NCBI GenBank assembly: GCA_025350625.1
Contig: JANXXL010000354.1
Location: 1-45,134 of the forward strand
From: Bryobacterales bacterium
GTDB lineage: Bacteria; Acidobacteriota; Terriglobia; Bryobacterales; Bryobacteraceae
Reading direction: 5' to 3'
DNA: 45,134 nucleotides
The translations under genes were made by a program, and so were the position numbers. Numbering within the stretch: position 1 is the first letter of the stretch; every line of letters starts with the position of its first letter. This document shows, piece after piece, positions 1-45,134 of this stretch. The notes below the pieces were generated by a model. It saw only the letters and a list, made by a program, of their open reading frames with translations. It searched no databases and was not told the DNA's origin.

Positions 1-21
1 CGGGAAAGGATTCCTTTCCCG
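1..21. repeat. Perfect inverted repeat at the window edge
   Basis: Two perfect 10-base arms (CGGGAAAGGA and TCCTTTCCCG) are separated by a single base. It could be the stem of a terminator for a gene left of the window or a protein-binding palindrome. No T-run follows on the plus strand, and the sequence to the left is missing, so its role cannot be settled. Confidence 0.5.
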
Positions 22-47
22 TTCGCGCGGCCTTTCATTATTCAGGC

Positions 48-76
48 TTGACTTCGTCTATTTCTAGAAGTATTCT
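48..76 (+). promoter_or_regulatory. Sigma-70-type promoter of perR
   Basis: TTGACT (48-53) is a 5/6 match to the -35 consensus. It is followed by exactly 17 bases and then TATTCT (71-76), a 4/6 match to the -10 consensus. Transcription is predicted to begin near base 83, directly at the GTG at 84. The TTG at 48, which would give a longer reading frame, is therefore better read as part of the -35 element than as a start codon. Confidence 0.65.
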
Positions 77-78
77 AA
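64..78. promoter_or_regulatory. Probable PerR box (operator)
   Basis: The core TAGAA-gta-TTCTA is a perfect inverted repeat with a 3-base spacer. The 15-base site matches a PerR-box form I recall (TTAGAATNATTCTAA) at 12 of 14 defined positions. It covers the -10 element of the perR promoter, the expected place for autorepression. The same half-sites with the same spacing recur at 38908-38920. Confidence 0.65.
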
Positions 79-83
79 AACAC

Positions 84-518
84 GTGAATGCCGAACGGCC
101 CGAAATCATGGTCGCGTTCCGCACACAAGGTCTCCGCTGCACCGCGCAGAGATACGCTATCATGAAATACCTTTTAAAGCACCCCCTGCACCCGACTGCG
201 GACGAGATTTACCAGGCGCTCAACCGGGTGAATCCACAGGCTTCCCGAGCGACGGTTTATAACGGGCTGCATGCGCTGACTCGCGCCGGATTGGTCCGCG
301 AAGTCAGCGTCTCGGGGCATGCCGCGCGTTTTGAGAGTCACGTCGAGCACCATCACCATTTCGTCTGCGCGCAGTGCGGGCGGATCCGGGACCTGGCTTG
401 GTTCGATGTGCCTGGTGTCGCCCAAAAAGCCGGCCTGGACTCGCGAAGCGTGCGGGCATGGGAATTGGTATTTCATGGCGTTTGCGACGCCTGTTTAAAT
501 CAGAAAAGAAAAAACTGA
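84..518 (+). CDS. perR: Fur-family peroxide-responsive regulator (PerR-like)
   Basis: This is a 144-residue Fur-superfamily repressor. An N-terminal winged helix (the GLRCTAQR region through SRATVYNGLHAL) precedes a dimerisation domain with the structural zinc site C95-x2-C98 and C134-x2-C137. Numbered from the GTG at 84, the residues run one or two behind Bacillus subtilis PerR: H36 matches H37, the His cluster 89-92 covers H91/H93, and D103 matches D104, the Asp typical of PerR rather than Fur. E84 replaces PerR D85. GTG 84 was chosen because the promoter predicts transcription starting there; ATG 108 would shorten helix 1. The gene lies 65 bases ahead of katG on the same strand, so it probably regulates katG and itself. 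A Fur or Mur specificity cannot be excluded from sequence alone. Confidence 0.88.
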   Translation: MNAERPEIMVAFRTQGLRCTAQRYAIMKYLLKHPLHPTADEIYQALNRVNPQASRATVYNGLHALTRAGLVREVSVSGHAARFESHVEHHHHFVCAQCGRIRDLAWFDVPGVAQKAGLDSRSVRAWELVFHGVCDACLNQKRKN

Positions 519-580
519 TGGAAAGCCAGGGCGGGTCCGTGTTTCGTCACAGTTTTGTGGACTAATTCGAAGGAGAATGA

Positions 581-2815
<2,235 letters not shown>

Positions 2816-2826
2816 ACTCGGCTCCA

Positions 2827-2844
2827 AGACTGACCCTGCAGTCT
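2827..2844 (+). terminator. Short hairpin after katG
   Basis: AGACTG and CAGTCT form a perfect 6-base stem around a 6-base loop, 12 bases after the katG stop. There is no T-run, so it is at best a weak or factor-dependent terminator. The next gene has its own strong promoter. Confidence 0.3.
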
Positions 2845-2879
2845 CACCTAGACCTGCGCCGTTCGGGTAGCAGTCCCCC

Positions 2880-2907
2880 TTGACACAAGCGCCAGGAGGG
2901 ATATGAT
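2880..2907 (+). promoter_or_regulatory. Strong promoter of the CBS-domain gene
   Basis: A perfect -35 TTGACA (2880-2885) is followed by a 16-base spacer and TATGAT (2902-2907, 5/6). A GGAGGT ribosome site lies 5 bases before the ATG at 2925. This is the closest match to the sigma-70 consensus in the window. Confidence 0.75.
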
Positions 2908-2924
2908 TCACACGGAGGTCGCAG

Positions 2925-3374
2925 ATGGGACTGAATGACACCGTTCGCGCGGTTCTCGACCACAAAGGAATAGGCGTTTGTGCCGTCGCGCCGGAGACGC
3001 CGGTTTACGAAGCGCTGGAAATTATGGCGGACCGGGACATTGGAGCCGTGCTGGTCATGGAAGACGCCGATCTCTGTGGGATCTTCTCCGAGCGCGATTA
3101 CGCGCGGAAGGTGATTCTGCAAGGCAAGGCTTCGCGCGCCACAACGGTGGGCGAAATTATGACCAGCCCCGCAATTGTGGCGACTCTCGATCTGAGTGTC
3201 GACGATTGCATGCGCCTGATGACGGATTACCGAATCCGCCATCTTCCGGTGACGGGCGAGGACGCGGTGATCGGGGTGCTCTCGATCGGCGACCTGGTGA
3301 ATTGGATTATCCGCCGGCAAGAGGAAGAAATTCACCACTTGCACCACTATATTGCCGGCAGTTATCCGGCCTGA
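2925..3374 (+). CDS. Stand-alone CBS-domain pair protein
   Basis: This small cytoplasmic protein of 149 residues consists of two tandem CBS domains, roughly residues 15-70 and 78-135. Each carries the usual pattern of a final strand plus a (G/S)-(I/D)-R-D-like stretch: CGIFSERDYARKV in the first and IGVLSIGDLVNWI in the second. CBS pairs bind adenine nucleotides or similar ligands and act as sensors. No catalytic domain is attached, so the partner is unknown. The C-terminus is rich in His and Glu (EEEIHHLHHYI), as in other stand-alone CBS proteins. It has its own strong promoter and ribosome site, so it is probably not part of the perR-katG unit. I am sure of the family but not of the ligand or target. 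Confidence 0.93.
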   Translation: MGLNDTVRAVLDHKGIGVCAVAPETPVYEALEIMADRDIGAVLVMEDADLCGIFSERDYARKVILQGKASRATTVGEIMTSPAIVATLDLSVDDCMRLMTDYRIRHLPVTGEDAVIGVLSIGDLVNWIIRRQEEEIHHLHHYIAGSYPA

Positions 3375-3426
3375 TTCGTAGCGACGCCGTAACCGGAAGC
3401 GCCTCCGATGCGTTTAAATAAGAGTA

Positions 3427-4158
3427 GTGTGTCGCTTCAGAGTTCTTCAGAGTGTTCTTTTGTGTGCCGCGTTTTTACTCCGGCCGTCGTCTGCGCTTGC
3501 GCAGGGCGCCGATAACCCGGAGAGCGTGGCCGCATCCCCATCGGCAGAATCAGCGCCCGCTCAGCCCGCCGACAAGCGCATCTTCGGGGTTCTGCCCAAC
3601 TATCGAACCGTGGATGGTTCGGCTCCCTTTGTGCCCATCACCTCTAAACATAAATTCTATATTGCATCGAAGGATTCCTTCGACTACCCGGTGATCCTGC
3701 TTTCCGGCGCGTTTGCTGCGCTGTATCAACTCGAAGATCAGGATCCTTCGTTCGGGCAAGGCCTCAAAGGCTACGGCAAGCGCATGGCTGCGTCGTACGG
3801 CGATCAAGCCATCGGAAACCTGATGACGGAGGCAATCTTTCCGTCCTTCCTTCACGAAGACCCGCGCTACTTTCGCATGGGAGCGGGCGGTGGCAGCACC
3901 TGGCACAGGACCCGCTATGCGGTGACGCGCGTGTTTGTCGTCCGCACCGATAAAGGCAACTGGCGTTTCAATTTTTCGGAGTGGCTTGGCAATGGCGTCA
4001 CTGTGGGGCTGTCGAATTTGTATTATCCTGCCGAAACCCGAAACGTTACCGACAATGTGCAGAAACTAGGCTTGCAGATCGGCACGGATGCGTTTTCTCA
4101 AGTACTCAAAGAATTCTGGCCGGATTGGAAACGCAAATTGCGCAAGAACAAATCCTGA
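3427..4158 (+). CDS. Exported protein of unknown function
   Basis: I do not recognise a characterised family. The protein has 243 residues. A signal peptide (VLQSVLLCAAFLL, cleavage after SSALAQ) is followed by a low-complexity Ser/Ala/Pro/Glu linker to about residue 45. A compact domain then begins IFGVLPNYRTV. It contains conserved-looking segments such as YGDQAIGNLMTEAIFPSFLHEDPRYFR and ends in a very basic tail (WKRKLRKNKS). Proteins of this type are, from memory, common in soil acidobacteria. The start is forced to GTG 3427 because an in-frame stop lies 12 bases upstream and no better start precedes the signal peptide. It sits alone between the CBS gene and acs, which gives no functional hint. 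Periplasmic or outer-membrane location is inferred from the signal peptide only. Confidence 0.8.
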   Translation: MCRFRVLQSVLLCAAFLLRPSSALAQGADNPESVAASPSAESAPAQPADKRIFGVLPNYRTVDGSAPFVPITSKHKFYIASKDSFDYPVILLSGAFAALYQLEDQDPSFGQGLKGYGKRMAASYGDQAIGNLMTEAIFPSFLHEDPRYFRMGAGGGSTWHRTRYAVTRVFVVRTDKGNWRFNFSEWLGNGVTVGLSNLYYPAETRNVTDNVQKLGLQIGTDAFSQVLKEFWPDWKRKLRKNKS

Positions 4159-4184
4159 ATCGCGCTTCTGACGCGGTCGCATTT

Positions 4185-4193
4185 TGCTACAAT
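4185..4193 (+). promoter_or_regulatory. Extended -10 promoter of acs
   Basis: TGCTACAAT is an extended -10 element (TGN plus TACAAT, 5/6). It ends 8 bases before the acs ATG at 4202, so transcription would begin at or within a base or two of the start codon. No convincing -35 is visible, as is usual for extended -10 promoters. Confidence 0.55.
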
Positions 4194-4201
4194 CCGTTTC
4201 G

Positions 4202-6148
4202 ATGAGTATAACGGGGATCTACCCACCGAGCGACGAGTTCGTTCGCCAGGCGCACGTCCAAGGCATGGAAGGCTACCGCGAGCTTTACCGGCGCGCGGAG
4301 CAGGATCCGGAAGCCTTCTGGGGCGATATTGCCGCGCGCGAAATTCACTGGTTTGAAAAATGGAAAGAAGTGCTTGATTGGAAGCCTCCTTTTGCGCAGT
4401 GGTTCGTGGGCGCGAAGACCAACGTTTCCTATAATTGCCTGGATCGCCACGCCGCATCGCACCGCAAGAACAAGGTCGCGATCCTGTGGGAGGGTGAGCC
4501 GGGGGAGCAGCGCTTTCTCACTTATCAGGAACTGCTGCGGCTGGTGTCGCGTTTCGCGAATGTGCTGAAGGCTCGCGGCTATAAGGCTGGGGACCGCTCC
4601 ATCATCTACATGCCGATGATACCGGAGCTTCCTATCGCCATGCTGGCGTGCGCGCGGCTAGGGATCACACATAGCGTGGTGTTCGGCGGCTTTTCGGCGG
4701 AGGCGCTTAAGGCCCGCATTCAGGACTTGGGCGCGACGGTGGTCATCACGGCTGACGGCGGCTTCCGTCGCGTTAAAGAAATGAAGTTGAAGGCGGCTGT
4801 GGATGAAGCTGTGGCCGAATGCCCGGGAGTGCGAGACGTGATCGTCTACCGGCGCACTGGTTCGGATACGGCAATGCAGGCCGGCCGCGATTCGTGGTGG
4901 CATGATTTGGATGCGGCCTTAACCGGACCGGACGCTGAACACTGCCCGGCGGTGCCGCTCGACAGCGAGCACCCTCTGTTTGTGCTCTACACTTCCGGAA
5001 CCACCGGTAAACCAAAAGGTATTTTGCACACTACCGGCGGCTACTTGACACACGTGACCGCCACCATGAAATGGGTTTTCGATTTAAAAGACGAAGACAC
5101 TTACTGGTGCTCGGCCGATATCGGCTGGGTGACGGGGCACAGTTATATCGTCTACGGACCACTCTCGGCGGGGGCGACCTCGGTGATGTATGAAGGCACG
5201 CTCGATTACCCGCAGTTTGACCGGTGGTGGCGGCTGGTCGAGAAGTATCGCGTGAACATTTTATATACCTCGCCGACCGCTATCCGCGCGCTGATCCGCC
5301 AAGGCGACCACTGGCCGGAGGCGCACGATCTTTCCAGCCTGCGATTGTTGGGATCTGTGGGCGAACCGATCAATCCGGCGGCTTGGGAATGGTACAATCG
5401 TGTGATCGGCAAAGGCCGCTGTCCCATTGTAGATACCTGGTGGCAAACCGAAACCGGAGGCATTTTGATTGCCCCCATGCCGGGCGCCGTGCCCGCCAAG
5501 CCCGGCTCCGGCACGCTGCCGATGCCCGGCGTGGTTCCTGCCATTGTGGATTTCCACGGCTATCCCGTAGAACCCGGTCACGAAGGGTTCCTGATCCTGC
5601 GCGGCCCCTGGCCGGGGATGATCCGCAACATCTGGGGCGATCCGGACCGTTTCAAGGAGCAGTATTGGACTAAAGTCCCCGGCGCATACTTCACGGGCGA
5701 CGCGGCGCGCTGCGATCACGATGGCTATTATTGGATTCTGGGCCGCGTGGACGACGTCATGAACGTCAGCGGCCATCGCCTGAGCACCATGGAAGTGGAG
5801 TCTGCACTGGTGAAGCACCCAGTGGTGGCGGAAGCGGCTGTGGTGGGTAAGCCGCACGAGATCACCGGACAAGCCGTATGCTGCTTCGTCACTCTGAAAA
5901 AAGGGCAAGGCGGTGACCACGACAAACTTGGCCAGGAACTGCGCCAGTGGGTGGCGCATGAGATCGGCGCCTTCGCGCGGCCCGAGGAGATCCGCTTCAC
6001 CGACGCCCTGCCCAAGACCCGCAGCGGAAAAATCATGCGGCGTCTGCTGCGCGAGATCGTGACTTCGCACACGGTTACGGGAGATGTGACTACGCTCGAG
6101 GACCTGAGCGTGGTCACGAATCTGGCGGCGCAGCAAGACGAAGAATAA
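4202..6148 (+). CDS. acs: Acetyl-CoA synthetase
   Basis: This AMP-forming acetate:CoA ligase of 648 residues converts acetate, ATP and CoA to acetyl-CoA in the cytoplasm. An N-terminal ACS cap precedes the adenylate-forming core with the phosphate loop [10 protein letters not shown], the WWQTETGG motif, the hinge region [20 protein letters not shown] and the C-terminal domain motif NVSGHR. The catalytic lysine lies in [10 protein letters not shown]; in this family that Lys is the target of reversible acetylation. Length and motifs are standard, so it should be active. ATG 4202 is preferred to the TTG at 4184 because the -10 element lies between them and the protein then starts like other Acs proteins. 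No Shine-Dalgarno is visible. A propionate-preferring enzyme is a less likely alternative. Confidence 0.97.
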
Positions 6149-6152
6149 CGAC

Positions 6153-6191
6153 CGGTTGACTGGTTGGCGAAGCTGCGCCAACAATAAACCG
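6153..6191 (+). terminator. Two-step hairpin after acs
   Basis: A perfect 7-base stem (GTTGGCG at 6163-6169, CGCCAAC at 6176-6182) encloses a 6-base loop. An outer 5-base stem (CGGTT at 6153-6157, AACCG at 6187-6191) flanks it across a small internal loop. It starts five bases after the acs stop and plausibly terminates or protects the acs mRNA, but no T-run follows on the plus strand. Confidence 0.45.
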
Positions 6192-6218
6192 CGAGCTGCA
6201 CCTTGGTAGTATGGCGTT

Positions 6219-6413
6219 ATGACTGGAAAGATGACGCGAGCGGCCCGGTTTCCTAGCGACAGTCTTGGAAAAGGACCCCTCGATAATGATGAGGCTCTTA
6301 TCCATTCATGCGTTTCGTCGAATCAGAATCCCGAGGTCAAGCTGATTGAACAAGAGTGGGCCGAGGTGCGTGATCCGATAGAGGAGCCTTGGAGTGACGT
6401 CCCGGCGCGGTGA
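6219..6413 (+). pseudogene. Probable antitoxin remnant of a decayed toxin-antitoxin pair
   Basis: This 64-codon frame has no family I can name. Its C-terminal half is acidic and Trp-bearing (QEWAEVRDPIEEPWSDV), in keeping with an antitoxin tail that binds a MazF-type toxin. Its last 20 bases overlap the start of a clear but broken MazF-like frame, the usual antitoxin-then-toxin arrangement. The N-terminal half shows no recognisable DNA-binding fold, so it may be damaged too. A -10-like TAGTAT (6207-6212) ends 6 bases before its ATG. The antitoxin call is inferred from position and composition; it might also be a small intact gene of other function. Confidence 0.45.
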
Positions 6414-6521
6414 AGTTTGGTGGACGTCTCTTGATCCGACGCTCGGCTATGAGATCGCCAAGATCCGCCCCTTTATCGTGCCCTCGGCCACGCCCTGCAG
6501 CAGATTCTTGATTTAATCTGA
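6394..6521 (+). pseudogene. MazF/PemK-type toxin gene with internal deletion
   Basis: Read from GTG 6394, the frame begins with a classical MazF N-terminus (RRGEVWWTSLDPTLGYEI, then KIRPFIV), including the RGE-W-LDP pattern. After about 29 codons homology stops and the frame ends at TAA 6514-6516. In the +2 frame at 6483-6521 the sequence reads LGHALQQILDLI followed by a stop, which resembles the C-terminal helix of such toxins. The simplest reading is a deletion of roughly 60-70 codons that also shifted the frame, leaving only the two ends. The toxin cannot be functional. The rest of this 377-base interval between acs and ndh holds the acs hairpin and the antitoxin remnant. Confidence 0.75.
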
Positions 6522-6525
6522 CGTA

Positions 6526-7779
6526 ATGCAAAACGTTGTCATTTTAGGCGGGGGATTTGGCGGGTTATACGCGGCGAAGGCTCTGAGCGGCCATGCCAAG
6601 GTTACGCTGATCGACCGGCGCAACTTTCATCTATTCCAACCTCTGTTGTATCAGGTGGCAACCGGGTCGCTCTCGCCGGGAGAGATTGCGGCGCCGCTGC
6701 GTTCGCTGCTGCGGGGATATCCTGACACGTTTGTTCTGCTGGAGGAAGCTGTCGGCCTTGACGCAGACAATCGGCGATTGTTGCTCACCCACGAAGCGCC
6801 GATCAGCTATACGCATTTGATCGTGGCCACCGGTTCGGGCAATCACTATTTCGGACATAACGACTGGCAGGCAATCGCACCTGGACTCAAGTCCATCGAA
6901 GACGCTACGGCGATGCGGCACAAGATCCTGTACGCATTCGAAGCCGCGGAGCGGGAGGCCGATCCAGCGGTGCGCCGGGAGTGGCTGACATTTGTAGTGG
7001 TGGGTGCGGGGCCGACCGGCGTCGAGCTCGCGGGCGCGCTGGCCGAGATCGCCCGCGACACGTTGCGGCGCGATTTCCGGCATTTTCGTTCTGAGGAAGC
7101 GCAGATTCTGCTGCTCGACGGCTCGTCTGACGTGCTCCCGGCTTATCCCCCGGATCTGTCGGAACAAGCGGCCCGGCTCTTAATCCGTTTGGGGGTGCGG
7201 CCACGCACCGGCGTCCAGGTGACAGCGATGGATGCCGAGGGGCTTACTTTAGATACTCCGGATGGTGATGAGCGGCTGGCGACGCGCACGGTGTTGTGGG
7301 CGGCCGGTGTGCAGCCGTCTGCGTTCGGGCGCGTGCTGGCGGAAAGTGCCGGGGCGAAGCTGGATCGTCAAGGACGAGTAATGGTTGCGCCCGACCTTTC
7401 GATCCCCGGACATCCCGAGATTTTCGTGATCGGCGATTTGGCGTTTCTCGAACAGGACGGAAAGCCGTTACCGGGTGTCGCGCCGGTGGCGATGCAGCAG
7501 GGGCGCTATGTCGCTGCGGTGATCCGCGCACAGTCGCAGGGCCGAACGATTGCGCCTTTTCGATACCGCAATAAGGGCAGCCTCGCGGTCATAGGACGTG
7601 CGGCCGGCGTCGCCGACTTCGGCCGCCTGCATTTTCACGGGTGGCCAGCGTGGCTGTTGTGGTTGTTCGTGCACCTGATGTATCTGGCGCAGTTTCGTAA
7701 CCGGGTGCTGGTGTTCATACGGTGGGGATTCCAGTACCTCAGTTTCGACCGCGGCGCGCGGCTGATTACGGGCGACTAG
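6526..7779 (+). CDS. ndh: Type II NADH:quinone oxidoreductase
   Basis: This single-subunit, non-proton-pumping NADH dehydrogenase of 417 residues passes electrons from NADH to quinone at the inner face of the membrane. The FAD-binding Rossmann motif GGGFGGLYAAK (about residues 8-18) is followed by RNFHLFQPLLYQVATG, typical of NDH-2. A second dinucleotide motif, VVVGAGPTGVELAGAL (about 156-171), binds NADH. The FAD-contacting IFVIGDLA and the quinone-site stretch VAPVAMQQGRYVA come next. The C-terminus (WPAWLLWLFVHLMYLAQFRNR) is the amphipathic membrane anchor. The ATG lies only 5 bases after the toxin remnant and has no visible Shine-Dalgarno sequence. Its promoter may lie inside the decayed toxin-antitoxin region. 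Confidence 0.95.
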   Translation: MQNVVILGGGFGGLYAAKALSGHAKVTLIDRRNFHLFQPLLYQVATGSLSPGEIAAPLRSLLRGYPDTFVLLEEAVGLDADNRRLLLTHEAPISYTHLIVATGSGNHYFGHNDWQAIAPGLKSIEDATAMRHKILYAFEAAEREADPAVRREWLTFVVVGAGPTGVELAGALAEIARDTLRRDFRHFRSEEAQILLLDGSSDVLPAYPPDLSEQAARLLIRLGVRPRTGVQVTAMDAEGLTLDTPDGDERLATRTVLWAAGVQPSAFGRVLAESAGAKLDRQGRVMVAPDLSIPGHPEIFVIGDLAFLEQDGKPLPGVAPVAMQQGRYVAAVIRAQSQGRTIAPFRYRNKGSLAVIGRAAGVADFGRLHFHGWPAWLLWLFVHLMYLAQFRNRVLVFIRWGFQYLSFDRGARLITGD

Positions 7780-7791
7780 GCCACCCGTTTA

Positions 7792-9228
7792 TCAGCGTTG
7801 CAGCAAAGGACGCAGCTCGCGAACGTCTTTTACGGTCTCGAGCGCCAGAACTTTCTGGATTAGCTTGCCGGTTTTGTCGGCGCCCAGCAGCGGCGACATG
7901 AGTTCGCGGGCCTTGGTCACAACTTCTTCGCGAGTCATGGGGTTTTGCGCTGTGCCGCGTACCGCTTCCACGCGTTCCGTCAACTTGGTGCCGTCCGCGA
8001 GGGTTACTTCAACGATGGCTACCCGGGCAGGATGCAGTTTATCCAGCTCCGGATCGGCGATCAATTCCACTTTGGCGCGCTCGCGCAAAATCGCAGCGTC
8101 CTGCATGCGTGGCTTGTCGTGTGCGGCCGCGAAGGACGCGGTCTTATCGAGCAGCATCACCGACACCATGTGTTGCAAACAGATGTCCGGCATTTCGCGG
8201 TTATTCACGGTATTTGCATCGCTGGTGCCTTCACGAACCACCACCTTCCTCACCTGATCCGACTCGAACGGATGCTTCTTGCGGATCAGTTCGAGAGCGT
8301 CGAGCGGCGCTTGAATCGGCGATCCGACGGTCCATTTCTTGATGTTTGTGCGAGCGATTTCGAAACGCTCGCCCAGCTTGTCGATCAGCCCCTCGGGATT
8401 GGACTTCGGATTAAACGCCATCAGGAAGTTGTCGGCTCCGGCCATGATGTCATCGACACCGGTACCACCCAATTGGATCAGGAGCGCGGCCGATACACCG
8501 TTGCGCGCGGGCCAACCGGCGAAGACCAGCGATTTTTCTATGTGATCGGTATCGCGCTGCCACGCGGCGATACCAGCGGCCTGCTGGGCGGCGTAATCCA
8601 GAATCCAGCGCATCTGTTGTGGATTCAAGCCCGCCACGCATCCGGCCGCCGCGGCGGATCCGAAATCGCCAGCGATGCTGTGGGAGCTGTGGTGGGACGT
8701 CATCTGGTAATCCAGAGCGCCAAGAGTCATGGTGATGCGGGTGCCAATATCGTAGCCCAGCGCCACCGCGCGCATCATGCGCGTTCCGTCGACCCCGAAC
8801 TGCTCACTCGCAGCGAGGCTGGCGGGCACGATGGAACAGCCGGGATGCGATTGCGATGGGGCGTGCGAATCGTCGGTCTCATCGGAATGCGCGAGCATCC
8901 CGTTGACCATGGACGCTTCAATGGGACCGCACAGGATGTTCGAACCCACCACGGTTGCGGTTTTCTCGCCGGTGTGAGCTTTCGCCATTGCGAACGCCAC
9001 TTTTCCAGGGGGCAACTCGGCGCCCGACACCATGGCGGCGATGGTGTCCAGAATATGGTGCTTGGTTTTCTCGGCCACCTCTTCAGGAAGCGCGCGGCCG
9101 GCGGCTTCGGCCATGTAGCTGCCGAGTTTGACAATTACCGGGCTGGGGGGATTCGCAGCGCGTGCGAACCGCAATGGCAGAGCCAGCGCCGCCGCGCTTT
9201 TCAAGACATTTCGTCGAGTTGTGTTCAT
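7792..9228 (-). CDS. Tat-exported MmgE/PrpD family protein
   Basis: This MmgE/PrpD-fold protein (2-methylcitrate dehydratase and relatives) has about 478 residues. The family body is clear: HHILDTIAAMVSGAELP near the N-terminus, MVNGMLAHSDETDDSHAPSQSHPG with the His/Asp residues of the active site, and VEVTLADGTKLTERV near the C-terminus. The odd feature is its start: TTRRNVLKS followed by an Ala/Leu stretch and ARAA is a twin-arginine signal, so this copy is predicted to be exported, unlike cytoplasmic PrpD. The second ATG (9228) is chosen over 9234 because GGAG lies 6 bases before it but abuts the first. It follows the amidohydrolase gene after ten bases or less and is probably cotranscribed. 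The substrate is unknown. Confidence 0.9.
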   Translation of the reverse strand: MNTTRRNVLKSAAALALPLRFARAANPPSPVIVKLGSYMAEAAGRALPEEVAEKTKHHILDTIAAMVSGAELPPGKVAFAMAKAHTGEKTATVVGSNILCGPIEASMVNGMLAHSDETDDSHAPSQSHPGCSIVPASLAASEQFGVDGTRMMRAVALGYDIGTRITMTLGALDYQMTSHHSSHSIAGDFGSAAAAGCVAGLNPQQMRWILDYAAQQAAGIAAWQRDTDHIEKSLVFAGWPARNGVSAALLIQLGGTGVDDIMAGADNFLMAFNPKSNPEGLIDKLGERFEIARTNIKKWTVGSPIQAPLDALELIRKKHPFESDQVRKVVVREGTSDANTVNNREMPDICLQHMVSVMLLDKTASFAAAHDKPRMQDAAILRERAKVELIADPELDKLHPARVAIVEVTLADGTKLTERVEAVRGTAQNPMTREEVVTKARELMSPLLGADKTGKLIQKVLALETVKDVRELRPLLQR

Positions 9229-9238
9229 GTTCATCTCC

Positions 9239-10648
9239 TCACTTCATCTCGTTCTTGAAGGTGACCCCGCCCTTCATCACGAATTTAACGCGCTCCATTT
9301 CCGTGATGTCGTTCAGCGGATCTCCCGCGACCGCCACCAGGTCGGCGAACCGGCCTTTCTCGACGATACCAAGGTTCTTGCCCAGATCGAAATTCAGCGT
9401 CGCCGCGGCGTTGGTGGTAGCCATGCGCAGCGCATCCGCCGGCTTCATGCCCCATTTTACGTACCAGGCGAACTGGGATGCCTGCACACCATGGCCCTGA
9501 AAATAAGCCCCGCTGCCGAATATTTGCGTGATTCCTTCTTTTACCAGGCGCTTGAAGCTTTTCTCCGTCAGCATGAAACGCGTTTTCTGCCCGCCGCTGG
9601 CTTTGAGGTCCTTCTCCTCCAGATCGTCCATGAGATCCCACAGCGTCTGGTTTACCGGGCGCATGGTTCCATCGGCGAGCGGCTGTTTGAACAGACGAAT
9701 GGTCTCGTCGTCCAGGCCTTCGGCTCCAGTGACGCCCACGATTACATGAATCGGCAAATCGACACCGGCCTGGAGGCAATTCCGCAATCCTTCTCCGCCG
9801 TAGGCATGACAGGCGACCTTCAACCCACGTTTATGGGCTTCATCCACAATGGCCTGGTTCTCTTCGAGCGAAATCGATGGGACCGTAATCATCGTGCCGT
9901 CGCGCCGGAAGGCGCCCGCTCCTGCAGGCTGCGGCTGTCCCCCGCCCTCGTAGTCTTCCGTCTCATAAATCTTGATCCAGTCGACGCCGTAGTGAGAATG
10001 ATCGCGCACCGCCGCGCGGGCGGCCCACGGACCATTAATGTTTTGGGCGTTCTGCCAGACGGGACTGGGATTGAAACCAAATGGCGCGACCATCGGTGGC
10101 GCCGGATAATAGGTGGCGCCACGCGGGGTCAACCCAGGCCCGGTTACTTGCATGCGAGGACCGGGTACCATGCCTTTATTAATGGCGTCGCGCAGCTCGA
10201 CGGTGGCGTAGGTGTAGGGAGACCCCATGTCCTGAATGGTGGTGAAACCCGCGTTGAGGTCCCTGAGGGCGTGATGCATTCCGACAAACACCGCGCGCGC
10301 ATCGTTGGGGTCCGGACCCTGCATCAGGTGCACGTGGCGGTCAATCAATCCAGGCAGCACAGTGGCGCGGCTCAGGTCGATGACCAGCATGCCAGGCGGG
10401 ATGTGGATCTTATCCGCAGGCCCGACGTCGGCGATGCGGTCGCCTTTGATCAGAATCACCTGGTTGGCGAGGTTGGTGCCGGATTTGGGGTCGAATAGCC
10501 GACCGGCGCGAACCGCGACGCCGTCAGGCGGAGACGCCTGCATATCCATGCGGCCAGCGTCCCAGGGCGGGGCCTCCGCTCGCTTGGTTTGGGCCAGGAT
10601 GGCGAAGGCACACAAACCCAGAGCGATTCCAAATATGGTTTTTTTCAT
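9239..10648 (-). CDS. Exported amidohydrolase (imidazolonepropionase/prolidase-like)
   Basis: This metal-dependent amidohydrolase of 469 residues starts with a signal peptide (IFGIALGLCAFAILAQ). The small beta-domain (GRLFDPKSGTNLANQVILIKGDRI) and the metal motif HVHL after GLID are clear. Further candidate metal-binding His residues are in KVACHAYGG and LPIHVIVG. The C-terminal stretch KGRFADLVAVAGDPLNDI is typical of the imidazolonepropionase-like group. Where many relatives have GTD with the catalytic Asp, this protein reads FGSGAYFQGHG, so the Asp is not evident. I believe related secreted forms show the same GSGA, but activity is uncertain. It is the first gene of a two-gene unit with the MmgE/PrpD gene. 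A possible cyclic amide or dipeptide substrate is speculation. Confidence 0.92.
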   Translation of the reverse strand: MKKTIFGIALGLCAFAILAQTKRAEAPPWDAGRMDMQASPPDGVAVRAGRLFDPKSGTNLANQVILIKGDRIADVGPADKIHIPPGMLVIDLSRATVLPGLIDRHVHLMQGPDPNDARAVFVGMHHALRDLNAGFTTIQDMGSPYTYATVELRDAINKGMVPGPRMQVTGPGLTPRGATYYPAPPMVAPFGFNPSPVWQNAQNINGPWAARAAVRDHSHYGVDWIKIYETEDYEGGGQPQPAGAGAFRRDGTMITVPSISLEENQAIVDEAHKRGLKVACHAYGGEGLRNCLQAGVDLPIHVIVGVTGAEGLDDETIRLFKQPLADGTMRPVNQTLWDLMDDLEEKDLKASGGQKTRFMLTEKSFKRLVKEGITQIFGSGAYFQGHGVQASQFAWYVKWGMKPADALRMATTNAAATLNFDLGKNLGIVEKGRFADLVAVAGDPLNDITEMERVKFVMKGGVTFKNEMK

Positions 10649-10664
10649 ACGAGTCCCTGGAACA

Positions 10665-10670
10665 GTATAC
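10665..10670 (-). promoter_or_regulatory. -10 element of the amidohydrolase operon
   Basis: TATACT (5/6) is read on the minus strand 16 bases before the ATG at 10648. The short leader carries AGGGA as a ribosome site. No good -35 is seen at 17 bases. The divergent mtaB promoter lies 15 bases away, so the two promoters share a very compact intergenic region. Confidence 0.5.
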
Positions 10671-10685
10671 CGTTTGCCGCCAAGT

Positions 10686-10691
10686 TACACT
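10686..10691 (+). promoter_or_regulatory. -10 element of mtaB
   Basis: TACACT lies 8 bases before GTG 10700. It predicts a transcript that starts at or next to the start codon. No Shine-Dalgarno sequence precedes the GTG. Confidence 0.45.
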
Positions 10692-10699
10692 GGAGCGCA

Positions 10700-11989
10700 G
10701 TGGAGCGTTTTCTAGTCAAGAATTTCGGTTGCCGGGCGTCGCAGGCCGATGGCGCGGCGATTGAAGCCGGGCTGGCGGCGAAAGGTCTCGCTGCGACGTT
10801 GGATCTGCAGGATGCCGACCTGGTGGTGCTCAACACGTGCACCGTGACGGCAACTGCCGATGACGAAGTGCGGCAGGTAGTCCGGCGCATCCACCGCGAG
10901 CGGCCGGATGCTCGGATTCTGATTACCGGCTGCTACGCCCAGCGCGCGCCGGAAGAACTAGCGGCGCTTGACGGGGTAAGCCTGGTGGTGGGCAATTCGC
11001 ACAAGACTCGTATCCCGGAATACGTTTCCACCGCGGAATATCACGGACAAATCGAGATCGGCGACATTTTCGCGCAGACGGATTTCCTCTCGGCGCCGGT
11101 TGAGGATGCCGCGGGCGACCGCACGCGCCCCAACCTTAAGATCCAGGACGGCTGCAATAACCGGTGCTCGTTCTGCATCATTCCTTATGTGCGGGGCCGC
11201 AGCCGTAGCGCGCCATTAGAAAGTGTAGTGGAGCAGGTGCGGGGGCTGGCGGTGAAATACCGCGAGGTTGTGTTGAGCGGGATCAATCTGGGGCGCTGGG
11301 GACGCGATTTGGGCGGGCAGACGCGCCTGGTGGACCTGGTGCGGAGTCTGCTCGATGAAACGCTGATCGAGCGGCTGCGCTTGAGCTCGGTCGAGCCGAT
11401 GGATTTTTCGGACGATCTGCTCGATCTGATGGCGGGCTCTCCACGCATCGCAAAGCACGTACACGCGCCACTGCAATCTGGCTCGGACACCGTGCTGCGA
11501 CGCATGCATCGCAAGTATCGCCCGCACCACTACGCCGATCGTATCTGGAAGGCTCGCGCTCTGATGCCGGAGTGCGCGGTCGGCGCAGATGTGATGACTG
11601 GCTTTCCCGGCGAAACCGACGAAGAGTTTACTCAAAGCTATGCCTTCATCGAAAGCCTGCCGTTCACCTATTTGCACGTGTTCACCTACTCCGAGCGTCC
11701 GGGCACGCCGGCGCCTGAAGTCACCTCCCCTGTTCCCGTTCTCATACGTAAGCAGCGAACTCGTGCTTTGCGGGATCTGGCCGCGCTTAAGAATTTGGAA
11801 TTCCGCCGCTCGATGGTAGGTAAAACGATTTCCGTGGTGACGCTCGATAATGGGGCAGCGCTCAGCGAGAACTACGTGAAAGTCGCACTAGCGGCTCCAC
11901 GCGCCGCCAATTGCATCGAAAGAATTCGCATCGGCGGGTTGACCTCAAGCGGGGTGTGCGAAATCGGGGCGCTGCCGGTGTTGGGTTAG
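10700..11989 (+). CDS. mtaB: tRNA t6A37 methylthiotransferase MtaB
   Basis: This radical-SAM methylthiotransferase of 429 residues should convert t6A37 to ms2t6A37 in ANN-decoding tRNAs. The N-terminal MTTase domain has the three Cys ligands of the auxiliary Fe-S cluster (KNFGCRASQ, LNTCTVTA, ITGCYAQ). The radical-SAM CxxxCxxC lies in GCNNRCSFCIIPYVRGRSRS, and a C-terminal TRAM-like domain closes the protein. The wording ASQADG and the shorter TRAM region favour MtaB (YqeV) over MiaB or RimO. GTG 10700 is used because it lies immediately before ERFLVKNFGC, the family N-terminus; upstream codons would run through the divergent promoter region. It converges on a small coiled-coil gene with 2 bases between stop codons. 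Confidence 0.93.
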   Translation: MERFLVKNFGCRASQADGAAIEAGLAAKGLAATLDLQDADLVVLNTCTVTATADDEVRQVVRRIHRERPDARILITGCYAQRAPEELAALDGVSLVVGNSHKTRIPEYVSTAEYHGQIEIGDIFAQTDFLSAPVEDAAGDRTRPNLKIQDGCNNRCSFCIIPYVRGRSRSAPLESVVEQVRGLAVKYREVVLSGINLGRWGRDLGGQTRLVDLVRSLLDETLIERLRLSSVEPMDFSDDLLDLMAGSPRIAKHVHAPLQSGSDTVLRRMHRKYRPHHYADRIWKARALMPECAVGADVMTGFPGETDEEFTQSYAFIESLPFTYLHVFTYSERPGTPAPEVTSPVPVLIRKQRTRALRDLAALKNLEFRRSMVGKTISVVTLDNGAALSENYVKVALAAPRAANCIERIRIGGLTSSGVCEIGALPVLG

Positions 11990-11991
11990 CG

Positions 11992-12240
11992 CTAAAGTGC
12001 TGAAGGTGGGATGCGCGTCTCGAGGTTGAGTACGCGGTCTTCCAACGCCGAGAGCCGGAGCTTCATATCAGTTTCACCCACCTCGACATTGTGTATTCGC
12101 GCGTTCTGACCTTTCGCGTAGCGATGAAACCCCGTCAGCAGATTAGTTTCAATTTGGCGCATGGCGTCAATAAGTTCGTCCTTTAGATCGCCGACCGCCG
12201 AGTCAAGTTCCGACTTCGTTACTGGCTTCCCGTTGTCCAT
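11992..12240 (-). CDS. Small coiled-coil protein of unknown function
   Basis: The product has 82 residues and is almost entirely helical, with heptad-like Leu/Ile/Val spacing (SELDSAVGDLKDELIDAMRQIETNLL and MKLRLSALEDRVLNLETRI) and no Cys or obvious catalytic motif. I recall similar short proteins as common in Solibacter-like acidobacteria, without a known function. ATG 12240 is preferred because the longer frame would overlap recR and runs through the likely -10 element at 12256-12261. It follows recR by 34 bases on the same strand, so readthrough from the dnaX-ybaB-recR unit is also possible. A role as a scaffold or DNA-linked helper would be guesswork. Confidence 0.7.
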   Translation of the reverse strand: MDNGKPVTKSELDSAVGDLKDELIDAMRQIETNLLTGFHRYAKGQNARIHNVEVGETDMKLRLSALEDRVLNLETRIPPSAL

Positions 12241-12255
12241 CCCGTTTCCTTCACC

Positions 12256-12261
12256 ATTATA
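12256..12261 (-). promoter_or_regulatory. Consensus -10 before the coiled-coil gene
   Basis: On the minus strand this reads TATAAT, a perfect -10, ending 15 bases before the ATG at 12240. GAAGGA in the short leader can act as ribosome site. The -35 region, inside recR's end, is poor. Confidence 0.45.
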
Positions 12262-12274
12262 GTGCGTTCCACCG

Positions 12275-12874
12275 CTACATCTCTCGCCGATTCTCGAGCG
12301 ACTTAGAGATGGTAACCTCATCGGAGAATTCGATATCGCTGCCTACCGGAATCCCCATGGCGATGCGGGTCACCTTCATCCCCAGCGGCTTCAGCAAGCG
12401 CGAAAGATAGACTGCAGTCGCCTCGCCTTCGACCGTGGGATTGGTGGCCAAAATAATTTCCTGAGCTTCGCCGCGGGCGATGCGGTCGAGCAGACCCTTA
12501 ATTTTGAGCTGTTCCGGACCGATTCCGCGCAGGGGAGAAATCGCTCCATTGAGCACGTGGTAAATTCCAGGAAAAGTCCGCGTGGTTTCAAAAGGCAGGA
12601 TGTTGTGCGGCTCTTCTACTACACAAATCTGGGTGCGATCGCGGTTGTGATCGCGGCAATAGGGACACAACTCCGAATCGCTGATATTATTGCACTCAGC
12701 GCAAATTCCCAGATTGTCTTTGACGTCCAGCAGCGCTGACGCGAGGCGCGCTGCGTCATCGCGCGAGGTGCGCAACACATGGAACGCCAGCCGCTGCGCG
12801 GACTTCTGCCCCACGCCCGGCAGACGCCGGAGTTCGTCGATCAAACGCTGCAATGGCGCGGCGAAGTCGGGCAT
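12275..12874 (-). CDS. recR: Recombination protein RecR
   Basis: RecR is a ring-forming DNA-binding protein that, with RecO and RecF, loads RecA at gapped DNA. The 199-residue length is standard. The N-terminal helix-hairpin-helix is [20 protein letters not shown]. The C4 zinc finger is [16 protein letters not shown] (about residues 57-72). The Toprim domain follows ([13 protein letters not shown], then [21 protein letters not shown]) and the C-terminal segment [16 protein letters not shown] is typical. The gene sits 6 bases after ybaB in the conserved order ffs-dnaX-ybaB-recR, also found in Bacillus subtilis. Translation is probably coupled to ybaB. Confidence 0.98.
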
Positions 12875-12880
12875 CGAGGC

Positions 12881-13189
12881 TTAGAGCAGCCCGGGAGGCA
12901 AGCCCATGCCTCCCAGCATCCCGCTCATTTTCTTCTGGCTCTCTTCTTCGACCTTCTTGGTGGCCTCGTTACAGGCGGCCTGCACCAGGTCCTGCAGCAT
13001 CTCGACGTCGCCCATCACTTCGGGATCGATCTTGACCCCGGTCACGTTTTTGTGGCCATCCATTTTGATGGTCACCATGCCGCCGCCGGCGGAGCCTTCG
13101 ACGCGAATCAGCGCGACCTCTTCCTGCATCTTCTGCTGCATCTTCTGGGCCTGCTGCATCATCGCTTGCATGTTTCCGGGCATCTTCAT
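12881..13189 (-). CDS. ybaB: YbaB/EbfC nucleoid-associated protein
   Basis: This is a small DNA-binding dimer of 102 residues. A Met/Gln-rich N-terminal helix (NMQAMMQQAQKMQQKMQEEV) precedes the family core AGGGMVTIKMDGHKNVTGVKIDPEV, and a C-terminal helix with a Met/Gly/Pro tail follows. YbaB proteins coat DNA without strong sequence preference, and the gene nearly always lies between dnaX and recR, as here. ATG 13189 is chosen over the TTG at 13201 because GGAG stands 7 bases before it. The gene starts 34 bases after dnaX's stop. Confidence 0.96.
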   Translation of the reverse strand: MKMPGNMQAMMQQAQKMQQKMQEEVALIRVEGSAGGGMVTIKMDGHKNVTGVKIDPEVMGDVEMLQDLVQAACNEATKKVEEESQKKMSGMLGGMGLPPGLL

Positions 13190-13223
13190 GTTGTTCTCCA
13201 ATCGCGCACTGATTCGATTGCGC

Positions 13224-14819
13224 TCAGGTATCTTTCAAATTTCTGACCGTGCGCACCTGGGCGTCCGGGAAAATCTCCTGAAATCGTTTTACTTCGGGGT
13301 GCGAGAGTGCGCGGGTTGCGGCCTCTTGCTCCCGCTGCGGCGCGGCCACAACCTGCCCCGAGGAACGCGCCGTTTCCCCCACTTTAATAGTTATGCGGAC
13401 CGGTCTGCCCGCCGCCCTCTTGGCAGCGGCTTCGAATTCGCTTTGCTTCAGGTAAAGTTGATACATCTTCGGCGTAATGAATACCAGCTCATTAGCAGAT
13501 TCGGTTAGTTCGGAATGTTCGAGCGCGTCCGCCACGTGCGTCAATTTGGCGTCGATCAGAGCGGCGTGCAAACGGGACCGCAGATCGCCGCCGGCAAGCG
13601 TTTCCAGCGGAGCGGTTGCCGCCGGCGCGGCCGCCAGTTGGGCGGGCTTGGGAGCGGCGCGCGACGCAGACCGCGTCCCAGGCCCGGCTGTTCCGCCCGG
13701 CAATCCCGCGAGCGCTTCTTCGATGGACAGTAATCGGCCCGCCTGGACCATCCGCAGCAGACCCATCTCCAAATGCAGCCGGGGCTGCAGCGAGCTTTGC
13801 AAGTCACGAAACAAATCCAGCGATAACTGCAAATAACGCGTGAGATCCTCTTCGCTGAAGTGCGCGGCGGCTTCAGCCAGCTTTTGCTGTTCGGCCTGGG
13901 ATGCCGCCACCAGCCGGGTCTCGCCGCCGCTAATTTTCACCACCACCAGGTTGCGGAAATGCCGCGCCAGCTCGCGAGCGAAATGTTGCAGGCTGCGGCC
14001 GTTGGCTTCGAGTTCCGCCACTACCGCAAACATTTCCGGGGCGTCATTCCCGGCGAGAGCGGTAGTCACGCGTCCCAGCGATTCGAGCGAAAACATGCCG
14101 AGCAACGTACGCACCTCGGCCGCGTCCAGCTTGTTTCCGCAGCACGCAATAGCCTGGTCGAGCGCGGAAAGCGAATCCCGGACGCTGCCCTCACCGGCGC
14201 GCGCGAGAACGGCCACGGCATCGGCGTCGGCAGTGATGCCTTCCTGCTGCATGATCCATTCCATGCGCGCGACGAGCTCCGCGAAATCGACTGAGCGGAA
14301 ACTGAACTGCTGGCAGCGCGACACGATGGTCGAGGGAATTTTGTGGGACTCGGTGGTGCATAGGATGAACACCACCCACTCGGGCGGTTCCTCCAGCGTC
14401 TTAAGCAAGGCGTTGAAGGCTTCGCTGGTGATTTGATGGGCTTCGTCGACGATAAAAACTTTGTAGCGGTCGCGCGCGGGCCGGAAGCGCACGCTCTCGC
14501 GCAGTTCGCGCATTTCGTTGATCCCGCGATTCGACGCGGCGTCGATTTCGATCACGTCCATCGACGATCCTTCGCCGATTTCGAGGCAACTGACGCACTT
14601 GCCGCAGGGCGCGGGCGTTGGTCCCTGTTCGCAGTTAAGGCAACGCGCAAAAATCCGCGCCACCGTGGTTTTGCCAGTGCCGCGCTGACCCGAAAAAATG
14701 TAGCCGTGGGCGATGCGTCCCTGGGTAATCGCGTTTCCGAGGGTGGTTTTGACGTGTTCCTGGCTGATCAGCTCGTCAAATCCCTGGGGCCGGTACTTGC
14801 GAGCGATGACTTGGTACAT
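13224..14819 (-). CDS. dnaX: DNA polymerase III subunit gamma/tau
   Basis: DnaX is the clamp-loader ATPase of the replicative polymerase, 531 residues here. Domain I has the P-loop GQRGTGKTTVA (about residues 43-53), the zinc site CLNCEQGPTPAPCGKCVSC and Walker B IVDEAH. Sensor 1 (CTTESHKI) and the SRC motif (IVSRCQQF) follow. Domain III and a Pro/Ala-rich linker (about 375-405) lead to a divergent C-terminal tau-like domain. I see no clear slippery A-run for programmed frameshifting, so only the long form may be made. The leader between ffs and this ATG is only about 30 bases, so dnaX may be read from the ffs promoter. Confidence 0.96.
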   Translation of the reverse strand: MYQVIARKYRPQGFDELISQEHVKTTLGNAITQGRIAHGYIFSGQRGTGKTTVARIFARCLNCEQGPTPAPCGKCVSCLEIGEGSSMDVIEIDAASNRGINEMRELRESVRFRPARDRYKVFIVDEAHQITSEAFNALLKTLEEPPEWVVFILCTTESHKIPSTIVSRCQQFSFRSVDFAELVARMEWIMQQEGITADADAVAVLARAGEGSVRDSLSALDQAIACCGNKLDAAEVRTLLGMFSLESLGRVTTALAGNDAPEMFAVVAELEANGRSLQHFARELARHFRNLVVVKISGGETRLVAASQAEQQKLAEAAAHFSEEDLTRYLQLSLDLFRDLQSSLQPRLHLEMGLLRMVQAGRLLSIEEALAGLPGGTAGPGTRSASRAAPKPAQLAAAPAATAPLETLAGGDLRSRLHAALIDAKLTHVADALEHSELTESANELVFITPKMYQLYLKQSEFEAAAKRAAGRPVRITIKVGETARSSGQVVAAPQREQEAATRALSHPEVKRFQEIFPDAQVRTVRNLKDT

Positions 14820-14849
14820 GTTGGAGGTTGCGGTGCGTGTCGCCGATAT

Positions 14850-14951
14850 GCCAGACCCCGGGTGATCCGCGGCACACGGGTTTAACCGCTACCGTTGCTT
14901 CCTTCCGGACCTGGCGGGGTTTGCAGCCGCCCGTTGCACGAAGCCCGGAGC
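14850..14951 (-). ncRNA. ffs: Small signal recognition particle RNA (4.5S type)
   Basis: The minus strand carries the universal SRP domain IV signature: CCAGGTCCGGAAGGAAGCA (near 14896-14914) with the GGAA-type tetraloop and the symmetric and asymmetric internal loops that bind Ffh. The flanks can pair into a rod: CCGGG near the 5' end with CCCGG near the 3' end, and ACGGG with CCCGT further in. The length, about 100 bases, fits the short bacterial form without an Alu domain. Ends are estimated from pairing; the 5' end may reach about 14958 if transcription starts 7 bases after the -10. The next gene downstream is dnaX, the order known from Firmicutes. Confidence 0.9.
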
Positions 14952-14964
14952 CTGACAACTTCCT

Positions 14965-14973
14965 ATGCTACCA
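14965..14973 (-). promoter_or_regulatory. Extended -10 promoter of ffs
   Basis: The minus strand reads TGGTAGCAT, an extended -10 (TGN plus TAGCAT). It predicts transcription from about 14958, just ahead of the SRP RNA rod. The -35 region is weak. Confidence 0.45.
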
Positions 14974-15063
14974 GATGCGCGGAATTGGCTGAGAAAATGT
15001 GGCCCGTTTCGCCACTATGCCTGGGAGCAAGGGCGACGCAGAATGCCCTCCGCCGCTACCCAA

Positions 15064-16641
15064 ATGAATACTTACAAGGTTCTCATCGCAGAAGATGAAG
15101 GCTTAATCGCCATGGATATCGCGGCGCACCTCGAGGCGTTGGGCCATACCGTCGTCGCCACGGTAAGCACCGCCGCCGAGGCGATCGAGCAAGCCCCCAA
15201 CGCGCAGGTGGTGCTGATGGACATACGCCTGGATGGGCCCGTGGATGGCATCGAGGCCGCTAGCAAGATTCGCGAACGGTATCGCCTTCCGGTGCTGTTC
15301 CTGACCGCTCAGGCCGATCCCTCGACGCTGGAGCGCGCGAAACTGGCGGCGCCGTTCGGCTACATGATCAAACCGCTGGTGCATGCTTCCCTGCAGCCGA
15401 GTATCGAAATCGCGATGCATAAGCACAAGATGGAAATTCGCCTGGAGGAAAGCGAAGCGTGGCTGCGGGCTACGCTCGCCTCGGCGGCGGATGCGGTAAT
15501 CGTCACCGATCTTGAGGGCCAGATCCGGTTCCTGAATCCCGCAGCGGAGGCACTGGGTGGACGCGCCTTGACCGCAGTTTCACAGTTTTTACCCGAAGAT
15601 CCGGTGCCGCTGGCTATTCTTCAGGATCGTCCCGTGGCCATCGAGACACGGCTCGCCGAACAGTGGGTGGAGGGCTCGGCATCGCCGCTTAAGCTATCCG
15701 GGGAGGCGATCGGCGGAGTGGTCACTTTGCGGGATGTTACCGCCCGCCGCCGCGAGGAGCAGCGGTTGCTGCATTTGGAAAAAGCCGACATGGCGGCTCG
15801 GCTGGCCACCGCCGTAGCCGTTGATTTTGCCAGCCCGATCGAGGCCATCCGCAACCATTCCGCGCAACTCCTGCGGCAGTTCGCCGATTACTCGCCGGTG
15901 TTTACCGCCATCAAGGAAATCCATCAGGCGGCAGTTGCGGCCGATAAAATGAACCGCCGCTTAGCCGACCTGGGCCCGCAGCCCCACGGACCGCTGCAAC
16001 TTACCAGTGTCAACGGAATTCTGCGGCGCATGTTTAAGTTCATTCAATCCGTGGCCGGCGATCGGGTCGCCGTCACACTCCACGCAGATCCGGACGCCGG
16101 AAAAATCTACGCCGACGCGGCGCACATCGAAGAACTAATCATGCAATTCGTCCTCTATGCCGTCAAAGCGATGCCCGATGGCGGCCAGTTGGGTCTGAGC
16201 ACCGTGGCTGCAGCCGATCGAGTTTTGGTCTCGGTTACACATACCGGTTCCCCTGCAGATATCGAGAGCGTAAATTTGTCCTTGATGCGCTACTTCACCG
16301 GCGACGGAAACCGGCTGGAGGCTTCGTTTGAGCAGTGGACCGACTCTGCAGCCGCGGCGGGGACCCCGCCCACCCTCTTATTGATCGAGCCTCGGGAGCA
16401 CATCCGCGCGCGCCTGCACAACGTGTTCGAATCGAACGGCTATAATTTGCTGGAGGCTGCCGACGAGACCCAGGCCAACGCTCTGCTCGACCTGCACGAA
16501 GTCGACCTGGTGATTGGAGGCGACGTCGACCAGGACGCAGTTCCGGTTCTGCGTCTGCGACCGCCCTACACCGAGCAGCAGTTGCTGGAAGAAGTACGCG
16601 CGCGCCTGGATCCGCCGCTTACTTTTTCCGCGTCGAAGTAG
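15064..16641 (+). CDS. Receiver-PAS protein with degenerate histidine-kinase and second receiver
   Basis: The protein has 525 residues from ATG 15064; ATG 15043, with AGGG 9 bases before it, would add seven. The N-terminal receiver is intact: acidic pocket E10-D11-E12, phospho-acceptor D53, T81 and K103. A PAS domain follows (about 130-227, ADAVIVTDLEGQIRFLNPAAE). Next comes a kinase half resembling the HisKA/HATPase type, but its key residues are gone: V253 stands where the phospho-His should be (AVAVDFASPI for the usual AVAHDFNN), Y365 replaces the N-box Asn, and the DxGxG box reads HTGSP. The C-terminal segment (about 430-515) resembles a receiver without acidic pocket or Asp. It is predicted to receive phosphate but not make it. 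Its frame overlaps the convergent LolA-like gene by 23 bases. Confidence 0.88.
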   Translation: MNTYKVLIAEDEGLIAMDIAAHLEALGHTVVATVSTAAEAIEQAPNAQVVLMDIRLDGPVDGIEAASKIRERYRLPVLFLTAQADPSTLERAKLAAPFGYMIKPLVHASLQPSIEIAMHKHKMEIRLEESEAWLRATLASAADAVIVTDLEGQIRFLNPAAEALGGRALTAVSQFLPEDPVPLAILQDRPVAIETRLAEQWVEGSASPLKLSGEAIGGVVTLRDVTARRREEQRLLHLEKADMAARLATAVAVDFASPIEAIRNHSAQLLRQFADYSPVFTAIKEIHQAAVAADKMNRRLADLGPQPHGPLQLTSVNGILRRMFKFIQSVAGDRVAVTLHADPDAGKIYADAAHIEELIMQFVLYAVKAMPDGGQLGLSTVAAADRVLVSVTHTGSPADIESVNLSLMRYFTGDGNRLEASFEQWTDSAAAAGTPPTLLLIEPREHIRARLHNVFESNGYNLLEAADETQANALLDLHEVDLVIGGDVDQDAVPVLRLRPPYTEQQLLEEVRARLDPPLTFSASK

Positions 16642-17404
16642 TGATGGAAAACAGGTCGTCGGTAAGATCCTGATTAAAGCTCACCGAGTCCGCGAAAATC
16701 TGGTAAATCTTTTCGCCGTTGCGTTCGCGTGTTATTTGTTGCGGCCACTGGATGCCCTGGTTGTCGCGATACCGGTCAAAGCGGGTGACCTCTTCGTCGC
16801 GCTCCTTGGATTTCGGATCCAGACGCGAAAAAGATTGTTTTACAGGCAGTTTGGTCGACTGGTGAAAGTATACGCGTACCACGAAGTTGCTGGCGTCGAT
16901 CACGTCCACCACTTCGACGGGCACACGATCTACCACATCGGAGCCGCGCGACTCAAACTCCATTCCCCGCTCGCGCAGCCGCTGCCGCAGAATGTAGAAG
17001 ATATTGTGCAAAGTGGTTTCGCGATGACGATCGAACTCTTCCTGCGGCAGCGGCTTGGGGCCGCGATAGGTGACATTCGCGCCGCCATCTTCGCGCAATA
17101 CAACTGCTCCCGAATCTTCGTTTTTTCCGAAAGACTGGCGCTCGCGAACGCCCAACTCGTGAGCGGATTTGGTGGGATCGACGGCGAGATAGCGGGTATA
17201 GATTTTCGCGATGGAAAGCCCTGAAAGATTGTCCCTATAGAACGAATAAGCGCGGCCGGTCTCGACCCGATCCTGCATCTGAAGGAATTTTTCGCCGCCC
17301 AACGCGGCGATGGCGTCATCGAGAACCTTCTTTCCGCGCGCGCCCTCGGGAGTTTCCGCGGTTGCTACCACGGCGAGCAGCGCAACCATAAATATGGGTT
17401 TCAT
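16619..17404 (-). CDS. Exported LolA-like protein
   Basis: This protein of 261 residues has a short signal peptide (PIFMVALLAVVATAET). The body has the look of the LolA/LppX half-barrel used for lipoprotein sorting: GGEKFLQMQDRVETGRAYSF at the start, VEVVDVIDASNFVVRVYFHQ, then LPVKQSFSR and RFDRYRDNQGIQWPQQI with the paired beta-strand pattern. This type is often annotated as outer-membrane lipoprotein-sorting protein in acidobacteria. It is the last gene of a run behind two M16 peptidases, with 10 bases to the preceding stop, so it probably serves the same periplasmic process. A true LolA function is not shown. Its end overlaps the opposing receiver-PAS gene. Confidence 0.75.
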   Translation of the reverse strand: MKPIFMVALLAVVATAETPEGARGKKVLDDAIAALGGEKFLQMQDRVETGRAYSFYRDNLSGLSIAKIYTRYLAVDPTKSAHELGVRERQSFGKNEDSGAVVLREDGGANVTYRGPKPLPQEEFDRHRETTLHNIFYILRQRLRERGMEFESRGSDVVDRVPVEVVDVIDASNFVVRVYFHQSTKLPVKQSFSRLDPKSKERDEEVTRFDRYRDNQGIQWPQQITRERNGEKIYQIFADSVSFNQDLTDDLFSITTSTRKK

Positions 17405-17414
17405 CGGATGAGCC

Positions 17415-18848
17415 TTATTGTGACGGCATCGGCGGAATGCTCAAATCGATGGTTTCAATTTTGCCCGCTGCGCTCAACGGCTTGCCGAAGTCTTTGGAAT
17501 TCCCCACCGCGACGATACTCAGATTCGCGGGGTTGATGTGTTCCTGGAAAACTCGCAATACGTCCGCGCGCGTCACCGCCGCCAGTCGCTTCTGATACTC
17601 GAACAGAAAATCTTTGGGGTAACCGAAATACTCGTACATCATCATTCGGTTGAGGCTCTTCGCCGGACTATCGAAAAAGAAAACAAAACTGTTCAGTACC
17701 GAATCCTTGGCGGTTTTGAGTTCTTGCTCGGTAACTTCGGCGGTGCGCATTTTTTCTACTTCCTTGCGGGCGGCGAGGATGGCATCCGTAGTACTTGCCG
17801 ATTTCGTGCTGCCTACGATGCGGAAGGTTCCCGGATGATCATAGGCCGCACCCCAGCCCGCGCCGATCGAATACGCCAGACCCATTTTGGTGCGAATCTG
17901 CGACATCAGGCGGCTGGTGAATCCGCTTCCCAAAATGTTCGCCGCGACCTGGAGCGCCGGGTAGTCCGGATCGCGCAGAGTGCCGCCCAGCAGGCCCATC
18001 GCAAAGAAAGTCTGCGTCACATCGGGCTTCTCGGCAAGGAAAACACCCGCGGCGGACTTGGCCGTGACGGCTGGGAAAGGAGGAACCGGCGGCTGCTCCG
18101 GGTTCCACCCGGCGAAAAGTTTTTCGAGCTGATCCTTCATCTCGGCTGCTGAAAAATCTCCATAAATGGCCAGCATGATGTTCTTCGGAAAATAGTAGCG
18201 GCGGTAAAACTGCTGCAAATCCTCCCGCCGGATGCGAGCGATGTCCGCGTGTTCGACCGACCATCCATAAGGATTATTGCGGCCATAGAGAATATCCGAA
18301 ATTTCCCGTTCGACGATTGCCTGCGCGTCATCGTTGCGCCGGTCGATCCCGCTATGCGTTTGCGAAATGGTCAGGTCGATTTTGTCGTGCCGGAATTCCG
18401 GTTCGGTCATCACGTCTTTAAAGACGCGCAGCACCGTGGCAGCGGTTTCCTTGAGACCGGAAAAACTGATGCTGGCGTTGGTCTCACCCATATTGGATTC
18501 AACCGCCGCCGCGATATTTTCAAGTTCCTCGTCGATCTGATCGCCGGTTTTGGAGCCCGTACCGCCAGCCCGCAGAACATCCGCCATTACGCTCGAAAGA
18601 CCGCGCTCATCGGGAGGATCGAACAGATTTCCCGTCCGCACCAGAGCCAAGCCATTGATCACCGGCAATTCATGGTCTTCGAGCAGGAAAACGCGCATTC
18701 CGTTCTTGAGTGTGAAGGTCACCGGCTCCGGAATTTTCACTTGCTTCAGGGCCGGATATACCAGTTGCTGGTAGGAGGGAATTGTTTGCGCCGCCGACGT
18801 CGCCGCGGAAACGGCGCAGACGAGCGAGGCCAGGAAAATCCGCTTCAC
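17415..18848 (-). CDS. M16-family peptidase, non-catalytic partner
   Basis: This exported M16 (pitrilysin-like) protein has 477 residues, with the signal peptide IFLASLVCAVSAATSAAQ. The fold is recognisable from the opening TFTLKNGMRVFLLEDHELP through NNPYGWSVEHADIARIRREDLQQFYRRYYFPKNIMLAIYGD. The zinc motif HxxEH is absent: the matching stretch reads RGLSSVMADVLRAGGT. It is therefore the usual inactive partner that pairs with a catalytic M16 subunit. The GTG start overlaps the stop of the upstream active M16 gene by 4 bases, so the two are translationally coupled and probably form a heterodimer in the periplasm. Confidence 0.93.
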   Translation of the reverse strand: MKRIFLASLVCAVSAATSAAQTIPSYQQLVYPALKQVKIPEPVTFTLKNGMRVFLLEDHELPVINGLALVRTGNLFDPPDERGLSSVMADVLRAGGTGSKTGDQIDEELENIAAAVESNMGETNASISFSGLKETAATVLRVFKDVMTEPEFRHDKIDLTISQTHSGIDRRNDDAQAIVEREISDILYGRNNPYGWSVEHADIARIRREDLQQFYRRYYFPKNIMLAIYGDFSAAEMKDQLEKLFAGWNPEQPPVPPFPAVTAKSAAGVFLAEKPDVTQTFFAMGLLGGTLRDPDYPALQVAANILGSGFTSRLMSQIRTKMGLAYSIGAGWGAAYDHPGTFRIVGSTKSASTTDAILAARKEVEKMRTAEVTEQELKTAKDSVLNSFVFFFDSPAKSLNRMMMYEYFGYPKDFLFEYQKRLAAVTRADVLRVFQEHINPANLSIVAVGNSKDFGKPLSAAGKIETIDLSIPPMPSQ

Positions 18849-20347
18849 TTTGCGCTCCCTTCGGGAACAAACGTGTAGGCTACCGTGCGGTGCTCTCTTA
18901 CCAGGTACATTTTGGCGACGCGCTGGACATCATCCGCGGAAACTTTGTTGTAGTCCGCGAGTTCGGTAAACAGCCTGCGCCAGTCGCCGAAATTCACGTA
19001 GTAGCTGCATAATTCCAGAGCCAGTCCGGTATTGCTGGCCAGTTTGCGAATCAGTTCGGCGCGTAATTTAGTCTTCACGCGATCGAGTGTCGCCTCATCC
19101 ACTTTGGTGGTCTGCACCTGTTCGATGATCTGATACAACTCCTTCTCGTTCTCTGCCACGGAATGTCCCGTCGAAGGCGCGACGAAAAACAGAAATAGCG
19201 GCGGATACTTCCCCCCAGGGAACTGAGGCTCGCTGCCCGCACCGAGGGCCATCTGTTTATCCCGCACCATGTCTTTGTAGACAATGCCGGTCCGGCCGTC
19301 TGAAAGGACCGAGTCCAGCACCGCCAGCGCGGCGTTATCTGCCGAATGCCGGTCCGGACGCTTGTAGCCGACGATCAGAAAAGGTTGCGCCGGCGACGAT
19401 ACGGCGACGCGCTTCTCGCCCTCCTGCACGGGCTCCTCGGTGCGATATTGCGAGGGCAGCGGGCGCGCGGCGAGGCGTCCGAAATACTTCTCGGCGAGGC
19501 GGCGCGCCTCCGCCGGGTTGACATCCCCTGCGATTCCGAGCGTCATATTGGCGGGCACATAATATTGCTTATAAAATCGCTCCGCATCCGGGCGGCGGAA
19601 GTGCTCTATGTCCCCGGCCCATCCACCGGGCATGTTGCGATAGGGGTGGGCGGCGAATGCCGTGGCGGCTAAGGCCTCCACCAGCTTGCCCTGTGAGCTC
19701 GATTCCACGCGCATGCGGCGCTCCTCGCGCACCACATCGCGTTCCTTATAAAACTCCCGGAACACAGGATTCAGGAAGCGTCCAGATTCCAGCAAAAACC
19801 ACAGCTCGATGCGGTTTGAAGGAAAACTGTAGTAGTAGTTGGTGGAATCCTCGCCAGTGCTCGCGTTCATATCCGCGCCGCCGTTCGATTCCACTACCCG
19901 GTCGTACTCGTTGGGTTCGATGTAGCTGTCGGCCTTCTCCATGGCGGCCTCGAGCTCGGCCTGAATCGCCGCGATTTTCTGAGCCTCTGCGCGCGGCCCC
20001 CGATTGCGCTCGGCCTCCAGCCGGTCATAAACCCGCTCGACGGCATCCATGGCCGCTTTCTCGGCCGCCCAATTCTTGGTTCCAATGAAAGGCGTGCCTT
20101 TAAAGGCCATATGCTCGAACATGTGCGCTAAGCCGGTCTGGCCGCCGGGATCATCCACCGACCCCACATTCATATACGTATGGAATGAAACCACCGGCGC
20201 ATCGTGGCGTTCAATGACGATGAAATGCAGACCATTCGCGAGCGTGAACTCGGTGACTTTCTTTTCGAAGGACTTTTGCAGTTGGGCGACGGACTGCGCC
20301 GCAAGAAAGCTAGACAACAGCAGAAACAGCAGGAGACTAGGCCTCAT
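18845..20347 (-). CDS. M16-family zinc metallopeptidase, catalytic subunit
   Basis: This exported pitrilysin-type peptidase of 500 residues has a signal peptide (PSLLLFLLLSSFLAAQ). The inverted zinc motif HxxEH is intact at H75-M-F-E78-H79 in GLAHMFEHMAFKGT. An inserted charged helix (about residues 90-145, rich in Ala, Glu and Arg) separates it from the downstream NASTGEDSTNYYYSFP region. The R/Y pair of the C-terminal half-family is not required here because the partner gene follows. GGAG lies 4 bases before the ATG. It sits 22 bases after the ODP-like gene, so the four minus-strand genes from 21134 to 16619 may be one operon. The likely role is periplasmic peptide degradation; the substrate is unknown. 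Confidence 0.95.
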   Translation of the reverse strand: MRPSLLLFLLLSSFLAAQSVAQLQKSFEKKVTEFTLANGLHFIVIERHDAPVVSFHTYMNVGSVDDPGGQTGLAHMFEHMAFKGTPFIGTKNWAAEKAAMDAVERVYDRLEAERNRGPRAEAQKIAAIQAELEAAMEKADSYIEPNEYDRVVESNGGADMNASTGEDSTNYYYSFPSNRIELWFLLESGRFLNPVFREFYKERDVVREERRMRVESSSQGKLVEALAATAFAAHPYRNMPGGWAGDIEHFRRPDAERFYKQYYVPANMTLGIAGDVNPAEARRLAEKYFGRLAARPLPSQYRTEEPVQEGEKRVAVSSPAQPFLIVGYKRPDRHSADNAALAVLDSVLSDGRTGIVYKDMVRDKQMALGAGSEPQFPGGKYPPLFLFFVAPSTGHSVAENEKELYQIIEQVQTTKVDEATLDRVKTKLRAELIRKLASNTGLALELCSYYVNFGDWRRLFTELADYNKVSADDVQRVAKMYLVREHRTVAYTFVPEGSAK

Positions 20348-20369
20348 GACTCCAGGGTAACAAGGCGGC

Positions 20370-21134
20370 CTATCCTCTCACGGACGCGGTCATCGCGCTA
20401 GGTTGTTCCTGCGCGAGGATGCCCGATAATTCCCGCAAAAGTGCGCCGCCGTCGCCGCGATAGGCGCTCCCGCGCTGGCAGGCGAGCGTGGCGGGCTCTA
20501 GCCCGGCCAAGCGTCCCAGAATTGCGGTGGTATTGGTCCCGTGAGCGTAATATTCCAGGGTTTGGCGCATGCTTTCGCTCGCCGTCAGCACTTCAGATTC
20601 GGTCACCGGCGGCGTGTCGGCGCCCGGCTGCGTAAATAAATCGCCGCAGAGCAGAGTGCGGGTGGTCTGGTCGAAAAGCAGACCACAATCCCAACCGTGC
20701 GGCACATGAGGCGTGTAGATCCACTGCAGGGTTTTGCGGCCGATCAAGAACTCGTCGCCGTCGGCAAGACCGCGGGGAGGGCGGTCGGCGTAATCGTGTA
20801 ATGAGGTCAACGCGCCGATCTGGCTCGCGAATGGGACCGCGAGCGGGGCGGCGGCGAGAAACTCATTCATCGCGCCGCATTCGTCGCCCTCGAAGTGCGA
20901 GTAGCCTACGTGGCGAATGCCAGCGAGCGGCGTCACTTTCGATATGGCCTCGGAAACAAAAGGGAACCAGCGTCTCCAGCCGGTGTGAAACACCAACGGC
21001 TCGTCATCCAGCAACAGATATTGACTGAGATTGAAGCCTCCGGGAATGGCATCGATCATGAGTGGAGTATTGATGCGGTAAACACCTTCCGCAACTTCGT
21101 CGATTCTGGTCCCGGTATGCGAGTTAGTGAGCAT
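20370..21134 (-). CDS. ODP-like metallo-beta-lactamase-fold protein with altered metal site
   Basis: This cytoplasmic MBL-fold protein has 254 residues. The motif H80-x-E82-x-D84 in SHFEGDECG is that of oxygen-binding di-iron proteins and flavodiiron proteins, not the HxHxDH of hydrolases. Further metal ligands are H143 or H146 in TPHVPHGWD and D165 in LLCGDLF. Near the C-terminus, relatives I recall read MHG before the RGDG stretch, but here the sequence is CQRGSAYRGDG, so the last His ligand appears to be Arg. There is no flavodoxin domain. GAGGT lies 6 bases before the ATG. It is divergent from mutL and heads the M16 run. Oxygen or NO sensing or reduction would be typical of the family, but activity is doubtful. 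Confidence 0.85.
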   Translation of the reverse strand: MLTNSHTGTRIDEVAEGVYRINTPLMIDAIPGGFNLSQYLLLDDEPLVFHTGWRRWFPFVSEAISKVTPLAGIRHVGYSHFEGDECGAMNEFLAAAPLAVPFASQIGALTSLHDYADRPPRGLADGDEFLIGRKTLQWIYTPHVPHGWDCGLLFDQTTRTLLCGDLFTQPGADTPPVTESEVLTASESMRQTLEYYAHGTNTTAILGRLAGLEPATLACQRGSAYRGDGGALLRELSGILAQEQPSAMTASVRG

Positions 21135-21214
21135 GTCCCGACCTCAGACCGTATATTCACAGCCGCGCCCGCCCAAAGCCCACATGCAATAATGAGGTTC
21201 GCTTCGCTTAACAA

Positions 21215-23119
21215 ATGGGCCGCATCCGCGTTTTATCGGACATCGTCGCCAACAAAATCGCTGCCGGAGAAGTGGTCGAACGGCCCGCCAGCGTGGTCAA
21301 AGAGCTGCTCGAAAACTCTCTCGATGCCGGCGCTACCGAGTTTCGCCTGGACATCGAGGCCGGTGGCCGCCGCTTGATCCGGCTGGCGGATAACGGCATG
21401 GGAATGATGCGCGACGACGCTCTGCTGGCTTTCGAGCGTCATGCCACGAGTAAACTCTCCGACGTCAAAGATCTGCTCTCAATCGCCACCTTAGGCTTCC
21501 GCGGCGAAGCGCTTCCTTCCATCGCTTCGGTCTCGCGCCTATTGCTGGAAACGCGTGCGCCTGAAGAGGCGGTGGGAACCACGGTGGAACTTGCGGGCGG
21601 CAAAATCCTTCGTTGCGACGACGCCGCGCTTCGCGGCGGGACCGTGATTGCGGTGCGCGACCTGTTCTACAACGTTCCGGCGCGCAAGAAGTTCTTGCGC
21701 ACCGAGCAAACCGAAATCGCTCACGTTGCTTCCTTGGTCACTCACTACAGCCTGGCGCATCCCGACAAGAGTTTTCTGCTCCGCCACAACAATTCCGAAC
21801 TGCTGGACGTGACGCCGGTAGCCACGCTGCGCGAGCGAATTTATCAGGTCTTCGGCAGCCAGATTCTCGAAGACTTACTCGATCTGGGCGATCAGTCGCG
21901 CGTCTTTCCCCTTCCCGCCGAGGATGAACAGGCGGGCCCTCGCCGCTTCCGTCTGCGAGGGTTTGTCAGCGGCCCCCAGGTGCAGCGACTCAATCGAAAT
22001 TCGATCTATCTGTTCGTAAACGGACGTCTGATTCGCGATCGCCTCCTGCTGCACGCGCTCTCGTCGGCTTATCATAACCTGATGCCGCCGGCGTGTTTTC
22101 CTTTCGCGCTGCTGTTCCTCGATTGCGACCTCGAAGAAATCGACGTCAATGTGCATCCGTCGAAAACTGAAGTCCGCTTCCGCCATGGATCGCTGGCGCA
22201 TGATTTCGTTCGCGACACAATTCGTGATGCGTTGATCGCGCAGCGTCCCGTGTCGCGCATTCCATCGCCTGCGCAACCGGCGGCTGTTTTGCCGTATTCG
22301 GAGTTTAGCCAGCACGCGGAGAATATGGGGTTCCCGGCAGTAGACGAAATGCCAGGCGCGGTGGAAAATCCCTCCGCCCTGCCGGAGTTTACTTTAAGAC
22401 GTCCCCCCTCCCCGCATCCCCGCTTTGAGTTCGCGGATGCCCCACTGCCGCTCGAAGGCGCCGCCCGGCTCGCCGTTCCCGATACTCACGGCCCCCTGTT
22501 TCCGGGCGGGGCCCTGCCCGAACCGGAGAGCCTGGAAGCGTTAAAGGACTTGCGGCCGTTGGGCCAGATTCACGACAGCTTCATCATCGCCGCCGGACGT
22601 GATGGCCTCTGGATCATCGACCAGCACGTAGCTCACGAGCGGATTCTATTCGAACAAGTGCTCGCCGCCCGCGGCCGAAACGCAGTCGAAACCCAGGGGC
22701 TGCTGATGCCGCTGGTGATTCAGCTCACTGCGGCCCAGCAGCTCGAATATGCGCGCATAGCCGGTGAACTCAATGCACTGGGCTTCGACACGGAGCCATT
22801 CGGCAACCGCACCGTGGCAGTCAAATCCGCACCGGCGGGCATCGGGTCGAGCGACGTTGAAAAAGTCATCTTCGAAATTCTGGAAATCTCCGAGCGGGAA
22901 CTGCGCAAAGCTTCGCTCGACGATCTGCGCCGGGGCATGGCCGCATCCATCGCCTGCCGCGCCGCAATTAAGATCAACATGCGTCTGGAACCGGCGAAGA
23001 TGGACTGGCTGCTGCGCGCCCTGGCCGCCACTTCCTCGCCCATGAGCTGCCCGCATGGCCGGCCGATTGCGTTGCGCTATTCTACCCGCGACATTCTGAA
23101 GAGTTTCCATCGCATATGA
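21215..23119 (+). CDS. mutL: DNA mismatch repair protein MutL (endonuclease type)
   Basis: MutL links mismatch recognition by MutS to strand removal. The 634 residues contain the GHKL ATPase motifs (IAAGEVVERPASVVKELLENSLDAGAT, then LADNGMGM, then TLGFRGEALPSIASV), a Pro-rich linker (about 345-430) and the C-terminal dimerisation domain. The nuclease metal motif is present as DQHVAHERILFE (DQHA-x2-E-x4-E with Val for Ala), together with CPHGRP near the end. This is therefore the nicking type of MutL found in bacteria without MutH. Its last bases overlap crcB by 4, so the two are cotranscribed despite unrelated functions. Confidence 0.97.
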   Translation: MGRIRVLSDIVANKIAAGEVVERPASVVKELLENSLDAGATEFRLDIEAGGRRLIRLADNGMGMMRDDALLAFERHATSKLSDVKDLLSIATLGFRGEALPSIASVSRLLLETRAPEEAVGTTVELAGGKILRCDDAALRGGTVIAVRDLFYNVPARKKFLRTEQTEIAHVASLVTHYSLAHPDKSFLLRHNNSELLDVTPVATLRERIYQVFGSQILEDLLDLGDQSRVFPLPAEDEQAGPRRFRLRGFVSGPQVQRLNRNSIYLFVNGRLIRDRLLLHALSSAYHNLMPPACFPFALLFLDCDLEEIDVNVHPSKTEVRFRHGSLAHDFVRDTIRDALIAQRPVSRIPSPAQPAAVLPYSEFSQHAENMGFPAVDEMPGAVENPSALPEFTLRRPPSPHPRFEFADAPLPLEGAARLAVPDTHGPLFPGGALPEPESLEALKDLRPLGQIHDSFIIAAGRDGLWIIDQHVAHERILFEQVLAARGRNAVETQGLLMPLVIQLTAAQQLEYARIAGELNALGFDTEPFGNRTVAVKSAPAGIGSSDVEKVIFEILEISERELRKASLDDLRRGMAASIACRAAIKINMRLEPAKMDWLLRALAATSSPMSCPHGRPIALRYSTRDILKSFHRI

Positions 23120-23487
23120 ACCGCTATTTGACGGTAATGCTAGGCGCGGCGATTGGCGGACTGGCGCGCTACCTGGTCGGCTCCGCGGTGATGCAGCGCT
23201 TCTCTGGCCGGTTTCCGCTGGGCACGCTGGTGGTGAATGTGACGGGGTGTTTTCTCATCGGCATTCTGCTTCCGCTGCTTACCGAACGCGGCGAGCCCCG
23301 CCCCAACCTGCGACTGTTTCTGATCGTGGGAGTTCTGGGCGGCTACACCACTTTTTCCAGTTTCGCTTGGGAAACCTTCCAGGCAGTGGACGAAGGAAGC
23401 CGCTGGATCGGTTTCGCGAACGTCGCGTTGAGCGTGATTCTGGGCTACCTTGCGGTTTGGTGTGGGACCTGGCTGGTACGGCGCTGA
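23116..23487 (+). CDS. crcB: Fluoride exporter CrcB/Fluc
   Basis: This small membrane protein of 123 residues forms dual-topology dimeric fluoride channels. Four hydrophobic segments are visible, with family motifs GGLARY in the first, GTLVVNVTGCFLIG in the second and GGYTTFSSFAWET in the third. The Asn of VNVTG and the Phe pair of the TTFSSF region line the pore. Length is standard. It overlaps mutL by 4 bases (ATGA) and no fluoride riboswitch is possible directly upstream, so it may be expressed constitutively. A DUF190 gene often accompanies crcB; here only an apparent remnant follows. Confidence 0.95.
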   Translation: MNRYLTVMLGAAIGGLARYLVGSAVMQRFSGRFPLGTLVVNVTGCFLIGILLPLLTERGEPRPNLRLFLIVGVLGGYTTFSSFAWETFQAVDEGSRWIGFANVALSVILGYLAVWCGTWLVRR

Positions 23488-23581
23488 AAGTGCGCCGGTC
23501 TTGATCGAAATGGTGGACGCTCGCGAAAAGATTGTGGAGGCGGCGAACCGTTTGGTGCGGCCGAAGACCATCGCTCCATGA
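23480..23581 (+). pseudogene. C-terminal remnant of a DUF190 gene
   Basis: In the frame offset from crcB the sequence reads GAESAPVLIEMVDAREKIVE and ends at TGA 23579-23581. The stretch PVLIEMVDAREKI resembles the C-terminal strand and helix of DUF190 proteins (PII-like fold), which typically read LPVVIEIVDSEEKI. DUF190 genes are frequent neighbours of crcB. The first two thirds of the gene are missing, and the remnant is joined directly to the end of crcB. An ATG at 23510 could start a 23-residue peptide whose stop overlaps the lhgO start, which might still couple translation. The match is short, so the call is tentative. Confidence 0.5.
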
Positions 23582-24774
23582 CCAACCGCATTGTCGTGGT
23601 GGGAGGAGGCATTGTCGGCTTGGCTACGGCGTGGCGGCTCAGCGAGCGGTTCCCGGGGACACGCCTGACAGTGCTCGAAAAGGAACCCGAAGTAGGCCGC
23701 CATCAGAGCAGCCATAACAGCGGCGTGCTCCACGCCGGGCTGTATTACAAAACCGGTTCCCGCAAAGCGCGCCTGGCCGTTCGCGGCATCCGCCAGATGG
23801 TGGAATTTTGTAAGAGCCAATCGATCGCGCATGATGTGTGCGGGAAAGTAGTGGTCGCAGTCACCCCCGATGAAATTCCGCGGTTGCAGGCGCTGTTTGC
23901 CCGCGGCACCGCCAACGGCCTGGAAGGTTTGCGTTGGCTTACACCGGAGCAACTGCACGAAATCGAGCCCCATGCCTCGGGAGTCGCCGCGGTGCATGTC
24001 CCGCAAGAAGGAATTGCCGACTATCCCGCCGTCTGCCGTGCGTTGTCGCGCGAGATTCAAGCGCGCGGCGGCGAGGTCATCACGGGTGCAGAAGTGCGCG
24101 CGATCCGGCGCGAAGGTTCGACCTGGCGCGTTGAGACCGGCGCCGGCGATTACCCGGCCGGCCGCATCGTCACCTGCGCCGGCCTCTATGCCGACCGCGT
24201 TGCCGCCCTGACCGGCAAGCCCCGCGGCGTCCGCATTGTTCCTTTTCGCGGCGAATACTACGGCATCCGGCCGGAGCGCCAATATCTAGTGCGCAACCTG
24301 ATCTACCCGGTGCCCGACCCCGCCTTCCCCTTCCTGGGCGTGCACTATACGCGCATGGTCCAAGGAGGCATTGAAGCCGGCCCGAACGCCGTCCTGGCAC
24401 TCTCGCGGGAAGGCTACCGGAAGAGCGACGTGCGCGTCGGCGATCTGGCCGATGCTTTGGCGTTTTCAGGCCTGTGGAAGTTTCTCGCCAAGTACTCGGC
24501 GACATGCTGGATGGAAGTGCGGCGCTCCTTTAGCAAGGAGCTATTCTGCGCCACACTCCAGCGTCTGGTACCGGAAATCCAACTTGAAGACCTGGTCCCA
24601 GGCGGCGCAGGAGTGCGCGCGCAAGCTATCACCGCGGATGGCGCGCTGGTCGAGGATTTTCACTTCATAGAAGGGCCCGGCGAATTGCATGTGGTCAACG
24701 CCCCTAGCCCCGCGGCCACAGCCTCGCTCGCCATCGGCGAAGAGATTGCGGATGCGCTCGCGCGCAATAGCTGA
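23578..24774 (+). CDS. lhgO: L-2-hydroxyglutarate oxidase
   Basis: This FAD-dependent oxidoreductase of 398 residues (DAO superfamily) oxidises L-2-hydroxyglutarate to 2-oxoglutarate, feeding electrons to the membrane quinone pool. The Rossmann motif is VVVGGGIVGLATAW at the N-terminus. The signature HQSSHNSGVLHAGLYY (about residues 42-57), which marks LhgO within the superfamily, is intact. Downstream, FRGEYYGI and HYTRMVQGGIEAGPNAVLAL are also family-typical. The ATG overlaps the stop of the DUF190 remnant. Its end abuts the convergent HD-domain gene with no spacer. Such enzymes repair a metabolic side product or act in lysine/glutarate breakdown; no glutarate genes are nearby. Confidence 0.95.
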   Translation: MTNRIVVVGGGIVGLATAWRLSERFPGTRLTVLEKEPEVGRHQSSHNSGVLHAGLYYKTGSRKARLAVRGIRQMVEFCKSQSIAHDVCGKVVVAVTPDEIPRLQALFARGTANGLEGLRWLTPEQLHEIEPHASGVAAVHVPQEGIADYPAVCRALSREIQARGGEVITGAEVRAIRREGSTWRVETGAGDYPAGRIVTCAGLYADRVAALTGKPRGVRIVPFRGEYYGIRPERQYLVRNLIYPVPDPAFPFLGVHYTRMVQGGIEAGPNAVLALSREGYRKSDVRVGDLADALAFSGLWKFLAKYSATCWMEVRRSFSKELFCATLQRLVPEIQLEDLVPGGAGVRAQAITADGALVEDFHFIEGPGELHVVNAPSPAATASLAIGEEIADALARNS

Positions 24775-25860
24775 TCAGGACTCGCTCTTGAGCGCGCCCT
24801 GCAGCTTGGCAGCGAAGGCCGAAGCAGGCTGAACATTCGCGATGAGTGCGGCCGCCGTGGGCAACGGAGCCGCTGCGGCAGCCGCGGCTTGCTTGTCCGG
24901 CTCCATCAGATACCGTTCCTTCTTCAAAACAATGCGCTCGAGCGCGGGGTTGTAGCCGGTCCAGACGCCGGTAGCCTGCCGGTCCTTCGCGACATGCGCG
25001 CGCATGGCTTCCATCTTCGAATCCAGATTATCGATCTGATGAAGCAACATCGCCTCCAGGAACATAGGCAGTCGAGGCGAGCCGAATTCGAGTGAACCAT
25101 GGTGGCTCAAAATCATATGCTCCACCAAATCGCGGAGTAAAGGCGGGAATCCGGGCAGTTTGCGCAGCGCGTCCTCCACCATACGGACGCCGATGTTAAT
25201 GTGGCCGATCAACTGGCCTGCGGTGCTGTAACCCAGGCTGCGTGAGTAAGTCAGCTCGTAGACCTTGCCGATATCATGCAGAATCACTCCGGTGAGCAGC
25301 AGATCGAAATCGATATCCGGATAATGCGCCGCTGTCACCTTCGCGAGTTGACAGAGCGAGAGCACGTGTTCGATCAAACCGCCGATCCACCCGTGATGGA
25401 TGGACTTGGCCGCGGGCGCCGTACGGTAGGCCAGCGCAATGGCTTCGTCAGCAAAAATGGTTTCGAGCAGCGCCTTCAAATGCGGGTTGGCAAGGGACGC
25501 GATCCAGCCCTGCAGCTCCGCGAACATCTGGTCGCGGTCGCGCTTCGACGCGGGCAGGAAATCGGCAATATCGATTTCAGATTCGGCGTGCAACTGAAGG
25601 CGGTAAATGGTGAGCTGCGGCTTGTTCTGGAACAACTGCACCATGCCTTTCACCTTCAGAAAGCAGTCGCGCTCAAAGGTTTCCATTACCTCCGGGACGT
25701 TGTCCCACATCTTGGCGTCCAGATCGCCGGTACGATCCGTAAGGGTCAGCGAAAGATACGGTTCGCCAGTTTTCTTTTGGCGAATTTCTTTGTGCTGGAC
25801 GAGAAACACGCCCTGCACGAGCTGATTCGGCTCCAGCTCGGAAACGTAAGGAGTCTTCAT
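24775..25860 (-). CDS. OB-fold plus HD-domain nuclease (YhaM-like)
   Basis: This protein of 361 residues has an N-terminal OB-fold nucleic-acid-binding domain (about 10-95, FLVQHKEIRQKKTGEPYLSLTLTD) and a central HD domain (about 150-290) with H in GGLIEHVLSL and the HD pair in TGVILHDIGKV. The closest known protein is the 3'-5' exoribonuclease YhaM of Firmicutes, which has the same domain order. A poly-Ala/Pro-rich tail follows. It lies 15 bases behind surA, last in the run hldE2-mfd-surA. Exonuclease activity is inferred; a role in DNA or RNA turnover would suit proximity to mfd. Confidence 0.9.
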   Translation of the reverse strand: MKTPYVSELEPNQLVQGVFLVQHKEIRQKKTGEPYLSLTLTDRTGDLDAKMWDNVPEVMETFERDCFLKVKGMVQLFQNKPQLTIYRLQLHAESEIDIADFLPASKRDRDQMFAELQGWIASLANPHLKALLETIFADEAIALAYRTAPAAKSIHHGWIGGLIEHVLSLCQLAKVTAAHYPDIDFDLLLTGVILHDIGKVYELTYSRSLGYSTAGQLIGHINIGVRMVEDALRKLPGFPPLLRDLVEHMILSHHGSLEFGSPRLPMFLEAMLLHQIDNLDSKMEAMRAHVAKDRQATGVWTGYNPALERIVLKKERYLMEPDKQAAAAAAAPLPTAAALIANVQPASAFAAKLQGALKSES

Positions 25861-25875
25861 TATTCTTGCGCGAAC

Positions 25876-27015
25876 CTAGCGCGACGACGAGGTGCCTGTG
25901 TTCTGTACGCTGGTGCCAGGGATAGGTACTAGGCCCAGCAAACGGCGGTGCCGCTGCTTGGCAGCGACCTCCTCCTTGCTAATCCTCGGGGGCTCGATCT
26001 GTGCCGGATCCACCCAATCGGTAATCTTGCCGGGCGCGGCCCCGCTGTCTTTATACTCGGATTTAATTTCGAGGAACGCGTTCATGCGTAGTTGGGTAAG
26101 ATAGCGGCGCAGCTCCGGCGAGAACCGTGGACTAAACAGCTTATTTGTGATCTCCGGCAACACTTCTTCGAAACCGGCGAGTCCGGCCTTCTGATGCTCC
26201 TCGACTTTCAGGATCAGGAAACCGTTCCCCACGTTGATGGGATCGGTAACAAACCCGCGCGGCTGATCCCACACCGTTTTCTCGATCTCCGGACGCAGCT
26301 TGCCTTTTTCGTACGCGCCGATGTCGCCATCCTGCTGAGCGCTGGCCGCATCGGAATTGGTTTTGGCCAACTCATCGAACTTCTCGCCTTTCTTGCCGCG
26401 AGCCGACAGATCCTTGGCTTTTTTCTCGGCCGCCCCAGTATCCGCGCCGGCTGGAATCGCCACCAGGATCTCACGCAGGAATACCCGCTCCTGGCGCTGG
26501 AACTCGTCTTTATGGCCGTCGTAATACTGCTGCGCCTGGTCACGCTTGATTTGCAGTTTGCTGGCGACTTCCTGACGGATCACACGATTGGTCAGCAACT
26601 CATTCTTCTTATCGTTTTTATAGTCCTCATAGGACATACCGGATTCGTCCTTGACAAACTGTTGAAACTTTTCGGGATCGGAAATCTTGGCGCTGCGCTG
26701 GATGTCGGCAAGCTGCTTGGCTACTTCGGAGTCGACATTCAGATTCAGTTCCTTCGCCTTGGATTGCAGCAGAAGCTGATCGATACGCTCGCGGAGAATG
26801 TTCTTCTCGCCATCCTTTAGGGCTTCTTCCAGGCGATCCCCCGTCGCGCCCTGCTGGCGCAGACTGGCTTCGAGTTGCTTGCGCGTGCGCTCGTAATCGC
26901 CACGGGTAATGATATCGCCGTTGACTTTGGCGATGATCTCGTCGATTACCGTGATTTCGGCGGCGGACGCCAAACCGGCAATCGCTACGCCCAGAAGTAC
27001 TAGCTGATACCGCAT
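25876..27015 (-). CDS. SurA-like periplasmic peptidyl-prolyl isomerase
   Basis: This periplasmic chaperone of the SurA/PrsA group has 379 residues. After a signal peptide (YQLVLLGVAIAGLASAAE) comes the SurA N-terminal helical domain (IIAKVNGDIITRGDYERTR, about 25-165). A single parvulin rotamase domain follows (about 185-280: ILVAIPAG, then AQQDGDIGAYEKGKLRPEIEKTVWD, then GFLILKVEEHQ), with a C-terminal tail. E. coli SurA has two parvulin domains; one is common outside Proteobacteria. ATG 27015 is preferred to the upstream ATG at 27045 because it starts the signal peptide and lies 7 bases after a consensus -10. It probably helps fold outer-membrane proteins such as the beta-barrel protein encoded nearby. 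Confidence 0.93.
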   Translation of the reverse strand: MRYQLVLLGVAIAGLASAAEITVIDEIIAKVNGDIITRGDYERTRKQLEASLRQQGATGDRLEEALKDGEKNILRERIDQLLLQSKAKELNLNVDSEVAKQLADIQRSAKISDPEKFQQFVKDESGMSYEDYKNDKKNELLTNRVIRQEVASKLQIKRDQAQQYYDGHKDEFQRQERVFLREILVAIPAGADTGAAEKKAKDLSARGKKGEKFDELAKTNSDAASAQQDGDIGAYEKGKLRPEIEKTVWDQPRGFVTDPINVGNGFLILKVEEHQKAGLAGFEEVLPEITNKLFSPRFSPELRRYLTQLRMNAFLEIKSEYKDSGAAPGKITDWVDPAQIEPPRISKEEVAAKQRHRRLLGLVPIPGTSVQNTGTSSSR

Positions 27016-27022
27016 ACCAACA

Positions 27023-27028
27023 ATTATA
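27023..27028 (-). promoter_or_regulatory. Consensus -10 of the surA-like gene
   Basis: The minus strand reads TATAAT, ending 7 bases before the ATG at 27015. Transcription would begin at the start codon itself. It lies in the 26-base gap after mfd, so the gene has an internal promoter besides possible readthrough. No clear -35 is present. Confidence 0.55.
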
Positions 27029-27041
27029 GCCGACCGCGTCC

Positions 27042-30000
27042 TCAAGCCCGTGGCTCCGCCACAGGCTTCTCAGCCAAGGTTTCGAGCGATTTCTCGAGAA
27101 AGGCCAGCACGGCAGTGGGAGTTTCGGCCGAGGAATCGAAGGGCAACCGCAACACCCCCGCAGGCGTGAACTGCGCGCCTTCGACCGCTGACACCAGGGT
27201 CATCAGCCGCACCGGATCTATTTTCGATCCCGGATGAAATTTGATTTGCACGGCGCTGCCGCGGCGATCGATGGCTTCAACGCCTAGCTTCTCCGCCCCG
27301 GTTTTAAGCAGCGCGAACGCGAACAACGTGCCTACGGCTTCTGGCGTCGGACCGTAGCGGTCCTCTAGCTCGGCACGGAAGGCGGCAGCTTGTTCCATGT
27401 CCTTCGCGTCTGCGATTCGCTTATAAGCGCGCAGCCGCTGGTGCTCGTCCGCGATATATGCCGGTGGGATGCGGATATCGAGGCCCAGGTTCAACGCCGA
27501 ATGCACCTCGAGCGGTGTCTCTTCGCCCTTGAGTTCCTGTACGGTCTCATCCAGCATTTGGAGGTACATGTCGAAGCCCACGGCGGCGATGTGGCCGTGT
27601 TGCTCCCCACCGAGCAGGTTGCCCGCGCCCCGCAGCTCCAGATCCAAAGCGGCGATCTTGAAGCCTGCGCCGAGATCGGAAAACTCGCGCAGCGCAGCCA
27701 GCCGTTTGCGGGCGACTTCACTCAGTTCCGTGTCGCCCGGAACCAGCAGGTACGCGTACGCGCGCCGGTTCGAGCGGCCCACGCGCCCCCGTAGCTGATA
27801 CATTTCCGAAAGCCCGTAGCGCTCAGCGTTTTCGATGATTATCGTGTTCGCCAGCGGAATATCCAGGCCATTCTCGACAATGGTGGTGCACACAAACACG
27901 TCGTATTCGTGGCGCATGAAGCCGAGCAGGACGCGTTCTAATTCTTCTTCCCCCATCTGGCCGTGGCCCACGCCGATGCGGGCGCTGGGCACCAAATCCT
28001 GAATCGCCGAGGCTCGCATGTAGATCGAGTCCACCCGGTTGTGAACGAAATAGACCTGACCGCCGCGGCTCAGCTCCTGTTCGATGGCGGTGCGGATTAA
28101 ATTGCTATCGAAATGCGCCACCACGGTCTGAATCGCCAGGCGGTCTTTGGGCGGCGTTTCGATCACGCTCATGTCGCGGATGCCCAGCATGGACATGTGC
28201 AGAGTGCGCGGGATGGGTGTCGCGCTCATGGTGAGCACGTCCACGTTCTGGCGCATCTGCTTGAGTCGCTCCTTGTGGCGGACACCGAAACGTTGTTCCT
28301 CGTCGAAAACCAGCAAGCCCAGATCGCGGAACTCAATATCCTTCGAAAGCAGCCTATGCGTGCCGATGGCGATGTCGATCTTGCCCTGCGCCAACTCTTC
28401 TACCGATACGGCAAGATCCTTCTTGGACACGAAGCGCGAGAACATGGCGATGCGAACAGGGAACGCGGCGAAGCGCCGCTTGAAGGACTCGAAGTGCTGG
28501 AAGGCCAGCACCGTGGTGGGCGCGAGCACGGCCACTTGTTTGCCATCGCCCAGCGCCTTGAAGGCCGCACGCATGGCGATTTCGGTTTTGCCGAAGCCCA
28601 CATCGCCGCAGAGTAGGCGGTCCATCGGATGCGGCGATTCCATATCGCGCTTGATCTCTTTGGCGGCGGAAACCTGATCCTTGGTTTCGGTGAACTCGAA
28701 GGCATCTTCGAATTCGCGCTGCCAGTTGGAGTCCTTCGAAAACGAGTAGCCTTCCGCGACGCGGCGCTGGGCGTAGAGCTTTAACAGCTCATCCGCCATG
28801 TCGCGCATCTTGGCTTTGACCTTGGTCTTACGCTGGGTCCAGGTGGCGCCGCCGAGACGATCGAGAGGCGGCCCGGATTCGCCCCCGCCGCGATATTTCT
28901 CCACCAGATCCATGCGCGTCAGCGGCACATAGAGCTTCGAATCCCCGGCGTATTCGAGCAACATGAAATCGCCCTTTTGCTCGCCTTGCACAATTTCGCG
29001 GAGTCCGAGGAATCTGCCCACGCCGTGAGTGGTGTGGACCACGAAGTCGCCGGGCTTGAGGTCGGCCAAGTCCGCCGCGAAAACGCTGAGCTGGCTCTTG
29101 GTGATGCCTGGACGCGCAATCAGGTCGGACGGATCGAACAGGTCCTCCGCGCCGATGAACGCGATGGAGGATTCGGGGAAGATCGCGCCCCTTCGAACCA
29201 GTCCCTTTATTAGATAGGTATGCGCCACGGGACCGGCCAGATAAGCCCGCTCGGCCAGATAAGGCGTCGCCGCTTCGTTGGGCGCCAAGCCCAGTTGGAA
29301 GGGCACCGAGTATTCGCGCAGGATATCGGCCAGGCGTTCAAGCTCTCCGTTAGAGGGTGCGAAGAGTCCCACGCGATAACCGCTCTCGACCATGTTCTTG
29401 GTTTCGGCGACCGCTACTTGCATGCTGCCGTGGAAGGCCATGGTAGGGCGGGTGGCGATGTGGGGCGTGGCCGGGTTCAGATCGAGTTCGCGGAACGCGA
29501 TTTGCCGGCGTTGAGCGAGGCGGCGTTCAAGCTCTTCCCAGTGGAGAAAGCTGGCGGCCGAAAGCTCGGCGGAGTCTTCCTGCTGATCGAGCCGCTTCCA
29601 CAGCCGCTCGGCGGCGCCACGGATCTGCTCCGGCTCGTCGAGCACAATCAGCGCCCGGGCTTCGAGATCAAGCAAAGTTTGCTCGCGCCGGTCTTCGAGC
29701 GCCGCCGCGAATTCCCAGCCGGGATAGGTGGCGCCGATGCGAGGCTGCTCAGCGAGCGGCAGCACTTCAACCTCAGAGAGCTTCATCACCGAGCGTTGGC
29801 TCTCGACCTCGAAGCGGCGAATCGATTCAATCTCGTCACCGAAGAATTCGATGCGCAACGGACGTGCGTTTTCGGCCGCGAAGACGTCGAGGATGCCGCC
29901 GCGGATCGAATACTCGCCGGTCATTTCCACCGGCTCGCGCTTCTCGTAGCCGATCGAAACCAAATGCGCTTCGATGGTCTCTAGAGGCAGTTCTTCGCCC

Positions 30001-30470
30001 AGGCGCAGCTCGACCGCCAATCGGCGGTAGTAATCGGCGGCGTGCGTGCGCAGCAAAGCCGAGCCAACCGGCGCGATTGTGATGGGAGCCTTGGCGGCGG
30101 CCATGCGCCATAATCCGATCGCGCGCTGCTCGCTGATTTCGGTGTGCGGCGAGAGATTCTGCCCGGGGAGCACATCGAGTGCAGGCAGCAGTTGGGGACG
30201 GCCCGCTTCCGGGCGGCCAATCAACAGATCGAAAAATGTTTCGGTGAGTTCCAGCAATATCTCGGCGCTTTGATTGCCGTCGGTGACCACCAGCAGAGGG
30301 CGTTCGGTGAGTTGCCACAGCAAGACCAGATAGAGCGCCTTGGCCGTAGGGGTAAGCCCCGCCAGTGCCAGTTCCGAATCTTCCTGCCGCAGGGCCTTGG
30401 TGAGCACCTCCTGAAACGCCGGGTGCCGGCTTAAGGTCTGAAACAGATCACGGACTGCGGGGTGGGTCAC
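27042..30470 (-). CDS. mfd: Transcription-repair coupling factor Mfd
   Basis: Mfd removes stalled RNA polymerase at DNA lesions and recruits UvrA. The protein has 1142 residues, the usual size. UvrB-like domains form the N-terminal third. The polymerase-interacting CarD-like domain is near VVHTTHGVGRFLGLREI. The RecG-like translocase has Walker A GDVGFGKTEIA, the DEEQ box FDEEQRFG and motif III SATPIPRT. The TRG segment (about FVHNRVDSI to LRGRVGR) and the C-terminal domain with LEDRYGPTP complete it. Translation starts at GTG 30470, 15 bases after hldE2. Confidence 0.98.
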   Translation of the reverse strand: MTHPAVRDLFQTLSRHPAFQEVLTKALRQEDSELALAGLTPTAKALYLVLLWQLTERPLLVVTDGNQSAEILLELTETFFDLLIGRPEAGRPQLLPALDVLPGQNLSPHTEISEQRAIGLWRMAAAKAPITIAPVGSALLRTHAADYYRRLAVELRLGEELPLETIEAHLVSIGYEKREPVEMTGEYSIRGGILDVFAAENARPLRIEFFGDEIESIRRFEVESQRSVMKLSEVEVLPLAEQPRIGATYPGWEFAAALEDRREQTLLDLEARALIVLDEPEQIRGAAERLWKRLDQQEDSAELSAASFLHWEELERRLAQRRQIAFRELDLNPATPHIATRPTMAFHGSMQVAVAETKNMVESGYRVGLFAPSNGELERLADILREYSVPFQLGLAPNEAATPYLAERAYLAGPVAHTYLIKGLVRRGAIFPESSIAFIGAEDLFDPSDLIARPGITKSQLSVFAADLADLKPGDFVVHTTHGVGRFLGLREIVQGEQKGDFMLLEYAGDSKLYVPLTRMDLVEKYRGGGESGPPLDRLGGATWTQRKTKVKAKMRDMADELLKLYAQRRVAEGYSFSKDSNWQREFEDAFEFTETKDQVSAAKEIKRDMESPHPMDRLLCGDVGFGKTEIAMRAAFKALGDGKQVAVLAPTTVLAFQHFESFKRRFAAFPVRIAMFSRFVSKKDLAVSVEELAQGKIDIAIGTHRLLSKDIEFRDLGLLVFDEEQRFGVRHKERLKQMRQNVDVLTMSATPIPRTLHMSMLGIRDMSVIETPPKDRLAIQTVVAHFDSNLIRTAIEQELSRGGQVYFVHNRVDSIYMRASAIQDLVPSARIGVGHGQMGEEELERVLLGFMRHEYDVFVCTTIVENGLDIPLANTIIIENAERYGLSEMYQLRGRVGRSNRRAYAYLLVPGDTELSEVARKRLAALREFSDLGAGFKIAALDLELRGAGNLLGGEQHGHIAAVGFDMYLQMLDETVQELKGEETPLEVHSALNLGLDIRIPPAYIADEHQRLRAYKRIADAKDMEQAAAFRAELEDRYGPTPEAVGTLFAFALLKTGAEKLGVEAIDRRGSAVQIKFHPGSKIDPVRLMTLVSAVEGAQFTPAGVLRLPFDSSAETPTAVLAFLEKSLETLAEKPVAEPRA

Positions 30471-30485
30471 AGGAAGCGCCGGCTC

Positions 30486-30968
30486 TTAACCGCCCGCCAG
30501 CTGGCGCGCTAAAAGTTCCTTCTCGATGTTGGTGGTGGAAAAACCGGGCTCGAGCGCCAGCGCCATTACCTGGCCCCCGGCAGCCTCCACTTCCTCCCGG
30601 CCCGCGATGAAGTGAGCCCAATCGGCTCCCTTGATCAGGATGTCAGGCAGCACTTCAGCGATCAGCTCGCGGGGCGTGTCTTCGCTGAAAAAAGTGACGG
30701 CATCGACAGCCTCCAAAGCCAAGGCCATGCAGGCGCGTTCGGTTTCCGCAAGCAGCGGGCGCGTCGGACCCTTGAGCCGCGCGACACTATCGTCGGTATT
30801 CAGGGCGAGGATCAGAATGTCACCCAAACTCCGCGCGCGCTCGAGGAGACGTATATGGCCGGGATGCAGTATGTCATAACAACCGTTTGTAAAAACCACG
30901 GTTTTGCCGTCCAAACGCCATTCGGCCCGGGCGGCCGTTAGTTCCGGGCGGGTGTAAAGGACTCCCAT
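30486..30968 (-). CDS. hldE2: D-glycero-beta-D-manno-heptose 1-phosphate adenylyltransferase
   Basis: This stand-alone nucleotidyltransferase of about 160 residues corresponds to the C-terminal half of HldE (RfaE domain II). It makes ADP-heptose for lipopolysaccharide core synthesis. The cytidylyltransferase-fold motif HPGH is in GCYDILHPGHIRLLERARSLGD, and the family stretches VARLKGPTRPLL and VLPDILIKGADW follow. The separate kinase half is not in this window. ATG 30968 is chosen because the upstream ATG at 30983 overlaps the likely -10 TACAAT. It is first in a run with mfd, surA-like and HD genes, and divergent from the GWxTD gene. Confidence 0.93.
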   Translation of the reverse strand: MGVLYTRPELTAARAEWRLDGKTVVFTNGCYDILHPGHIRLLERARSLGDILILALNTDDSVARLKGPTRPLLAETERACMALALEAVDAVTFFSEDTPRELIAEVLPDILIKGADWAHFIAGREEVEAAGGQVMALALEPGFSTTNIEKELLARQLAGG

Positions 30969-30981
30969 GCTGGTTGCCTTC

Positions 30982-30987
30982 ATTGTA
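30982..30987 (-). promoter_or_regulatory. -10 element of the hldE2-mfd unit
   Basis: TACAAT (5/6) on the minus strand, 13 bases before ATG 30968. Transcription would begin near 30975, which excludes the alternative start at 30983. The -35 is weak. Confidence 0.5.
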
Positions 30988-31001
30988 CTCGGGCGGCCCC
31001 A

Positions 31002-31030
31002 TTGCCCCGTCCTAGGGCAAAGAGTAGAAT
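31002..31030 (+). promoter_or_regulatory. Promoter of the GWxTD gene
   Basis: TTGCCC (31002-31007) and TAGAAT (31025-31030, 5/6) are separated by exactly 17 bases. Transcription near 31037 excludes the ATG at 31029, which lies in the -10, and points to ATG 31050. Confidence 0.55.
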
Positions 31031-31049
31031 GAAACAGGTGGTTCCAGCT

Positions 31050-32720
31050 ATGCGACTAAAGCTTTTGCTTGCTATTTCTTGTTCGCTTGGGTGCCTGGCG
31101 TTTTCGGCGGCTGCTCAAGATGGCGACAAAAAGAAGGACAAGTCCGTGGCAAAGCGCGAAACCGTCGCCAAGCCAATGACGGATAAGCAGCGGCGCCAGC
31201 AACAGGACCGGCTGCGCAAAGAACTGGAGACTCCGTACAAGAAGTGGCTGAACGAAGACGTCGGCTATATCATCAGCAATGAAGAGCGCAAGGCCTTCAG
31301 GTCGCTCCAGACCGACGAAGAGCGGGACCAATTCGTCGAACAGTTCTGGCTGCGGCGCGATCCTACGCCGGACACTGAAGAAAACGAATACCGCGAGGAA
31401 CACTACCGGCGTTTGGCCTATTCCAACGAACATTTTGCTTCGGGCATTCCTGGATGGAAGACCGACCGCGGCATGATCTACATCAAATACGGGCCGCCGG
31501 ACGAAAGAGATCAACATAACGGGGGCACCGAAGAGCGGCCTATGGAAGAGGGCGGCGGCACCACCAGCATGTATCCCTACGAAAAGTGGCGCTACCGTTA
31601 CATCGAAGGATTTGCTCCCAATGTTGAGATCGAGTTTGTCGATCCAACCTTGACTGGCGAATTCCGCATGACCACGGACCCCTCTGAGAAAGACGCCCTG
31701 CTGATGATCCCGGGCGCCGGACTCACCATGTGCGAGCAAATGGGTCAGTGCAGCAAGACCTCCCGCTTCACGCGGACGGATGGCACGCACATGGGAATTC
31801 AGCCGGGGCAAGAGCATGAGGACCAGAATGAGTTCTCGCGTATGGAGAAGTTCGCGAAATTGCAGGCTCCGCCCGCAATAAAGTTCAAGGATCTGGAAGC
31901 GGCAGTCAACTCCACCATCAAATACAATCTGTTGCCGATGAAGGTGCGTGCCGATTTCATTCCGGTCACGGGTTCCTCGGTGCTTTCGAACATCACCATT
32001 CAGTTTGACCGGAAGGATCTGCAGTTCAGACAGAAAGACGGCGTTTCTACCGCGGCCGTAAATATTTACGCGCGCATCACTTCGATGGCGCGTCGTCCGG
32101 TCAACTGGTTTGAGGATGTGGTCAGCGTGGATATTCCAACCGACATGCTGCAGCAGGGAGTGCAAGGCGCATCGATTTACCAAAAAACTATTCCCCTGCA
32201 ACCGGGCCGCTATCGCCTGAATGTCGCGGCCAAGGATGTGGTGGGCGGCAACACCACCAATTTCGAAATGGCGCTGGACGTCCCGCGCCTCGAAGACGAC
32301 CGCTTGGGGCAGAGCTCGCTGATCCTCGCGGATGTGCTCGAAAAAGTTCCCACCAAGAGTATCGGTACCGGACCGTTTGTAATCGGAACCTCAAAAGTCC
32401 GGCCGCGCATCGGCGATTCCTTCAAGCGCGAAGAGAAGCTAGGGATCTATCTGCAACTCTATAACTTCGAACCCGATGAGAAGACCAAGAAGGCAGATGG
32501 CACCGTCGAGTACGTGATTACCAAGAACGGTTCGAACGAAAAGGTTTTCGAGTTCAGCGAGGATATAAGCGCGATTTCCGGCGGAGCGTCGCAGGTGGTG
32601 ATTGAAAAGCTCCTGCCGCTGCAGAATATGGAACCGGGGCAATATACACTCCGGATGAAGGTTGTGGACAAGAAGCGCAACCAGACGCTGACCCCGTCGG
32701 CCACGTTTACGGTAACATAG
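31050..32720 (+). CDS. Exported GWxTD-domain protein
   Basis: The protein has 556 residues, with a signal peptide (LKLLLAISCSLGCLAFSAAA) followed by a Lys-rich charged stretch (about 23-50). The GWxTD domain, typical of Acidobacteriota and some other phyla, covers about residues 65-200: FVEQFWLRRDPTPDTEENEY, then the name-giving GWKTDRGMIYIKYGPPDE. The C-terminal half (about 285-556) is rich in beta-strands and reads like two immunoglobulin- or LolA-like beta domains. The function of GWxTD proteins is unknown. ATG 31050 is supported by the promoter and AGGTGG 8 bases upstream. The gene ends 29 bases before the beta-barrel gene, so both are probably cotranscribed and act in the envelope. Confidence 0.9.
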   Translation: MRLKLLLAISCSLGCLAFSAAAQDGDKKKDKSVAKRETVAKPMTDKQRRQQQDRLRKELETPYKKWLNEDVGYIISNEERKAFRSLQTDEERDQFVEQFWLRRDPTPDTEENEYREEHYRRLAYSNEHFASGIPGWKTDRGMIYIKYGPPDERDQHNGGTEERPMEEGGGTTSMYPYEKWRYRYIEGFAPNVEIEFVDPTLTGEFRMTTDPSEKDALLMIPGAGLTMCEQMGQCSKTSRFTRTDGTHMGIQPGQEHEDQNEFSRMEKFAKLQAPPAIKFKDLEAAVNSTIKYNLLPMKVRADFIPVTGSSVLSNITIQFDRKDLQFRQKDGVSTAAVNIYARITSMARRPVNWFEDVVSVDIPTDMLQQGVQGASIYQKTIPLQPGRYRLNVAAKDVVGGNTTNFEMALDVPRLEDDRLGQSSLILADVLEKVPTKSIGTGPFVIGTSKVRPRIGDSFKREEKLGIYLQLYNFEPDEKTKKADGTVEYVITKNGSNEKVFEFSEDISAISGGASQVVIEKLLPLQNMEPGQYTLRMKVVDKKRNQTLTPSATFTVT

Positions 32721-32749
32721 ACGGTGGCAGTGGCCCCAGGGATGGGAGC

Positions 32750-34543
32750 ATGAAACAGAACTCCGTGCCGGTTAAATCGTGGCTAGCAGCTGGCCTTCTT
32801 TCGGGACTGCTGAGCACGGCTTCGGCCGCTTCGTTAAACCCTCTGCAAGGTGAGATCATCGGCCAAGTCAGGAACGGCTCCGGCGTGGCGCAAATGGGCG
32901 CCAGCGTATATCTCTATAACCGCTACGACGAATTGGTGCGCCGCAGCCTTAGCAATGAGCAGGGCCGTTTTGGGTTTGAGGCGCTGGTCCCGGACTTATA
33001 TTCCATCCGCGTAATTCTGGCGAGCTTTGTGCCAGCCGAGCGGCGCAACATTGCGGTGCTTCCGAGCTCGGAAAACCGTCTGGATATCAGCCTGACCAGC
33101 GTGCTGAGCAGCATCGGCGTCACCAGCACGCCGTCATCGCCCGGCACCTTGATGACTGACGACTGGAAATGGGTACTGCGAACCTCGCAGGCCACGCGCC
33201 CGGTTTTGCGATTCCTGCCGGAGCTTGAGCCGAAAAGCGTTTCAACGACGCATTCGATATTGGCCGGCTTCTCTAATACCACTGGTGTAGTGAAGCTTTC
33301 CGCAGGCGACGGGCAGTCCTTCACACGCGGATCGGAACAGGATTTGGGTACTGCGTTTTCGATCGCCACTTCGCTTGCCGGCTCGTCGCGCGTGCAATTG
33401 AGCGGCAATGTGGGTTACGCGGGAAATTCCGGATTACCCGGCGCCGGGCTTCGCACCAGCTATTCGCGAGCTACCGAGAACGGCTCCAGCCCCCAGGTGG
33501 TGGTCACCATGCGGCAGGTGTATCTCGCGCCACGCACCGGCTCCGGCATTGTGTTGGGTTCGGAAAATACGCCGGCTCTTCGTACCATGTCGCTCGCGTT
33601 CATCGATAAGGCTGAAGTTTTGGATAATGTACGCATCGACTACGGCTTTGATTTCCAATCGGTCTCCTATTTCGACCGGATCAACTATGTAAGCCCGTTC
33701 CTGCGCGCGACGTTTGACGCCGGCCCGCAAGGCCGCGTGCGAGTGGCGTTCACCTCCGGTGGCCGTCCCACTGAACTGTTGGCGCGCGACGGCCAGCAAT
33801 CCGGCGAACTGGATCAGGATTTGACGGCGCTGGCGCTGATGCCGACCCTTTCGCTCTCGAACTCGCACGTAACTGTGGAACGGACCCAAAATCTGGAAAT
33901 CGGATACGAACGGGTAGCGGGAAGCCGGACCTATTCGCTGGGAGCATACGCGGAGAGCGTATCCAACGCGGCGTTCATGATCTCGGCGCCCGGGGACTTC
34001 CTGCCCGCTGGCGATCTGCTGCCGGATCTCGGCTCGACCAGCAGCATATTTAATGTGGGATCCTATCATCGGACCGGATATAACGCGGCAGTTAAACAAA
34101 CGTTGGGCAACCACGCTGAAGTGTCGGTGGCGGCAGGACGCGCCGGCGTTTTGACAAATCAACAGGGAGAGACTTCCTTTGCCGACTCCGGAGCTTTGCG
34201 GGCTGGAATCCGCGAGTCACAGCGGGTTTGGGTGACGGTTCGCGCCGCGGGCACCGTGCCGGGCGCGGGTACCCGCATCGCCGCAAATTACGGCTGGACC
34301 GATTTCCGCGTGCTCATGCCGGCTCATCTTTTCGTGACGCAAGCTTCCACCCAGGATCTTGGCGTAAATCTGTATGTGCGCCAGCCGCTGCCGTTCAATG
34401 GAATGCCGTGGCGCATGGAAGCTACCGCGGATCTGCGCAACCTGCTGGCTCAGGGATATTTGCCTTTAGGCGGTCCTTTGTCCCGCAGCGTTCTCACGAA
34501 TTCCCCACGCTCCCTGCGCGGCGGATTGAATTTTATCTTTTAA
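32750..34543 (+). CDS. Outer-membrane beta-barrel with carboxypeptidase-regulatory domain
   Basis: This protein of 597 residues starts with a signal peptide (SWLAAGLLSGLLSTASAAS). A carboxypeptidase-regulatory-like beta-sandwich follows (about 33-115: GEIIGQVRNGSGVAQMGASV, NEQGRFGFEALVPDLYSIRV). The rest is a long series of amphipathic strands with the Tyr/Phe/Arg spacing of a beta-barrel, ending in LNFIF; a terminal Phe is the BAM-recognition mark of outer-membrane proteins. No TonB plug or TonB box is visible, so this is not a standard TonB-dependent receptor. The upstream neighbour is the GWxTD gene and the downstream GNAT gene begins 3 bases after the stop. Function unknown; it could be an adhesin, channel or assembly partner. 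Confidence 0.85.
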   Translation: MKQNSVPVKSWLAAGLLSGLLSTASAASLNPLQGEIIGQVRNGSGVAQMGASVYLYNRYDELVRRSLSNEQGRFGFEALVPDLYSIRVILASFVPAERRNIAVLPSSENRLDISLTSVLSSIGVTSTPSSPGTLMTDDWKWVLRTSQATRPVLRFLPELEPKSVSTTHSILAGFSNTTGVVKLSAGDGQSFTRGSEQDLGTAFSIATSLAGSSRVQLSGNVGYAGNSGLPGAGLRTSYSRATENGSSPQVVVTMRQVYLAPRTGSGIVLGSENTPALRTMSLAFIDKAEVLDNVRIDYGFDFQSVSYFDRINYVSPFLRATFDAGPQGRVRVAFTSGGRPTELLARDGQQSGELDQDLTALALMPTLSLSNSHVTVERTQNLEIGYERVAGSRTYSLGAYAESVSNAAFMISAPGDFLPAGDLLPDLGSTSSIFNVGSYHRTGYNAAVKQTLGNHAEVSVAAGRAGVLTNQQGETSFADSGALRAGIRESQRVWVTVRAAGTVPGAGTRIAANYGWTDFRVLMPAHLFVTQASTQDLGVNLYVRQPLPFNGMPWRMEATADLRNLLAQGYLPLGGPLSRSVLTNSPRSLRGGLNFIF

Positions 34544-34546
34544 AGT

Positions 34547-35053
34547 TTGTTGGAAAAGCCGAGCATCCTGGTCGAGCCAATGCGGGCAGAAGACTGGGGT
34601 GCGGTGCGGGCCATCTATCTCGAAGGTATCGCGACGGGCAACTCTACTTTTCAACAGTCCGCGCCGGATTGGCCCGACTGGGACCAAGGACATCTGAAGT
34701 GCTGCAGGCTGGTCGCCCGGCTCGGGAGCGAAATCGCTGGCTGGACCGCACTAAGTCCGGTTTCTCGCAGGCCCGTGTATGGAGGCGTCGCCGAATTCAG
34801 CATTTATGTGGCGGAGCGGGCGCGGCGGCGTGGGATCGGGTCGGCGCTTTTGCAGGCCTTGATCGATGCCGCGGAGATCGAAGGTATCTGGACGCTACAG
34901 TCCGGAATTTTCCCGGAGAATACCGCCAGCCTGGAACTGTGCGGGCGTTTTGGATTCCGCACGGTGGGAACGCGCGAGAGAATCGGCTGTATGAACGGGC
35001 GCTGGCGCGACGTGGTGCTGGTGGAGCGCCGGAGCGCAGTGGCCGGGATTTAA
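34547..35053 (+). CDS. GNAT acetyltransferase (phosphinothricin acetyltransferase-like)
   Basis: This GNAT-family N-acetyltransferase of 168 residues uses acetyl-CoA. It resembles the PPT acetyltransferase group: the opening EPMRAEDWGAVRAIYLEGIATGNSTFQ, the acetyl-CoA-binding motif RRRGIGSALLQALI (about 93-106) and TLQSGIFPENTASLELCGRFGFR. Such enzymes acetylate amino-acid-like compounds, including methionine sulfone or phosphinothricin. The start is unsure: TTG 34547 or 34550 lies just after the barrel gene's stop, and ATG 34580 would trim the first strand. No Shine-Dalgarno is visible, so translational coupling to the barrel gene is likely. The gene ends 3 bases before the convergent aguA. 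Confidence 0.9.
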   Translation: MLEKPSILVEPMRAEDWGAVRAIYLEGIATGNSTFQQSAPDWPDWDQGHLKCCRLVARLGSEIAGWTALSPVSRRPVYGGVAEFSIYVAERARRRGIGSALLQALIDAAEIEGIWTLQSGIFPENTASLELCGRFGFRTVGTRERIGCMNGRWRDVVLVERRSAVAGI

Positions 35054-35056
35054 ATT

Positions 35057-36094
35057 TCAAGCAGGCTGCTGCTGGGTCATGCAATGGAGCGTTCCCAACC
35101 CCAGCACAAGATCGCGGCACGGAATGCCGATCACCTCGCGATCGGGGAACAGCCGGGCAAGCGTATTCAAGGCCACTCGGTCATTGGGATCTCCGAATGT
35201 GGGAGCAAGAACCAGATGGTTCGCGATATAAAAGTTGGCATAGCTCGCCGGTAAAAGCTGTCGAGCGAAATACACCGGTTCAGGAGACGGCAGGGTGACG
35301 ACCCGCAGGTCGCCGCGAGAACGCAAGCGCGCGAGATTCTCACGAAGCGCATCGTAGTTCGAGCTCGATTTGTCGGGCTCCACAACGGCGACCACTACAT
35401 CGGGCGAAGTAAAGCGAGCAATGTCGTCGATGTGCCCGTGAGTATCGTCACCGGCAATCCCGCGCCCTAGCCAGATGACTTCGGTTGCCCCTAAATAATC
35501 CGCCAACGCGCGCTCGATCTCACCTCGCGAACCTCCGGGATTACGCGCCTGCACGTCAGACAACAGGCACTCTTCAGTAGTGAGCAGTTTCCCTGCCCCA
35601 TTGACGTCGACGCTGCCTCCTTCAAGCACCAGCCCGGGTGCAAAGCGCCGCTGCTTCAGTTCTTTCGCGATGAACCGGGGAATCGTATTGTCGGCGGCGT
35701 AATTCGCATACTTAGCCCAGCCGTTGAATTCCCAATCGGTCACTGCGACTTCACCCGCCTGATTGCGTATAAAGAGCGGCGCGTAATCCCGGGTCCAACT
35801 GCGGTTGGTGGCTGCTTCGAAAAATTCAACGGCCTTCAAGTCAGCGTGGCACTTCTGGAGAATGCGGCGCGCGCGTTGTTCGGCTTCGGCATCTTCGACC
35901 AGTATCCGCACTCGTTCGACGCGTGCGAGGTGCCGCACGATTTCACCATAGAGCCAGGGAATCGGCGCGAACTTCCCGGGCCAGTCAGAGGATTCGTGCG
36001 GCCACGCGAGCCACGTGGCAACGTGCGGCTCCCACTCGGCCGGCATGCGGTAGCCGAGCTTCCGCGGTGTTGCCGTCCCTATTTGCCGAGCCAT
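35057..36094 (-). CDS. aguA: Agmatine deiminase
   Basis: This enzyme of 345 residues hydrolyses agmatine to N-carbamoylputrescine and ammonia (guanidino-group-modifying superfamily). The motif MPAEWEPHVATWLAWP opens the family domain. The catalytic residues lie in WTRDYAPLF, GGSVDVNGAGKLLTTEECLL, GDDTHGHIDDIARF and the nucleophile Cys (C338) in LGTLHCMTQQQPA at the C-terminus. Start 36094 overlaps the aguB stop by 16 bases; the internal Met at 36046 (MPAEWEPH) is a possible alternative. Together with the upstream amidase it forms a two-step route from agmatine to putrescine. Confidence 0.95.
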   Translation of the reverse strand: MARQIGTATPRKLGYRMPAEWEPHVATWLAWPHESSDWPGKFAPIPWLYGEIVRHLARVERVRILVEDAEAEQRARRILQKCHADLKAVEFFEAATNRSWTRDYAPLFIRNQAGEVAVTDWEFNGWAKYANYAADNTIPRFIAKELKQRRFAPGLVLEGGSVDVNGAGKLLTTEECLLSDVQARNPGGSRGEIERALADYLGATEVIWLGRGIAGDDTHGHIDDIARFTSPDVVVAVVEPDKSSSNYDALRENLARLRSRGDLRVVTLPSPEPVYFARQLLPASYANFYIANHLVLAPTFGDPNDRVALNTLARLFPDREVIGIPCRDLVLGLGTLHCMTQQQPA

Positions 36095-36966
36095 CGATTC
36101 ACGATCGGGGCGTACGAATCGATACGGCGGTCCCGCAGAAAAGGCCAGTGCTGGCGAACCTCTTCCTGTCGCGCGGGGTCGCACTCCGCCATAAGAATTT
36201 CTTCTTGATCTGCGGAAGCCTGGGCGATCACCTGGCCAAAGGGGTCCGCCACGAACGAAGATCCCCAGAATTCGATGCCATGTCCGGGCGGACCTTCGTA
36301 CCCGACGCGGTTGGCCGACGCCACATAGATGCCATTGGCGATTGCATGAGATCGCTGGATGGTTCTCCAGGCATCCAGTTGCGCGGCGCCGTACTGGGAC
36401 TTTTCGCTGGGATGCCACCCAATGGCGGTGGGATAAAACAAAATGTGCGCGCCGCCGAGCGAAGATAGCCGCGCCCCCTCCGGGTACCATTGATCCCAGC
36501 AAATCAGCGTCCCGATGCGGCCAAAGGGGGTATCGAAGTTGACGTACCCGAGATCGCCGGGCGTGAAGTAGAATTTTTCGTAGTAGAGGGGGTCATCCGG
36601 AATGTGCATCTTGCGGTAAAGTCCCGCAACCTCTCCGTCTGTGCCCAGGATCGCCACCGTATTGTGATACAAACCTGCCGAACGGCGTTCAAACAACGAC
36701 GCAATAATCACGATCCCCAACTCGCGCGCCAATTTCCCGAGAATTTGCGTGGAAGGACCGGGAATCGATTCGGCCAACGCAAACAGGTCGTGATTTTCTT
36801 CCCGGCAAAAATACTGCGAGCGGAATAATTCTTCGGTACAGACGATCTGTGCCCCGCCCGCTGCGGCTTCGCGGATCTTCCACTCCGTCTTGGCCATATT
36901 CTGGTTGGGATCGAGGGCGCAATGAGTTTGGATCAGAGCAATACGGAATTTCGCGGCCTGCGGCAT
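36079..36966 (-). CDS. aguB: N-carbamoylputrescine amidase
   Basis: This carbon-nitrogen hydrolase of 295 residues cleaves N-carbamoylputrescine to putrescine, CO2 and ammonia. The nitrilase-fold catalytic triad is E46 (TEELF), K119 (LYRKMHIPDD) and C156 (LICWDQWYPE). The stretch YYEKFYFTPGD and the downstream HAIANGIYVASANRVG are typical of the AguB group. ATG 36966 is used; a TTG two codons earlier is possible. A -10-like CACAAT lies 8 bases before it, but its first base is non-consensus. The gene overlaps aguA by 16 bases, so the pair is translated together. No polyamine transporter is nearby. Confidence 0.95.
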   Translation of the reverse strand: MPQAAKFRIALIQTHCALDPNQNMAKTEWKIREAAAGGAQIVCTEELFRSQYFCREENHDLFALAESIPGPSTQILGKLARELGIVIIASLFERRSAGLYHNTVAILGTDGEVAGLYRKMHIPDDPLYYEKFYFTPGDLGYVNFDTPFGRIGTLICWDQWYPEGARLSSLGGAHILFYPTAIGWHPSEKSQYGAAQLDAWRTIQRSHAIANGIYVASANRVGYEGPPGHGIEFWGSSFVADPFGQVIAQASADQEEILMAECDPARQEEVRQHWPFLRDRRIDSYAPIVNRWLGK

Positions 36967-37034
36967 TAGCAACTATTGTGACGGATCGGCTCCGTCTTCC
37001 GCTCGGCTGGTTTTGAACAAAGCGGTTTCCCGAT

Positions 37035-37043
37035 TGCTACCAT
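37035..37043 (+). promoter_or_regulatory. Extended -10 promoter of the M61 peptidase gene
   Basis: TGCTACCAT (TGN plus TACCAT) ends 7 bases before GTG 37051. TTGAAC at 37013-37018 is a possible -35 with long spacing. Transcription would begin at the GTG. Confidence 0.5.
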
Positions 37044-37050
37044 TTGAAAT

Positions 37051-38910
37051 GTGACGAAACTCGCGGGAATGTTGTGGCTCCTGGCTGCGGCACTCGGTTG
37101 CGCGCAATCGGCCGACATTCAAGTGAATGTGGACGCGCGGGACGCGCCGCGCAGGCTAATCCACGTCCAACTTTACATTCCCACCAACCCGGGCCCGGTG
37201 ACCCTGTTTTATCCGCAGTGGATTCCGGGTGAGCACGGGCCAACCGGTCCGATTGCGGACCTCGTCAATCTTAAAATTCGAGCCAATGATCGAACCATGG
37301 CCTGGCGGCGCGACGCGGTCAACCTTTATGCTTTCCACGTAAACGTTCCACCGGGCATTGCAATCCTCGACGTGACTTTCGATTTCATTTCTCCGGCGGA
37401 CGCAGGAGGATTTTCGGCCGGCTCCTCCATGACCACGGAACTGGCGGTTTTGAGCTGGAATCAGTACGTGCTTTATCCGCAAGCCGCAACCTCGGACCAA
37501 CTCCGCTACCAGGCCAGATTGCGGCTGCCTCATGATTGGCATTACGGAACGGCGCTGGCGGTCGCCCAGGAGTCCGGCGACCAGATCGAGTTCCGGCCGG
37601 TATCTTTAACCACGCTGGTCGATTCACCGGTCTCGGCAGGGGCGCATTATAAAACCATTGAACTCGGCACCGTCGGCGGCGCCGGACACTACCTCCACAT
37701 CGCCGCCGATAGCGAGCGCGCTCTCGCGATTGCGCCCGATACCGTCAATCAGTACCGGAAGTTGATTGCGGAGGCAAGTGCGATGTTCGGCGGGCGGCAC
37801 TACCGCAGCTACCATTTTTTGCTGACACTGAGTAATCATGTGGCGAGTTTTGGACTGGAGCATCATGAATCGAGCGATGACCGCTTAGACGAGCGGACGC
37901 TGATCGACGAATCGCTGCTCCGCTTTCACGCGGAGCTTTTGCCCCACGAGTTCGTTCACTCCTGGAACGGCAAATACCGCCGCCCTATCGGGCTGGTAAC
38001 CACCGATTACAACCAGCCGATGAAGGGTGACTTGCTGTGGATATACGAAGGCCTCACCGAGTATTTGGGTTCGGTCCTTTCGGCGCGCAGCGGCCTCGAA
38101 TCGCCCGAGCTTTTCCGCGACCGCCTGGCATACGTTGCAGCCCACCTGGATCACGAATCCGGACGGTCATGGCGTCCGCTGGCCGATACCGCCATCTCGG
38201 GACAACTTTTGTTTGGGGCACGTGACGATTATGCGGCGCTTCGCCGCGGCTTGGATTTCTACGGCGAAGGGCAATTGGTATGGCTGGAGGTGGATACCCT
38301 CCTCCGCCAGTTAAGCCATGGGACCAAGTCCATCGAAGATTTTTGCCAGGCCTTTTACGGCGGTGAGGGAGGCGTCTCGGTAAACGCGTACACGCTCGAT
38401 GACGTTACGGCAGCTCTCGGCCAGATAGAATCGCACGATTGGGCCGCGTTCTTCCGGCGAAGAGTGGAGACGGTGCGTACACGGCCGCCGCTGGCGGGTG
38501 TCGAAAACGCCGGCTGGCGTTTGTCCTACAGCTCCCAGCGGTCGGATTATTGGAATACGGCGGAAGACCAGAGCAAGGTGATGGATGTGATGCCGTCGCT
38601 CGGGGTGAGCGTCAAGAACGACGGCCTGGTGCAGGACGTGGAGATCGGCGGCCCGGTGCAGATGGCAGGAATCGCGCCGGGGGCAAAAATCACGTCGGTG
38701 AACGGCCGTCAGTTTTCGCCCGCCGTGCTCCGCGGCGAAATACAGGACGCGGCGTCGAAAGGCGAAGCCATCGAACTGGTAGTAAAGAACGGCGAGTACT
38801 TCAGCACCCACAAAGTGGATTATCGGAGCGGCGAGAAATATCCTTATCTAGAGAAGAGACTCGGCAAGCCGGATATATTAGGCGACATTCTTCGACCGCG
38901 GACAAAGTAG
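37051..38910 (+). CDS. Exported M61 glycyl aminopeptidase with PDZ domain
   Basis: This M61-family zinc peptidase of 619 residues starts with a signal peptide (LAGMLWLLAAALGCAQS). An N-terminal beta-domain (about 22-190) precedes the gluzincin domain with HEFVH (299-303) and the third ligand E333 in WIYEGLTEYLG. A C-terminal PDZ domain (about 510-600, VEIGGPVQMAGIAPGAKITSVNGRQF) is usual for the family. M61 enzymes remove N-terminal Gly or Ala residues, and this one should act in the periplasm or outside. The start is GTG; no Shine-Dalgarno is visible and a -10 element lies 7 bases upstream. It is divergent from the aguBA pair. Confidence 0.95.
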   Translation: MTKLAGMLWLLAAALGCAQSADIQVNVDARDAPRRLIHVQLYIPTNPGPVTLFYPQWIPGEHGPTGPIADLVNLKIRANDRTMAWRRDAVNLYAFHVNVPPGIAILDVTFDFISPADAGGFSAGSSMTTELAVLSWNQYVLYPQAATSDQLRYQARLRLPHDWHYGTALAVAQESGDQIEFRPVSLTTLVDSPVSAGAHYKTIELGTVGGAGHYLHIAADSERALAIAPDTVNQYRKLIAEASAMFGGRHYRSYHFLLTLSNHVASFGLEHHESSDDRLDERTLIDESLLRFHAELLPHEFVHSWNGKYRRPIGLVTTDYNQPMKGDLLWIYEGLTEYLGSVLSARSGLESPELFRDRLAYVAAHLDHESGRSWRPLADTAISGQLLFGARDDYAALRRGLDFYGEGQLVWLEVDTLLRQLSHGTKSIEDFCQAFYGGEGGVSVNAYTLDDVTAALGQIESHDWAAFFRRRVETVRTRPPLAGVENAGWRLSYSSQRSDYWNTAEDQSKVMDVMPSLGVSVKNDGLVQDVEIGGPVQMAGIAPGAKITSVNGRQFSPAVLRGEIQDAASKGEAIELVVKNGEYFSTHKVDYRSGEKYPYLEKRLGKPDILGDILRPRTK

Positions 38911-38921
38911 AATCCTTCTAC
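38907..38921. promoter_or_regulatory. Second TAGAA-N3-TTCTA site (candidate PerR box)
   Basis: GTAGAA-tcc-TTCTAC is a perfect 6-base inverted repeat. Its core is identical to the half-sites on the perR promoter, with the same 3-base spacer. It begins at the M61 stop codon and covers the -35 region of the cupin gene's promoter, where a repressor would block it. It matches the recalled PerR consensus at 11 of 14 positions. A 6-base hairpin ending the M61 mRNA is the alternative reading. Confidence 0.5.
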
Positions 38922-38931
38922 AGCCTGCATG

Positions 38932-38937
38932 TATACT
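38932..38937 (+). promoter_or_regulatory. -10 element of the cupin gene
   Basis: TATACT (5/6), with a preceding TG 3 bases upstream of the hexamer's start. The following leader carries AAGGAG 5 bases before the ATG at 38964. No -35 match is seen at 17 bases; that position lies in the inverted repeat. Confidence 0.5.
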
Positions 38938-38963
38938 GGTCTGCGTCTCTATAAGGAGCACTC

Positions 38964-39470
38964 ATGCGCCCCCGCACTCTTCCGGCATTCCTGTTAGGAA
39001 CTTTGTTCGCACTAGCCGCGCTAGCTCAAAAAGGCGCAGAGGCGCCGCGGCCGAATAATCCCGCGCCCACCACTGCAGCGATGCACTTGACCGCCGCCCA
39101 GGTCGACGCGGTCGCGGAGGAATTAGCGAGCACCAAGAAACCCACCCACCAGTTCTTCGCCGAGAAGACTTACAATGCGGAAGTCCGCCGCCTGGTCGGC
39201 CCCCAACCCATCCTGCGGCACGCCACCAAGAGCGACTTCATGGTGATCCGCGACGGCGAGGGCACCTTCATGACCGGCGGCGAACTCGTCAACCCCCAGC
39301 CCGGCGGCGGCGGCGACCCCGGTGACATGCACTCCGACTCCACCCGCGGCGGCACCACCCGCGTCCTCAAGCCCGGCGACGTCATGTTCGTCCCCGCCGG
39401 CGTCCCTCACGGCTTCGTCGAGACCAAGGATCACGTCACCTTTGTAATGACCCGTTACGACACCAAGTAA
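38964..39470 (+). CDS. Exported cupin-domain protein
   Basis: This 168-residue protein has a signal peptide (LPAFLLGTLFALAALAQ), an Ala/Pro linker, a helix (about 38-60) and a single cupin domain (about 75-165). Cupin motif 1 is loose (RHATKSDFMVIRDGEGTFMTGG) with a Gly/Asp/Pro-rich loop inserted after it. Motif 2 is clear: PGDVMFVPAGVPHGF, with a metal-binding His. Some His ligands of the classical set are hard to place, so metal binding is uncertain. It has its own promoter and ribosome site, with a candidate PerR box upstream. A role in oxidative stress would follow if that box is real; otherwise the function is unknown. Confidence 0.88.
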   Translation: MRPRTLPAFLLGTLFALAALAQKGAEAPRPNNPAPTTAAMHLTAAQVDAVAEELASTKKPTHQFFAEKTYNAEVRRLVGPQPILRHATKSDFMVIRDGEGTFMTGGELVNPQPGGGGDPGDMHSDSTRGGTTRVLKPGDVMFVPAGVPHGFVETKDHVTFVMTRYDTK

Positions 39471-39540
39471 TCTGTCTCACACGCGGTGAACCGGCAGCAG
39501 GACTGTCGCACTGACGCATTCGCGTTCGTGATTTAACGGA

Positions 39541-40947
39541 ATGGAACAACCTTTACAGCAAACTCGGCTCAAACGCGAATTGAAGCTGCCAGATCTCGTC
39601 CTGATGCAAGTGCTGGTGGTGTTGGGCATTGGTTGGATAGGATACGCCGCGAAGCAGGGATCGACGCATGTCATCCTCTGGATCGCAGCCATTCTGTGTT
39701 TTTATGCCCCGCTCGCCGCCGTTGTAATCTTCCTGAGCCGGGCAATCCCCATTGAAGGCGGCCTGTATCAATGGTTGAAAGAAGGGTTCTCTCCTTTCGC
39801 CGGCTATATGGCCGCCTGGAACTATTCAATTTTCTTTATCCTGCTTTTTGCCAACGACGGAGCCGCGCTGGCCAATAGCCTCGCTTACGCTTTCGGTCCG
39901 TCCTGGGCGTGGATGATTTCAAGCAAAGCGATGATGGTGGGGCTCAACGTATTGGTGTGGTCGCTGGTGCTCTGGGCAAATGTGCGAGGCCTTCATCTCG
40001 TGAAGTGGTTAAGTGGCGCAGGGTCGCTGCTGCTGCTGGCAATGGGCGGGACCACAATTTGGCTACTGGTGCACAGGTGGATCTCGGCGACGCCTCCAGT
40101 TCATCCGCCTTTTTCGTTGGCGTCCCCCGGGCTATCGCTTTTGTCACTCGCCGTATTCAGCAAAATGTCGATCAACGCGCTGAGCGGGTTCGAAGGGTCC
40201 TCCATCATCGCAGGAGAATGCTGGGCTCCGGAGCGCAATATCGCGCGTTCAGTATGGATCGCGGCGCCTATAATCGCGGTGATCTATATCTTAGGCACAG
40301 GAACTGTGCTGGCCTACATTCGACCTGAGGACATAGATTTGGTGGCGCCCATGCCCCAAATTCTACGAGTCGGCTTGAGTAGCACGCAAATTGGGCTCGC
40401 ACTAGCGACTGCGACCATTCTGGCAAGTGTCCTGGTGCAGCGGATTCAAATGGTGGCCGTCATCGGTATGGTTTCCCGCTTGCCCATGGTGGCTGGCTGG
40501 GACGGCTTGCTGCCTTCGTGGTGGAGTGAGTTGCATCCACGCTACGGCACCCCGGCGAAGGCTTTGACGGCAATCGCCGCCGCCGCCCTCGCGATTGGGA
40601 CGGCCAGCCTTCTGGGTGTGGGTGAGCAAGAGGCTGTGCAGGTCACGACGGGCGCGGCAACGGGCGCACTCTGCGTAGTTTATCTTCTCCTTTTCGCGAT
40701 GGTAAACGTGAGGATGCGCCATCAACTTGCCAAGCCCCCTTGGTGGCTGCGCGTGGCAGGATTGGCGGGCTTTCTTTCATCCGCCGTCTCGCTGGTCTTC
40801 CAGGTGGCGCCGCTAGTCGAGGTAGTTAATGTAGGACTTTTCGCGCTAAAAGTGGGAGGATGTCTGATAGCAGCGAACCTGCTCGGCGCAGGATTGTACT
40901 GGCGAGGCGTAAAACGGCTGCAGCCGGCTACGTCCGCGGCCGGATGA
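39541..40947 (+). CDS. APC-family amino acid/polyamine permease
   Basis: This inner-membrane permease of 468 residues has about 12 hydrophobic helices. The first helices read LVLMQVLVVLGIGWIGYAA and HVILWIAAILCFYAPLAAVVIFLSRA. EGGLYQWLKEGFSPFAGYMAAWNYS is the APC helix-3 region and GFEGSSIIAGE the helix-6 substrate-binding stretch. Family membership is clear but the substrate is not. It is transcribed away from the cupin gene and converges on the aminotransferase. No Shine-Dalgarno sequence is obvious before ATG 39541. A second APC gene lies 1.2 kb away on the other strand but the two sequences are not close copies. Confidence 0.92.
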   Translation: MEQPLQQTRLKRELKLPDLVLMQVLVVLGIGWIGYAAKQGSTHVILWIAAILCFYAPLAAVVIFLSRAIPIEGGLYQWLKEGFSPFAGYMAAWNYSIFFILLFANDGAALANSLAYAFGPSWAWMISSKAMMVGLNVLVWSLVLWANVRGLHLVKWLSGAGSLLLLAMGGTTIWLLVHRWISATPPVHPPFSLASPGLSLLSLAVFSKMSINALSGFEGSSIIAGECWAPERNIARSVWIAAPIIAVIYILGTGTVLAYIRPEDIDLVAPMPQILRVGLSSTQIGLALATATILASVLVQRIQMVAVIGMVSRLPMVAGWDGLLPSWWSELHPRYGTPAKALTAIAAAALAIGTASLLGVGEQEAVQVTTGAATGALCVVYLLLFAMVNVRMRHQLAKPPWWLRVAGLAGFLSSAVSLVFQVAPLVEVVNVGLFALKVGGCLIAANLLGAGLYWRGVKRLQPATSAAG

Positions 40948-41001
40948 CGAACCAGAAGGCGGCCAACTACTTTTCCGCCTCGCAAATATCAGCTCATGAG
41001 G

Positions 41002-42108
41002 CTAGTGGAGGCTTTCAATCAGCGCGCCGGTGAGAAGTTCCACATTATCAGGCGTGGCCAGCGGGCCCATCAGGCCGATGCGAAAGATCTTGCCGGCGAG
41101 CGGGCCGAAGCCCCCGGCGATGTCGATGTCGTATTTCTCGAGCAGGCGCTTGCGGGCTTGAACATCATCTACGCCTTGAGGAACCTTGAGCGTATTGATG
41201 TTGGTGATGCGCCGGGCTTCGTCGGGGATGAACATCTCCAGGCCTGCCGCCTCGATGCGGCGCACGAAGTCGTCATGCATAGCCTGATGGCGGGCAAAGC
41301 GCGCTTCAATCCCTTCCTCGCGGGCCAGCGCGAGGCCTTCGCGCAGAGCATAGAAGTTGCTGATAGGCGCGGTGTGGTGATAACGGTGGGCGCCTTCGTA
41401 ATAGTCGAGGAGCAGTTTCAGATCCAAATACCAGATCGGGCACGGAGCTTTGCGATCGCGCAGGCGATCGACGGCGGCGGGCGAAACAGTAATGGGCGAC
41501 AGCCCGGGGGGACAGCTCAAACCCTTCTGGGTGCAACTGAAGGCTACATCCACGCCGGAAGCGTCGATATTAATCGGCATCGCGCCCAGCGAGGTGACGC
41601 AGTCGACAATAGTGATAGCGCCGGAGGCGTGCGCGGGCCCGGTGATTGCGGGCAGGTCCTGCCGCGCTCCCGTCGAAGTTTCCGCATGGACGAAGGCCAC
41701 GGCGTGGGGCTTTTCGCGCTCGATAAAAGCGGATGCTTCCTCCCCGGTGAAGGTCTCGCCCCAGGGCTTGCTGGAACACACCACGGTTGCGCCGTGGCGG
41801 CGGCCCATTTCGACCAGGCGCTCGGCAAAAAAGCCCGCGGTGAAGACGGCGAGCTTTTGCCCGCGCTCGACGAAATTGGCCAGCGCCGTTTCCATGCCGG
41901 CGCTGCCGGTGCCGGAGATGACTTGAACGAAAGGATTCTGGGTGCCGAAGACGGCTCGCAGGTCGCGGCGAATGTCTTCATAGACTTCAAAAAAGAACGG
42001 GTCGAGGTGACCGACGATTGGCTTGCCCATGGCTTCGTAGACCCGGGGATGAACTTGCGTGGGGCCGGGTCCGAACAGCAGCCGGCGGGGAGGATTTAGA
42101 TTGGACAT
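41002..42108 (-). CDS. Class V aminotransferase (alanine-glyoxylate / serine-pyruvate type)
   Basis: This PLP-dependent enzyme of 368 residues belongs to the AGXT/SGAT group, which moves amino groups between alanine or serine and glyoxylate or pyruvate. The opening LFGPGPTQVHPRVYEAM and GHLDPFF are typical. GTGSAGMETALANF binds the PLP phosphate, DCVTSLGAMPI carries the Asp that contacts the pyridine nitrogen, and the Schiff-base Lys is in SCTQKGLSCPPG. The C-terminal GPLAGKIFRIGLMG includes the substrate-binding Arg. It follows the second APC permease by 43 bases on the same strand, so uptake and transamination may be linked. The exact substrate pair is unknown. Confidence 0.94.
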   Translation of the reverse strand: MSNLNPPRRLLFGPGPTQVHPRVYEAMGKPIVGHLDPFFFEVYEDIRRDLRAVFGTQNPFVQVISGTGSAGMETALANFVERGQKLAVFTAGFFAERLVEMGRRHGATVVCSSKPWGETFTGEEASAFIEREKPHAVAFVHAETSTGARQDLPAITGPAHASGAITIVDCVTSLGAMPINIDASGVDVAFSCTQKGLSCPPGLSPITVSPAAVDRLRDRKAPCPIWYLDLKLLLDYYEGAHRYHHTAPISNFYALREGLALAREEGIEARFARHQAMHDDFVRRIEAAGLEMFIPDEARRITNINTLKVPQGVDDVQARKRLLEKYDIDIAGGFGPLAGKIFRIGLMGPLATPDNVELLTGALIESLH

Positions 42109-42151
42109 GAAGTTTAAGTTTAGCGCGCGAGGATGTGTGCGCGCGACAGAA

Positions 42152-43549
42152 TCAATAGGTCTCTACGGTCGGGGCGGGAGCGGCCCGGGTCCTCAAACGG
42201 AAGTGATAGACCAACGCCCCGGTGACCAACGTCACGGCTGCGGCCAGCGAAATCAGGGGCTTGAATTGCACACCGCGAATGATCATCCAAACGCCCACCA
42301 GCAGGAACGCCACCGGAACTAAAGGATACGCGAAGCTGACCACTCGCAGCTTCTGCCAGCCTTTGCGTCTTCGGAATATCATCAACGAAGCCACGCTCAT
42401 CACGGCAAACACATTCAGCGTGAAGCCGATATAAATGACCAGTTGCGGAAAAGGCGTGAGCGTCATCAGCATCGTGCAAACGCCTTGCGCGACGATAGCC
42501 GCTACCGGAGTATGCCACTTCGGATGGACCTTCGCGGCCACAGCAAGGAACGCTCCGTTCTTGGCCATGGCGTAATACACGCGCGGGCCGATGGTCACCA
42601 TTGCATTCACGGTAGACATGAGCGACAACGCCATCAACGCGCTGAAAATTCCGGCGACCTGGGGACCGAATAAGCGCGAGGCGGCAAGCGCTCCCACTGC
42701 CAGCTCTCCCTTCAGGTCTTCGAGAGGCGCTGCGTAAATAAACACGAAGTTCAGTCCGACATAGAGCGCCGCCACCAAAATCGTTCCCACGGTGAGCGCC
42801 AACGGCAGCGTTCGCGATGGTTGCTTCAATTCTTCGGCTACATAAGTGGCCGCGTTCCAGCCGCTATAGGCGACATAGATGAAGAACAGACTGATCACGA
42901 ACTGCGTGGGAATGGAATTAGTAGAAGTGCGGGTGGCGTTCATCGAAAAATGCGCCCAGTCGCCATGGCCCACCGTAAAGGCGAGGACGATGAAGGACAC
43001 CAGGATCAGCACCTTCGCTCCGGTAAGCACGTTTTGCAGACGGGCCACGCGCTGCACTCCGAAGATATTGATGGTGGTAAACAGCAGCACCAGCAGGCAT
43101 GCCACTATCTGCGCCCAACCGAAAGTCACTTTCCAATCGCCCGAGCCGAATAGCACGTGCGAGTTCTCGAGATGCAGCGCCGGGAAAAACTGTGCCACAT
43201 AATCCGAAAATGCGAGCGCTGCGGCGGCGATAGGAGCCGAGAAGCCGGCGAAAAACGAAACCCAGCCGGTCATGAATCCCCAGGTCGGGCCGTATGCCTG
43301 GGTGAGGTAAACATACTCGCCGCCGGAGCTGGGCATATTGATGCCGAGCTCGGAGTAACAGAACGCGCCGAATAAAGCGCATACGGCGCCGACTACCCAG
43401 ATCCACAACACCAGGCTGGGTGAACCGAGGTCGGCCGCCAGAAATCCGCTGGTAGTGAAGATGCCGGTCCCGATCATGTACGAGACTACCAGCGCGGTCG
43501 CGCTGTATACACCGAGCTGCCGGAGGAGAGAAGGTTTGGGAATGGCCAC
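42152..43549 (-). CDS. APC-family amino acid permease
   Basis: This inner-membrane permease of 465 residues has about 12 hydrophobic segments. Helix 1 carries the APC signature GVYSATALVVSYMIGTGIFTTSGFL (residues about 12-36) and helix 3 SSGGEYVYLTQAYGPTWGFMTGW, as in LAT-like or basic/neutral amino acid exchangers. The binding stretch of helix 6 is FIYVAYSGWNAATYVAEEL. Translation starts at GTG 43549. It precedes the class V aminotransferase by 43 bases, suggesting a shared transcript. Substrate unknown; small neutral amino acids would fit the neighbour. Confidence 0.94.
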   Translation of the reverse strand: MAIPKPSLLRQLGVYSATALVVSYMIGTGIFTTSGFLAADLGSPSLVLWIWVVGAVCALFGAFCYSELGINMPSSGGEYVYLTQAYGPTWGFMTGWVSFFAGFSAPIAAAALAFSDYVAQFFPALHLENSHVLFGSGDWKVTFGWAQIVACLLVLLFTTINIFGVQRVARLQNVLTGAKVLILVSFIVLAFTVGHGDWAHFSMNATRTSTNSIPTQFVISLFFIYVAYSGWNAATYVAEELKQPSRTLPLALTVGTILVAALYVGLNFVFIYAAPLEDLKGELAVGALAASRLFGPQVAGIFSALMALSLMSTVNAMVTIGPRVYYAMAKNGAFLAVAAKVHPKWHTPVAAIVAQGVCTMLMTLTPFPQLVIYIGFTLNVFAVMSVASLMIFRRRKGWQKLRVVSFAYPLVPVAFLLVGVWMIIRGVQFKPLISLAAAVTLVTGALVYHFRLRTRAAPAPTVETY

Positions 43550-43592
43550 GCCTAGGTTTATTTTACGCGCTTTGCGCAGCAGACCGAGCCTG

Positions 43593-45134
43593 CTAATGAA
43601 TCACTCCGTGGCACTTCTTATACTTCTTGCCGCTGCTGCAAGGACAGGGATCGTTGCGGCCGGTTTTTTGTGAAAACAGGGCCGCGGCCGGGGGCTCTGG
43701 GCCTGGAGCTGGCGGAGCAATGTCGTGTTCGTGATCGTGCTCATCGGCCTGCTCGGCTTCAAATACCGGAGCGAAGCCGTGCAAACGAAGGCGCTCGTCG
43801 AGCGCAAACATCACCAGTTCCGTCTCTCGCTGGGAAAGCTTCGCGATGGAATCGATCTTGCGGAGCATGCCCTTAATGCGCCCGCGAGTGGTCTCCCCGG
43901 GCATCGCGAGCGCGTAGGCGAACAAGGCGTCGTCGCGGAGGTCGTCATAAGGATCGGCGCGATTGAAGAAGCTGGCGATTTTGTCGGCATGGCGCGTGAG
44001 CCGGAAATAACCGGCCCCGCGAAGGGCATGACGAAGCAATTCGACGTCTTCGTTTTCGGGCTGGGTATCGTCCAAATGGTCGGGGAAGAACTTGGCGAAC
44101 GGCTGCCACAGCGAGCGCCACATGGCTTCGAGAGCTTTGACCCTAGCCCTGCCGCCCTGGGCGTAGAGAGCTTCGATTCCTATACGGACGTCATTGCGGT
44201 CGGCTACACCGTAGAGTCCCACCGCGGCGCCGCCACGTTCTTCGATGGACTTGGATTCATCGTTCAGCACCGCAATCATGGCGTCGCGAATGTGCGCTGT
44301 CTCGGTGGTCTCGCCGGCGGTGGCATCGCCCAATGACGCCCAAGCTTCACCACGAACTTTGTCGTCCGGGTCGCTCGTGGCGAGCTGGTACAAGGCCTTG
44401 CGCGCGGGCTGGTCCACATCCTGATTAAAGAAGGTATGCGCCGCGCCAGCGCGCACGTCCGCTTCGGGCGACCCCAGCATTTCAATACGCTCAGCCTGCT
44501 CCAGAACTTCAAAGGGAGGCAGTTCGCGCTCAGGGTACTCAGCGAAGAGATCGAACGGTTCAGGCTGATACTTTGGTTCCGGCGCTTTCAGTTGTTCCAG
44601 GGCATAATCGAGTTCTCGGCGCAGGTCGTCGTCGGATTCGGGAACTTCGGCCAGCATCTTTTCGAGCGCAGGTTGTGCGGAGGGATCGCCATAGAGCCCC
44701 AGGCAGAATGCACCGTCGGCGGCATCGTACTCCAGGCGGTCGAGCAGCAAGCGCAACACGCGCGGATCGCGAACCCGCAGCGCGGCCAGCAAAAACGCGA
44801 CGTCCGAGCCCTGCTCTTCGCCCAATTCTTCGTAGAGGTTCAAGAGCGGCGTAGCGGCTTTCTCGGCGAACGGGAGGAGAGCCTGAATCAGACCGTCGTC
44901 CACGTCCTCGGGCGCACGCCGGATGGCGTCGACGTAGAACTCAAGAGCCTCTTCGGTTCCGAAATGACGAAAGAGATCAGTGAGAAGGGGATCGATAATG
45001 ATGGGGTAATCGTCCTGCGGCGAGCGGGCGAAACGCAGAACCTCCGCCGCGGTTTCATTCGCTGGGCCGGTATCGACGATGGAATGGAGAAAGCGGCGGT
45101 CTACGCCAATGCGTCCGCGCGCCGCCGCTTCCAG
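43593..45134 (-). CDS. HEAT-like repeat protein with C-terminal SEC-C zinc motif (partial)
   Basis: The frame stays open to the right edge of the window, so the N-terminus lies outside; 513 residues are visible. The GTG at 44903 is only an internal codon. The body is made of acidic helical repeats of the HEAT/PBS type (for example RDPRVLRLLLDRLEYDAADGAF and SDPDDKVRGEAWASLGDATAG). A His/Asp/Pro-rich linker (EQADEHDHEHDIAPP) leads to the C-terminal SEC-C motif GRNDPCPCSSGKKYKKCHG, a zinc-binding module known from the SecA tail. SEC-C attached to repeats suggests binding to proteins or ribosomes, but the function is unknown. The stop lies 43 bases before the APC gene's start. Confidence 0.9.
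   Translation of the reverse strand: MEAAARGRIGVDRRFLHSIVDTGPANETAAEVLRFARSPQDDYPIIIDPLLTDLFRHFGTEEALEFYVDAIRRAPEDVDDGLIQALLPFAEKAATPLLNLYEELGEEQGSDVAFLLAALRVRDPRVLRLLLDRLEYDAADGAFCLGLYGDPSAQPALEKMLAEVPESDDDLRRELDYALEQLKAPEPKYQPEPFDLFAEYPERELPPFEVLEQAERIEMLGSPEADVRAGAAHTFFNQDVDQPARKALYQLATSDPDDKVRGEAWASLGDATAGETTETAHIRDAMIAVLNDESKSIEERGGAAVGLYGVADRNDVRIGIEALYAQGGRARVKALEAMWRSLWQPFAKFFPDHLDDTQPENEDVELLRHALRGAGYFRLTRHADKIASFFNRADPYDDLRDDALFAYALAMPGETTRGRIKGMLRKIDSIAKLSQRETELVMFALDERLRLHGFAPVFEAEQADEHDHEHDIAPPAPGPEPPAAALFSQKTGRNDPCPCSSGKKYKKCHGVIH

Follow-up and report, generated by a model that had tools for sequence, protein, structure and literature searches.

The gene studied here occupies positions 15064–16641 on the forward strand of the window, by which is meant the whole stretch of 45,134 nucleotides that was analysed, and translates as one open frame of 525 codons (525 aa) with no internal stop. 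A longer frame starting at 14965 was set aside because start positions in orthologues favour 15064, the start common to them. The encoded protein has the order REC1–PAS–pseudoHK–pseudoREC. On the reverse strand upstream lies a divergent dnaX-like gene (13224–14819), identified from its translation and from genes 70–72% identical to it that adjoin the related loci of genomes G007 and G009, and which we take to be dnaX (DNA polymerase III gamma/tau); an SRP RNA (14853–14950, reverse strand; Rfam RF00169, 72.9 bits) sits between it and the pseudokinase gene. Neighbourhood comparison defines a convergent three-gene block on the other side (16619–20347, reverse strand), made up of a 261 aa gene and two genes that are presumably M16-peptidase-like; in 11 of 18 neighbourhoods the pseudokinase gene has a homologue of the 261 aa gene next to it.

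The N-terminal receiver, REC1 (15064–15417; all domains of the gene lie on the forward strand), is intact. Residues 1–118 match Pfam Response_reg (E = 1.3e-20), and the domain carries all the residues expected of a receiver: the acidic pair E10/D11, the phospho-acceptor D53 (15220–15222), T81 (15304–15306) and K103 (15370–15372). The initial annotation had singled out D53, T81 and K103 as retained, and all three proved invariant in 19 orthologues. A fold comparison with VIA-align was filled by receiver matches (best Z 20.7), in agreement with a receiver fold for REC1, and so gave little information on the kinase half. In the AlphaFold2 model a long helix (residues 107–142, 15382–15489; pLDDT low at 137–141) connects REC1 with a PAS domain at about residues 134–225 (15463–15738), which is supported by the model and by Pfam PAS_4 (E = 6e-8).

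The kinase half comprises a DHp helix pair (residues 226–301, 15739–15966), recognised from sequence boxes and the model, and a CA-like domain (residues 311–425, 15994–16338) defined by boxes, alignment and model, which has no N-box Asn, DxGxG or ATP lid. Pfam gave no HisKA match to the protein at E ≤ 1 and an HATPase_c match (E = 0.064) that fell short of its cut-off; NCBIfam kinase models do match, with AtoS at E = 7.4e-24 over residues 122–403 and CckA at E = 2.4e-17, so the segment derives from a kinase half. V253 (15820–15822) stands at the phospho-His site of the DHp, Y365 (16156–16158) at the N-box Asn and H393 (16240–16242) at the Asp of DxGxG, where the motif reads HTGSP, exactly the three substitutions that had been reported before; the alignment shows that a deletion has removed the ATP lid, which normally joins the G1 and G2 boxes, from the window, G002 and G003. 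Judged from these motifs, the residues that a kinase needs to bind ATP and to phosphorylate itself are gone from this half of the protein. With no phospho-His, N-box Asn, DxGxG or G2 box it does not class as a HisKA-type histidine kinase.

The C-terminal receiver (residues 437–515, 16372–16608), delimited by invariant columns and the model, is both shortened and mutated, part of it being deleted in the window, G002 and G003. Its loss of acidic residues, proposed earlier, is seen in E442-P443 at the acidic pair and extends to G486 at the phospho-Asp and P500 at the Lys, so that it does not qualify as a working receiver. It nevertheless keeps an invariant pattern, R-x3-H-x2-FE-x2-G-x-NL-x-EA, across alpha1-beta2. 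Among 19 orthologues REC1 is the best conserved domain (28/113 columns invariant) and the remaining domains are all less conserved, with 15/90 invariant columns in this second receiver (REC2) compared with 9/114 in PAS, 6/78 in DHp and 3/104 in CA. The pseudokinase gene of G022 (locus L019) has repeat-like in-frame insertions in the pseudo-receiver (TDTLMDTPMDTLMDTLMDTP).

Structure prediction, put forward as a check by the initial annotation, bore out its view of a kinase part without catalytic residues but with a fold-like sequence. The AlphaFold2 model, built from an 11-row alignment, has a mean pLDDT of 81.7 and shows a receiver, a PAS domain, a two-helix DHp (226–272 and 277–301), a sheet like that of a CA domain and a second receiver that is shortened; its pTM of 0.33 leaves the arrangement of the domains uncertain. 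Foldseek searches with this model returned PAS/LOV-DHp-CA kinases as top matches (E about 1e-15), with LvrB (8vc9), a receiver-gated kinase, at best rank 10 (E = 5.3e-13); DivL was not in the best 50 matches listed.

A scan of genome contigs with the window protein alone gave no relative, and one with a 19-row alignment gave six long matches (L120–L125). Orthologues are present in 19 of 23 genomes of the genus, the window's nearest relatives being only 55% identical; none was found in G001, G004, G008 or G015, whose completeness is 95–99%. The phospho-His is lost in 18 of the 19 (replaced by A, T, S, N, E, V, G, C or D), the N-box Asn in all 19 (His in 17, Tyr in the window, Gly aligned in G022) and the DxGxG Asp in all 19 (Tyr or His in 18, Ala in G022), although the boxes of G022 align only loosely. 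The losses are thus shared by homologues, as had been suggested as a check: all 18 other genus members miss the N-box Asn and the DxGxG Asp and 17 of them the His. None of these 18 is a close homologue whose H and N boxes are both intact, the finding that would have spoken for recent decay, and intact boxes occur only outside the genus among the genes read. The exception, G017 (locus L010), keeps its phospho-His with N-box and DxGxG lost, and could act as a phosphotransfer-only (HPt-like) domain.

Selection was estimated by the Nei–Gojobori method from six close pairs drawn from the 19 sequences, two sequences being used twice each and the window in none. Overall dN/dS was 0.09–0.16, with 0.05–0.17 for REC1, 0.05–0.24 for PAS, 0.07–0.25 for DHp (one pair undefined), 0.09–0.34 for CA and 0.07–0.38 for the pseudo-receiver; every defined domain value was below 0.4.

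In 17 of the 18 other genus genomes with the pseudokinase, a kinase gene of about 350 aa with the architecture REC-HisKA_2-HATPase lies directly upstream on the same strand; in G017 both genes are at contig ends. An orthologue of this partner is found in 18/18 other genomes with the pseudokinase versus 0/4 without it (Fisher 5.6e-4, relatedness ignored), no HisKA_2 kinase having been found in G001, G004, G008 and G015, and the two genes seem to come and go as a unit. REC, HisKA_2 and HATPase_c were found in all of nine partners scanned with Pfam. The boxes HHRVKNN and NEL(V/I)(S/T)N were intact in all 15 partners inspected (of 18), one of which, from G007, has NNG in place of the D-D/N-G of the others. 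The G022 partner (L046:17831–19288) carries extra sequence in its receiver.

The question of which kinase acts on D53, raised at the outset, thus gains a candidate by gene order in the relatives, the upstream REC-HisKA_2 kinase, which was not found in the window assembly, linked or elsewhere. No remnant was detected in the window by tblastn with 15 partner proteins either (best E = 0.23). In G007 and G009 the order is dnaX, the same SRP stretch (as read in translation), partner kinase and pseudokinase, so that on comparative grounds it is simplest to suppose that the window lineage lost its partner gene. The window assembly is 89% complete with 5.5% contamination, so misassembly, or a partner elsewhere in the genome, is possible. 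A single HisKA_2 kinase turned up in the genome of the window (G000), on contig C115; it is 40% identical to the missing partner over the kinase part and has what we take to be a PAS-like front half. At that locus (L201:2672–5953) it adjoins a regulator gene, presumably a REC-PAS-sigma54 activator, and the kinase is a possible substitute donor for REC1.

Beyond the genus, 34 further REC-PAS-HK genes were compared, from 31 loci selected for their resemblance to a profile built on the 19 genus sequences. Profile searches covered 150 genomes at E ≤ 1e-60 and 237 genomes at E ≤ 1e-90, with only the top few candidates per genome scored; loci were taken where matches started by profile position 5 and reached 390 or beyond, G122 (4–548) and matches ending before 280 being left out. 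Sixteen of these genes have H, N and D, 17 have no His, and the remaining one, from G112, retains H and D without N. The intact REC-PAS-HK-REC genes belong to other genera of the same family and share the domain order, with homology over about 600 profile positions; they differ from the window gene in having an intact C-terminal receiver as well as intact H, N, DxGxG and G2 boxes (e.g. G147, G079 and G113). The phospho-His is absent from 35 of the 53 sampled genes, a sample that leans toward dead copies, since such copies made up the profile used for the search; among HisKA domains in general the figure given in the available text of Bourret and colleagues is 0.9% (722 of 76,471) (PMC12632262).

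On a tree of REC1 and PAS, from which the kinase columns were left out, the 19 genus genes form one clade (100/99). The distribution of dead and intact copies on this tree takes seven changes, of which four are forced by well-supported branches with G112 left out (five were obtained by counting G112 as dead); with three long-branch rows also left out there are five changes in all. The tree itself does not separate loss from gain, but a joint regain of His, Asn, DxGxG and lid is not credible. At L090, L103 and L104 (G150, G239 and G238) two REC-PAS-HK copies stand in tandem on the same strand; after them come a gene for a small receiver, then a large gene, and then one for a HisKA_2 kinase. All six copies are without the phospho-His, and one copy each in G238 and G239 keeps N and DxGxG.

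A HisKA_2 gene lies within the fetched stretch (5.6–18 kb; long-ORF gene calls) at 25 of the 31 other family loci, where 0.1 would be expected; G172 was counted as lacking one, though such a gene sits just beyond its fetched stretch. The association holds at 11/14 loci with dead copies and at 14/17 with intact or nearly intact ones (G112 included), and since dead and intact copies are alike in this respect, the linkage probably predates kinase loss and outlasts it. What is conserved seems to be the reception of a signal from a HisKA_2-type kinase. We propose, at a little under even confidence, that in this acidobacterial family a histidine kinase gated by a receiver, and with a HisKA_2 kinase linked to it, repeatedly became a receiver-gated pseudokinase, at least four times on well-supported branches and seven on the best tree, giving a class of phosphate-controlled adaptors with phosphate coming in on an Asp and going out as a protein contact.

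For the gene itself, we consider it reasonably probable that its product is a pseudo-histidine kinase under receiver control which acts through protein contacts. Within the genus the gene normally comes second in a module of two, and in the window species it seems to have been orphaned. The fold is kept in the model and the catalytic residues are gone from the boxes; maintenance by selection is seen in the dN/dS of relatives, while for the window itself it is represented only by branch rates and mixed codon-position counts. The apparently active partner kinase would phosphorylate D53 of REC1, and by analogy with LvrB this may rearrange the REC dimer and the connecting helix (107–142) into PAS and DHp. 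The kinase half would then pass on this state by contact; as a dimer it would offer a platform for docking or sensing, its partner probably being another two-component protein. Candidate contact surfaces are the DHp and, in the pseudo-receiver, the conserved alpha1-beta2 face, the latter being the best candidate besides the DHp because of the invariant columns in REC2. With no copy of the cognate kinase in the window assembly, this mechanism may not run in the window species; there, another donor such as the C115 HisKA_2 kinase may feed REC1, or the protein may act without phosphate.

Parts of this arrangement have precedents. DivL of Caulobacter is not known to carry a fused receiver or to have a HisKA_2 gene as partner. 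In the part of the DivL source available, the protein is described as keeping the DHp-CA fold with no kinase or phosphatase activity, binding a phosphorylated receiver and relaying its state (PMC4211667). It has Tyr at the His site, whereas the window has Val and none of the 19 orthologues has Tyr, which places the gene outside the DivL family; and DivL senses a separate receiver, DivK (PMC4211667), whereas the phosphate input of the window protein is expected on its own receiver. The likeness to LvrB of Leptospira lies in an N-terminal receiver that controls a C-terminal DHp-CA, there activated by the LvrA kinase, the receiver state being passed along the alphaS helix (PMC13269768). As far as the available text describes it, LvrB differs in being an active Rec-DHp-CA kinase (His161) without PAS or C-terminal receiver (PMC13269768); the window gene has the intact N-terminal receiver of such Rec-controlled kinases but not the active kinase half, and a linked upstream HisKA_2 kinase, as candidate donor, is present in 17 genus genomes but not in the window assembly. 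In CheS3 of Rhodospirillum centenum, REC1 is phosphorylated by CheA3 and controls the fused kinase half, which differs in being active and phosphorylating CheY3, as described in the available text (PMC3868531). CCNA_03265 (CC3162) of Caulobacter is described, in the portion of its source available, as a hybrid kinase without the conserved His and with the receiver Asp kept (PMC11481889).

A simpler role for REC1 would be to drain phosphate from the HisKA_2 kinase, or from its receiver, with the remainder of the protein only dimerising or localising it. The conservation of REC1 above all other domains agrees with this, as does a HisKA_2 linkage that outlives the kinase at dead loci. A sink, however, has no obvious need for PAS, DHp, CA and pseudo-REC, yet these evolve in relatives within the dN/dS range of 0.05–0.38, and the alpha1-beta2 pattern of REC2 is strongly invariant; we regard it as rather unlikely. 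The dead DHp/CA might instead pair with an active HisKA kinase and tune it, as the pseudokinase ChrS does with HrrS, whose heterodimers are a precedent in the source consulted in part (PMC9491836). The model keeps the DHp helix pair and DHp core columns are conserved; but the linked kinase is of the HisKA_2 type, a different DHp family, and the neighbourhoods, judged without a Pfam scan, showed no HisKA kinase linked to the gene. Such pairing appears fairly improbable.

A hybrid kinase that is losing its function, with the process furthest along in the window since its partner gene disappeared, would also leave dead boxes. Room for this is left by the partner missing from the window assembly, by the deletions that the window, G002 and G003 have in the ATP lid and REC2, and by the absence of the window from the dN/dS pairs. 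Window and sister branches were compared over 18 of the 19 sequences (the truncated G017 was dropped) and for two of three neighbouring genes, G002 missing for the third. Lengths on the window and sister branches were 0.27/0.32 in REC1, 0.49/0.38 in PAS, 0.59/0.45 in DHp+CA and 0.59/0.44 in REC2, and 0.24/0.19 and 0.17/0.14 in the neighbouring genes. The window:sister ratio is thus 0.84 in REC1, about 1.3 in PAS, DHp+CA and REC2 and 1.2–1.3 in the neighbours, so the dead half is no faster than its lineage. Changes at the three codon positions on the window branch versus the sister stem hint at relaxation in DHp (6, 14, 16 versus 5, 5, 5) and REC2 (12, 9, 11 versus 8, 0, 11), a point in favour of decay; over the whole gene they amount to 58, 52, 88 versus 41, 28, 55, in the same ratio. 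Against decay there also stand the open frame and a loss common to 19 species of one clade. Recent decay looks unlikely, by comparison of homologues, as an account of the dead kinase half, less firmly so for the window species, where some relaxation since the partner disappeared is conceivable; we give ongoing decay of the protein as a whole little credence.

A residual phosphatase activity of the DHp toward a receiver is very unlikely: the residue after the lost His (D254 in the window) is D or E in 19/19 orthologues and N or T stands at +4 in 11, and in the motif H-E/D-x-x-T/N, as treated in the accessible part of PMC3510030, the T/N is needed for phosphatase activity, but the E/D is a kinase-only residue there, the +4 site is not conserved enough (S in the window and six others, G in one), and DivL stabilised its partner instead of dephosphorylating it in the text available (PMC4211667).

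Contact signalling under receiver control is the reading we prefer. Rec-controlled kinases and pseudo-histidine kinases are each known; new, within the open-licence PubMed Central literature searched, are their combination, the HisKA_2 partner and the recurrent origin within a single family; nothing found there describes a receiver-gated pseudokinase with a HisKA_2 kinase as its partner. DivL, ChrS and CCNA_03265 are single cases in the literature as far as consulted, whereas this acidobacterial family offers a natural series in which one protein occurs in intact, half-dead and fully dead form, in most cases with the gene of a HisKA_2 kinase still close by. The series allows a direct question, namely what a receiver-gated transmitter does after its chemistry is lost, and the family supplies matched kinase and receiver pairs with which to test it; the window species, whose assembly is without the kinase gene, offers a natural case of partner loss.
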